64,000 bases of DNA, from contig CM049315.1 of the NCBI GenBank assembly GCA_026874595.1, positions 16,250,164 through 16,314,163 of the forward strand, in the 5' to 3' direction. This DNA comes from Sipunculus nudus. Lineage: Eukaryota > Annelida > Sipuncula > Golfingiida > Sipunculidae. The notes below the pieces were generated by a model. The model did no database searches and was not told where the DNA came from. It saw only the letters and a program-made list of their open reading frames with translations. The first letter of the stretch is position 1. Each line of letters opens with the position of its first letter. The translations under genes were made by a program, and so were the position numbers. Positions 1-64,000 of this stretch are shown one piece after another.

Positions 1-1083
1 CATTAGTATATAAGATACGTCACGCCTTTGGTCAAAAGTTGACATGATTGAATGACCTCGGCTTTATTTGCAGTGAAATCTACCTGCCCGAATATTTAGT
101 CACTTTACCAGTCTCTCTGCCTGCAGCTGAGTTTTTATAAAATGTTAAATTCTATAGTAATTTACTCAAATCTAAATTACACTATCCAAAAACTCATTAT
201 ATGGATAGCGAATTAGACGTTCACACGGTTCGGAAACGTAGGGATGAGGTACAGAAATTTGTTGCTATGTTACAAATTAAAAGAATGATAATTTAAACTA
301 CAACGTTGTAGTTGTAGTAAGAAATATTAAGAAGTTTTCAAGCTTAATCACTAGATGTCGCTGGGCAAGGAACATCTGTTTTTAAAAAAAAGAAACCAAT
401 AAGGCCCCCCCCCCCAAAAAAAATAAATAAATAGAAATTAAAAAAATAAATAAATAAAAGATATGGTTCTCAGGCACCGCCCGCGACAATGTTAGACCGA
501 TTCAAAGTAAAGTATACGTTTTTACGGAAAACGAGCGTATTGACACATCGTCAACTATGAACACTGGCGCCGCGTAGCGGCCGTTAAAGAAAATAGTCCA
601 CATAGTCATATAGACGGAAATATGAGATAAACATAAACGATGTAAGGGGTCTTATTGGTCAAAAGTTTTAGAGGAATTATTAATGTTTTGAAGTATATTC
701 GTTGGTGAAAATGACCCAACTATTTTTTTAAAACTATCAAGCACGTCACTAGATAACCATGCATGTGGCACTTTGGCAATAAAAACGTTTGACGCGGGGG
801 TCTAAAGTGATGCGGGCGGTGCCTGAGATACATATGACTATTTTTTTTTTGCCTGATGTAGTGCTTTTACTTGTTTAGCAACATAAATCTGTTATTATCA
901 TGCTTTTCTCTTATCATATGACATTTTTATTGAAACTTGCCAAAAAATTAAAAAAAAAAAAAAAAAAAAAAACGGCCGCATTGATTTATGAAAAAAAAAG
1001 TGCCTGAGAACCAAACCTTATTTTTGTTTTGGTCTAATCACTATGCCAGGTACGCCATTGGTTTCACATTGGTTCCATTTCAG
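1..1083 (+). other. 3' part of the last ferritin intron
   Basis: This stretch precedes the ferritin last exon and ends in a pyrimidine-rich AG acceptor at 1082-1083. No further ferritin exon was recognised in it, so earlier exons should lie outside the window to the left. It contains a short inverted-repeat element (464-1013) and a poly-A tract near 948-972. The rest shows no coding signal that I can see. Confidence 0.6.
464..1013. mobile_element. Tc1/mariner-like MITE copy 1 (in ferritin intron)
   Basis: The ends are inverted copies of TGGTTCTCAGGCAC (14 bp, perfect). The left end is preceded by TA; the right flank reads AA, so a TA target duplication is not clean here. An internal inverted copy of the left end occurs near 813-828, which suggests a nested or rearranged element. 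No transposase is present. The right end lies only 70 bp from the ferritin splice acceptor. Its better-preserved relative is at 3701-3958. Assignment to Tc1/mariner rests only on the TA flank of that relative. Confidence 0.6.
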
Positions 1084-1230
1084 ATGTGTAACTTCATTGA
1101 GAGTGAATTCCTGCATCATCAGGTGGAGACCATCAAACGTCTGTCAGACTACATCCGTAACCTGGAGCGCGTGGGAAGTGGTCTGGGAGAGTACATGTTT
1201 GACAAGGAGACCCTAGACGGCGACTCCTAA
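1084..1230 (+). CDS. Ferritin, last exon (C-terminal 48 residues)
   Basis: Ferritin subunits assemble into a 24-mer that oxidises and stores iron; this exon gives the end of helix D, helix E and the C-terminus. In phase 0 from a splice acceptor at 1082-1083 it encodes MCNFIESEFLHHQVETIK and ends with the ferritin signature GLGEYMFDKETL followed by DGDS and a TAA stop. The intron position before the CDFLE-like segment matches the last intron of animal ferritin genes. The short C-terminal tail and FDKETL ending resemble heavy-chain-like invertebrate ferritins. The reading frame is open upstream into the intron, but the upstream residues do not look like ferritin, so the AG at 1083 decides the start. 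Only this exon is in the window; cytosolic versus secreted form cannot be told. Confidence 0.9.
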   Translation: MCNFIESEFLHHQVETIKRLSDYIRNLERVGSGLGEYMFDKETLDGDS

Positions 1231-3700
1231 ACAGGAGGTTACTGCCGGGCATGTAGCAATGGCTGCAGGAATTGCTACAAATACACTAAGTGCCCCCAGA
1301 AGTTCTGCAACTAAACATGCCTCATAATCAAATGAATGCTGAATTCTCTCTTGTATCTTTCACCTATCTTTAGCAATACATTAAGACAATATAGATATGT
1401 ACTTTGTGTCGTAGATCTGTTTTAATTTATAAAAAAACATATAAAACAAAACAACAGAATATTGATACACTTTTGAGTGGTTTATTCCTTTTAGCATAGG
1501 TTTAACTGTTCCCATGAAGAATATATCCGATGTTGTTACAGGACAAACTATTTTGTAACCAGTAATCCAGTCAATATAAACTCTGCAGAATAAAAGAAGT
1601 TCATATATAAAGATTTGTTGTTGATGGATGTGAGAATGAAAACCTTATTTTGGAAAACCCATGTACAAATTAAGGAAAATTTGTTGTCCCAGCTGGTTCA
1701 TTAAGACGACCCTAAAGTTGTTGCAGTTTAGTTTGTAAAATAAAAAAAGTCTATAATGGATCTCCGCACGACATGGTGTAATTCGTGAACTTCTGAATTC
1801 GTGACACTCTTTGAATACAGAATTACCATTGCATATCAACGCTCAAGTGTGGACTTTTAGATCATGCTTTCCCGGACTGAGCCCCGCATCTATGTCCAGA
1901 TTTACTCTGTTCGTGCGAGAAGAGAAACTGGGGACCTTGTTGTAGGAGGCACATAGACGCCCAAATTTATAACTGTTAACATCTGATCATGAGTCCCGGA
2001 ATCTCGTTATATTCTTTATCTACTCCTTGTTATAAGTATAGACTGCTGAATTTTGAACAGAGATGAAAAGATGGTTTATAATTTATAACTTTTCAGTAAG
2101 TCTAAAGAAGACGAATTACTGAAGACCTTCCCGCCTGACATTCATACCTGTTTTTTCAACACCATAAACAAATTTGCTTTGTCCGGCCCTTTATCGTGAC
2201 AAATTAAAAAAAAAATAAAAGGAGGCCAAACCCACTTCGATTATGCGGCCCTAAGCTTTAGTCCGCTCAACCCAGATTAAGATCGTACACTGGTTCCATG
2301 AAAGTTTCTGACATTTTTGTTAAGGTTTCGCTGAGTTGTTTAATGATACATGTATTTGGAACCCCGGATATTGAAGTAGATCAGTTGAGCATTTTCAGAA
2401 GGCATTAGCTAAACCGTTTTAACTTTGATGCCTTTTCCGCCAGAGGTCGTTTTAACTATCCATTCCCGCCATCACAGCGTACTTTGTCTTTGACGGAAAG
2501 CTTTACAGTCTTGCTTGGTTTCCTTGTCAATGGTGTCTCGATCCATGTGTTTCTTTCATAACCAAATTTGCGGAGTGTTTAGAATAAGATACAATAAAAC
2601 TAGTAATCTGCAGACATCCCGGATAGTTATATCCTTTAAAGCAGTGCTCATCTGGCTACAGCAGCGCAGGACAGCTAGACCGAACTTTTAATTTGTACTT
2701 TAATTCTTTTCTTTTCACTTTGTATGAATTATGTGGTCTTTGTGAGTTATCACTCCAAATAACGTGTGAAACGAAGTAAAAATAAGACAACCGATCTGCA
2801 TTATATAGCACATCATTGTTTTCTTTGGATAAAATAAAAAGGTTACTTTATTAAGAAATCTACCTCTCCATGCTGCAGTGTCTAGAGCTCGCAATTTTAA
2901 CAAAGGTCAGACCTATGGATATTATCTTTTCATTTATTGTTTTATCTACTTCAAGATAGCAGTACCTATTGTTTTTCAAGTAAAAACTTGCCTATCTTGA
3001 CTGACAGATGTGGAATACGCACCATACGATGTCGCCACCTATAGTGACTGTGTGAACAAATCTTTGACGAAGTGTGATACATGAAGCATAGTTGCTGTGC
3101 ATACCAGAATTAATCATTGTTTTGTCAATAATCTACCTTCTTCTCTGATTAAAAATAAATCAAATTTCTATACATTGACGAGGTAATTTGCAGAGCTAGA
3201 TTCCAGTCATAGCCTCTGGCATGAACCTGGCCTTAACGCAGCAGACGAGCACTTTCAATGCGCATGCTCATTGAAAAGGTACATTTTAAGCACAATTTTT
3301 TTGTAGTTTTGTCCCGATTGGAACCTACCAAAGTTTTCTTTATAATTTTATAATGTGGTATTGAGCAGCGGGCGTCGTTTCCTGTTGTAGACGACAGGCT
3401 GAAAGCCAGACTCAGAAAAGATGTTAATATTTATAACAGTCCCTATACCCATAAAATACCAACTGAAATCTGTGTATATACATCATTGAAAATGCATATG
3501 AATATGACTGTCAGTATATAGCTGTCTATATTAAAGCTATATGAATGTTGTTTAACTACACTCGTGACATACACCGTCATAATAATCATATATATGATAT
3601 TCTTGTCTCTATCTAAAAAACATGAGATAACATATTTACCTGACATTGCATACTTTTTTTTATAAATAAAGGTTAGGCAAAACAAATATAATAAAAGTTA
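1231..3700. other. Ferritin 3' flank and intergenic DNA
   Basis: The 3' untranslated region of ferritin must begin here. No canonical AATAAA was found close downstream. The remainder is AT-rich sequence with short homopolymers and no convincing coding region, RNA gene or repeat array. Confidence 0.4.
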
Positions 3701-3958
3701 TGGTTGTCAGGCACCGCCCGCGTCATTTTAACCCCCCGCATCAAAAGTTTTTATTTTGATTTTCATCTTTCAAGCAGATATAATAATACAATTTTGATAA
3801 GATTTCCTTTGTTATGTAGTGCTTTTTTTTTTAGCAAAAACAAATCTATTATCTTCATGCTTTTTCCTGATCATATGATATTTTTATCAAAACATACAAA
3901 AAAAAGTAAAAAAAAAAAATATTGCCCACTGATTTCTGAAAAAAGTGCCTGAGACCCA
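3701..3958. mobile_element. Tc1/mariner-like MITE copy 2 (258 bp)
   Basis: The element is bounded by TA on both sides (3699-3700 and 3959-3960). Inverted ends are TGGTTGTCAGGCAC and TGGGTCTCAGGCAC, two mismatches in 14. The left end continues as CGCCCGCG, shared with the copies at 464 and 4738. The right half (TAGTGC...GTGCCTGAGA) aligns with 855-1013. It is non-coding. The TA duplication and short TIR fit a non-autonomous Tc1/mariner-type element. Confidence 0.7.
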
Positions 3959-4737
3959 TACCATTCTTTTGGCCGTATGGGTTGATTTTAAAGTAAAAAG
4001 GTAACAGAAGATAGGTTGTGAGATAGGAAAAACCAATAATTAACTTTTTGAGCACGTTCGCAGAGAGAATGGGAGCTTGGCTAGGGCGTATATGACCTTG
4101 ATAATTCGGTCAAGGTCAAAATTAAATATCAGGTGCAAATATGTCATCTAAAACTAATATTTGCCGATGGACAGTTTTGGAAAATCAGCCATATTGAAGA
4201 TCTAGCGCAAACATGGGGCGAAGACGGGCACACCAGTGTTTGAACATCACAATAAACTTAATTTCTTTGACACGGCCGCTTGGTTGATATATATGATCGC
4301 TGCACAATATTATATGTGACTAATTTTGATGATTTGGATATGGACTATGTGCCTTAAATGGCCGTAGAAAACCCCACAAATCTGCTTCTTATCGTGTCAA
4401 TAATATCACGGTTGGCCTGTCTGCTTATAGTCGTTTCGTGATGGAACCTATTATTAATGTGAATCTTCCATCCTTGTGATGTGAGAACCTGGCCACCATA
4501 AACACGTGCCAAGGTTTAAAGTCTTTAGGGTCAGAATATTAGCCCAAAAGTTAGCTATTTATTTATCTTCCTGCTTTTCCCCTTCTATGTGCGCCGACAA
4601 AGCCAAACATAAAACTGTCTGAGCCTAAACCCTTGATGGAGCATCGACCTCTGTAATTCCTACAATGTCTCCCTTGTAGCTCAAGGAAAAAATACATGTA
4701 TTAACAGCTAGCAATAAGGCAAAAAGAAAAAAAGGTA

Positions 4738-4800
4738 TGGTTCTCAGGCACCGCCCACGTCAATTTTAACCCCTGCATCAACAATTTTTATTTTGATTTT
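4738..4800 (+). mobile_element. Tc1/mariner-like MITE copy 3, left-end fragment
   Basis: A TA followed by TGGTTCTCAGGCACCGCCCA and then sequence close to 3728-3762. Similarity stops near 4800 and no right end was found, so this is a truncated copy of the family at 464-1013 and 3701-3958. Confidence 0.6.
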
Positions 4801-6187
4801 CAATAGAAACTTACCCATTTTGAGCTCAAGCAGCTCGGACTAATGCTTCAGAACTTGTGATGCGGATATCCCCGTCAAGAACCCTCCCCCCCCCACCCCC
4901 AATAAGGCTTTTCTGTGTTGTGCACGGTTCAGTAACACTCTTTCACCTGGCCATTTGATTAATAAATACCGGCCATAATACCAATGAATGAAGCGGTTTC
5001 ACGTGGACAAATCGTCCCGTATCACAATGGTATATAATCATTATGGTTGACAGAATACCTATAAATGTTTATGGATTGTTCCTTGGGTCTAATACCCTAA
5101 CCATCCGTACACTTTCATTTAATCTCGTTCAAACTTTTTCCGCGTGAAATCGCTGACATACAACACGAACCAAGTGGAAGGTATGATAAATTTCTGAAAG
5201 AGGTTTAAAAAAAAAAAAACGGAACAAGCATCATTATGTACAACAAACATCTTTATATTAGTAATTCTGTGCCCCTACTTGTCCTTAAAACTATTATGAA
5301 GCAATACATAAGTCTCTGATTACCACATGTTTCCATAAGTTTCTATATTTAGGATGCAGCAATATAATTCATGGTATCTGTGGATAGGACAAGTGACATA
5401 GAACGATAACGGCAATTCCTCCTTATAAGATTTCCATGCTTGATTCAAGTATATTAAATTTTTTTAAAGTATGAAACAATAGGTCATAACTTTTACAAAT
5501 CGATTGTTAGAACTGTTGATGAAGTCGACCATGTTGTCAGAATCCGAGGTACACTGATTGGTCCTAATAAATTAATTGGCGTCGAGGTTGTATTTTAGAA
5601 TTTATTGTTATTTAGCAATGCCATACGTTTAAAGGGGGCCTGTTCCGATATGTGACGTCTATTTACTAAGTATAACTGCTGGAACCTTTGATAACAACAT
5701 TTGCCAGAAAACGCCGGTCCTCGTGCACACAGGCTTTTTGTTTTGTTTATATCAAGGTGTTTTTTAACGTTTGGGGCCCGCAAAAATAAACCAAACACAT
5801 TCAACAAAGACATATGGCGTAAAGTCAGAGAAACCAAAATTTTGCTAACAGTGCTGTGCAACTAGTAATCTTTGAACTTCAACACATATGCAACCACCAC
5901 CACAGGTTACATGGTTTTTATGTGTGTCAACTTTGCCGTGTTAACTCACAGCTTGTAGATGAAGGAAACTCCTACATCAGTCACAGATTCGTTAAGGAAA
6001 GCCACAGTCCGGCAAGAAAATTTATTTCTATCTATTTTCCCCACACATATTGTGTTATCTCTTAAATTTGCTGTGTGCACTGAATATGGGCATATAAACA
6101 CTTAATCGACGTCAACCACAGGAAATCCTCTTGTGAAAAATTGTTTCAGAATACAAATAAAACTATAGTAGTCCTGTTACCACTCAT
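4801..6187. other. Intergenic, no feature recognised
   Basis: AT-rich DNA up to the left edge of segmental duplication unit A. No coding region, repeat array or RNA gene was recognised. Confidence 0.4.
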
Positions 6188-7700
6188 CCTTTAGGACATG
6201 ATGTATACATTATGGTAGAATTAAGTGCTTTCTAATTACAATCCGTTACGTAAAACCGTTACAGTCCCCTCAGCCCTCTACTGGAGCACATGGAATATCT
6301 TACGCAGTCGTCAACCCTACATTCGTTCTATAGCTCCTTTCATTTAATCACTGCTTTCTATAGCAGTGTTTGCTGGGTATTACCATAAATGAGTTGAGGC
6401 TTGCCTGAGAATGCTCCAGCCAGTGAGAGCTGCATGGGTATCGCGGGTCTAGCAAAGTTTGAACCACTATTCCCCCTCGTGTGCATTACGTAGTAAACTG
6501 TGTAATTGAAAACAATTAATGCAGCGTGACCACTGCGTAATAAGTGCGATGAAACAGGTAAGGGGACTTTATATTCATGAATATTTCATGCATCCTGTAT
6601 ACGCAATAATCATGATATAATAAGAACAGACAAAGTACTGATGTTTGAAAGTAACTTGTCACGCGTGACAGCCTGTTTTCGGCATTCTCTTGAATATCAC
6701 TTGAGGCTTTAGGACGACACCCTACGTTTATATTCATACATTTGGAGCCACAGGCTACCATGAACCTCACATATTATTACTTCATTTATGCAAGTATTAT
6801 GACACCGGATATTGCGTCCGTTTTATGACACCAAGAGCGCTTCAAGGTATATATTTTATTACCAATGTTTTGCATCAAAACCAAAATTCCCTGAGATGCC
6901 TTATAAGTGAAGCAACTTACCTGCTTCGCTTCCACCTATACGTGTATAAATATTCCTATCTTCATTTGTCAAACATCTGTACACATTTGTCATATTCTCA
7001 GTCCAATTTTTATCTGCTGCACTTGAGGATACTTTCCTGTCAAATTCATACGTATATTCTCTTTATTTGACAGACTGTTGTCTTCACAATTCTTCCTAAT
7101 TGGAGCATGACCCATCGGTAAGGAATCAGTTACTACATTTTGATTGGATCATAACGCGGATGAAGTGACACCTTTGTTTTGTTTTGTACACACAATATAT
7201 CAAACATACTCAGTTTTAATGAAATTTTCGGAATAATGGTCCAAGGGGAAAGGAAGAAGATGTTTATTTTCGATGAGGTTGGTAGAGGCTACGTCTGTAT
7301 GCCTGTTTGTCCACCTCTCTGTCTCTTTGCGGAGGTTTGTGTTGTCAGAAAGGTTTCTTGTTCACAATAATAATAACGAGTCCGACACAATTTATAGGTG
7401 ACTGATGGACATGCCGGTAGTAATCGGTTGCCTTGTTGATTCACACTACCCATTCCTTTTGGCCAGTAAAACTGCGAAATTAGTAAACGAAATAACCTTT
7501 GGGTACTCTAACGTTGCTGAGTAAAAAAAAATATAAATGTCGTAAAACTAAAAACTAAAGCTCTGTCTATATCAAAATGCGTCATTTTTACATAAGATCT
7601 ACTTGGCTGCATGGTAGCTCTAGGACGACTGCCCCCAGTACAATTACCCCGGGCAATTACCCCCAGACAATTACCCCCCCCCCATTAGGCAGTATATTCT

Positions 7701-7732
<32 letters not shown>

Positions 7733-8101
7733 GTGACCGGGTGCACTGCCGTTAGTTTAGTTTGTTTCATATTTGATGTGATATGCATACATTGTGTGCA
7801 CCCTGTGTCTGTGTTGGTCAGAGAGTAGCGCGCCAGCTTGTAATCCTTCTCGGAGCATAGCACCTGGGTTGTCACCTTTGACCTGTTAATTAATATCCGT
7901 CATTTTATGTTTTTCATGCAGTAACAAGGCATACGTACATAAAAGTTGCCATAATAAGCGTTATATGCAATATCGGAAACGTATCCAGTACTTACACGTT
8001 TTTGTTCAACATTGATTTAATTTGCTCCGTTGTTTCGTAATATTGTCCATTGACATGTTAATTATGTACCTGGTTTTGCCGCCAAGTTTCCGTCTAGCGT
8101 C

Positions 8102-8165
8102 ACTTGGCAGACAACCGTTGAACTGGAGAGTTCAGTTTTTGTATATTTCTTGTCTCTCATTCCAG
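8102..8165 (+). repeat. 64-bp perfect direct repeat, copy 1
   Basis: Identical base for base to 8479-8542, 377 bp away. The repeat ends with a long pyrimidine tract and CCAG, and in this copy it is followed at once by GTATGT. It therefore looks like a splice acceptor joined directly to a splice donor. Confidence 0.7.
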
Positions 8166-8478
8166 GTATGTAATTATCAGTGTATTTCCTGATTTAATTA
8201 ATGTGTTAATGTAAACACAACCCAGAACGTTATTCTATTTTCAAAGTCATGATAACGATGTTGTAGATGTATTATTTGCTGTAGTAATATTTTGCTAAGT
8301 TTGGTCAGAAAGGTAGCCTGATCACTGACATTTTTCATATACTTGCCAGCGCAGTGTATTATGATGGCGAGGTGTCGCTGTAAATACTGTACATTCTGTA
8401 ACTGAGGCATATTTCGTAATTATGTATTATTTTGTAAGTCAGCAGGTCTGATCCTGTGCATTTTAAATTGTAAATATG

Positions 8479-8542
8479 ACTTGGCAGACAACCGTTGAAC
8501 TGGAGAGTTCAGTTTTTGTATATTTCTTGTCTCTCATTCCAG
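8479..8542 (+). repeat. 64-bp perfect direct repeat, copy 2
   Basis: Identical to 8102-8165. It is followed by CACAG rather than GTATGT. The surrounding sequence is not coding in any frame that I recognise. Confidence 0.7.
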
Positions 8543-8989
8543 CACAGTAAAAACTGTAAAGCACGCTGTGTTGTGCCTTGGATGAGGTCAGACGTCTGTG
8601 TGTGTGCGCCCCCACGACCCCAGTATTTTCCATTCTGCCACTGATGTGACAAATACTGCTACATATACAATTAGCTATACCAGAAAGGTACTTGCCCGTG
8701 TGGGGGGGGGGGGGGGGGGAGGGGGGGGGGGGCAATTGGGTAATTGTCACGGGTGGTAGTTGGGTTAATTTGTCGGGGGTTAGTCACAAATGACTTGAAT
8801 GTCGAGAATATAAAAATTTATTACTAAAATAAAATAGAACTTCTGCTTTTTTTTTCAATTTTAGATTTACTTTAGTTTTCAATTTTCGCTTGAAACTTCC
8901 GTTGATAATAAATTTCAAGTTTCACGGGGTTTTCATAATGATTGGGTGTGAATGATCAGTATATAGAACCCCCCTCCCCCCAACCCACA

Positions 8990-9440
8990 AATTTCTACGT
9001 CCTTCTACGGTGTCTGACGCTTCAGCCCCGGCATTGCCGTGAATTGTCTTGATGAAACTGAACACCGCGTAAATTCTAGTGACGTTCGCGGCACGTTCTG
9101 CTCACGGTATTCCACCATCATCTACGGTACGCTACGGTATTAAACGTATACCTTGGTTAAACGTAGTTTACGGTAGAAGAACGTAGATAGACCCCGTTCT
9201 CCCCATTCAGCCAAGTTCTGCCCACGTTCTCTGCACAGATCTAACAGATACAAACGTTCACCTACGGCAGTGTCACGGCAGCGTCAAGGTGATCGCAAGT
9301 GAACGTGAACCCACACGACCACCCACGTGATAATCACGTCCTCCTACGGTGTCCTACGGCAGAGGGCACGTCCTACCAAGTCCTCCAACCAACTTCAAGA
9401 ATTTGGTGAACCGTAGAGAACGTGATAAGTGAGACCAAGT
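8990..9440. repeat. ACG-word-rich dispersed element (unit A)
   Basis: Dense in degenerate words such as TACGGT, CGTAGG and ACGTTC. Its right part is homologous to about 37480-37930 in unit B. It has no coding potential that I can see and no clear terminal repeats. A degenerate non-autonomous element is possible. Confidence 0.4.
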
Positions 9441-9864
9441 TTTTATACATCGGAAGCAGCTACACTGAGGGCTACCGAGACCAGTTTTGTCTTGAGGTTG
9501 TTAGCGCCCACTGAGCGCATGTGAAGGTTTATTAAGGCCAGTAGTAGCAGAGGTTTCACGACAAAGTATATTTTTTATAATATTTTTTGAAAGTAGTCTT
9601 CAACTTTACTTTTTGTCAAACAATGGTGGGTTGTGGGTTGGTGTTTTCCTACCAATATTTCAGCCCGGGGATATATAAGTTGTTGCTTGAGTCAGCACGA
9701 GTCTGAATGAGAGCTCAAGTTTGCTTTGGTTTTCAAGAAGTCAGTCTAAAAGTGTTGTAGTTTTTATAGTCAAAACAATACTTGCCATAGTATGTATCAA
9801 TATTTTTATATAAGTTCTAATCCTATGTGCATTCAGGCTATGTAACTCTATGATCATGTATGTA

Positions 9865-10511
9865 ATTATTTATTTATTTATTTGTTTCAAACATCTTTTA
9901 CCAGGATAGTCTATATTCAGCTCATTTGCTGGTTTTCAATAGGGTCCTGGATAAAGTTAGAACATATAAAATGAATAAAATATACATCATACAGGTACAG
10001 ATTAAACATGACATATATTGTATATATATATATTAAATACATAGTTCAATATATAGCGCGAACGATTAAAATATGTTATGCAGTAATGGAACATAGTCGT
10101 TACATAGAAGACATTGAAAATAAAATAAAATACATATCAATCTCATGAAATTGATGAAAGGTAGATTTATGGTAATATACAAGTTAGAATAATATAAAAT
10201 TGTGCTATCATCGCATCAAACATCTATGTAAACGCTTAAAATGGTCATGACCTGAGGCATACTTTAAGGATAAAGGCAGCTGATTCCATAGAAATGGACC
10301 TGCATAGCAAAAACTAGATTTAAAACGTTCACGCCTGGTCCCCGGGTAAAATCAATTTATGGCTGTCAGAAGAACGTGTTTCATATGGCATCCGTTGCAA
10401 CCTGAGAACAGTTTTAAAATATTCAGGTACGTCTTCAGAAAAACATTTATATACAATTGAACACAAAAAATACCGATACCTTTCTTCCACAGTCATCCAA
10501 CCTAGTTGTTT
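9865..10511 (-). mobile_element. Non-LTR retrotransposon (LINE), C-terminal and 3' end fragment
   Basis: Read on the minus strand, 10511 down to 10329 encodes QLGWMTVEERYRYFLCSIVYK, typical of the tail of CR1-, RTE- or Jockey-type ORF2 proteins. After a one-base frameshift the next frame continues RRERFKSSF...GPFLWNQLPLSL to a stop near 10224. The 3' end reads toward CAGGACCCTATTG and a TAAA-repeat tail at 9865-9883. Most of the element is missing. Its 5' edge abuts the 3' tail of the next LINE. Confidence 0.7.
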
Positions 10512-10513
10512 AA

Positions 10514-13060
10514 TTAAGATAAGATAAGATAAGATAACATAACATTTATTAGCCTTCATTTCCAGGAATTTGTTGTTGACTTGCAATTCATTACATAAAA
10601 ATAGATAAGTAAATAGATAAATACATAAAAATAATACATAAACATACATTAAAAATAACACATAACAAATAAACTATGCATGTAAAAATAAGCATGTAAA
10701 AATGATAAAACAAATAATTCTGCAGGTAAAAACAAATAATTCAAAACATTAAATATCTAAAAGGGTAGTGAGTTAAAAAGTTTAATACTGTATGGTACGA
10801 GAGATTTTTTAAAATGAGTTGTTCTGGAGAATATTGTATCTAGGCGTTTACCTGAAGGTAAAAAACGGTACTCTGAATATAGGGGATGAGTTGTCATTCA
10901 TGACCTTTGTTTTGGTTTCACAGATTTCCTGGTGTGTGTCTAGAGAAGTACTAGTTATTTTACAACTTCTCTTCCTGGTATTATTTAACTGTTTCTTTAA
11001 CTTATCAGATATATTTGTAAACCAGCACTCCAGTGAATAAGTAAGGACACTGGAAATTACTGAATTATAAAACATGGTAATTATGGCTTTGTCAATATTT
11101 AGCTTTCTTAGATAATAAAGGTAATATAATCTTTTTTTTGCTTTCTTGGATTGATTCAACACATGTTCTTTCCAATTCAGATTCCTGTCAATAATACATC
11201 TTAAGTATTTATAATTTTCTACAATTTCTACATCTTCATTTTTGATAGCAACTGGGGTAATTACAGATTTTGATCTCCTAAAATCAAAGACTACTTCTTT
11301 AGTCTTCTTTACATTTAATTGAAGGTAGTGTTCCTTACACCAACCAGTCACATATTGAATGGATTTTCTGTAGAGCGATTCATCATTCTTGTGTATCAGG
11401 CCTAGAATGACAGTGTCGTCTGCATATTTGATAATTTTACAATTTGAAAGGCTCACAGACAAATTATTTGTATAAAGAATAAAAAGGACTGCTGACAGAA
11501 CACAGCCTTGTGGAGCACCAGTATTAATGATTATATCTGAAGAAGTTTCTTTGCTTGTTCTAACATGTTGTCTTCTATCTGAGAGAAAATCTAGAATCCA
11601 TAGACAGTAGGAAGGAGGAATGTTATACCTACAGAGCTGATTGATCATAATGTGTGGCTGTATTGTATTGAAGGCTGAAGAATAATCAATGAAAAGTGAT
11701 CTGGCATAATTTCTGGGGTCCCTGTCTAAGTGTTGAAAAATACAATGAGTTAATGTGGCAATTGCGTCGCTTGTGCACCTGTTGGATGAATATGCAAACT
11801 GATGTTGATCTATCATTGGTTTAACAATGGGAAGTAATTTGTTAAGAACTATTCGCTCCAAAGATTTTGCGAGAATAGATGTAAGTGCAACAGGAATTAT
11901 TTCTGCGGTCTTCCATAGTTTTGGTAGTTTACATAAGGAGAGAGACAACTGAAAAATGTGATGTATGATGAAGGACAAACTATTTCTACAGGTTAATCTG
12001 CCACTGATTTTGTCGGGTCTACAGGCTTTCTTTACATTAATCTTACTTAACACTTTGTTTACATCAGTTAGATCAGTAAGGATGATATCATCGCATGATT
12101 CTAAATTTGCTCTCAGACTGCTCTGAATTTCATCTTTTTCCTTTGAGAAGTCACTTTCATCAAAACGCGCATAAAATGTATTAAATTTGTCAGCATAGCC
12201 ATTTTCAGCAAGCAGTGAGCATTCTTTCTTGCTTTTAGTTATACCAGTTAATTCCTGAAGACCCTTCCAAGCATCTTTTGATTGCTGGCTATGGAACAGT
12301 TTTTCTACTTTCTTTTTATATTGTTGTTTGGCTTTCTCAATGGCAGAATCAGTTTTTTTTTGTAAGTCATATCTGTTATCTGAATTGCTTGTGAAGGCTT
12401 GGTGCTTACATACAATAAGTTTCCTTAGATCACTATTGATCCAAGGTTTATTATTAGGGTAAATCCTAATGGTTTTAGTAGGTACCAGCATGTCTTCACA
12501 AAATGGTATATAACTAGACACAGTTTCAGTAAGTTCATCTAAATCATATGAAGTGTCAATGAACATTTGCCAGTCTGTTAGATCAAAACATGTTTGTAGG
12601 GTCTCATAGGCGTCCTCTGAGTTCACTTTAATATTAATTTCACGTGGTTTCAGCATTTGAAGTTTACGTCTGTAAGTAGGTTGCATATAGATCATATTAT
12701 GGTCACTATATTTGAGTGGAGGACCTTGAACACATTTATAAGCAGATTTAATATTACAATAAAATAAGTCCAGTTTCTGGTGACCTCTTGTGTTACAGTT
12801 CACGTACTGCGTGTAGTTTGGTAGTGGTTGATCGAGATCACAGTGGTTCATAACTCCGAGTACAATGTGCAGAGCTTGTGGTTTCTTTTCTTCTAACTGG
12901 GCAACAATATCCTGTATCTTCTTTGATGCAATGTCTTTATCAGCACTGGGGGGAATGTAAACGACTGTGAGAGATATATTGGTAAATTCTCTAGGTAGGT
13001 ATGAAGGACGTAGGCTCACTGATAGGGCTTTATGACGCAGACGAATTGTTATTGTCAAAA
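10514..13060 (-). mobile_element. 5'-truncated LINE (L2/CR1-like) with long ORF
   Basis: A minus-strand insertion of about 2.5 kb. Its 3' end is a (TTATC)n-type tail at 10514-10546. The body is the open reading frame 10848-13058. The endonuclease N-terminus is absent, which fits 5' truncation on insertion. Unit B lacks it at the matching site, so it probably inserted after the duplication. Confidence 0.85.
10848..13058 (-). CDS. LINE ORF2-like protein: endonuclease remnant plus reverse transcriptase
   Basis: An uninterrupted 736-codon frame. Residues 1-130 are the C-terminal half of an AP-like endonuclease, with VVYIPP at 33-38 and SDH at 118-120. The expected GDFN reads GVMN at 68-71, which loses a catalytic Asp. 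The reverse transcriptase follows, with IDYSSAF at 457-463, APQGCVLS at 515-522 and the catalytic YADD at 545-548. The block between IIPV and ALTS (about residues 387-392) is shorter than in relatives, which usually have a PKK...YRP motif there. The chosen start is only the first in-frame Met; the true protein began further upstream. The clade (L2/CR1 superfamily) is inferred from the YIPP, APQGCVLS and FDFRRSK motifs. It is probably inactive but not old, since no stop has accumulated. Confidence 0.85.
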   Translation of the reverse strand: MTITIRLRHKALSVSLRPSYLPREFTNISLTVVYIPPSADKDIASKKIQDIVAQLEEKKPQALHIVLGVMNHCDLDQPLPNYTQYVNCNTRGHQKLDLFYCNIKSAYKCVQGPPLKYSDHNMIYMQPTYRRKLQMLKPREINIKVNSEDAYETLQTCFDLTDWQMFIDTSYDLDELTETVSSYIPFCEDMLVPTKTIRIYPNNKPWINSDLRKLIVCKHQAFTSNSDNRYDLQKKTDSAIEKAKQQYKKKVEKLFHSQQSKDAWKGLQELTGITKSKKECSLLAENGYADKFNTFYARFDESDFSKEKDEIQSSLRANLESCDDIILTDLTDVNKVLSKINVKKACRPDKISGRLTCRNSLSFIIHHIFQLSLSLCKLPKLWKTAEIIPVALTSILAKSLERIVLNKLLPIVKPMIDQHQFAYSSNRCTSDAIATLTHCIFQHLDRDPRNYARSLFIDYSSAFNTIQPHIMINQLCRYNIPPSYCLWILDFLSDRRQHVRTSKETSSDIIINTGAPQGCVLSAVLFILYTNNLSVSLSNCKIIKYADDTVILGLIHKNDESLYRKSIQYVTGWCKEHYLQLNVKKTKEVVFDFRRSKSVITPVAIKNEDVEIVENYKYLRCIIDRNLNWKEHVLNQSKKAKKRLYYLYYLRKLNIDKAIITMFYNSVISSVLTYSLECWFTNISDKLKKQLNNTRKRSCKITSTSLDTHQEICETKTKVMNDNSSPIFRVPFFTFR

Positions 13061-13074
13061 TTAATTAATTTTCA

Positions 13075-13177
13075 TCCCAACTGTATGATTAAGATGTTCT
13101 TACAACCATGTACACTGGTGCTCCATAGAGTATATATATTGTCCTGACCTAATAAATTGTATTGTATTGTATTGTAC
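13075..13177 (+). mobile_element. Tail of a second LINE (+ strand)
   Basis: Ends in CCTAATAAATTGTATTGTAT-type sequence, an AATAAA followed by (TTGTA)n, which is a common LINE 3' end. It sits back to back with the truncated 5' end of the minus-strand LINE. The body of this element is not seen. Confidence 0.45.
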
Positions 13178-16100
13178 CACCAGCCCAAAATAATATTACG
13201 TGCCTATATTCACGGCTACTGCTTCCTGTGGCTGCACTCAGTCACCGCTACACGTGACTTACCAGAGTCGTGACGTTCGATCTTACAGGAGGTGCCCACA
13301 ATTTGAAGAATACTAATTTTGCTATATAGTTACATACTTGTTTGCTTCTTTGTAATTATCTATCACGAAATGTTCGATCAGAAAGAAGCAGGCGACCAAT
13401 ACTTGTCTGTATGGAACATATTTTTCTTTAATATAATAAATGTGGATACATTCATGAAATGTACGTGGAACATTTGTTATACACAATGTGCATCCAAATA
13501 TGAACAGGTAGTAATATTATAATATTAAGTAAGTGTAGTTAATTTAACTGATTATACACCCTTTGCCTGAGGGAAGTTCATCTGCGTCTGATTATTAAAG
13601 GTATGTAGTCATTTTCCACAATGCGTGTCAACTTCTATCAGTTCATACAGACGTTTCCCAGCCATACCACTCCGACTGAAGTTTGCAGCAGCAGAACGCG
13701 GTATGCGGAATGCGAAAAAAAAGCGTTTGGGGCATTTAATTGACGGGCAGTAAACACTGCGACATGTGCCTATTATGTCAAACCCCGCTAGATCGTGCTG
13801 CATCTGTTAGTCAAACATACGTTAACCAGACCCCGTGAGCGCAATAATGGGCGGGGTACACGGATCCAATTCTCCAGTGAGAATTCTATTTTACCGCGTG
13901 TCTCATACTGCTTTGCGCAAACTGCGGGCCCGGTACACGGTTTATGATAAAATAAAGCGAGAAAAATGTTTTAGAGAGCATACCGCATACCGCATATACC
14001 GTGCGCTCTTTAAACGCAACTGTTGTGTCAGTCATCTGTTTGACTATCTGACAACTAAGTAGAAAGATGTACATGTCATGAACAACCAATATATCAGATT
14101 TCTCTATTTGCAGCCATCTTGGTTAACGAAACTAGTGCAGGACGCTATGTTCATATTTTCTTTCGTGGCTCTGATTGAGCCCCGAGCCAGTTTGTTTTTA
14201 CCGTGTATAGGCGTAAAGAAATCTTTAAAACGAAATCTTAGCAGATACCTAGCACTTTATTTTTACTTTTTAATGCAATATATCTATTTAAAATATAGAG
14301 GCCTATAACCATCTCGTCACCTTCAATTAATCAATTGTCCAATGCCTCGGTTTATATATAGACTGTAGATAAATGGTTTTAGGGACTACCTGTACAAATT
14401 GTAGGAACCATTTACACAATAAACAAATATAGACAGAAAAATTTTTTCACACTCTTTAATAAATGTTTGTGTGTGAGCAACAAGTTAATTGTATTGTGCT
14501 TTTTTTAGTGATCAAAGATGATTGTGTACGTGTGTACACAACCTACATAGTGCATGGAGTAATATATATATGTATACAATGTATACAAACTAGAAAATTT
14601 GCCTTTTTCTCCCCAAGAAATTGGATATACCCCCTTTAGACCGGGCTTTATAACCGGGCTTTTTATCGGGGTTGAGGTATTAAATGAGATGAGGAATGTT
14701 GGCCCATTTTTTTTTTTATTTTAAAAGTTAAAATAAATATAAATTATTAGTGGGATACTCTCTCAATAAGATATGTTCAAATATTTTTTGCAGTTATTTT
14801 GAGGCGCTGTGCTTGTGGCAAGAAATTCATACATCGGTGTGTTTAAAGTGAAATTGTTTACATTTGCGAACCGGAATTGGACGCAGGGGCATGATAGACG
14901 TATAAAGGCTCGATTGATATAAAGAAGATATGAAAGAAGATGATTTAAATGTATCTATAAAGGCAATAATGCTTTTTATTAAGAAAGAAATGTGAATATG
15001 CAGACCTCGTTAGTAGCAGAAGCAGAATCAACGTGGGGTTCGGATCCGCCTTTTTTTCCGCCGCCGCAACTATTTTAAGGGTTTCAAAACCTATAAAAAG
15101 GTCCCTAGGTCCAAAAAAGGGGTCAAGGTTGCCAACACTGGTCTGAAACCCTTATAAAAGGTTGAGGGGTCTGAAGGAGGGAGGGGTTCCGGGGGAGGTC
15201 ACTGCGGGAACAATAACCTTTAAATGAGGTAAATCACAGTGTCATTTGCAACGCGAATTCAAAGAACATAGAATAAAAAAGTGGACCAAATTCCTTTATA
15301 AGTAACAGATGAACTGGTATTACCTGTAAACAACTGTGAATTGTCTGGGGAGCAGGCGCTTTCGGCTTTTCTTGGTATTTCAGTATCGAATTGGAAGTCT
15401 TTAATTGTGAAGTAATTTTGGCCAAATTAATAATAGAATTCAAAAGAAGACCGTTAACCGTCCATCGATATATATATATATGTGATTAACCGTACATCGA
15501 TATAGGGTCTTGATATAGAAGTAAATAATAGCAACCCGAATGTGCAAATTTTGAAATGCCAGGTTTCAGTAAAAACGATTATTTTTTTTTTATTTTCACT
15601 TCTGGCTTTTAACAGGACCACCGATACAGGGCTGTGTTTGTAGTTGAACACAGAACACAACAGTTTAACAATGGAAACACAGAGGAACTCGAATCGTGTT
15701 TATTCAGCGGACATTTTATTAACGTGAACAATTGGAACTGGTCTTGTTACATGCCCGTGACGTCAGGAGGCGTATTCATATAAAAACACCACATGCCCAA
15801 TTTCATATGGGCTGCACGTATCATTTGAACTGTCAAGATTTGCACCAGGCCTGGTTTTGGAAGTTATTCTGGTACTCATTGAACAAGGACTCTTAATTTA
15901 CAGTGAACGGCTCCTCCGCAGCCCCAGGGGTCGTACGTACTCGGAATAATGTGATTTTGTGATTTGGAGACACATATGAAAGGCCATTTTTAGGTTGTTT
16001 TAAAAATGTGTTTCTCACCTGGACAGTATTTTATGTAAACGAAACGAACAAGTTTTGTCAATGTATATAATGTAAATAATAATATGTTTATTATAAATAT

Positions 16101-16900
16101 TATCAGTTCCTTTGTGAGTCTTTCATGAGTTGAGTTGGTTGCTTGTCGAACCAGAATGGAATTTAAGTCACACGTAACAATTATTTTAAACCTGGTACAG
16201 TGATCTTTCTGATGCTATACACAATTTTGAACTTTTCATTCATGTTCGCACGATTTTGTAACATTTAATTTTTTAAAAATAGGTACGCTATTTTAAGCTC
16301 CAAGTATTAGTAAGTCACTTTTTCGTGGACTTATATTAACTACATAATAATATCTAAAAAATATTTGTTATTTTTTTCCTCTTTCATATTTCTATCTACC
16401 ATAAAACCAATATTTTAAATTTTGAATAAAAAAATTTTTATGAAATGTTTTATAAAATTTTATATTTCAACCAGAAAGACATAGAGTAGAGGAAAAACAA
16501 ACAAAACATTTAAGATTAACACTTAAAAATGGCTTACTGTTACTTAGTGCTTAAATAGTGTACTTTTTAAAAATTAAAGTTTTTTAAAATGTTAAAAAAT
16601 CATGTGAAAATAAATGAAAAGTGCTAGAACATGTATACCATCAAAATGATCACAGTACCAGATTTAAAATAATGTTAACTTTTTTAGGTCTGATATGAAT
16701 TAAAACAACTTTCAGATTTGTTTTGATATGGGGGGTTTGGACGACAATGATACCTTAAAGTGATTAAAATAACTTTGATAAAATGTTTTCAGTACTTAAA
16801 TCAATTTCGTATTTATGTAGAGTCATCATAATATAGTTAAAAATAAGACACACAAAAGGAAAGGTGGTAAAGAATTGAATACATAAATAGCAAACTCACA
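13178..16900. other. Intergenic DNA of unit A
   Basis: No gene recognised. A GCGGTATGCGG-word-rich stretch lies at about 13670-14010 and may be a degenerate element. The interval 15050-15450 matches 45570-45870 in unit B. The rest is AT-rich and unremarkable. Confidence 0.4.
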
Positions 16901-17460
16901 CAAACACACATGGACCCAGTTTGAGCCAAGCGCCACCCCCATATAGAGCCAAGCCGAGCCGAGCCGAGTGTATCAAGAGGTACCACGGACATTTTATAAA
17001 GCCGAAGTAAGCCGATTTTTTTGCAGCTCAGTTTGGTTTTAAAAAGAATAATAAAAAATAAACCTTTTGCAATTAAAAATGCCCAAAACAAACGTTCAGG
17101 TTTTGTTATTTTTTGTTTCTTGTCCATGAAAGGAAACGGTTTGATTGTTTAATTATGAAAGTGTTGGCTTATGAAACCACTAGGATAAATGATACTCGAT
17201 ATTTAATCACGAACTAGTTAAATGTAAAATGGATGCAATATGTCACACGTAATATAGATAACTTGTTTTAAATCAAACGGGCACTTTGTAACATCGTGAA
17301 ATGAGGCTTTCAGGTAAGTTTAAGCCAGTCGATATTTGCAAGCCGAGTCGGGCCACGAAACTCGGCCACAAAACTACTAAAGAGTCAGAAGTCAGCCGTC
17401 TTTTTGTCTAAGCAAGCCGCATCCAGGCTACAAACCGGTTACACAAATGTCACCCTGGTA
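16900..17460. repeat. GCCGAG-word-rich dispersed sequence (unit A)
   Basis: Contains runs of GCCGA(G) words and matches about 46005-46520 in unit B. No open reading frame of note and no clear ends. It lies upstream of gene copy 1 and predates the duplication. Confidence 0.4.
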
Positions 17461-17625
17461 TTCAAAACTTAGTGTAACTGCTATGATGCGATAAATTCTT
17501 TTCGTGAGCATGAAAATTCATCACCACTCCGCCGCGGTTACTGGGTACATGTAATATCGTCTGCTCCGTGAACAAACTTCACGCCGGATGTCAGTCTTGT
17601 ATGAAGGTAAACATAAACGATTCAA

Positions 17626-18000
17626 ACAACTAGGTGATTATCATGATTTACTGTCAATTCTGACTCTTTGTGTCCATTTGATATTTATCTATAATACCTA
17701 AAATCCAAATGGGGGGTCGATTTTATCAAAAGGCACAGTCAATAACGATGAAATAACTTGGCTGCCTTATGCATATTAAATACACAAATGTAAAAAAAGC
17801 AACCAATAGGAATGAACTAGGAAGTAAGCCGTTTTCAGAGAACCTGGTAATTATCACGATAGACTGCCAACGATTACTCTGTGTACAAAAGGGGGTCGTT
17901 TTCATCAAAAGGTATGAAACGAAATAACTATGACTGCCAATTAATTATGCAATTAAATACACAGATGTAAAAAAAAGAACAACCAATAGGAATGAACTAG
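17626..18000 (+). promoter_or_regulatory. ~180-bp tandem repeats upstream of gene copy 1
   Basis: Two imperfect units, each ending in CCAATAGGAATGAACTAGG (17805-17820 and 17983-18000). Each unit contains a TTTGTGTCCAT-like or similar word, a TTTTCATCAAAAGG word and AAATACACAGATGTAAAA. Unit B has at least three units at the equivalent place. Position just upstream of TATA suggests a modular promoter, but function is inferred. Confidence 0.55.
17983..17987 (+). promoter_or_regulatory. CCAAT box, gene copy 1
   Basis: CCAAT about 40 bp before the TATA box. It is conserved in copy 2 at 49636-49640. It is part of the tandem promoter repeat. Confidence 0.5.
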
Positions 18001-18025
18001 GAAGTCAGGCGATTAAAATCCATTT

Positions 18026-18034
18026 TATATAAAA
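18026..18034 (+). promoter_or_regulatory. TATA box, gene copy 1
   Basis: TATATAAAA, 56 bp before the predicted start codon. The sequence from here to ATG is nearly identical in copy 2 (49679 onward), which supports a conserved core promoter. Confidence 0.6.
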
Positions 18035-18089
18035 TGCTTTGATATAGCAGCGGTTCATTACATGCGAAGTGGCTGAAGAAATCGACAAC

Positions 18090-18183
18090 ATGAAGGTATT
18101 TCTGGTCGTCGTTCTTGCTGTATTCGTTGTCAATCACGTGACGTCAGCCCCCCGACAGAAGAGGGACGAATTCATTGTAGGAG
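18090..18183 (+). CDS. Copy 1 exon 1: signal peptide and propeptide
   Basis: The start ATG lies 56 bp after TATATAAAA. It encodes a Lys then a 15-residue hydrophobic core, and the mature start is near VTSAP. RQKR lies four residues before IVGG, so dibasic cleavage would leave DEF in front of the usual S1 N-terminus. The exon ends in phase 1 before GTATGG. The copy 2 exon differs by two residues (Val6 to Ala, Glu27 to Asp). Confidence 0.85.
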
Positions 18184-21100
18184 GTATGGATCTTTTGTGT
18201 TTCTTTACATAATAAAATTAGTTCAACAATTTATTTTACTTAAACACTTTGTCTTTGCATCATATGTTGTGTTGTTTTGTTTGTATATGGTATGTCTGTG
18301 TATGTGTGTATTCCTACAATGTATCCTCATTCTTCAGTCATGAGTAGTCCTGCGAAGATTAGTGTCAAGCAGTAACGGTTGTTTTAGTTTCAGGGGACTT
18401 TTCTTGTGAGAATCGCAGTATCAAATTATCGGACAATTATCATGATCCTCAGGGAATATACTTTTGTTCGTCCTGAATATATTAATATATTTATACTGTC
18501 ATGGTATAGTATCTTTTAATATAGGTTCTGCACCTTTATGTGATTTTGTTAAATTGGCACCTAGGAGTAATGCGTGCTCGAGAGTAGTTCATTTTATCCA
18601 GTTTGTCATTTTGTTAAGTAAGAAAACTGCTAGCCGGAAAATAAGCCCGTATCTCACTGGGCTGTGACAGCTTTGCGACAAATTGCGAGTGCATTCGCGA
18701 GAGTCTCAAAAGTGTCTTAGAACATTCGCGGCGGTTCTCAATTTCCTCGCGAGATTCGCAAAGTGTCGCTAACTTGTCGCACAAATTTTGAACATGTTAA
18801 AAAAAAGTCGCAAAACAAAATTCCTCGCAAAGTATTCGCTGGTGTCTCAAACCCGTCTCAAACATGTCTCGAACTATTCTCAAGTCAGGAAGAACCGTGA
18901 GACAACTTAGAGAGGGGTTTGCGACCTATGCAACTACATTGCGAATATTTGGAGATAACAAAGAGAATCTGACATTCTGGTCGCGAATTGTCGTGCGAAT
19001 ATTTCACAAATGTCATGCGAACATCGCACGACATTCGCAAGACGGGTGTACGAACTCCAGCCGAATTTTAGGCCAATCACTCGTACGATGTTTGCAAACG
19101 TCTCTTAAGTTCAGTTCTGTGTGATTGCAAGTTAAAAATGTCGCTAATTCGCGTATTTTCTCGCAATTGTCGTGTCTCCAGCTAGTCGCAAGCTGTCGCA
19201 GCCCATTAAGATACTACCTTTACTAGCCGAGAGAATAAGAACAAATAGACATAAAATCTCAGAAACCAGAACGTGTCCATGCAATTAAATTCCAACTCAT
19301 GTCTTCATGAATATGAATTCCATTGCTTAAATAAATATTCTGTTCTGCACCTGCCGGATCGTTGGTGATTATATTTCTCATTGAATTAAATAATCTAAAA
19401 CATTGTAACACACACGGTGTGGTTTTTTGCAAGACAGCTTGTTGTGCATGTAACTTACTTGCCTAGTCACCATGTAAACACGGAATATGCGTTAGTCAAG
19501 CAGACAGTTCCTGAATCTGACTTTAGGTGTGACTTCGGGTCTGATTACGATTTTTTTTATTGCACAAAATGGTAGTCCAGGAGCTGTATTTTTAAAATCA
19601 GACTGATGCCACTCTGGCATCCTTGGAGAAATTTGTTCAGAACGTTCTTACATTTTTAATTTTAAAAAATTAATAACTATATAAAAGAAAGTTTCGTTTT
19701 CACGATAATAAAAGCCCAGTTTACTATACTAATGCACATCTAACGTATCTAAGGCATTTTTAGACGTATCGTAATTAATCCAAATTCATCGTCATCTTGG
19801 ATTTTGTTTAAATTTTAATTTTAAATAAAATATAAAAAATATGCAAATAGGCTCATATTCAATATATTTTAAATATTTGCCAACTTTTGCCTTGTAAGTC
19901 ATTTCAAACAGATAAATGTATGGCGCTCAACACAAGTTTAAATTATTTTGTAAATAGTTTGCCAAATAAATAAATAGGTTGCCAAATTATATATTATATT
20001 TAATATTATATATATTATAAAACATTATATATATATATATATGCGGATGAATTACAATTATAGACGCGAATAAGACAGGTTGCCGTACTGGATGTATGGT
20101 ACCAGTTTTTTTAGTGGGTTATTATGGTTTATTTCGATGAAATATTACGGCAAACCTTGCCTTCTTCTGACACATTATGGCATTTCCAAACCCTTACCCA
20201 CAAGACACATTAAGTAAATTAAAAAGGAAGTTGTTACATTAATTAGGATATTGATATATACAGTATTTATTTACTGATACATTTTAAGTAATATCCATAA
20301 ATCTCGAAATATAATACCCCCTTTTAGAAAAAACGAAACGCCCCCAGTCCCACCCCCCCCGGCAGAAGAGTTTTATTCGTTTTATTCATGCAGTTAATTA
20401 GAGATGACCGTATAACTACTTTATACAGTTAAAGCAGAGTAAAATGACATTTATTTGATGATGCCTAAGCCTATACTATCAGAATTTTATAAATATTTTG
20501 TTACAACAACATGATTCATCATTTCTTTGGCCCCGCAAATGGTACTTAGAAGTGGCTTGATACAACCCTCATTTTTTAAAATCATAATAATTCCTTTAAA
20601 TAATGAAGTTGAAAAATTGATAACCAACTGATTCCTAGGCACAAAAAAGATCTATGATACTTTTTAACTCCAGGGGGAACAATCATGCCTTAGGATGGTC
20701 GTTAATTACCTGTGATATAGATTTTACGTTTTTTTTCTGTATACATACAAATGCCACCAACACTGTCCATGTACTTAAATCGTCCATACCAGAAATAGTC
20801 AGAAAACATATATAACATAAGTAGATATATGTTTTTTTTTCTGCTACAGATTTCTGCTTTTTGTATGTCAGTTTTTATGAGATTTTTTTAAGGTCGGCCA
20901 TTAGATGGCCATCCATATTCAATAAACTGTCGTAAGAAGCAAAATTAATAGTGGCCCTTGAAAATAACTCTGCCACAGTTCCCGTTTTAAAGACCACTGC
21001 ATGAGGTTTTTGGGGTTTCATAGCCGCCATCTTGGATTATGGTGCCAAAGCGAAGATTCCTCATGGAAGACTTTATTCATGGTCTATGGACCAGCTTTTA

Positions 21101-24100
21101 CCTTTTTATGGATTGCAGCACAAAAGCTTCACAAAATATTGCAAAATAAACCTGAATATCTTAAGTGGGATGTCGAAGGTTACATGAAGGGAATACCGCC
21201 GTTATACTATACACTGGTTCGTTTCAATACCGTTTTTAGCTTTAATTAGTTATGCTGTTTATAGATACTGAACATCACATAGAGAATTCATGCGCAAAAA
21301 GATATTTTTTTACACGTTCTGATAATAAAATAAATTTTTTATTGTATGTCTTTCTTATTATTTTGTTAGGTGTACAACTGCCAGCAGGATACATGTCCAA
21401 CGCCTTAGTGTACATCAGTTTCGCAAGATTCCCATCGAGTCCAGCATGCACTGGGGCGTTCATTTCCCCCAGGGTCATTGTCACTTGTGCCGCCTGCGTA
21501 GTAGGGCAGACTACAGGCTCAATTATGTAAGTTCAAACACATTAACATCTTCTGGTCTTATTCTACTCTAAGATTTGTCTCGGGAATGTGTGTAAACGCC
21601 CGTCTTATTAACGGATCGTATTATGGTATTAGTAGCGGCTATCTGTCTTATTAACGGGACGTCCTCAGGTATTAGCAGCGGCTATCCGTCTTATTAACAA
21701 GTCTTACTGTGGTATTAGCAGCGGCAATCTGTCTTATTAACGGGTCGTCCTATGGTATAAGTAGCGGCTATCTGTCTTATTAACGGGTCGTATTATGGTA
21801 TTAGCAGCGGCTATCTGTCTTATTAACGGGTCGTACTATGGTATTAGTAGCGGCTATCCGTCTTATTAACGGGTCGTATTATGGTATAAGTAGCGGCTAT
21901 CTGTCTTATTAACGGGTCGTCCTATGGTATTAGTAGCGGCTATCTGTCTTATTAACGGGTCGTACTATGGTATTAGCAGCGGCTATCTGTCTTATTAACG
22001 GGTCGTATAGTATGGTATTAGCAGCGGCTATCTGTCTTATTAACGGGTCGTCCTATGGTATTAGCAGCGGCTATCTGTCTTATTAACGGGTCGTCCTATG
22101 GTATTAGTAGCGGCTTTCTGTCTTATAAACGGGTCGTCCTATGGTATTAGTAGCGGCTATCTGTCTTATTAACGGGTCGTACTATGGTATTAGCAGCGGC
22201 TATCTGTCTTATTAACGGGTCGTACTATGGTATTTGTAGGGGCTATCCGTCTTATTAACGGGTCGTATTATGGTATTAGTAGCGGCTATCTGTCTTATTA
22301 ACGGGTCGTCCTATGGTATTAGTAGCGGCTATCTGTCTTATTAACGGGTCGTCCTATGGTATTAGCAGCGGCTATCTGTCTTATTAACGGGTCGTATAGT
22401 ATGGTATTAGTAGCGGCTATCTGTCTTATTAACGGATCGTACCATGGTATTAGTAGCGGCTATCTGTCTTATTAACGGATCGTACTATGGTATTAGTAGC
22501 GGCTATCTGTCTTATTAACGGATCGTACTATGGTATTAGTAGCGGCTATCTGTCTTATTAACGGGTCGTACTATGGTATTAGCAGCGGCTATCTGTCTTA
22601 TTAGCGGATCGTACTATGGTATTAGTAGCGGCTATCTGTCTTATTAAGGGGTCGTACTATGGTATTAGCAGCGGCATACGTCTTATTAACGGATCGTACT
22701 ATGGAATTAGCAGCGGCTATCTGTCTTAATAACGGGTTCTATTATGGTATTAGCAGTGGCTATCTGTCTTATTAACGGGTCGTACTATTGTGTTAGCAGT
22801 GGCTATCCGTCTTAATAACGGGTTCTATTATGGTATTAGCAGTTTTTATCCGTCTTATTAACGGGTCGTACTATGGTATAAGCAGCGGCTATGTTGAGCG
22901 AAATGATCACTTGTACCAACTTTTTTCAGATATATATTAAATAATGCAGATGACCATGGATCACCCTGGCGTACACCAGAACTTACTGTAAAGTCATCAG
23001 TGAGCAGATCCGGAGTTATTTTATTCGCCAAAACAGAGTTTTGCGGATACTATGTTTTCAGCCCACCGCCGCCGCCGCCGCCGCGTAGGTGTCCGGAGAA
23101 CTCTTCCGTAACCGCTGGGCGGAATTTTACGAAACCCCGGATCATGTTCGAGTCACATGTGAACTGCTGCGCCCCGATTTTGTTTTGACCTCTGCGCTCT
23201 GTGTCCATTTGTGCGCCTGTTGCCACACATACACCCAAATATCTTTGGAACCGTTCGACCGATCAGGAAAAAAAATTGTACAAATGTTGCCCTTGGATAG
23301 CTTTATATCATACACAAAAATGGTGGCGCCACCTGCACCCATGTATGCACAGTGTCCATCTGTTCGTCATTATGCATATGTATAGATCTCACATAGCTCT
23401 TTATCATACGCAAAACTGGTGGCGCCACCTGCAACCCTTTTTGCACAGCGTCCGTCTGTTTGTCTGCCACGGGCTAAAATCACTCATATACATGTAGTGG
23501 TTTGTCTTATCTGTCTAAAATTTTGCATATGTATACAACTTGGACAGCTTTATGGATTTTGTATTAGGTGGCGCAACCTACATACACATTTCGGCTGCAG
23601 ACATCCATGCTAATATGCAAAACTTCACTCCGTTTCCCCTTGCCACTCAATCCATGCCTCACTTCATCCGTTCCACTCTGATTTTGGCGGATGCACGTAG
23701 TCGCTTGTCGACTACCCGTATACTAGTTCCTACGTGTGTTTTGTTACTATTCATATATTTCAATGCATAATATAGTTTACCATCAATATTTAGCTCTAGC
23801 AATCGGCAAAGGAGTAGATCCCTAATTATTTTGTGAAAGGCCCTTTTCCATGTCGATAAGGGCTACAAATACCTCGTTATCCATATTTATGTAATTGGTC
23901 ACAATGCTTGTAAGAATAAAAATGTGTTTGAAAATTTTATTTTTCATTAACCGTTGTGGATTCGCGACGCAATACAAAATAAAAAAAAGTTAAAATGCTC
24001 ATTTTTTTCTACAATGAGGAAATCGGAGATCGGAGCCGGTTGGTTAACCAGAAAATTAAAAAAAAAGTCTAGCCTGACTGGGGTATCTTGACCTGTGGCG

Positions 24101-25500
24101 AATCAAAACTTAAAAGCTGACTAAATTTGATCAAATACATCATTCAGCAAAAGCCTCTTATTCAAGAACAAACCGTCAGTGTCTTTGAGCTGAACCCTGG
24201 CCGCTAGGCAAGATTTAAGAGTTTTGCTGGTAAAAACTACCCGCTTAATTCATAGAAGTTGCCACAAATAGAAATTCAACATAGCCTTGGTTCTCTTAAC
24301 TAGGTTTAAATGCTCATAAGGAGATATAAGAGTGACGGGGATATTTTATTTATGCAGAGTCACTGGAAAAACAGCGACGTTTGGACAGGGAACCACATTT
24401 CCAATTGAGAAGATAAGCAGGTCAACAAAAAACGGTATAGCGGTACTCATCACTAAAAGTGACGCTGATGGTATCAACACACTGACGCTGCCGTGCAAGA
24501 GAAAATATACACCACAATCCGATGAGTTCCTTACCATATACGGCTGGGGGTACAGCGGGGCGAGCGGAGACGCGACTCTGAACATCGCTGACCAGCGCTG
24601 GGGAGGGTCTGCCTGCAAAGACATCTTTCCAAAAGCTGACGGCAAAAACTACGTCTGCATGAAAGCTACAGCTGTTAAACAGAGCACATGTTATGGGGAC
24701 TGCGGGGGAGCTGTAGTCAAAAGTGGTACCCTGGTTGGTGTCGTTGTCGGTGTACCGCCCGACTGTCAACCCGGTAGATACACTCTTGTCGCCTCCATCA
24801 AAAGCGCCATGTTACAGCTGTTATCAGAAGATTTTGCTGGCTGTCACATGGGTCCATATAATGGTAAGGAATAATAGTAGGGGGGGGGGGGGGGGGGTGG
24901 CGGTCGCAGACCCAGAGGGGCGTAAAAAATAAAATAGATGTATCACTGATATTTTACTATGATTTCACTGAGATGTCCTTGTTTGATCATTCCATTTTTA
25001 TTCCTTTATTCTCATCCTTTATCAATGCACTGTAGCCGTTTAATAAATTAAAACTTTGTTCATCGTTAACATTAAAGCCCCTCAGTTTGATGCTGAGAAC
25101 AAACATCATTTGAACCCTCCACGCCGAAAATGTAGCCGCCCCTGTTAGTGGGCTCATGTTGACATATCTACGGGCTTAATATTTCTTCATCTCCTGCTTT
25201 TAATCGATAACACATACATTTTGAAATTTTAAAGTTTACTTTAAAAAATATTCTTAAGAAGAAAGAAACATGAAGAAGAAAGAAATCATAAAACGTCCAG
25301 CGATATGGATTAAAAACAGCATTTGGAATCATTTTAATTTATTTTTATACCTCCAGGTTCCAAAAAGGTTGGTCTTAGGCACTGCATGGTCCCTAGGACA
25401 TCTGTCATGTTTTACAGTTACCCGCTGTGGATCAGTTATGTCCAGAGATTAAGGAACAATTTGAATACTTACAGATATTGCACTCGCTGTAAAGAATATA

Positions 25501-25561
<61 letters not shown>

Positions 25562-28458
25562 ATATTGATATATCCTAACGTAATATTTGTTTTAATTGAT
25601 GCTATACTGTATTGTGTCATGTTTATTCTCTGTGTATCATCTTGACCTACACGCATCATCTTGACCTTACAGATACGAGCGTACTGGCTTCAGATAAAAC
25701 TACCACGGGGGCCAATCCGCTGACATTCCCGACGGTAAGCCACATCAGTTTTTTTTTCAGATGGGACTGTTCATAAGATTCTATTTAACTGTACAAAGTG
25801 TTCACACGGATACGGGTACGGATGCGTCAACATTCGTGAATTTGGATTTTCCACAATAATTTTCATGAAATGGCATATACATCGATTTTTGCTCTTCTAC
25901 TGGAAAATGTATCGGTAAAATGTTCATTAAATGTAAGATAAAAAGAAAAAGAGTTTTATACGTTTCCAAACAATAAAGATAAACAGGTTTCAAAGGTTAG
26001 GGTTACACTCCTTGAATGTTTGAGGTAATTTGAACCACCGTTATGTTCTCTTTTCATTCATAAACTTCTTTCCATCATGACACAGGGCGATTCTTGTTAT
26101 GTTTCAAGTAGAGATATTCTACAAGTCATTATCTGTATGAAGATATTTGAGGAACGGTAGATCTTTAGTTCCAATATCCTACATATGCTGAATTATGTAA
26201 TTCCTACAGTTTGGAACAGCGCTTGTGGTTCACGTTTGCCTCACATATATAGGCTTGGTCATTAAGTAACCAATTGATGTCAGAGATCAAAGTTCCGCGA
26301 CCAGCTTTTCGTGACATACCATGTGTAAAATAAAGACTACTACCTAAACCAACTTCCGAAATTCAAGCGACAGACTGCACTTTGTTTCTGCTATTTACTG
26401 CGCGGAGCCATCCATGAAATACCATTCGTACTACACCATCCATGATATGTACCATCCATGCTATACCATCCATACTATATACCATCCATGCTATACCATC
26501 CATGCTATACCATCCATGCTATATACGATTCATGCTATATACGATCCATGCTGTACCATCCATGCTATGTACCACCCATGCCATATACCATCCATGCTAT
26601 ATACGATTCATGCTATATACCATCCATGCTATATACCATCCATGCTCTACCATCCATACTATATACCATCCATGCTATATACCACCCATGCTATACCATC
26701 CATGATATGTACCACCCATGCATGCTATGTACCATCCATGCTATATACCATCCATGCTATATACCATCCATGCTATATACCGTTCATGCTATATACCATC
26801 CATGCTATATACCATCCATGCTATATACCATCCATGCTATATACCATCCATGCTATATACCATCTATGCTATATACCATCCATGCTATATACCATCCATG
26901 CTCTACCATCCATGCTATATACCATCCATGCTATACCATCCATGCTATATACCATTCATGCTATATACCATTCATGCTATATACCAACCATGCTATATAC
27001 GATCCATGCTATACGATACCATCCATGCTATATACCATCCATGCTATACCATCCATGCTATATACCATTCATGCTATATACCATTCATGCTATATACCAA
27101 CCATGCTATATACGATCCATGCTATACGATACCATCCATGCTATATACCATCCATGCTATACCATCCATGCTATATACCATTCATGCTATATACCATCCA
27201 TGCTATATACCATCCATGCTATATACGATTCATGCTATATACCATCCATGCTATATACCATCCATGCTATATACCATCCATGCTCTACCATCCATGCTCT
27301 ACCATTCATGCTATATACCAACCATGCTATATACGATTCATGCTATATACCATCCATACTATACCATCCATGCTACATACCATCCATGCTACACCATCCA
27401 TGCTATATACCATCCATGCTCTACCATTCATGCTATATACCAGCCATGCTATATACGATTCATGCTATATACCATCCATGCTCTACCATTCATGCTATAT
27501 ACCATCCATGCTCTACCATTCATGCTATATACCAACCATGCTCTACCATTCATGCTTTATACCAACCATGCTATATACGATTCATGCTATATACCATCCA
27601 TGCTATACCATTCAGGCTATATACCATCCATGCTCTACCATTCATGCTATATACCAACCATGCTATATACGATTCATGCTATATACCATCCTAGCTCTAC
27701 CATTCATGCTATATACCATCCATGCTATACCATTCATGCTATATACCATCCATGCTATACCATCCATGCTATATACCATCCATGCTATATACCATCCATG
27801 CTATATACCATCCATGCTATACAGCCCCTAATCATTAACACCACGAACTATTTCCCTCAAGTTAAATGATTTAATTAATTTGCACATATGCATATCGGCT
27901 TTTTCGGACGAGTAGATTGATACACACGGGAAACCAGCAAAACCAAGAACTTATATTAGAAGATAAAGTAAAACCGGCTGAACAAAAAGTGAAGAATTAT
28001 GTAGGTAGCCCTTCCACTGATGAGTTGATACGTAATGCATTTTACACAGGTGAAATAAGTAGATCTGACGGTGGGTCCAGTTTATTCAGAGTAACGTTAA
28101 AATGGTAAGCGGTGAAAGGTTGTAAAAAGAATCCGACAACTTACACTGCCACCCAAAGCTGAACAACCGGGTTATGATATGAGGGACACTGCTACCTCTC
28201 ACACTTTTTTTTATTGTTTTTTAGGGGTCTTGTAAAACAAAAATGTGTGTGAAGTGGGAGCCAGATCCTATGGACGCGGCCTGCAACAAAACCACCAATG
28301 GAGACCCAGCACGCATGTGTACTGACATAGCTGTGCAAAAAGAGGGCTTCCAGTTCACAAAAAGACTGGGGAAATGTTCAGCAAGGAACATGAAGAAACT
28401 TGACTGCCCTTGCTGTGACCAGTACACGCTCACATGGGATTGTTACAAATGTGATTAA
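18090..28458 (+). CDS. Secreted triad-less S1 peptidase homologue with Cys-rich tail (gene copy 1, five exons)
   Basis: Joining 18090-18183, 21370-21526, 24358-24863, 25673-25734 and 28225-28458 gives a 350-residue frame. All introns are GT-AG and the phases fit (1, 2, 1, 0). Residues 1-20 form a signal peptide, followed by RQKR at 22-25 and IVGG at 29-32. The trypsin fold runs to about 246: GAFISPR before VTCAAC (Ala73 at the His57 position), NGIAVL (Gly110 at Asp102), GWG at 146-148, GDCGG at 197-201 (Cys199 at Ser195) and PGRYTLVAS at 222-230. Residues 250-273 are a Thr/Ser/Pro-rich linker, and 274-350 a domain with ten cysteines. Protease activity is not expected; binding, inhibition or a structural role are possible. 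The S1-fold assignment is firm; the role is unknown. It has TATA and CCAAT boxes and a poly-A signal. Confidence 0.85.
18643..19221. mobile_element. TIR element rich in TCGCAA/TTGCGA words (intron 1, unit A only)
   Basis: The ends are inverted over about 28 bp, with GTATCT, TGGGCTG and GACAG conserved at both ends. The inside is packed with degenerate TCGC/GCGA and GTCTC words and has no transposase. Copy 2 has an empty site at about 50305, where GGCCGGAAAATGCTAGCCG runs straight through. This shows insertion in A after the duplication, or precise loss in B. No clean target duplication could be read. Confidence 0.65.
21370..21526 (+). CDS. Copy 1 exon 2: N-terminal half of the S1-like domain
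   Basis: Acceptor TTGTTAG, donor GTAAGT. With the G from exon 1 it completes IVGG and then encodes VQLPAGYMSNALVY and CTGAFISPRVIVTCAACVVG. In active S1 enzymes this last block is C-GG-LI----VLTAAHC. Here the His is Ala and an extra Cys sits two residues before it. The reading frame in the same place is intact in copy 2. Confidence 0.9.
21600..22892 (+). repeat. 43-bp minisatellite, about 30 copies (intron 2, copy 1)
   Basis: The unit reads from CTGTCTTATTAACGGGTCGT to TAGTAGCGGCTAT. Units vary by single bases (ACGG(G/A)TCGT, TAG(T/C)AGC). It begins about 75 bp after the exon 2 donor. The right end joins LINE sequence at TGTTGAGCGA. The matching site of copy 2 holds about five units. Confidence 0.9.
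22893..23034 (-). mobile_element. LINE reverse transcriptase fragment (copy A, part 1)
   Basis: Matches 57418-57542 in unit B, where it encodes the GVRQGDPLS region. The minisatellite replaces everything downstream of this point in the element. It continues at 23763 beyond an insertion. The LINE was in intron 2 before the duplication. Confidence 0.75.
23035..23762. mobile_element. Insertion within the LINE, with GGTGGCGCCACC words
   Basis: Absent from the same place in unit B (57543-57590). It starts near a (CCG)n stretch and carries GGTGGCGCCACCTGCA at about 23318 and 23413, with a weaker copy near 23566. Similar palindromes mark the 340-bp repeats at 46934-49177, so the two may be related. 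Overlapping small reading frames look spurious. Ends and target duplication were not resolved. Confidence 0.5.
23763..23950 (-). mobile_element. LINE reverse transcriptase fragment (copy A, part 2)
   Basis: Matches 57590-57770 of unit B, the FDKINRDLTLYRLLELNIDG region. It has accumulated frameshifts. Together with 22893-23034 it is the remnant of one element. Confidence 0.75.
24358..24863 (+). CDS. Copy 1 exon 3: C-terminal half of the S1-like domain
   Basis: Acceptor TTTATGCAG, donor GTAAGG. It encodes VTGKTATFGQGTTFPIEK, then NGIAVLITKSD where active enzymes have NDIAL, then IYGWGYSG, STCYGDCGGAVV and QPGRYTLVAS. The residue at the S1-pocket position 189 is Ser, not Asp. Cys170/Cys184 and Cys195/Cys220 match the usual S1 disulfides 168-182 and 191-220. 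The equivalent exon in copy 2 is frameshifted and cut short. Confidence 0.9.
24880..24897 (+). repeat. G18 run just after the exon 3 donor
   Basis: Eighteen G residues starting 16 bp into intron 3. The equivalent run in copy 2 (58588-58607) marks the right edge of an exon deletion. Confidence 0.8.
25503..25558. repeat. (AT)n microsatellite, intron 3 of copy 1
   Basis: About 55 bp of uninterrupted alternating A and T. Confidence 0.9.
25673..25734 (+). CDS. Copy 1 exon 4: Thr/Ser/Pro-rich linker
   Basis: Acceptor CCTTACAG, donor GTAAGC. It completes an Asp codon and encodes TSVLASDKTTTGANPLTFPT, rich in potential O-glycosylation sites. It joins the S1-like domain to the C-terminal Cys-rich domain. 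It is conserved in copy 2 at 61108-61169. Confidence 0.8.
26408..27823 (+). repeat. 14/16-bp tandem array (intron 4, copy 1), about 90 units
   Basis: Alternating CATCCATGCTATATAC (16 bp) and CATCCATGCTATAC or CATCCATGCTCTAC (14 bp) units with base variants. All three forward frames stay open for long stretches because the unit lacks stops, giving His-Pro-Cys-Tyr-Ile repeats. These are artefacts. Copy 2 holds only about 150 bp of related degenerate sequence at 63745-63895. Confidence 0.9.
28225..28458 (+). CDS. Copy 1 exon 5: C-terminal 10-cysteine domain
   Basis: Acceptor TTTTTTAG, phase 0, encoding 77 residues and TAA. The cysteines are at 276, 281 and eight further positions, ending DCPCC then WDCYKCD. 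Several N-linked glycosylation sequons are possible, for example NKT. I do not recognise the family. An even number of cysteines in a secreted protein suggests five disulfides. No matching exon is found in unit B. Confidence 0.8.
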   Translation, partial: GSCKTKMCVKWEPDPMDAACNKTTNGDPARMCTDIAVQKEGFQFTKRLGKCSARNMKKLDCPCCDQYTLTWDCYKCD

Positions 28459-28539
28459 AATTGGAGGCCCACTTTGCAGCTATGGGTATAATCAATGTTC
28501 TGTTAATGATTTAACATGAACGAAACCATATATCCTTAT

Positions 28540-28545
28540 AATAAA
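28540..28545 (+). terminator. Poly-A signal of gene copy 1
   Basis: AATAAA 82 bp after the stop codon. This fits a short 3' untranslated region. Confidence 0.6.
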
Positions 28546-28995
28546 CAGAAATTTTAAACGTAGTATAAACTTTACGTGAGGTAGTACACACTTTACGTGA
28601 TGCAGTACACACTTTACATGATGCGGTGCATATTTGTTATTATGAAGCTTCCACTGTTACATTGACAGTTACCAATGATTTAGGGGGATTACAAAGTTGG
28701 TGACCATTTTTAAATTTTATTGCGTCATTTGATAAATGAGTAATATGACCATTTCGCAGAAAGAACGCCTTTTTGTCCCAGAGGCTAGAGAGATTTTACT
28801 CTTTATAACTGGGAAAATATTTTGGCATAATAATCTGTACATAGCCTATATATTTTTTTTTTTACTTTTGAAACGATTACAAGACACTTGAACATTAGAG
28901 GAGTCTGGTTCAATACAGTTATTTTGGGATGCCTATTAACATTTGGAATTAAATACATTTCTTCCAAATATAAAAAAGCCATATTTTGATTTTAC

Positions 28996-28996
<1 letters not shown>

Positions 28997-29041
<45 letters not shown>
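28997..29041. repeat. (GA)n microsatellite
   Basis: About 44 bp of alternating G and A, just before the point where homology with unit B resumes (29063). Confidence 0.9.
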
Positions 29042-29043
<2 letters not shown>

Positions 29044-29113
29044 CCTCTGTATTTCGGAATGGATTATCTAATAAATTATTTATTTGTTTAACAAATGACA
29101 CCTTTTTCTAAAG

Positions 29114-30849
29114 TCGTAAAAAATACACTCAACCCCTTCTCTCCTACACAGTCCAATGCACATAAACAAACCGGGCATAAAGTCATACAAACCTCAGTCT
29201 AACAGCAATAACATAATAATGTTTGTTTATAGTGATGTCTGAGATCAGTACGGCCCTGTTACCTTGCAGGCCGTAGAAGTTTCAAGGCTAATTTGTTTAA
29301 CAGTCATCTCATTTCACAGAAGCCGTAAACTTCCCGCAACACAACCCAGTCCCCCGGTCAATTGTACAAACTAGAAATACAAGATTCTGTATGATTGACG
29401 TGCTTATGTAATATTTAACTATGCCCCTAATTTAGTTTTTGTATTGGTCATGAAAACTTTTACGACAAATACTCCATAAAATCTAAGGTCACAAGGCACG
29501 TGTATAACGACGTAAAAACGCTTAGACTGTTTGTTTCACAAACTTAGATATTAGGAATACCACAGACATCTGAATCTATTTTACTCTCATACACCACAAA
29601 AAAGAAGCGTCAAGTCAAAAGAAGACCTGCCTTCCATAGTCAAAGAGCACGGACCGGGCAAAACTGTTATAACAGTTGACAAATTGTTCAATTACTTCAC
29701 ATAATCACATCCGAAAATGTTGTGCAGAAATTATCAATCTGACTTTTTTATTTCAATCTCGTTTGTTAACCTTTTGGTTTTCAATATGTCAAGTTGTTTA
29801 ATTATATAAATAATACTTAACACTCGTAAATAGCATATTTTGCCTGTAAGTGTCTTTTCCCGCATACTTTCGTGTATTTTTTTCAAAGATATATATTTGT
29901 ATATATTGATGATAAATTTATTAAGTGATATAAGAGTACAGAAATGAAATTATCATGGTGTATTTGCCATCAGGCCTTTTTTTTAGTTAACTTTCATTTT
30001 TAGTTAACCCTGTTCGAAGTTTGAATAACTGTTTAAAGGTTTATTTCAGACCCTATCTCTTCACTCATCGCACACAGTACCTAATTACTAGATGCTTGTT
30101 ACATATCGTACACTCCATCCTTATCATTCAGGGATATATCAAGAAAAAAGGCCAAGCAGAAAATGAATATTATACACTACTTCAGTGGTCGGCCAAATAT
30201 CCTTTTCTACCAATCAGACTATTTACCGGACTAATTCTAACAAGGAGAATAGAGAAACAGCGAATTACGTATCTAAACATGTAGAAATTACAACTATCAG
30301 CGTAAAAAAACGTATATCACAAAGGCAAATGTTGCCAAAATTTGTTACTTCTTGGCCTTGAACCATGCGAGTTATATAGTTTTAATAAACGTGTATCAGC
30401 TGAAACTCAATCTGTTTCAATTGTTTTAGGTATATTCAAAGTTTAGACATTTAATCACTTGAGCCCTCTCTTTTCCTTTTATACAAAATGTATACTATTT
30501 AAAGTATCTCCAGCAAATCCTTTGATAAATATAAGAAAACTGCCTACATTCCCAAAATACCGTGCAGCCCATAATAAATCATTAAGGTAAACTCAGGACA
30601 CATCAGTGATTATATAAAGTATGAATAGATCCAGAATATAATTTTTTTCTATTAGCATGTACAATTTTACGGTAAGTTTGATCGACCATATAAAAGTTTA
30701 ATGCGAAAACATAATGAATTTATTTTGTACTTGACATTTTTATTCTCTAAAATTGTGTTTTAATTTATATATACATTGTTGTTACATATGTTAACAGACC
30801 TGTTAAAACTTTCCAGAGATATCTTAATTATAAACCTGGTTGTTATACT
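29114..30849. other. Spacer after unit A, no feature recognised
   Basis: AT-rich. The unit B equivalent would lie beyond the window. No coding region, RNA gene or repeat array recognised. Confidence 0.35.
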
Positions 30850-32800
30850 GGCCCTATGGCCTTTCCTCTTTTCATTTCATTTATGGCTTTCTGTACTTCA
30901 CAAGGTGTTATGAGTCCATCAAGCACAGTATCATTTTTTTAAATATTCCAGAGTATGATTCTTAAACTCTTGATTAATTTTACGTGTTGATGAATTCAAA
31001 AGTTCCTTAAAATGTTTGTACCAACGTACCAGTACTACTATTGTAACAATTTTCTTTTTATTTGAAAATCTCATATTTTTCCACATGGAATCAGTGACTT
31101 TTGCACCTATCACCTTTTGCACCTCTGAGGCTTGGATGATTGCCTCTCTTTTCTTCACATAATTATTTAAACATCTGTTTTGTTTGTTAATAATTAAGTA
31201 AGTCGCCATCTGATATTGTACATGTGCACTTATTCAAGCTATAATTTTTCATTTTTCCAAAATTCACATTCTATATCCCACCATTTTGGTTGCTTTAGTT
31301 TAATGTTGTCTCGGAAGTTTTGTTTATTTCTGTAGGATATGTTTTGATAAATACTAACCAATGCCTCACTTGCTTTGTCCGGATATGTTTCTAAGGATTC
31401 ATTAAATGTGTTGAAAAGTAACACACATTCTATTAAGCGTTTTCCTTGGTCTGATAATATTAAATGAACAGCTTAAAGGAAAGTGATCGGACGGATCATC
31501 TGATAATACACAGGATCCATCTACCTTATGAAGTGGACAACTACTGACAATTACATAATCTACTACACTGCTACCAAAAGGAGTTAAACACGTAATTAAG
31601 TCTCCTGGTATATTTGGTATATCTGTTATATTTACACTAATAGCATTAAAATCACCAAGGAGTATTAAATTAAATTCATCAAATTCTGCTAAAGCATTAC
31701 GCTCCCGAGGCAGCGGAAATCTTGCGCTTCTAAAGAAGCAACTGATTTTCACGCTGCCAGCTTTGACCGTTTATGATATATTTAGACACCAGATGGCGGT
31801 TAGTGGTCCACTGAAATAAACGTGCGTATGATGAGACAAGCAGCCAATCAGATGCAAATAAACAAACACTGGACAGGCATCCTGGCTCCGCCCATTGCTG
31901 GGCTTCAAGCGCCGCTTGATGAGTTTCCGGTCGAATTTAAATTGTTCCCTCTGCATTCTCGCATCATCGACCGATTCGATTATGACATTCGGCCCTATGA
32001 CTGTGTTAGCGTAGCCATGTATCTGTTGTCTGCAGAACTGAAACCAACCAGCGAGGTGTGCACACAGCCTTTGTTGTTACGTTTCGTTTGAATTACAGCT
32101 CACTGGCCGAGCATCTTATGTGCCCAAGGCCCTAAGTAAACCACGTCGGGGGCAATTCTCTCTGAGCCTGTGGCCTGTTCAGACGGTTACGCTGGGGCAT
32201 GAGCTGTCACTCAAAAAGAAATGAATATGATTGGCTCCGTGCATTCCTCATTTGGCTTTGTCTTCCAGCACAAGGTCTCATCTGATTGGATAAAAATACA
32301 GTGCTACCCTCTGGTGTTGCAATTCAGGATACGAGGTCATAACAAACAGCGCCTTACGATATAGGTAGTAGCCCTATAGGTAAAGCGCTGTGTCAAGAGC
32401 GTACTAAATTATCTACCAATAAATTTTTTTCAGCCTGTTGATACCATTAATTTCATCTTCATCCACATAGAATGATGAACCTGCTGGTGCAATATAGCAG
32501 CAAACTATGGCCAAATCTTTATCTTCATTAATTAAGGTACCATCATACCCTTTAATTTCTGTTGCACGTAAACTAACACCCCTCCTCTCCCTGTACTCTT
32601 CCTGACTATTCCATAACCATAGTACCCGTGGAATGCATCAGAAAATTCATCATCCTTGGTTGCCCATGTCTCATTGATACATACTATTATGTGATTATTT
32701 ATCAACTCTTTAACTTCTACTGATTTAATTTTGTTCTTAAGTCCATGTGCATTCCATGTTGCTATTTCTGCATTAGCATTTGTGCTAGTGCTGCACTAGT
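30850..32800 (-). mobile_element. LINE endonuclease and pre-RT fragment, split by a TIR element
   Basis: On the minus strand, 32790-32440 encodes IATWNAHGLKNKIKSVEVKE and GGVSLRATEI, the start of an endonuclease domain. After a 706-bp insertion it continues with NLILLGDFNA and SDHFPLS (31690-31480). The linker region follows in broken frames (PKWWDIEC; WYKHFKELLN). It ends with LITPCEVQKAINEMKRGKAIGP near 30850, the start of the RT domain. The catalytic RT core is missing. It is a 5' part without its 3' part, unlike usual LINE truncation, so a later deletion is likely. Confidence 0.75.
31698..32403 (-). mobile_element. MULE/Merlin-like non-autonomous element, copy 1 (706 bp)
   Basis: Ends are perfect 7-bp inverted repeats TACGCTC/GAGCGTA. 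Flanks CTAAAGCAT (31689-31697) and CTAAATTAT (32404-32412) agree at 7 of 9 positions, as a decayed 9-bp target duplication. It interrupts the LINE endonuclease, and removing it brings the two LINE parts together. A subterminal hairpin is formed by CAGCGCCTTACGATATAGG and CCTATAGGTAAAGCGCTG. There is no transposase. It is homologous along its length to 59609-60047, which has a 270-bp internal deletion. A 9-bp duplication fits Mutator-like or Merlin elements; the superfamily is inferred. Confidence 0.75.
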
Positions 32801-32937
32801 TTACATAGGGGGAAAAGTTCAGTTTAAGTTGAAAAATATGACAAACAGAAACAGGTTTTTATGCAAATGCATGAGGGGAAAAATCCTACTGGTTCAAATA
32901 ATATTAAATAAGATATGTCTGAAATAATGTGTGCAAT

Positions 32938-33595
32938 AGAAAATCACGGACTGTAGTCTGTTGGCCATATTTGATTTTGAGAAAGTTTGTATTTCAATAG
33001 GTCAGAAGCCCTCATAGGCGCCAATGATCCCTTTGAATTTGAGAAAGATCAAGCATATTGTTGCAAAAGAAAATCAACGATAGTGCTCTGGTGGCCATAT
33101 TGGAATTCCGACAGGTCTGCAATTAGATAGAGATGGAGCCCTTATAGGTACTAATCATCTCTGTGTAAATGAGACAGATCAAGCTTGTTCTTGTCGAGAT
33201 ATCGTGCTTAAAAGAATATCGCCAATTGTGCTCTCGGAGCCATATTGGAATTCTGACAGGTCTGTTTTTGGAAAGGGGTTGTGTCCGTATAGGCACCAAT
33301 GATCCCTGAGAAAATGATAAAGATCAAGCATGTTCTTGTTGAGATACTAAAGTATCCGGTGCGAAAGAAAATCACCCATTATGATCTGTTGGCCATATTG
33401 GAATTCCGACAAGTCTGTAATTCAAAAGGTCTGAAGCCCTCGTATGTACCGATCATCCCTGTGAATTTGGGAAAGCTGAAGTATGTTGTTGTTGTTGAGT
33501 TATTACGTGTGGAAGAAAATCAGCAATTGAGCTGTGGTGGCCATATTGGAATTCTGACAGGTCTGTAATTCAATAGGTCTAGAGCCCTCATATGA
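32938..33595. repeat. ~145-bp tandem repeats, about 5 units
   Basis: Each unit has GGCCATATTGGAATTC followed by GACAGGTCTGTAATTCAATA and a downstream CCCTCATAGGCACCAATGAT-type word. Copies of GGCCATAT begin near 32963, 33093, 33238, 33391 and 33539. Units are 10-25 percent diverged. Non-coding. Confidence 0.75.
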
Positions 33596-33599
33596 ACAG

Positions 33600-34374
33600 G
33601 AAAAGTAGATAGGCAGAGTTCCGAAACATTTTACTGAATAAATAACTTGCTCTTTAGTAAGCTGATTGACAAATATAAATAGTTATAATTATATCCATGT
33701 AATAATTCATGCTGTCACCATACCCTTTATTAAGTTAATTATATAATTAATGGTAAGCCTACAGTTTGTTATAATTAACATGAAACATGTTTGCGATATA
33801 TACATGTTAACAAAATTTAAAAGGCGTGCTAAATCGCGTTAGCTCTGCACAATACTTGATAAATAAATACATCCTGCTCCATTAATCTGGTCGCTTGTTA
33901 AACTGAATTAACTTCACTTGAAAGTAAAGTTTTAGCATCAGCAGACTTCTGTATTCCATATACTGCAAAATAAAGGCCTTGATCGAACACTTTTAGATTA
34001 GACATTATTTATTAATTATTTAATTTATTCATCGGTACCCCCAATATAATTGCAGGAATCACCCCTGAAATACCATGAATATATCGTGGAACTATTTCTT
34101 AAACGAAAGCCGGTGTACAATACTACAACTGTACCAAATTTGGTACTTTTATCACAATTTGCACAATTTTTTTCCATTAGCCGCCGCACTATAGGCCACA
34201 ATCCCGCAGTGCGCCCTTCTCGATCTGTTTCCTTCCTCAAATAGGCCACAAGGATACATATCATACATTTGGTGTCCTTAGGCCACCAAGGGTATACAGG
34301 ATTTTACCTGTGAAGGCCGTAGCCCACGAGGATACGCAGCATCACATGGGCTTGTCACAGAAGCTGAAAAAAAT
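33600..34374. other. Spacer, no gene recognised
   Basis: AT-rich, with GGCCACAAGGATAC-type words from about 34190 that recur to 35250. No recognisable coding region. Confidence 0.35.
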
Positions 34375-34542
34375 AATATCCCGGAATCTTGAGCCACAAA
34401 ACCCAGGAATAAGTGATACACCCCAAAGTGACATATATACAGCTCCTTGAGTGTTGTTATTAAGTAGTCGAGGAGCTGTATATGTAAAAATCGGTTTTAT
34501 CGCTTATTCTTGGTAATTGTGGATTAATATTTCCTGGATATT
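34375..34542. mobile_element. Foldback element (168 bp)
   Basis: Nearly the whole element is an imperfect palindrome. The left arm begins AATATCCCGGAA and includes GGAATAAGTGATA and CATATATACAGCTCCT. The right arm has the inverse of each. The centre is near 34465. It could be a small foldback MITE. No target duplication was resolved. Confidence 0.6.
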
Positions 34543-34618
34543 GTTTAATCAGTCTTCTTTGACAAGCCCCTGCGAACAGCATCGTACCTATAGTGTATCC
34601 CTAGGTAGCCGTGACAAA

Positions 34619-34651
34619 CACGACTCAGTTAGGGACCCCTACTGAGTCGTG
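34619..34651. other. Short perfect hairpin
   Basis: CACGACTCAGT and ACTGAGTCGTG pair around AGGG/CCCT with a tiny loop. It may be the end of another palindromic element. No terminator role is suggested in this eukaryotic context. Confidence 0.5.
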
Positions 34652-35604
34652 ACACAAGCCAAATTTAGAACCGCCCTGCAAGTCCATACAACGCTTTATA
34701 ACCGTATCTCCGCATACAGTCAGCAGGCATACCGCAGGCAGAAATCTCCCATCCACGGAGAACAATATACGAATATATTGGGTTATAACGGAATATTTCA
34801 CACACATGGTAGGTGTCGTTGGAGAGATAAGAAACTTCTTAAAAGGTCTAGTGGGTTTATTTGAAGTGACACGATACTTGTAAGCAATGAGGCGTTGTCA
34901 AAAATGACGAAAATATTTGCATCCCCATGGGGCCTTATAATGCGATCCTCAGAGTTAGATGTCCAGGCACTCTGGCAAGCCAGTAATCTGGCCATAATGT
35001 CAGAGGGCCGATCTGGCTCTAATCCCTAGGCCACCATGATATACCGGCCTCATATACCTGAGGTGTTCTTGAATGAAGGAAGTATACTAACAAAATATTA
35101 TAGTCTGAATTCGATGTTCTTTCATGGTACTATTTACGATATTGGCGGAAGAAAACAGATGGAGGAGGTAGCACGGCGGGTTGGTGGCCAGAAGACATCC
35201 GTTGTTCCACAGCCACGATGTCGCCTGAGGCCACCCGGTGTCCCAAGGCCACCATTCGCGAAAGTAATCTGCAACCTGCGTGTTTAACTGGGTGTGGCAT
35301 CAGGGTCACCCGATTAACGTTGCCCTTATCGGTGCCATAGGAAAAAGGCTGCCCTCACCAAGTGACGGACCTGGTTGCCTTAGGTTTAACGTGGTAAAGT
35401 AAAGATGGTGTCGCTTTTGATGGCGCACTCATCCTACACAAGGCAGTGGCTAAGCAACAAAGAGTATATTAACAGACAATTAGAGAATTCAAAATCCCCT
35501 ACGAGATAGGGTTTCCCAGCTTTTTTCGCCTTACAAGAGCAGAAGTATAATCCACATTAATTACACTGGCTGCACACACAAAAAAACAACGTTAACCTCC
35601 AATA
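34652..35604. other. Spacer, no gene recognised
   Basis: Contains scattered GGCCACC words in a degenerate pattern. Small open frames overlap on both strands without recognisable domains. Confidence 0.3.
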
Positions 35605-35720
35605 AAATGGCAATACTGGTCCCTGATTGGCGGCACTGTACCCTGACTGTTGGCAACGGTTCACGACTGGTGGCACTGGACCTCGACTTGCGGCAATGGT
35701 CCCTTACTGGCGGCTGGCTG
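35605..35720. repeat. Degenerate ~22-bp tandem repeat
   Basis: Five imperfect repeats built around TGGCGGCACTGGTCCCTGACT-like words. The spacing is regular but the identity is low. Confidence 0.4.
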
Positions 35721-35897
35721 GTTTCTGGAAAAATGACTGTAAGTATGAAAACACCTAAAATCCATTCGGAAAATATAATGTTTATTTCACACACATTTAA
35801 CTTCCTATGTTCTAAGATACAGCTGACTGATTGAGGAATAAGCAGAAAATACCATTTCACCTGACCCTCACAAAAGATTTGGTAATGATTTGACAAT

Positions 35898-36556
35898 ATT
35901 ACAGGTGCCTCTTGTTATTGTGTGCAGCGGTCTTACAGATGATTGTTTTATTGTGCACACGAATATTTCATGTGTTGTTGGCGTTTGGTTTTTGTGTGCC
36001 ACGCGTAGCTCGTGTTGTGGCGGCCTTCCCTGGCCGGATGTTGCAGGCTCGGTTTAATCCGCATTGGTTAAACCCTAGATACACAGCGTTCTTTGTTCTG
36101 GTATGTTCTTTGAACGTGTGTACTTAGTTAGATTCTTTAGATTGTTCGAGAAATAGAAGCTTCTCGGGTGGAGGTGATAAGTTATAAATAGGGGGCTGTG
36201 TTTTAGAGCCGAATGAGAGGTGAGAGAATATTCCAGCGGACACAGAAGTGTGTAAGTCAGTCTGTGGGACCTATTCCGATAAGTGCTACAATTATTGATT
36301 TTCTTAAGTTTTTCTTCGGGATTTTGTGACGAATTTTATTTTATTACTTTCTGGATTGTTACAAGAGCTTTACATTGGACTGTTATTCTCCGAGAGAATT
36401 TGTGTGAACTTTTCATCCGGCTTATACATTTTAAAGGACTTATCGCTGTGGCAGTGGTGGATTCCAGGTACTGTGCACTTTGTTTATTTTACTGTGTGAT
36501 TGTATTGATTTGTTGTTGTACCGCTGTTATACTGTGTAATTGTATTGACTTAGTAC
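35898..36556 (+). mobile_element. LTR-like repeat, + copy (3' truncated)
   Basis: About 650 bp homologous to the inverse of 39380-40020. It has TATAAATA at 36183-36190. The 5' end reads ATTACAGGTGCC where the mate has TGTTACAGGTGCC. Similarity stops at 36556, exactly where homology with unit A begins. The last ~70 bp of the LTR is therefore missing. No internal coding region is adjacent. Confidence 0.6.
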
Positions 36557-37479
36557 ATGATGTACATAATGTAAACGTTATGGTAGAATTAAGTGCATTC
36601 TAATTACAATCCGTTACGTTAATCCGTTACAGTCCCCTCAGCCCTCTACTGGAGCACAGGGAATATCTTACGCAGTCGTCAACGCTGCATTCTTTCCAGA
36701 GCTCTTTGCATATAATCACTGCTTTCTATAGCAGTGTCTGCTTGGTATCACCAACGAGTTGAGGCATGCCCGAGAAAGCTCCAGCCAGTGAGAGCTGCAT
36801 GTGTACCGCGGGTCTAGCCACGTTTGAACCATTATACCCCCTCGTGTGCAATACGTAGCAAACTGTGTAATTGAAAACAATTAATGCAGCGTGACCACTG
36901 CGTAATAAGTGCGATGAAACAGGTAAGGGGACTTTATATTCATGAATATTTCATGCATCCTGTATACGCAATAATCATGATATAATAAGAACAGACAAAG
37001 TATTGTTGTTTGAAAGTAACTGGTCACGCGTGACAGCCTGTTTTCGGCGTTCTCTTGAATAACACTTGAAGCTTCAAGACGACGTTTATATTCATACATT
37101 TGGAGCCACAGGCTACCATGAACCTCACATAAAATTACTTCATTTATGCAAGTATTATGACACCGGATATTGCGTCCGTTTTATGACACCACGAGCGCTT
37201 CAAGGTAAATATTTTATGACCAATGTTTTGCATCAAAACCAAAATCCCCTGAGATGCCTTATAAGTGAAGCAACTTACCTGCTTCGCTTCCACCTATAGG
37301 TGTATAAATATTCCTATCTTCAATTGTCAAACATTTGTACACATTTGTCATATTCTCAGTCCAAATTTTATTTGCTGCACTTCAGGATACTTTTCTGTCA
37401 AATTCATACGTATATTCTCTTTATTTGACAGACTGTTGTCTTCACAATTCTTCCTACTTGGAGCATCACTGCTACGAAT

Positions 37480-37930
37480 GTAGATCGACTTCGTTCTCGC
37501 CATTCAGCCATGATCTCCCCATGTTCTCTGCATGGATCTAACAGATACCCACGGTCACCTACAACAGTATCACGGCAGCGTCAAGGTTATCACATTCAGC
37601 TGCGTTTTTTCTACGGCATCGTATAACAATGGGCCACATTTTCATATGGGGGGGGGGCAGGGTGGGAGAGAGGATTTTCCTGATCCCGCTCCCCGGGTTG
37701 GACACGCTAAATTTGTCTTATCAAGGGTGGCAGGAGGTACACATCTAAAATATACCAGGGGCAACCTTCTGTTCCTCTTTGAACATTTCAAAGAGAACGC
37801 GAACCCTTCACGACCACCCACGTTCATTCAAGTCATCCTACGGTGACCTAGGGCAGAGGGCGCTTCCTACGAATTCCTACCACAAACTTCAAGAACTTGG
37901 CGAACCGTAGATAACGTGATCAGTGAGACC
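37480..37930. repeat. ACG-word-rich dispersed element (unit B)
   Basis: Counterpart of 9190-9440, interrupted by about 190 bp from 37630 with a G-run and unrelated sequence. Non-coding. Confidence 0.4.
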
Positions 37931-38454
37931 AAGGCTTTATACATCGGGATCAGCTACACTTTGGACTTCCGGGACAAGCTGCGCTTGAGGTTGTTGGTAC
38001 AGAGCGCACACGGAGCGTATGTGAAGGATTAAGGCCAGTAATAGCAGAGGTTTCACGACATAGCATATTTCTTTTATAATATTTTTGCAAGTGGTCCTCA
38101 ACTTAGTTTATTTTTTTTTGTCAAACGATGGTGGGCTGTAGGTGGGTGTTTTCTTACCACTATTTCAAGCCCGGGTATATATAAGTGGTTGCTTGAGTCA
38201 GCACGAGTTTGAATGAGAGCTCAAGTTTGCTTAGGTTTTCAAGAAGTCAGTCTAATAAGTGCTATTCTTGCATAAGTTACATCAAAGAAAAATAAAGGAT
38301 GCTAATGGAATTTGGAGGATTAAATGATAACATGCATAGTGCTTATCGCCTTTCATATAATTTATATTGCAGTATAATTCAAAAAGAAAATTCCATATTG
38401 TAATTAACAAAAAAGATATAATAGTGCTCAGTGGAGAGCTTAATTTATTATTAT

Positions 38455-38455
38455 C

Positions 38456-38513
<58 letters not shown>
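38455..38513. repeat. (AAT)n microsatellite
   Basis: About 55 bp of AAT triplets; poly-Ile or poly-Asn frames over it are spurious. Confidence 0.9.
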
Positions 38514-38516
<3 letters not shown>

Positions 38517-38734
38517 TCCGACAAACCAGGAAGAAAACATAAACTCCTAGCAAAGGTATTAATGAACCTTGCTTTAACTTCTGACCCCAGGAATGTCTGA
38601 AGGAAGTATCGTAAGTGAACGTATAATTGAGACTGTGGATATTGACTGCTCCCCAGCGCCATTTCAGCCCTCATTAGAGAGGGTACTGGCTGTAAGCGTA
38701 AACTCTGTAAACTGCAGGGTTGGGTCCTGTTACA

Positions 38735-38880
38735 ATGGTTCTATAACTATTACAATTACTATTACTTGTTAATCGATCTATTACTATTACTTTTAATATT
38801 ACAACATTTTTTCATCTATTACTATTACTAGTACTATTACTTGGCTTAATTTACTATAATCATTACTGTTACTTTTCTTT
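38735..38880. repeat. Degenerate (ATTACT)n simple repeat
   Basis: Repeated CTATTACTATTAC words with interruptions. Confidence 0.6.
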
Positions 38881-39310
38881 TAAATGGTGATATTTGCATA
38901 TGCTCACCTTGCCCACCCCCATTCTCTGTTGGTGAAACTTATTTTTTTTCAACTATTTTAATTGTTATTCTTGTTATTTTTGTCCTTAATTAAAAATGGA
39001 AATTAAATAAATTTAAATCCTTTTGTATACATGAGATTTCTCCAGAGCAATTAATGCTCACTATTTGGTTAGATTAAAGTTCAAGATTATGTCCAGCTAG
39101 TTCGTGATCAGTACAACATAAACCCAGTTCCAGTAGATTCATATTCAGAATAGTTAAGGACACTTTCTTTTACATTGTCACGGAACCTAATATCAACAGT
39201 TCACGTATCCATGATGAACATAAATTTTGTAATTGAGAAAAAAATCAGATTCTGTAATACTAGGCAGCGTAAAATGTCTAGGGGAATGAATAAAGAAGTC
39301 AGTGTTTTTT

Positions 39311-40020
39311 TGTTAACAAATAACCATAATTTATTCTTAAAACAACCCTTACATTACAATACACTAAATCAATACAATTACACAGTATAACAGCAGTGTA
39401 ACAGCAAATCAATAAAATCACACAGTAAATAAAACATTGTGCACATTACCTGGATACCACCACTGTCACAGCGACAAGTTCTTTAAAATGTGTAAGCCGG
39501 ACGATCAGTTCACACAAATTTTCTCGGAGAATAACAGTCCAATGTAAAGCTCTTGTAACAATTCAGTAAGTAAACTGAACTCCAAATAAGATTCGTGACA
39601 AATCCAGAAGAAAATCTGAAGAAAATCTATAATTGCCGCATTTATCGGAATAGGTCCCACAAACTGACATACACGCTTCTGTGTCCGCTGGAATATTCTC
39701 TCAACTATCTCTCGGCTTTAAAACACAGTCTCTTTATATAAATATTCACCTTAAGCCGAGAATTTTCCATTTCTCGAACATTCCAAAGAATTAACACAGT
39801 ACACACATTCAAAGAACATACCAGAAAAGAACGCTGTGTATCTAGTGTTCAACCAATGCGGATTAAACCGAGCCTGCAACATCCGGCCATGGAAGGCCGC
39901 CACAACACGAGCTGCGCGTGGCACACAAACCAAATGCCAACAACACATGGAACATCCGTGTGCACAATAAAACAATCATCTGTAAGACCGCTGCAAACAA
40001 TAAATGGGGCACCTGTAACA
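39311..40020 (-). mobile_element. LTR-like repeat, inverted copy (710 bp)
   Basis: Read on the minus strand it begins TGTTACAGGTGCC and ends TTTGTTAACA, so it has TGTTA...TAACA termini typical of LTRs. It includes a TATATAAA box. It is the inverse of 35898-36556 with about 85-90 percent identity by eye. Flanking 5-bp duplications could not be matched, and no gag or pol frame lies beside it. A solo LTR or a remnant of a rearranged element is likely. Confidence 0.6.
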
Positions 40021-40569
40021 ACATTCAATTATACATTTCACACAATGTTCAACAGAAAATTCAATAAACAACTCCATGTTAAGAACAATTAAATAAAAGA
40101 GTAAGGTTTGAATAATCCTGAAACAAAAAAAATATTCAAGGAATGTTTGGTGCAATTTAGTGTAATTAAATATGATAACTTCCTGTTCAACGTAGCATAA
40201 TTAAAGTAATATATATCTATATCTGTATATCTTTTAATTATAGGACAAACAATGTGCAAATAGTCCTTGCTTGTAGCTTTCAAATTCAACCTATCCATAT
40301 TCATCGAAACACAGAAGTTGCGTGGATTTCGTGTATACCACAAATTTATTGGAAATTTAATCACTTGGGACAAGTCTGTTTTAATGTATGTTGAGTAGGT
40401 GTTTATTACACAAGGAGTATTGAAGATGCACACACACACACACACAAATGGCTGGCAGAGGGAGAGAGCAGTCCCAAATGCAGTCCACTCCATAAAAATA
40501 TTAAATCTACTTCGTTTTTTTTATATTTAACTGACTCCCAACCAAACAGAGGATATCTGTGTTTAAACT

Positions 40570-40853
40570 CAGAATAAATAACTACAAATTACCAATAGAA
40601 ATAGTCAGGCACAGAATATGGAAAGACAGGACAGGTTATGTGGCAAATGTGACAGTTCTGAAGCTGGGGATGAATCCTACTTCTTATTAAAATGTTAAAA
40701 TAGGGAACTTGTGATTCTTCGCCAAATATACATTAAGAAATTTATTTTAAAAAAAAACCTAGCATGTACAAACTCATTCAACTGATGGGCAGCAAAGGAG
40801 AGGACCTTTGCAATCTAACAAGATTAGTTAAACCAGCATACAAACATACATAG
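40570..40853 (+). mobile_element. LINE ORF2 C-terminal remnant
   Basis: Plus strand, broken by one frameshift and stops. It encodes NNYKLPIEIVRHRIWK, then RLCGKCDSSEAGDESYFLLKC, a CxxC...C zinc-finger-like tail. It then continues YKLIQLMGSKGEDLCNL and ends at a stop. This matches the usual C-terminal layout of LINE proteins such as that at 56293-56529. The rest of the element is missing. Confidence 0.65.
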
Positions 40854-41264
40854 GTTATAAATGCATGATAGGGACCATAGTATCCTTACATATCAAACCA
40901 AGCCTGACTAGCTTAGTCTTAATTAATCTCGTATGTAACTATCTATTGTTTTGTCCATTCACACGTAACTATCTATTACATAAATATCTCTAATAAATAA
41001 TGTTCTAGCACTATGAGTTACAGACCAGTAAATAATAACCAGAGATACCACACCCCATTACAAAGAATATGCTGTGACAGATTTATTTAATTTTTCATGC
41101 ATTCTTACTTCTTTCTATTTATTGATTATATGTCGCATTCTAGCTCAATGAGTGGACATTAAGAGATGCATTTTATCTTTATTGAGACTTGCATTTCATT
41201 TCCAAGTTTGTGCATGATTGTTGATGTATTATAATTTGTATATTGCATCTAAGTATCAATAGTG

Positions 41265-41314
<50 letters not shown>

Positions 41315-41574
41315 TTCTTTAGTATTACAATCTATAACCAACAGTGTATTGTTACAGTTGTACTTTCACTATACGTTGCTTTCCAATAATACGAATAAAT
41401 ATTATTATTAAAGAAGAATTACTTCAGTATTAATTCCCAGTACCAAGAGTGTATATTGCTATATATTTGTACATGTCATCTCTGTATTGTGCTTTACACG
41501 TGTCACGTGGCTTGGTGGAGGCCAGGCTCGACAATCAATGAAGACTGAGATACGAAGCGAAGAAGAAATTTATT

Positions 41575-41640
41575 CTGGAAGAAGATTGTACAGGCGATCA
41601 GTCGGCTGGTTGCCAACAGCAAGGTCTCGGCAGAGCTGAC
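41575..41640 (+). repeat. Dispersed direct repeat, copy 1
   Basis: CTGGAAGAAGATTGTACAGG continuing to AAGGTCT, nearly identical to 44203-44267. It could be part of an element with copies 2.6 kb apart. Confidence 0.6.
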
Positions 41641-44202
41641 ATGAGTTCCCGGTATACACTATTATATTTCATATACTGTACATAGCCAATATATCTTTCA
41701 TCACAGAATACGTTATAAAGATAAAGTTATAATAATAAACATCCAAATATTTAAATGTAAGAACATGACAATTTACCCTGGTTTATGTACTATTGACAGT
41801 AAAGAACATAATCTACCATGAAATAAGATAATGATTATCAGGGTAATCAAGAACATGATTTTTTATACTATAATGAAAATAAAATAGTTTAAGCTACATA
41901 CAGATTTCATATACATATATTTCTCTTAAATCCACAGACTTCACATTTAAATGCATACATTTATGGGTATGTGTCCATTTCATTATGACTGTGATAATTT
42001 CAGTATGACATCAGTTTATGTCACATGATCCACGTACATTGCAAAATATTCTAACATTAGCCTTTTCACAAATCTATTTCTTAGATAATTAAAGGATTTA
42101 CATTAAGAACAACTGAGCAACTATGAGTGGTTATTTACGTGTGAATAAAACTTCATAATGCTGAGGAAAGAACGATAAGGCTCAGATCAAATATATGAGT
42201 GCTTGCGTGGTGATTGGATAGTGGGTCTGTTAGGAGAGTGCCTCTTAAATGCAATCACTTAAGGCGTATACTCTCCTAATCTACTACCCGGATCGTGATG
42301 CTATCTTACACTTAATTGGATCATAATAATATAAGAATTAATCTACAAATAATTTTTAAATAAATTCCTGGTCTAGCACGATAGAATAGTGGATGGTAGG
42401 CTTATCAGAGTAATGCTTTTACGATCGGTTTTGAGGCTATCAAACAGCTGGAGTTAGGCGGGTATTTTGTACTGTGAAATGCAGAGCGCGGAGAATCTTC
42501 TTAAAATTTGATTGTTCAAAAGGATATATATGTGGATCAGCTGAACAGTAAAACAATGAAATATGCATAAATACTACACAAATTGTGAATAGACTGGAGG
42601 CGGAAATCTAAGGAGAAACCGGGGTACTGTGCTCAATACTCTTTACAATGCACTATTTTGTTCGCGAAAGGTAACAAACGGCAACAGCAAACTGGGAGAA
42701 ACAGTCCCCGAGCTCTATGGCGGTAATCGTGTGGTTAGTTTTCGGAACTTTCGGTCTAAATTCTTGAAAATTGACTGTCAGCTGATGATAATACCAGAAA
42801 ATGATTTTAAGATAATTAATATATTTTGCATGTTTTTTTTTACGTTTTCCGACCATCTTACATTATAAGAAAAATCGATTGAAAAAAAGTCTTGCATCTA
42901 TTGAATGAGAAACGTTAGCTTGCACGGCTGGTTACATGTTAGGAGAACAGCACGTCTATGCTAATATCCATACCTTAAGCTTCGTAATGCCTAATAAATA
43001 ATAATATTGATGACAGTCGTGTTTTATTGTAACTATGTCCCGTTTCTAAGGTATGGAAGTTTGTTTTGATGGTTAGTTCATCTGAGATGCCAAGTGGCAG
43101 CACAGGCATAAGCTGGACTGTGGAAACTAGTTTACCCCAGGCGGCCAGATGGCAGCACCAGCACCCGGGTTCATATTACACGGTCACTATATAGGGCCAG
43201 GGATTCTACGCCTAGTACGGGAAGAAAGTGGGAACGTGTGCTACTGTTTATTAAGCTCACTTCAGAGTTAGAATTTTTGCATTAACCGTAATAATTAAAT
43301 AATTACCCAGTTATGTTTTAGATGAAATAGTCTGACAACAGATTTACTCTACTGGTAACTCTTCATATTAAATCTTCATAATTATTATTGTTTTGGAAGT
43401 AATTTACATGAAACATTTACTGATATTTAATTAGTAACTTTTTGGATTGGAATGGCCAGGAATAAAGAAAGGGGAATGGCAGCTCTGTTCGGCTATTCAG
43501 ATTAAAATTTACATGAACCATCCTTAATAATAATTGTATTTATTTATATTTGAGAGAAATTTGCCTGCCTTTCAGGTATATTCAAGATACATCCCATGTG
43601 CAAAGAGCGGGGATGACAGAGTACATAAATAATGCTTTCACTTTGAACGGCCTGGCGGCTGCATCAATTTAAACCGAAGCATTTAGATAAAATAAGATTT
43701 TACCTGTTCTCACCACAAATGCCTTATGAAATATGAAAAGTATTTTAGTTTAATTATTAATCGTTGCCCTATCACTTCTTAAAGAGTACTACTTGCGGCC
43801 AAAATAACGCCTGGAGTGAACGACTGGCGATGTACCGACTGAAGTGGACACCAAAGATATTCTTTCAGCGGGGGGTGGGGGTGCGACGAGAAACATTCTT
43901 AGCATGCCATTCCACTGATCCGAAATAGGAAAATATTTAGGAAAATATAAAATAGACTGGAGGCTTTATACTTTACAGTTAACCATATTTCATACAAATG
44001 TACCCAACAGAGAAAATACAATATATTCGGATGGAACAGACAGGAAGGTTTATATATAAATGGGCAAATATATTGGAAATGCATGATGGGCCATAACTAT
44101 TGGGACAGAACAAACGTTTGGGTTACCTATTAGTACTAAATAATCATACATTTTAACATGCATTTCAGAATATAACTGACGGGGGAAAAATAAGGTTCCT
44201 AC

Positions 44203-44267
44203 CTGGAAGAAGATTGTACAGGCGATCAGTCGGCTGGTTGTCAACAGCAAGGTCTGGGCAGGACTGA
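44203..44267 (+). repeat. Dispersed direct repeat, copy 2
   Basis: See 41575-41640. Downstream are CAGGAC and GTCCTG inverted words around a small hairpin (GTCATTAC/GTAATGAC). Confidence 0.6.
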
Positions 44268-46004
44268 TGAGGCTGCCCCAAGACCTCGTGGTCATTACGG
44301 GCTGTAATGACGCGTTGCCCAAACCCCGAAAACCGGTCCTGTCAAAACTATATTCTTACAACTGTTTTTTTGGCGGCCACGCAGGCCATGCCATGCCAGG
44401 GCAACAGGTGGTTGACCCTTGACCTAAAGGTACTTGGCTTGTTGGTCACTTTGGAGTGAAAGACAAAATGAAAGAAAAAAAAAAAAAAAACCATGGGGCT
44501 ATATTACCCCGTGTTACACACGCAAATAACAAATATATATTTTACAAATTAGTATTCATTTATTATAAAGAGCATCCTCGAACCCAGAGTGTAAAATGTA
44601 CAGGTGCCTTCCTACGCAGCCTATTTATGATTTACTTTTCATGAGAACCTCAAGTAACATGATAATTATTATAGTAATGTATCATTATCAACAACTTAGT
44701 GGCGTGCCCGCTAGGGTATGTTAACATGTTTTATAGTCAATACATCTGCAAAAATACTTGCCTGAGCATTTTGCAATATTTGTTATGCAAGTTCTAGTCC
44801 TAGGTGGATTCAGGTTAACGTCATTATTATATTGTAAGCCTGCTCTCGCTACCATAGGCATGGAAGACCTTCTGTGTAGGAACGTTTTCGGGGCTCATTG
44901 TAATAACTAGGTTAAAAGGGCGGAGCTTTTGGGTTCTGGTGGATAGGTCAATTGACTGACGTCTTGAAGTGGCATCACTTTTTACGCATGTAGTCGGCTG
45001 AATAGCTCATGCAGCCTTTAGACAAGAAAGGTTTACAATGCTAAACTTGTATGAAAAATTATCCCAGATAAAAATGCGGACACGGGTATTGGGACGGACT
45101 ATATACCTATATTTTATCCGCCCAAACCCCCTTGTCCACATGTATTTTTCGCAATAATTATTTTATTTTTAAAAATATTACAGTTTGGTTTAAAGTAGAT
45201 ATACAGATATTCTGCTTTTCTTGAGTAAAGAGGCAATATATCATGTAAAAGTTATTTACCTTGCGGTTCTTTGCGAAATTTATGCTGATGGACCGATTGA
45301 CTGCTGCAGTGCTGGACAGTACATACATCCATGAAACACTTTACAGGTCATGGCTGCGTGGTGTTTGTTAGACAATCTTTGACCAGAAAGGGGTAAAATG
45401 CTTCACTTGTATGAAAAATTCTCCCGGAAAAACTAGCGGACACCGGCACTGGGGCGGACGATATGTCAATACTTCCAAGACTACTCCAGTGCTCGGTGTA
45501 AAAGTTTTAGAAAAAAAAAATACTTCCAGCACTAGCATGGTATGGAAAGTATCTTTGACACTAACGAGGTACGGAATGCCATATCAGGTCCGGAAAAAGG
45601 GGTCAAGTTTGCAAACATTGGTCTGAAAAGGTTGCAGCGGGTGAAAGGGGGGAGGGGGCACTGCGGGAACAATAACCTTTAAAATTAGGTAAAGCACAGT
45701 GTCATACACAACGCGGTTTCGATGATATTGAGGACAAAAGTGGACCATCTTCCTATTATAAGTTTTAGATGAACGTCTATAATCTATAAAAAAATTGTGA
45801 ATTGTCTAGGGAGCAGACGCTTCCGGTTTTTCTCGGTATATCAGTATTAAGTTGGAGGTCTTTAATTGTGAAGTACTTTTTGCCAAATTAATAAAGTAAT
45901 TAAAAATGTTACAAAATCATGTGAAATAAACGAAAAGTGCTAAACAAGTATAGCATCAGAAAAAATCACAGTACCACAGTAAAGAATACAATACATAGCA
46001 AACA

Positions 46005-46520
46005 CACACAAACACACATGGACCCAGTTTAGAGCCAAGCGCCGCCGTCATATAGCTCCGCCGCCAGCCGCGTTGAGATCGAGCCGAGTCTAGCCGAGCC
46101 GAGTGTATCAAGAGGTGCTACCGTTATTTTATAAAGCCGAAGTAAGCCGATTTTGTGCAGCTCAGTTTGGTTTGAGAAAAAAAAAATAATACAAAAAGAT
46201 AAAAAATCTTTTACAATTAAAAATGCCCCAAAAAATGTTCGGGTTTTGTTATTTTTTTGTTTCTTGCCCATGAAAGGAAACGATTTAATTGTTTAAGAAT
46301 GAAAGTGTATGCATATGAAACCACCAGGATAAATGATACCCGATATTTTAGTCACAAACTGTAAAATCGGTGCAATATATCACACGTATTATTGATGGAC
46401 ATTTTGCAAGCTGAGTCGAGCAGCGAAACTCGGCCACTATACTTCTAAAAAGTCTAAAGTCAGCCGTCTTTTTATCCAAGCCAGCCGCATTTGTGTGGCT
46501 AACGCGGCTCCGGGCTCAAA
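46005..46520. repeat. GCCGAG-word-rich dispersed sequence (unit B)
   Basis: Counterpart of 16900-17460. Confidence 0.4.
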
Positions 46521-46765
46521 CCCGGTTATACAAATGACGCCCTGGTAGTCAAAGCTTAGTGTAACAGCTTTGATGCGACAGATCCTTTTCGTGATCATGA
46601 AAATTCATCACCACTCCGCCGCGGTTACTCGTTACATGTTATATCGTCTGCTCCCTGAATGAAAATTCACGCCGGATGTAAAGTCTTGTATGAAGGTTAA
46701 CATAAATCAAAGAACCTGGTGATTATCATGATTTACTGTCAATTCTGAATCTTTGTGTCCATTTG

Positions 46766-46768
<3 letters not shown>

Positions 46769-46820
<52 letters not shown>
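46769..46820. repeat. (TA)n microsatellite upstream of copy 2
   Basis: About 50 bp; absent at the matching place in unit A (about 17688). Confidence 0.9.
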
Positions 46821-46823
<3 letters not shown>

Positions 46824-46933
46824 CTAGGGGTCTCGTTATCATCAAAAGCCATAGTCAAGTACGGTGAAATAACTTGGCTGCCTTATGCATATTTAATACA
46901 CAAATGTAAAACAAGTGACCCATGGGCCATGAC

Positions 46934-49177
46934 GCTCAGCTGACTGGGAAGAGATTCGCCAAAGGAAATTTTATCATCTGAATGGTAGTATATACCAATT
47001 CAACTGAAGCATCAAACAGATTAACCAACAGGCCAAGATTGTGACTGTATCTATACATCTCAAAAATAGAGAAAAAATGCATAAACTTTAAAAAAAATAC
47101 AGGTGGTTCCACCAGTCTGCAGAAACTAATAAAAACAATTAATGGTCAATATCCATGCAAAGAATCATGGTGATCTCTGCATTAGTTGTTCAGATACTTC
47201 GGCTTTTGTATCAAATTTTCCATTATTCTGAGGGATACTTCGGAGTCCTATAACTTGAAGGATATGGGTAACAGAGACCTAATTTCAGGTTTCCACAGAC
47301 ACTTTTCATGGGCCTCCTTGCATGACAAGAATGAAAATTCTAGGTCCTGTTGTTACAATTTGTGCCACGTTAACATATGACAGCATCCTAAAAGGTCTCA
47401 AAAATAGAAAAAAAATGCATAAACTTTAAAAAAAATACAGGTGGTTCCACCAGTCTGCAGAAACTAATAAAAACAATTAATGGTCAATATCCCTGCAAAG
47501 AATCATGTTGATCTCTGCATTAGTTGTTCAGATACTTCAGCTTTTGTATCAAATTTTCCATTATTCTGAGGGATACTTCGGAGTCCTATAGCTTGAAGGA
47601 TATGGGTAACAGAAACCTTATTTCAGGTTTCCACAGACACTTTTCATTTGTCTCTCACTGTGTGAGGAATGAAGATTCTAGGTCCAGTCTTTACAATTTT
47701 TGCCCTGTTGACAGATGTTCACATTTTTAAAGGTCTCAAAAATAGAGAAAACAATACGTAAAAAAATTAAAAAATACAGGTGGCGCCACCAGTCTGCAGA
47801 CACTGATGAAACATCTTATGATCAAATTGTATGCAAAAAATAATGACCGTCAGTGATGTAGTTAATAAGAAATTGAAGTTTTTGTATGAAATTTTTCACT
47901 ATTCTGGGGGGGGGGGGGTACTTTGGGGCCCCATAGCTCGAAGTATATGGGTAACAGAGACCTAATTTCAGGTTTCCATGGAAACTTTTCATAGGTTTCT
48001 CAGTGTGTCAAGAATTAAGATTCTAGGTCCAGTCTTTACGATTTGTGCCCTGTTTACAGATGTTCACATTTTTAAAGGTCTCAAAAATAGAGAAAAAAAA
48101 TCGTAAAAAAATCGAAAAATACAGGTGGCGCCACCAGTCTTCAGGAACTGATGAAACTTCTCATGATCAATATGTATGCAAAAAATCATGACCATCAGTG
48201 ATGTAGATATTGAAGTTTTTGTATGAATTTTTTTAATATTCTGGGGGGTACTTTGGGCCCCATAGCTCGAAGGATATGGGTAACAGAGACCTAATTTCTG
48301 GTTTCCAAGGAGATTTTTTTCATGGACCTCTCAGAATGTAAAGTTACAAGTTTCTAGGTCCAGCGGTTACGATTTGTGCCAGGTTAACGGACAGACGGAC
48401 GCACAGACAGACGGACGGACAGACGGACGACGGACAAAGAGTGATCGCTATAGCTCAGATGACTTACAGTCAGCTGAGCTAAAAATCGAAAAATACAGGT
48501 GGCGCCACCAGTCTGCAGACACTGATGAAACATCTCATGATCAATATGTATGCAAAAAATCATGACCATCAGTGATGTAGTTAATGAGGTATTAAAGTTT
48601 TTTTTATGAAATTTTCACTATTCTGGGGGGTACTTTGGGGCCCCTTAGCTTAAAGAATATGGGTAACAGAGACCTAAATTCTGGTTTCCATGGAGACTTT
48701 CCATAGGTATCTCAGAATGTCAAGTATGAAGATTCTAGGTCCAGTCTTTACGATTTGTGCCCTGTTAACAGATGTCCACATTTTAAAGGTCTCAAAAATA
48801 GAGAAAACAATTCGTAAAAAGTAAAAAAAATACAGGTGGCGCCACCAGTCTGCAGGAACTGATGGAACATCTCATGATCAATATGTATGCCAAAAATCAT
48901 GACCATCAGTGATGTAGTTAATGAGATATTGTATGAAATTTTTCACTATTCTGGGGGGTACTTTGGGGCCCCATAGCTCAATGGATATGGGTAACAGAGA
49001 CCTAATTCCAGGTTTCCATGGAGATTTTTTCATGGACCTCTCTGGATGTAAAGTAAGAAGATCCCAGGTCCAGTGGTTACGATTTGTGCCTTGTTAACGG
49101 ACAGACGGCCGGATGGCCGGACGGACGACGGACAAAGAGTGATCGCTATAGCTCAGATGACTTACAGTCAGCTGAGC
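46934..49177. mobile_element. 2.2-kb TIR element made of ~340-bp tandem repeats (upstream of copy 2)
   Basis: The ends are GCTCAGCTGACT and its exact inverse AGTCAGCTGAGC. Inside are about six units of roughly 340 bp. Each has CAGGTGGCGCCACCAGTCTG (first two units: GGTGGTTCCACC), an ATATGGGTAACAGAGACCTA block and a GATTCTAGGTCCAGT block. Two units end with a GACG-rich tract followed by AAAGAGTGATCGCTATAGCT and the element terminus. Unit A lacks it, so it entered between promoter-repeat units of copy 2. There is no transposase and no clear target duplication. Confidence 0.65.
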
Positions 49178-49186
49178 TAAAAAGCA

Positions 49187-49660
49187 GCCAAAAGGAATGA
49201 ACTAGGAAGTCAGGCGTTTTAAAGAATCTGGTATAATTATCATGATTCACTGTCAAAACTCTTTGTGTCCATTTAATTTATATCTATAGACCTAATATCC
49301 CAAGGGGTGTCCATTTCATCAAAAGGCATAAACAAAAACGATGAAATAATAGCACTGCCTATTAATAATGCAGATTAAATACACAGATGTAAAAAAAAAA
49401 AAAAAAAAAGGGAAACCAATAGGAATGAACTAGGAAATGGGCGTTTTCAGAGAACCTGGTAATTATCATGATCGACTGCCAAATCTGACTCTTTGTGTCC
49501 ATCTGATTTATATCTATTGACCTAAAATTCCAAGGGGACTCGTTTTCATCAAAAGGCATGGTGAAAAACGATGAACTAAGTATAAGACTGCCTATTAATT
49601 AAGCAGATTAAATACACAGATGTAAAAAAGAACAACCAATTGGAATGAACTAGGAAGTCA
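49187..49660 (+). promoter_or_regulatory. Tandem promoter repeats upstream of pseudogene copy 2
   Basis: GGAATGAACTAGG occurs at 49194, 49422 and 49642, with the same internal words as in unit A. A further unit lies at about 46715-46915 beyond the 2.2-kb insertion. Copy 2 therefore has more units than copy 1. Confidence 0.55.
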
Positions 49661-49678
49661 GGTGATTAAAATCCATTT

Positions 49679-49687
49679 TATATAAAA
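49679..49687 (+). promoter_or_regulatory. TATA box, copy 2
   Basis: TATATAAAA 56 bp before the ATG, conserved with copy 1. CCAAT lies at 49636-49640. Confidence 0.6.
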
Positions 49688-49742
49688 TGCTTTGATATAG
49701 CAGCGGTTCATTACATGCTAAGTGGCTGAAGAAATCAACAAC

Positions 49743-49836
49743 ATGAAGGTATTTCTGGCCGTCGTTCTTGCTGTATTTGTTGTCAATCACGTGACGTCAG
49801 CCCCCCGACAGAAGAGGGACGACTTCATTGTAGGAG
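49743..49836 (+). pseudogene. Copy 2 exon 1 (intact signal peptide)
   Basis: Encodes the same signal peptide, RQKR and IVGG as copy 1 with two substitutions. Donor GTATGG. Confidence 0.8.
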
Positions 49837-51780
49837 GTATGGTTCTTTTGTGTTTTCTTTAATAAATAAAATTAGTTTAATAATTATTTTACTTAAATAC
49901 TGTGTCATTGCATCATATGTTGTGTTGCTTTGTTTGTATATGATGTGTCTGTATATGGTATGTCCGTGTTTGTGTGTATTCCTACAATGTATCCTCATTC
50001 TTCAGTCATGAGTAGTCCAGCGAAGATTAGTGTCAAGCAGTAACGTTATTTTTCTTAGTTTCAGGGGACTTTTCGTGTGAGAATCGCAGTTTAAAATTAT
50101 CGGACATTTATCATGATCCTCAGGGAATATCCTTTTGTTCGTCCTTAATATATAAATATATTTTAACTGTCATGGTATAGTGTCTTTTAATATAGGTTCT
50201 GCACGTTTATGTGATTTTTTTTTAAATTGGCACCTAGGAGTAATACCTGCTTGAAGGTACCTGATTTTTGTCATTTTGTTAAGTAAGGCTACTGCTGGCC
50301 GGAAAATGCTAGCCGGGAGAATAAGAACAACTGGACATTAAATCTCAGACACCAAAACTTGTCTATGCTAGCAAATTCCAACTCATGCCTTCATGAGTAG
50401 GAATTTTATTACTAAAATAAATATTCTGTTCATGCCGGATCGTTAGTAATTATATTTCCCATTGAATCAAATGAACAAAAACATTGTAACACACACGGTG
50501 TGATTTTGCAAGACAGCTTGTTGTGCAAGTTACATTCATAGCCCCATGCAAATAAGGAATACTTATGAATCAAGCAGAAAAGCCCTGATCCTGTCTGGAG
50601 GTGTGACAGCGGATATATGATTACAATTTTTTTTGCTCAAAATGGTAGTCCTGGACCTATATTTTTATGATCAAGCTGATGCCACTCTGGTATTCTTGGG
50701 GAAATGTGTTTAGAACGTTCTTACATTTTGAATTTTAAAAATGAAAAAAAAAAAAGATAAAGAGAGTCCCGTTTTGACGATAATAAATCCCCCGTTAACA
50801 TACTTATGCACATCTAACGGCATTTTAGACGTATCCTTGGTCTTATTCAATCCAAATTTATCGTCATCTTGGATTTTGTTCAAATTTTGATTAAAAAAAA
50901 AAAAATAAAAAAAATATGCAAATATGTTGATATTCAAAGTTTCTAGGCATTTTGTGTTCTGGAATTAGGGTTAGCTCAAAGCATCGAAAGCATTTACTTA
51001 GCAGAATTCTGTGTTTTGAACTTAAAATAAAAACAAAAATATCGTTAAATCGAAGATATGTGGATCTTTCCAATTTCCTTGGCATTTTCTGTTTAACCGA
51101 GGGGATGCATGAACTGAAAATAACTTTAGTGTAGTAAACTCATTATAATTAGTGCCAAACGTGCATTTCTAATTAAAAATAAAGGGTTTTAAAATTTTAA
51201 TTGTTAATAATTTAAATATTTGCCAACTTTTGCCTTTAAATCATTTCAAATAGATAAATGTATGGCGCACAACATAAGTTTAAATTATTTTGTATACCAA
51301 ATTCATTTAAACAGGTTGCTACACTTTATTTTGCTTTAAACTGTAAAATTACTTTTTATTTCGTTAATTTTATCCTTAAACGTTGCAATAATGAATAAAT
51401 ACGCAATTTAATGAAAATCTTTCAGGCATTTTGTGCTGAGCGTTAGAAAAACACAGATGATGCACAAATTGGTAAAAGAATAATTTCCTCTGTAGACACT
51501 TCCACTGACTCTATAGGCGCTACTATTATTTTATCCCGGAAGTTCTGATGATAGATTTAAATATAATCTCGTTCGTTTTAGTTCAATATATTGATAATGA
51601 GTGGTTGTACTGTAAAATTGGTTCATGGATGTCTGCTTTGTATTTTTTTTATCATAGAGCTCGCAAGATTTTATATTTATTAATTTAACATGGCTATACA
51701 GAATGGCGAAAAGGTTGTAAAACCTGATATATCCCAAGGAGAGTTGCATCTTATAAAAAATTGCATGTTCAAAAAACATT

Positions 51781-51861
<81 letters not shown>
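51781..51861. repeat. (TA)n microsatellite, intron 1 of copy 2
   Basis: About 80 bp. It is followed by TTAGTGGTGGGCCGATCATCG, a sequence resembling the end of an hAT-type MITE, but no matching opposite end was found. The block about 51310-52370 is absent from unit A. Confidence 0.85.
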
Positions 51862-51865
<4 letters not shown>

Positions 51866-54173
51866 TGGTGGGCCGATCATCGAGTTTTATCGAAAGTCAG
51901 TCTGTTTGCTGCCACTTTTAAGCGCTCGATTACCAAAGGCAACTATCGATTACATCATAATAATGATTGTTTTCTTTCCAAAATGCCTTATAGTTATAGG
52001 CAAAAATGATTTTCCTTTTTTTACCACATTTCGCGCTTCATATAATGAGTCTGTGTTCCAAAATAACTTCCGTATGTAACTGAGTATGACACAGTAGATC
52101 CGAGAACGGAGGACTTATTAAACTTATTATCTGTGAACTCGCAGCGAGCTGCAGATTGGCGGAGAGTTTTCTAACGAGATGTACATTGCAAATATGGGCG
52201 GGAAGGCGTTAAAATACTCCATAAATTCTCCAGTTCTATGCCAATATTGCGAGATTCTCTTAGAAATAATCTATTCAACCGATGCCAGGTGCAGCTGTTT
52301 AGACCGTCCTTAAAAAATTCTTTGTTCGGGCTATCCCGGCCGGTCGAGTATTGGATTTAAGCTGGATTTCTTCTTCTGACATATTATGACATTTTCAAAC
52401 CCTTACCCCCAAGACACATTAAGTAAATTCAGATTTTTGGAAGTTGGTACATTAATAAGGATATTTATATATACAGTATTTATTTACTAATACATTTTAA
52501 GTTACACTACATAAATCTCAAAATATAATGCCCCCTTGTAGAAAAAAGAATCTTTTTTTATTTCCCCTCAGATGTGTTTTATTTATGTAATTAATTAGAG
52601 TGGATCGTGTAACTACTTTTTTCAGTTAAAGCAGGGAAAAATGACATTTTTTATGATGCCTATATTATCAGAATGTTATAAATATTTTGTTACAACACAG
52701 GATTCATCATTTCTTTAACCCTGCAAATGGTACCAATGTAGCTTGATAAAAACGGTCACATTTTTAAATCATAATAATTCCTTTAGATAATATGATAATA
52801 TTTTGATTCCTAGGCACAAAAAAATAATTGCTATGATACTTGATAACCCCAGGAAGAACAATCATGCCCATAGGATGGTCGTTTATTACCCGTGATATAA
52901 AATTTTAAGTTTCTTTTCTGTATAAATAACTTGGACCACATGTGATATAGCTCCCGAACGTTTACCCTGTTTATTTTTCTACACTTAAATCGTCCATTCC
53001 AGAAATAGTCAGAAAACATATAATATAAGTTGAAATCAGCCTTATTCTGCTAAAGAATTCTGCTATTTTGTATGTCAGTCGTAATGAGATTTTTTGAAGG
53101 TCGGCTATCTGAAGGCCTTACATATTCAACAAACTGTCGAAAGAAGTAAAAGTAACAGTGTCTCTTAACAATAACTCTGTTTTTATTTACCCTGCAGTTT
53201 TTACTTCTGTATTGCCACAATTCCCATTTTAAAGATCAACTTTGCCCGCTGCATACTGTTTTTAGGGTTTCATAGCCGCCATCTTGAATGATGGCTCCAA
53301 AACGAAGATTCTTCAAGGAAGACGTGGTAGCACCCGTTTTGTTCATGGTCTGTATGGACGAGCTTTTACCACTTTTTGAAATAAAATTGTAGACATATCG
53401 GGTAAAAGCATCATCCATTCTCTGATTTTTTCTAAATATTTACAGACGTCATTTTGGATTTTGACTAAAAAATTGCCTAAGGGTGACAAAATGGCATCAT
53501 CTTGATTCATGATCTGCGGACCATTGTTTACCATTTAATGCAATAAAATTGTAATCATACCTAATGTCATACCTATGGCTGGTATCTCCTTGACTACGTG
53601 GTGTTGTTCTGGTAAGAACAGTAGGTTAAAAAAACCGGTTGCCATGGCAAACGCGTTCCTAGCTTATTGGGATACTTTTGTTAAATCACGGGCATACATA
53701 TACTGACAGACGAATAAAAACGTAATCGACCACATCAGAAACATCGTTTATCACGGATTTCTTCACCTCTGCCACTGTCAAATTTTGCGAATCAAACAGA
53801 ATATAAAAATAAAGCTTTCAATAAAAATATCATGAAGATTAAACTCTACTCTGCTCATCGCTTCGTATTTTAAATCAGCTTTTGAAAGACTGTCATATCG
53901 GTTTCATAGTCCTCGGTCATATCCAGTATCTGTGAAAGTGATTCATCGTCTTGTTCTCAGATAATGCTCGTTGTTTCTGTTACTCGTTATTTACACTGTT
54001 GGACTTAAAGATAACCAATCTAAGCGCGGGGGATTGCAACAAAAAAGCTGCACAAAATATAGTAAAATAAACCTGAATATCCAAAGTGGGATTTGGCAAG
54101 GGTACATGAAGGGTATGCCGCTAGTATACTATTCACTGCCTCGTTTCCATATCGCTGTTAGTTTTAATTAGTT

Positions 54174-54287
54174 ATGCTGATTATAGATACTGAACATCAG
54201 ATATATACGTGATGCTGATTATAGATACTGAACATCAGATATATACGTGATGCTGATTATAGATACTGAACATCAGATATATACGTG
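54174..54287 (+). repeat. 38-bp tandem repeat, 3 copies (before exon 2 of copy 2)
   Basis: Three identical units of ATGCTGATTATAGATACTGA and 18 more bases. Copy 1 has a single related unit at about 21251. Confidence 0.85.
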
Positions 54288-54382
54288 ATGTTTGATGGAA
54301 CTCGTGCGAACGAGATATTTTTTTTCATGTTCTTATAATACAATAGATTGTTTATTTAATGTCTTTCTCTTTATTTTGTTAG

Positions 54383-54539
54383 GTGTACAACTTCCAGCAG
54401 GATACATGTCCAATGCCATAATGTACATCAGCTTCGCAAGATTCCCATCGAGTCCAGCATGCACTGGGGCGTTCATTTCCCCCAGGGTCATTGTCACTTG
54501 TGCCGCCTGCGTAGTAGGGCAGACTACAGGCTCAATTAT
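54383..54539 (+). pseudogene. Copy 2 exon 2 (intact frame)
   Basis: Differs from copy 1 by two codons (ALV to AIM). VTCAAC is conserved, so the His57 loss is shared. Confidence 0.85.
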
Positions 54540-54612
54540 GTAAGTTCAAACACATTAACATCTTCTGGTCTTAGTCTACTCTAAGATTTGTCTCAGGAAT
54601 GTGTGTAAACGC

Positions 54613-54817
54613 CCGTCTTATTAATGGGTCGTACTATGGTATTAGGAGCGGCTATCTGTCTTATTAACGGGTCGTACAATGGTATGAGTAGCGGCTATCT
54701 GTCTTATTAACGGGTCGTACAATGGTATGAGTAGCGGCTATCTGTCTTATTAACGGGTCGTACTATGGTTTTAGCAGCGGCTATCCGTCTTATTAACAGA
54801 TCGTATTATGGTATTAT
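54613..54817 (+). repeat. 43-bp minisatellite, about 5 copies (intron 2, copy 2)
   Basis: Same unit and position as 21600-22892, but short. Confidence 0.85.
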
Positions 54818-56039
54818 TATTATCGCCCCCTATCCAAAGGTGGAGATATTTATTTTTGGCATTTTTATTATTTGTCTTATTATTCTGCCACTTTTTCCTT
54901 CGATATTATTGTTACTAACCCAAGATGTACCCTACCATAGGGCAAATAACTGTTCCAGTTTCAGTGACCTTGACCCATTTTTCAACGTCACAGGGGTCAA
55001 AAAGTGCGATTATGTTTTCGGATGTTCAATGTCGATTTTCTTCTAAACTATAAGGGGTAGAGACATATGGATGAAATTATTCTTTAATATTTGGTTCCTA
55101 ACATTCCTAGGGGTACTACTTTGAATTCACTCATGCGGAACCATAAGAGATATGTGACTCAGTACTTTTCAGTTAGGCTTCGTTTCCAGATAACCCATAT
55201 GACCTAGAAAGTTGAAACCTTAACAGACATGTGCCCTTTACAAGGTAGAGTGTAGTGGCACGTTTGGTAGCGATATCTCTAACAATTCTGGGATAATATG
55301 CAAATTACGAATATGTGGCGTCAGCATTTTTAGCTCATCTTTGAAAACAGAAGAAACCAAAATTTATTACAGAACAATAGTTGTTCATAAACTGTGGAGG
55401 TCAAGAAAAGACAAGTAGGAGATCAGGTGATAGGAGTTGCCGGGGGGGGGGGGGGGATGGTTAGTTGGAGATCCATGACTGTCCCATGACACGACATTTA
55501 CAGAAGTCAAGTTGTCTTTTCTAATTGACTATGAATTAAACTACTTTAATATGTTTAACCAAGTAAATATGATATAAATGCTAGTAAAGTGTGAAAATAT
55601 TCTGTAGTGCAGAAAATAATCTTTGAAAACTCTCCAAGAATTCTAAAGTTCTCCGCTAAATTTCTTACTACTTGATAGCCAGTCGTTAACAATTATGGTT
55701 TAAGAGTACTCTTTTGTGATTGGTTTAAACTCTCTATCTGTCATTAAAAGAGCGACCAATCAGAAGAGTTTTAACATTTAAGGCGGTCAAATGTTCAGGG
55801 TCACGAAAAATACGGAACATCTCGGCCGAATACGAATAGGGGGCCGCCATGACAAGTATTCCGGCAAGGCAAGGTCACGGCCAGGTCAACTGCACACCTT
55901 TTATGCGCTTTGTAGGAGCTCAACAATGAGTTCTGTTCACAGCCATAGACAAAACTCATCAAAGAAATAGTGGGGAAAATGCCAAATTTAATTAATTGGA
56001 CAGCACGAGGATACAGGCCACCCCAGTAGGCAATGTATG
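54818..56039. other. Intron 2 of copy 2, non-coding
   Basis: Contains a G-run at 55441-55455 and GACCTTGACC words; no gene recognised. The counterpart in unit A is missing, replaced by the expanded minisatellite. Confidence 0.4.
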
Positions 56040-57770
56040 AGGCATTTGTGAATGAATTAATGAGTTTATTTATTATAGTGTTATGTACAATAATACAGGG
56101 AGAAATACAATAAGTGTCTGCTTATAGTACCCAACCCTCGCAGGGATTTATATGACACTCAGTACTCTAGTTTATAATGGTAGTACAGGCGTATAAACAA
56201 TCCTTTCTAATCTCACATGCTTTTGCTACAAAGTCACTGATTTCGTTAACACAGTTTTGAAGCAGATATATAAATTGACTTTTAGGAGATAATCATGAGA
56301 ACTCTGTTTTATTAGGAATACATTTGTATGATTCCTCTCTCATTTCATCATATTTTGGACATAAGCATATAAAATGAATTTCGTCTTCAACTGAATTGTC
56401 CTTACATATTGTGCATATTCTTTCCTGTGGTTTTAATTTTCTAAATTTATCTGTGATTGCATCTCGAATATTTTTGAACCTCCAAACTTGAATTTCTAAC
56501 GGTAAAATTCCCCACCAAAACTGTGCCATTAAGGATCTCTTTTCTCGCGGTAATTAATGAATGACATAAGGTTCGGTACAGTAAATGATTTGAATACTGC
56601 ATATGTTCATAGTTTTGGCTTTAATTTCATTTCTTCTAGCCACAAAAGGTTCATAGAATTCTTGTAGTTTTTTGCCAATAGTTTCATCAGGACAAGCAAA
56701 CCGCTGAGCAACAACGTGTTACATTCGCTATGTCTAGCATTTCCTCTACTTTAGCTGACCAGTTGTTATATCGTAACTCCCGGTCCCAGTTGCATATTTG
56801 CTTTGCAAGCCTTTCTTCGTCCATTAATATGAGATTATTTCAAAATTTCAGTATTAACATCTGGCGCCCTTCTTAACTGGAAACCCAACCCATGTCCCCA
56901 GTTAAACCTATAACGGGGCATAATTTATGAACTCCTAGAAAATACCTTATAGCCTTTGTGAACAGTCGAGGATTTACAGTGACCACAAACCTCACAAGCA
57001 TAACAAGCCCTGGTACTATGGCACTGTAATAAAGTTAAGTAAAAGAGTAATAGGAAGCATTTTTTAAATATTTGATTTTTCAAATTATATTCCCAAGTGC
57101 TCTTGAACTAGCGTCAGCTAAACGTCACTTCCGGTTTTATAATCCATATGATAGACAAAATCCTAAATATTTATACTCCTTGACAGCTTTTAAATTCGAC
57201 CCATTTAAATTAAATTTGGACCGAGTAAGCGATTTTTTGCGATCATGGAAATGAATAACGTCACTTTTAATTGGATTCGGATGTATTTGTCATAGCTTAC
57301 ACCACGAGTCTAAGTACGAGAGCATACACTGTAGGGCACTGGCAGTCGGTGCCACTAGAGCAGTGTCATCAGGGCACAATAGTATACATATTTTAGTAAT
57401 GCCCCAAGTAATCCCCATGTTGAGCGAATTGATAAATCGTACCAACTCATTCAGATATATATTCAATAATGTAGATGACAAAGGATCACCCTGACGTACA
57501 CCAAAGCTTACTGTCAATTCATCAGTGAGCAGATCTGGAGTAATTCTAACCTGTACTTTGTTATTATTATACATAGATTTCAATACATAATATAGTTTAC
57601 CATCAATATTTAGCTCTAGCAATCGGTAAAGGGTGAGATCCCTATTTATTTTGTCAAAGGCCTTCCCAAGTCGATTAGGGCTACAAATACCGCTTTGCCC
57701 ATATTTATGTAATTGGTCACAATGCTTATAAGAGTAAAAATGTGTTCGAAACATTTTATTTGCCATCTTT
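56040..57770 (-). mobile_element. LINE remnant: RT to 3' end (unit B)
   Basis: Minus strand. 57766-57290 encodes AFDKINRDLTLYRLLELNI, GVRQGDPLSS and, where YADD is expected, CPDD. Then come IRYFLGVHKLCPVIGLTGDM (about 56880-56940) and RLAKQICNWDRELRYNNW (about 56770). The C-terminal ERICTICKDNSVEDEIHFIC lies in 56529-56293. The 3' end is a (ATTC)n-like tail near 56040. Several frameshifts and stops break it. The same element in unit A survives only as 22893-23034 and 23763-23950. The start of the RT and the endonuclease are missing. Confidence 0.8.
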
Positions 57771-58197
57771 GGATTCGGCGGCGCAATACAAAATAAAAAG
57801 TTAAAATACTATTTTTTTTCTCAAATGAGGAAATCGGAGGTTGGAGCGGGTTCGTAAACCAAAAAATTAAAATAGTCTAACCTGACTGGGGCTTCTTGTC
57901 CTGTGGCGCACCAAAACTCAAAGACTGACTAAATTTAACTAATTACATCATTCAGCAAAAGACTCAAATTAAAGTACAAACTGTAAATGACAAACTGTAG
58001 GATCTAAATACAAATGCAAATACAAATACGCCTTTTACCTAAAACCTGGCCGCTAGTAGAATATTGCTGTCAAAAACTACCATCGTTATTTTTAGAAGTT
58101 GCCAAAAATAGAAATTCTACAAAGCTTAGGTTCTCTTAACTAAGTTTAAATGCTCATAAGGAGATATTAGACTGACGGGGATATTTTATTTATGCAG

Positions 58198-58561
58198 AGT
58201 CACTGGAAAAACAGCGACGTTTGGACAGGGAACCACATTTCCAATTAAGAGGATAAGCAGGTCAACAAAAACGGTATAGCGGTACTCATCACTAAAAGTG
58301 ACGCTGATGGTGTCAACACACTGACGCTGCCGTGCATGAGAAAATATACACCACAATCCGATGAGTTCCTCATGCACCATATACGGCTGGGGGTACAGCG
58401 GGGCGAGGGGAGAGGCGACTCTGAACATCGCTGACCAGCGCTGGGGAGGGTCTGCCTGCAAAGACATCTTTCCAAAAGCTGACGGCAAAAAATACGTTTG
58501 CATGAAAGCTACAGCTATTAAACAGAGCACATGTTTTGGGGACTGCGGGGGAGCTGTAGTC
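58198..58561 (+). pseudogene. Copy 2 exon 3, frameshifted and 3' truncated
   Basis: See the copy 2 entry. After the second shift the frame again reads IYGWGYSGARGEATL and STCFGDCGGAVV. It then runs into repeat sequence. Confidence 0.85.
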
Positions 58562-58587
58562 GATAACAGGTGTGTGTGTGGTGGCGA

Positions 58588-58607
58588 GGGGGGGGGGGGG
58601 GGGGGGG
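58588..58607 (+). repeat. G20 run at the exon 3 deletion point
   Basis: Twenty G residues, preceded by (GT)n. Corresponds to the G18 run in copy 1, which lies beyond the donor. Confidence 0.8.
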
Positions 58608-58639
58608 CGCAAAGAAGCCGCAAAATTCCAATATAAGTT

Positions 58640-60930
58640 CCACTGAGATTTGAGGGATTTTCACTGAGTTTGAAATCAAAGAGCAAACTGTCTGTTCAAT
58701 GTTAGATTAATTGAATATTTCAAGAATAAGACTTTCACCCTTCGTTGGAATATGAAAAAAAAAAACACCACGTTTGACGCATTGGCACCAACCGTATATA
58801 TTCTCTATCATAATTTAGAAAACCAGTGCTCTAAAACCTTCAAATCCTCGCTGTACTCACACTGCGGCTTTAGGACGATGATTCTCTTGATGTTACAATC
58901 GTGATATTGACGTATGTGGGCGATAACGGGAAGCTGACGGTCATCCTCGAGAGGAAATAGACGGAAAGGCCGAATCGAGTCAACTGTATTCTTGATATGA
59001 TGTATAAAAGGAACTGATGAATCCTCTCATGTGTATAACCTTATAATCATAATTGTTGAATTCTGGTGATAAAATCTGAGAGCCCAGTTTTGGACTTCGT
59101 CAGTATGCCGGCTTGAATGACTGACCGCCACCGCGATGCCGTGCATGGTCCGTTACCTGACGAGTCAGTCCCCGTGGCATGTAGATAAGTATGTGGATGA
59201 ATAACTCATTAAAATATATTCACTCGGAGTTTGTCATTTCTCATCATCTATATGTTCTCTTTTAAATAATAATAAAAAAAGAATACATATTTTGTTCGTA
59301 TGCCTGCTGGATTGACCGCCTGTTACTGCTATGTCGTGTAAGCTTCGTCACATGATGATGTCAATACCCGTGGCATTTAGGTACGTATGCGAAAGTATCA
59401 CTCAAATTATATAAATTCCTTTCTGTTTGTTATTTCTCATCAGTGTTATGTTAATGTTAAGTAATGTTAATAATACAACAACCTCTAGGTGATAAAAAGA
59501 GGAGTGAAGTCTGTTGAATCAAACACGAAAATTACCTGTGGGTTTGGATTTCACAGCAGGGCAGATTTGGGGTCGCTATTACGACAGCACGGTTAGGTCA
59601 AGGGTCAGTACGCTCTTTACACAGCGCTTTACCTATAGGCCTACAACCTATATCGTAAGCGCTGTTTGTTTTGACCTCGTATCTTGAATCGCTACACCAG
59701 AGGGGAGCACTATATTTTGGTCCAATCAGATGAGACCCTGTGCTGGAAGACAAAACGGTTTACCAGGCAAGCGAGGAATATACGGAGCCAATGTTGTTCA
59801 TTTAGTTTTGAGTGACAGCTCATCGCCCCGGCAATCGTTTGAACAGGCCACATGCTCAGAGAGAATGGCCGCACACGTGGTTTCTGGGCGGAGCCTGATG
59901 CCTGTCGAGTGTTTGGTGACTGTCATTTGGTTGGCTGCTAGTCACATCAGCAGGTTTTCTTTCAGCAGACAGGCCCACTACCTGGTGTTTAAGTGCAAAT
60001 CAGTAGCTTCTTTAGAAGCGCACGATTTCTGCTGCACCGGGAGCGTAAAGGGTCAGAACTTAACCGGGCCTCTCAAATCAACCAGCAATGGATTTCAACA
60101 CGGCTTTCTATGTATACAGTATTCAGTTTAATTTGAACTGAAATTGAAATATAAAACGAACATTAAGCCACGACTCCGGCTAGGATATATTGTCCTATAA
60201 GAATACACAAATCGTATGGGATCATATGTTAAATCGAATGGCAACAATCCCTGGGACAACGGTCTCAAAACCGCATGTGAGAACAGAGTTAACGCGCTTT
60301 AATAGATATAAAATGCATGTTTCCCTGAAGAAATGAGTGGTTTCTTCCTCTCTAAATGAGGATTCAATTCCCAGAGTCCGTGTCTTACGGCAATAGCTTC
60401 GAATTTAGTATAAAAAGTACTGAGTTGAGGTCGTTCTAAATCCCCCTGAAAGTTTTCATTTCCCGTTAGGGCTCATTATCTACAAACATATATGCACGGA
60501 AGTCGGCAATATTCGTAGGGAGTATCGTTTAATGTCTTAGGTTATGCAAATGAGTTGACATGAACCCTCGGGAGGAAACGTAGCGCCACTTTGTGTCTGT
60601 CTCAGAGACTATATTAAATCTCGTCTCTCCAGCCAATGGCATGCCGCGTCGTGGACACCGGGGTCACCAAGTCATATGTTTTGTTACCTAAATTAGCGAT
60701 AAGCGCAGATCTCAAATAAAACAATTGGCGGTACATTTCACACAAAAGTTAAACGAAAATTTTGCAGAAACATGTGGGATAAGGTGCATCAATGCTGCAG
60801 GTTTGTTGACTGTACCTTAAATTAGTTATTGCGTTATTGCGTTTACAAATGATCGTCGGACGGATGGACGGACGGAAAGACGGACGGACGCTCACGATTT
60901 CTATGTCCCCCGCCGACGGCAAAAAGTCCA
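58640..60930. other. Insertion-rich intron 3 of copy 2
   Basis: No counterpart in copy 1 intron 3. Contains the 9-bp-duplication element (59609-60047) and a GGACGGACGG tract near 60855. No gene recognised. Confidence 0.4.
59609..60047 (+). mobile_element. MULE/Merlin-like non-autonomous element, copy 2 (439 bp)
   Basis: Perfect TACGCTC/GAGCGTA ends and a perfect 9-bp duplication AAGGGTCAG (59600-59608 and 60048-60056). Homologous to 31698-32403 in inverse orientation, with the internal part reduced. A subterminal hairpin is at 59622-59664. No transposase. Confidence 0.8.
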
Positions 60931-61107
60931 GCGATATTAATTAAAAACAGCGATTGGAATGATTTTGAATTATTTTTTATGTTAGACATGCTTCCCCTTC
61001 AGGTTCAAATAAATGTATATATATATACTAGATAGTTAAATAGATAGATAGACATAGATAGCGTTATATGAATATATGTATATACACGTATTATCTTGAC
61101 CTTACAG

Positions 61108-61169
61108 ATACGAGCGTACCGGATTCAGATAGAACTATCACGGGGCCCTCTCCGCTGTCATTCCCGACG
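61108..61169 (+). pseudogene. Copy 2 exon 4 (intact frame)
   Basis: Encodes DTSVPDSDRTITGPSPLSFPT with acceptor CCTTACAG and donor GTAAGC, matching copy 1 exon 4 in length and phase. Confidence 0.8.
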
Positions 61170-61330
61170 GTAAGCCACATCAGTGATTTTTACACCAGAC
61201 CTTTCAAACTATTTCATTTAAGTGTACGGATACGGATACGTCACCATTCGTAAATTAACATTTTCCAAAATAATTTTCATGAAAGGACATACACACCAAT
61301 TTTAGCAAAGATTAATATTTGCACTTAAAA

Positions 61331-61377
61331 AAATTTATATATATATATATATATAATTATATATTTATATATACTTA

Positions 61378-61406
<29 letters not shown>
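61331..61406. repeat. (TA)n-rich tract left of the ribozyme palindrome
   Basis: Interrupted TA repeats; with 61673-61719 and 61853-61919 they border the palindromic segment. Confidence 0.85.
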
Positions 61407-61412
<6 letters not shown>

Positions 61413-61509
61413 TATAAATAGAAGGTAGTGTTACCCTCCGATGTAAAGTGCTCTATGGCCTACAAGCTAGGCCAGAGCGGTATAACTCTGAAGAAAAACA
61501 ACACTGTTA

Positions 61510-61557
61510 ATTCACAACAGACTGTTTCACGGGGTGCGACCCGATCATCAGGTGAAT
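61510..61557 (-). ncRNA. Hammerhead ribozyme motif, minus strand
   Basis: On the minus strand: stem I ATTCAC/GTGAAT, core CTGATGA, stem II CGGG/CCCG with a six-base loop, core GAAA, stem III ACA/TGT with loop GTC, and triplet GTT before stem I. All invariant core bases are present. It is the mirror of the plus-strand motif. Confidence 0.75.
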
Positions 61558-61588
61558 GTGGTTAGAATCTTCTAACAGTTCTAACCAC

Positions 61589-61636
61589 ATTCACCTGATG
61601 ATCGGGTCGCATCCCGTGAAACAGTCTGTTGTGAAT
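61589..61636 (+). ncRNA. Hammerhead ribozyme motif, plus strand
   Basis: Stem I ATTCAC (61589-61594) pairs with GTGAAT (61631-61636). CTGATGA is at 61595-61601. Stem II CGGG (61603-61606) pairs with CCCG (61613-61616). GAAA is at 61618-61621. Stem III ACA (61621-61623) pairs with TGT (61627-61629). Predicted cleavage follows U61630 (GUU triplet). This is a type I layout with a minimal stem III, as in retroelement-borne hammerheads. Activity is inferred. Confidence 0.8.
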
Positions 61637-61664
61637 TAACAGTGTTGTTTTTCTTCAGAGTTAA

Positions 61665-61720
<56 letters not shown>

Positions 61721-61756
61721 CTAAATTCTAAGGGTGCTTGCTTAAGACAGTCAATG

Positions 61757-61786
61757 AACATGTACAGATGTCAATCTGTACATGTT
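61757..61786. other. Perfect 13-bp hairpin
   Basis: AACATGTACAGAT and ATCTGTACATGTT around a 4-nt loop. An outer pair, GTCAATGAACAT and ATGTTCATTGAC (to about 61852), frames it. TA tracts flank both sides, as for the ribozyme palindrome. Confidence 0.6.
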
Positions 61787-61848
61787 ATCCAAATAATATG
61801 ATTATTTGAAATGTTGGCGTTGATGTCTCTCTTCTTTTTATGTTCATT

Positions 61849-61922
<74 letters not shown>

Positions 61923-61959
61923 ACCATAAAATACATTAATATAAGTACGTGTACTATGT

Positions 61960-62450
61960 ACTATTAAATCAGCAACTCCTTCAAGAACTCATTCATTTAA
62001 AATATACCACAGTGTTGCTTTAATTTAATTCAAGAAAGTATTCCAATTGTTTATCGCCTAGACTTTTTCGTAAAGTCAAAACTCCGTCATAATGAGCAAA
62101 CCAAACAACTTTATTGTGTATTAAAAAGCTTAAAAAAACAATACTAATCCAACATGACTCCCATCGATCGTTATTGCCGATAACTAAAATCGATTACCAA
62201 AAGTAGTCGGTTACCTGAAAAGAATAAGTGATGTACGACACCAGCAGGTGTCGTACACTGACGGTAGGGTTACTCATTTGACTACACTTTTTCATAAACT
62301 CAAAACTCCGTCATAATGAGGAAACCTGACAGCTTTGTTATGTAATAAAAACTTAATAACGTTAAATGTCACCGGAAAGAATAAGTGAAGTACGACACCA
62401 CCACATGTCGTACTATGACGAGAGGATTGCCCTTTTGACTACACATGCAT
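61960..62450. repeat. ~185-bp imperfect direct repeat, 2 units (intron 4, copy 2)
   Basis: Both units contain AAAACTCCGTCATAATGAG, then AGAATAAGTGA and a GTACGACACC hairpin (62232-62257 in the first). Not present in unit A. Confidence 0.55.
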
Positions 62451-62730
62451 TAGTTAAATGTTCATTATATTTAAGGTAAAAAGAAAAACATAGGTATTTT
62501 GTGCACCCAGTAAGATCGACAAAGATTCACTGTGTGCTAATAGTTAACAACACAAAATTTAACCAAGGTCGTCTTGTTTATCCTTGAAATTTTAAAATTA
62601 ATTGGAAAAAAAGAAAATATCTAAGATATAGAACAATAAAGAAGCACAATAAAGATAAAACATTATCTGACATGTCTTTAATAAGTGTATTATGGAACCT
62701 TAAAAATGTGCTTGTTCTCACTGTGTGTAT

Positions 62731-63243
62731 AAAGGGGCCCAATCACCTATTAAGCATGTCGAATTAACACGAAAATTAGCTTCTTCCCTTTAAAATAAAT
62801 TTTTACCTGCCAAAATATTGCCTCGAAACCGGATGTTTGCTCCTATAAACGAATGTTAATAAATAGTGGACCGGGCGCGATCACAGGTGTCAACATAAAC
62901 ACAGCGCGTGGGCCGTGTGCATTGTGGAGCCACTACACGTGTCAATCAGGAGATGCCCTGACTGACTTGGCCCAGAATATTTAATTATTTACATGTTCCC
63001 GCTGGCTGAAATACCGCGTGTTGCGGCTCACGATCGGATCTCCGTTCACGTGGCCTTATGGTAAACAGATACACGTGGACTGTGTTTACCAACACGCAGA
63101 GCCATAACAAGGTGTGAAACAGCCGTGTGCGAGGTACTGAGATTGTGTTCTGAGATTGTTTTGCTTGGAAACATTTGTATAAAGCAAAACTGTACTAATA
63201 GTGTAAAAAATAGGCATAATATTGCTCCTGATTATGTCCCTTT
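62731..63243. mobile_element. Possible TIR element in intron 4 of copy 2
   Basis: The ends AAAGGGGCCCAATCACC and, inverted, AAAGGGACATAATCAGG are similar. It lies in a segment absent from unit A. No clear target duplication and no coding region. Confidence 0.35.
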
Positions 63244-63744
63244 AAAATAACGCACTTATAATCTTTTTACTTCCCGCCGGGTGGCCAAAGGTATTATGCG
63301 TTTCCCTTGGTTCGTCGGTTGGTTTGTCTGTTAGCAACTTAACGCAAACAATAATGAACTGGTTTCAAGGGTTAGGGTTACACCCATGGAACACTCCCTT
63401 AAATGTTGAAGTAATTTGATCACCATTATATTTTTTTTTCATTCAAAAGCTTCTTTTCCAGTATGACACAGGGCTAATCTGGACATATGTAAATTAGAGA
63501 TATTCTGCAAGTCATAATCTGTAATGTGAAGATATTTGAGGAGCGATGGACCTTCAGTTTCATTATCCTATACATTGGTACTGTATGATAACATTTCTCT
63601 ATATTTTGGTTCAGCGGTTGTGGTTCACAGGCGCCTCACATATAGTCATGGTCATAAAGAAACCTACAGATACATGTCAGAGATCAAATTGCCGCGACCA
63701 GCTCCAGAAGTAAAAACGTAAACCTAGCGTGTATAAAATAGAGA

Positions 63745-63895
63745 TGCCATCCATCTATACCATCAATAACATTCCATCCAATTTATCCTATCCATGGCTT
63801 ACCTTCTATACAATCTATGCTGTACCATCCATGCCATACCATCTATACCAACAATGCTATACCATTCATGGCATACCATATATATACCTTTGTGT
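63745..63895 (+). repeat. Unexpanded counterpart of the 14/16-bp array
   Basis: Degenerate CCATCCAT, TATACCAT and CTATACCATC words, at the place matching 26408-27823. After it, homology with copy 1 resumes only beyond exon 5. Confidence 0.65.
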
Positions 63896-64000
63896 TTCTG
63901 AAAGGGTTATCTTTTATCTTTGAGGCAGCGCCCTCTATCGTTTTATCGCTGTATCTAATAAATTATGTATTTGTTTAACAAAGATCACGTTTTTCTCATA

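Follow-up and report, generated by a model that had tools for sequence, protein, structure and literature searches.

The palindrome at positions 61483–61663 of the window, the 64,000-nt stretch of Sipunculus nudus DNA that was analysed, most probably represents a minimal insert of a Penelope-like retroelement (PLE; probability roughly 0.8). We consider it equally probable that each insert of this kind consists of two cDNAs of the 5′ end of a PLE RNA, placed head to head. About 175 such inserts were found in the 1.43 Gb host genome. In these tiny inserts the start and the end of each cDNA, and the point where the two meet, can be read to the single base, so models of PLE integration became separable by counting. 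Two models were available, self-priming, proposed from rotifers (PMC3846280), and two-strand extension in vitro (PMC11167929). As a ribozyme pair the window insert is ordinary, and as a record of PLE integration it is unusual. Its hammerhead palindrome is explained without a new ribozyme function.

Structure of the insert

The whole insert comprised 244 bp (61420–61663) and was flanked by an 11-bp target-site duplication, AATATATAAAT, at 61409–61419 on the left, with an identical copy at 61664–61674 on the right. Inside the left duplication lay a 63-nt tail (61420–61482, sense on the minus strand), beginning with AGAAGGTAG on the plus strand and probably derived from the RNA-3′ end of the longer cDNA. 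It ran outward from the palindrome to AGAAGG, ending at the target duplication, and its sequence was also present in the leader of the parent unit L214. The palindrome was formed by arms of 85 nt, identical at 84 positions (99% complementary), around an 11-nt centre; they differed only at position 34 from the tip. The left arm (61483–61567, sense on the minus strand) is read as the first cDNA copy of the element's 5′ RNA end, with its parent in L214, and the right arm (61579–61663, sense on the plus strand) as the second copy, which has no tail. The start of the right arm, TAACTCTG, recurred with point variants in the other inserts whose sequences were compared. The tip (61568–61578) is putatively the filled junction of the two cDNA 3′ ends; its TTCTAACA is the neighbouring TTCTAACC repeated with one base different. 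One hammerhead-like motif was located in each arm, at 61510–61557 on the minus strand (predicted cut between 61516 and 61515) and at 61589–61636 on the plus strand (predicted cut between 61630 and 61631). Nothing was found to indicate a function for the window copy itself.

Several other features were observed in the window. An imperfect inverted repeat, GTCAATGAACATGTACAG .. CTGTACATGTT .. TGTTCATTGAC, adjoined the insert at 61750–61851, between (TA)n runs. Positions 35899–36554 and 39363–40018 formed an inverted pair of about 660 bp with 87% identity, and a long tandem array with three open frames (YTIHAIYHPC-like repeats) occupied 26348–27869. Reverse transcriptase (RT) fragments of other elements were present at 10848–13064 and 57290–57808 (RVT_1, E 2.7e-27 and 9.9e-11). 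A trypsin-like exon (PF00089) was noted for 24320–24874 and 58186–58695. The antisense frames of these two places have ELIGLWCIFS.ARQRQCVDTISVTFSDEYRYTVF in common, and a second copy therefore seems to lie near 58 kb.

Family of inserts in the genome

When the genome was searched with the palindrome, 1181 first-look candidates came up; the best 40 were scored (the window and 39 others), a set biased toward the window copy. A pattern search with exact 17-mers from both outer arms and a free gap between them yielded 11, 13, 27, 54 and 71 matches for gaps of 0–30, 31–61, 62–92, 93–120 and 121–142, respectively. The sum of 176 counts pattern matches and not distinct loci, with at least one locus (C5:25123372) present in two gap classes and mismatched copies missed. 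The same arrangement, for which the preliminary description had suggested a genome search, was recovered elsewhere in the genome. An assembly artefact, which it had named as a possible refutation, is unlikely, as the 176 matches have differing centres. On C4, three inserts that hardly differ in sequence and are spaced by about 2.1 kb (C4:75910109, 75912264 and 75914385) probably arose by later tandem duplication. An intermediate form was seen in L169:582-2099, a relative of 1.5 kb whose inverted ends measure about 245 nt; upstream of its RNA start lay a minisatellite with a unit of about 85 nt and long runs of C.

All 39 other inserts showed ..AGCGGTA on one side and AT-rich sequence, mostly (TA)n, on the opposite side. 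Plain (TA)n surrounded 28 of the 40 inserts, where a target duplication is unreadable. Among the 12 inserts outside plain (TA)n, six had a duplication of 10–11 bp (the window, L133, L145, L157, L158 and L161), one showed 5 bp and L140 was mis-parsed. The simple test for a target duplication detected none in the other four of the 12, three of which have AGAAT before AGAAGG. In L162, the first 13 nt of the tail were duplicated, the outcome expected if copying began twice there. AT-rich targets, a short target duplication (10–11 bp, readable in 6/40) and an optional tail, which are features of PLE inserts, were thus present in this family.

As another origin of this family we considered a DNA transposon of the MITE or foldback type, mobile as a palindrome and bearing a hammerhead-like motif by chance; near-perfect inverted repeats, many copies and TA-rich targets would agree with it. 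A plain MITE was rejected once the flanks revealed the one-sided 63-nt tail, which makes the ends asymmetric where symmetric terminal inverted repeats define a MITE. With a readable duplication of 10–11 bp, tips and arm lengths that differ among copies and a retroelement as parent, this origin was judged the most improbable of those weighed.

Parent element

At many sites in the genome the tail continued into ACTCCAGCTCC, often in tandem with a spacing of 2.92–2.95 kb. Arrays of up to seven units occurred among the matches listed, for example at C12:49442345-49459871 with at least seven units, and the period in L214 was 2920. Tandem units with a pLTR, as in PLEs, were therefore present. The unit in L214 held a 685-aa stop-to-stop ORF in which ..LYRDDGL.. 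(a YRDD box) and ..VYKATVRTDNDVKHYIGCTEGDFKTRYNNHKQSF.. were read by eye. The same ORF contained IVYKA..HYIG..FKTRYNNH..TELSKHIW, likewise found by eye, which resembles the GIY-YIG consensus. Downstream of the ORF, L214 showed the block of start, hammerhead, +86 site and tail, followed by the next unit. CTGATGA was present once in the L214 unit, within a hammerhead motif identical to that of the window and in direct orientation. The position of a hammerhead in the pLTR, another PLE feature, was thus established for L214 by sequence identity only.

Profile searches for the telomerase-like RT in a single ORF and the GIY-YIG endonuclease that are expected of a PLE added little. Pfam produced no RT match on the whole 685-aa ORF, and RVT_1 scored E 0.0041, below the cut-off, on a cut-out piece. 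No GIY-YIG match to this ORF was obtained in Pfam and none was so named in PHROGs, a search that returned nothing useful. A genome search with PF01541 (GIY-YIG) gave 12 matches, none identified as a PLE; by eye, 10 of the 12 were UvrC-like and lay on high-numbered contigs. Contigs C61, C62, C64–C66, C69, C72, C75 and C89 (L203–L212) carried such UvrC-like GIY-YIG matches, with long open frames and near-identical copies on several of them; these contigs are perhaps bacterial, from a symbiont or a contaminant.

The assignment of the parent as a Penelope-like element consequently draws on motifs read by eye and on architecture. The link to PLEs that the preliminary description had envisaged held in that the hammerhead-like motif recurs, directly oriented and once in L214, in a tandem element of 2.92 kb whose ORF shows RT and GIY-YIG-like motifs; of the GIY-YIG domain that it had linked to such an element, a similar motif was read by eye and no Pfam match was obtained. 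Some of the sites lay head to head, with C1:55957064 and 55959988 on the minus strand and 55961038 and 55963962 on the plus strand. This is the geometry of the inserts at a larger scale.

One tail and two cDNA starts

Exactly one tail was found in 69 of 70 inserts, a count that includes a manual entry for the tail of the window insert. No tail was found in one insert (L191), and no insert had tails on both sides. The inserts thus had two fixed starts: one cDNA included the 63-nt tail, and the other began at the site without it. The alleles of the two arms agreed within inserts. At arm position 26, both arms had the same allele in 62/63 inserts (shuffles: mean 46.1, maximum 55), and at arm position 39 in 49/51 (mean 36.0, maximum 45); two more positions, with 50/51 and 40/40, were too uniform to inform. 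Both arms were therefore copied from one source. Differences from the common arm were symmetric in seven cases and one-armed in 10, among 39 inserts with L140 left out, as its 37 one-arm differences are artefacts of mis-parsing.

In self-priming, the first cDNA would fold back at its 3′ end and be copied into the second arm. This snap-back was inferred for rotifer Penelope from head-to-head repeats and palindromic junctions, as described in PMC3846280. It would yield near-perfect arms, the matching arm alleles fit it as well, and a short palindrome is contained in the window tip. A self-primed arm should, however, copy the tail. The second arm ended before the tail (one tail in 69/70, two tails in none), which disfavours self-priming. 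Asymmetric inserts also carried sequence in one arm that was absent from the other, and such unequal arms cannot come from arm-on-arm copying unless deletions came after. Self-priming was on balance considered unlikely, and the evidence favours two-strand target-primed reverse transcription over it. Counted against the two-strand reading were the parent's GIY-YIG-like motif, which Pfam did not recognise, and its RVT_1 score below the cut-off.

Junctions and the RNA start

The tips of the 40 scored inserts were of 22 distinct kinds, the commonest occurring 14 times. The cDNA ends were variable, often at the putative RNA 5′ end, and microhomology or filler marked the joins. Tips of the 40 symmetric inserts lay mostly within a few bases of GGTTAGAAT, the complement of the RNA end AUUCUAACC. 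The parent sequence at this position in L214 is TTCATTCTAACC, which presumably fits an initiator with A as +1. On these sequence grounds, the common cDNA end looks like an RNA start. The first filler base after the RNA-5′ end was C in 16/26 ends from 13 inserts (p 9e-5 against 0.25), a count in which the two ends of one filler are not independent and four ends have a G for which the sequence upstream served as template. Extra bases get added opposite a cap. The resemblance of the C-first fillers to such additions is suggestive only.

The 27 matches with gaps of 62–92 were mostly asymmetric. Their arms ended at least 10 positions apart in 21/27, with either side being the longer, and were nearly equal in 4/27. 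Only one arm held the whole motif in about 18 of these 27 inserts. An origin of all asymmetric inserts by later deletion near an unstable centre, with symmetric palindromes as the sole primary product, has to be weighed here. Long palindromes are unstable, and 71 of the 176 matches fell in the largest gap class, mostly symmetric among the matches listed (80 letters). Against this, the longer arm passed the common RNA start in 9/27 inserts with gaps of 62–92 compared with 2/40 symmetric ones (L137 and L164), a difference that is only suggestive since the two sets were gathered differently. Fillers at many junctions also speak against it. As a general account, later deletion thus appears improbable, to about the same degree as self-priming; some asymmetric inserts could nevertheless be later deletions within a symmetric palindrome.

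Hammerhead-like motif

The presence of a facing hammerhead-like motif on each strand within a near-perfect palindrome, on which the preliminary description was based, was confirmed with arms of 84/85 identity and 31 nt between the motifs (plus strand 61589–61636, minus strand 61557–61510). The motif reads ATTCAC-CTGATGA-U-CGGG-UCGCAU-CCCG-U-GAA-ACA-GUC-UGU-U-GUGAAU. The claimed stems I, II and III of 6, 4 and 3 bp were as stated; the preliminary description does not mention the U.U on which helix II stands, nor that H17 is U. Both arms have the type I core (CUGANGA / GAA / NUH) and its three stems. Positions 10.1 and 11.1 at the base of helix II, which should pair in type I, are U.U and form no pair, and this was the case in all 26 distinct arm sequences. 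A hammerhead descriptor was satisfied only with U.U allowed. Since each arm is the reverse complement of the other, finding the motif twice counts as a single observation. The chance of the full 6/4/3 descriptor with U.U allowed was about 5e-4 per window (0/200 shuffles). Given this value and the position of the motif in a PLE-like leader, a chance motif was rejected as the full explanation.

Covariance models gave a divided result. With the Rfam hammerhead models, no match was obtained at the gathering score, nor up to E 10, a weak negative in that the gathering control detected only one of five loci with canonical viral hammerheads. Rfam matches below gathering scores were to microRNA and other long-hairpin or AT-rich families. 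Model R2, built from 25 viral hammerheads, scored 19.7 bits for each arm (61587–61638 on plus, 61559–61508 on minus), with E 8.8e-06 when 561 nt were searched with filters off. In a filtered R2 search of 80.8 kb from five sources, the plus arm was found at E 0.0013, and the minus arm and the identical motif of L214 were absent from the results. The exact 17-mer had one match in viral contigs, on an unrelated GC-rich contig, and a search of a plasmid collection gave none. Of short words from cephalopod repeats, a single 10-mer was found, twice.

The predicted minimum-energy folds of the single arms (−19.0 and −18.4 kcal/mol) were not hammerheads; the hammerhead form was predicted at −6.8 and −6.2 kcal/mol. 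Compared with shuffles, the arm folds were not markedly more stable (z −1.1 and −0.8). For the whole palindrome, a hairpin of −158.6 kcal/mol was predicted, compared with −6.8 kcal/mol for one arm as a hammerhead. These predicted energies agree with the earlier suggestion of a ribozyme masked by the long hairpin in a transcript over both arms.

A functional inverted pair would have each strand's transcript cut unless the hairpin masks the ribozyme. Core positions were mostly kept in the 26 distinct arm sequences, most copies being alike, and helix II also begins with a U.U in the weakly active axolotl family HHR_Amex2, for which 22% cleavage of a single-repeat transcript after an hour is given (PMC7229834). 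The arrangement is, however, accounted for by the insertion mechanism, the 40 symmetric inserts read through the cut site, and the predicted hairpin is far more stable than a ribozyme fold that is itself not the best predicted fold of a single arm. Such a function was considered very unlikely. The evidence does not support the self-antagonising inverted pair that had been envisaged as a deliberate arrangement; the pair results incidentally when one RNA end is copied two times, and about 18 of the 27 inserts of the 62–92 class have a single full-motif arm.

Both arms passed the cut site in the 40 symmetric inserts, and their templates were therefore uncut there. A search pattern for palindromes with tips at the cut site requires both arms up to the cut, so its three matches had to end at that site or past it: the ends of L172 and L174 are at P33 to P35, and L173 is ambiguous between P33 and P44. 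P33, the predicted cut, was the most frequent unambiguous cDNA end with 5/58, compared with one to three elsewhere, in a count of 51 inserts with gaps of 0–92 (the 125 matches with gaps of 93–142 excluded) and ends over 38 positions. This excess is weak and does not decide for ribozyme-cut templates.

Proposed mechanism

The element RNA, presumably capped, would begin at AUUCUAACC, with the hammerhead-like motif inside its first 60 nt. Cleavage of the two strands of an AT-rich target by the element protein would leave a stagger of 11 bp. Synthesis of cDNA would be primed by one target end at about +149 of the RNA, the end of the tail, and by the other at about +86. Both cDNAs would run on one RNA source to the 5′ end or stop sooner, and their two 3′ ends would be united by end joining. 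The product would be a head-to-head inverted repeat with a single tail and a variable tip, and hence a hammerhead-like motif on each strand.

The one-tail rule suggests an ordered use of two sites on one RNA, and together with the matching alleles it points to one RNA source for both DNA strands; a single RNA molecule may have served both. The wider proposal is that PLEs insert by an ordered two-strand reaction on one RNA, with the distal start (and so the tail) always used at one target end and the proximal start, without the tail, always at the other. The cDNAs would extend to the capped, uncleaved 5′ end and be end-joined, and leader-only inserts would form a distinct non-autonomous class that is rebuilt at every insertion. 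We regard the odds of this generalisation as even. In such an ordered reaction, two copies of the protein on one RNA would behave as though each had its own start site and its own DNA strand. A literature search of titles and abstract beginnings yielded no description of leader-only head-to-head PLE inserts.

Comparison with known systems

Animal non-LTR retrozymes have a type I hammerhead in small repeats, as described in PMC7229834, and this is shared by the inserts; the axolotl family HHR_Amex2 also shares the U.U. The same account gives retrozymes as direct tandem repeats of 170–400 nt that lead to circles, whereas the arms here are inverted and the parent is PLE-like. A retrozyme was rejected for the inverted arms and a parent unit of 2.92 kb with an ORF. 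PLE hammerheads are described as usually minimal, without helix III and tertiary contacts (PMC6155905).

The rotifer elements Pen1–Pen6 are reported in PMC3846280 with inverted head-to-head pLTRs and palindromic junctions, as found here. In Pen2a, the inverted pLTR is shorter than the direct one, again as here, and the target duplications of 8–10 bp, where present, resemble those of the inserts (PMC3846280). The rotifer inserts are mostly element-sized and self-priming is favoured by the authors of that report, whereas the short leader inserts of S. nudus disfavour it.

A close likeness was seen to the Poseidon PLE of Anolis carolinensis (PAc, PMC11167929), which also has tandem units, a pLTR and, near its 5′ part, a hammerhead. 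The two systems further share AT-rich targets, the extension of both strands and RT start sites that lie internally and determine an optional tail. With purified Poseidon protein, the two strands of AT-rich DNA were both cut and extended, starting internally at two sites that define the tail; PAc carries a hammerhead, mainly unprocessed RNA is used, and hammerhead cleavage was not required for insertion in vitro (PMC11167929). The systems differ in the tail, with 63 nt here and 30–40 bp in PAc, and in the position of the hammerhead, which is located in the leader here with the ORF after the tail, whereas the PAc ORF begins at stem II (PMC11167929). No strand difference in the start site was seen for PAc in vitro, in contrast to the one-tail rule, which counts against an ordered reaction (PMC11167929). 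In S. nudus, each of the tiny inserts carries two copies of the RNA end and a single tail. By analogy, these inserts are the leftovers to be expected from a PAc-like reaction if both cDNAs were short and their ends were joined.
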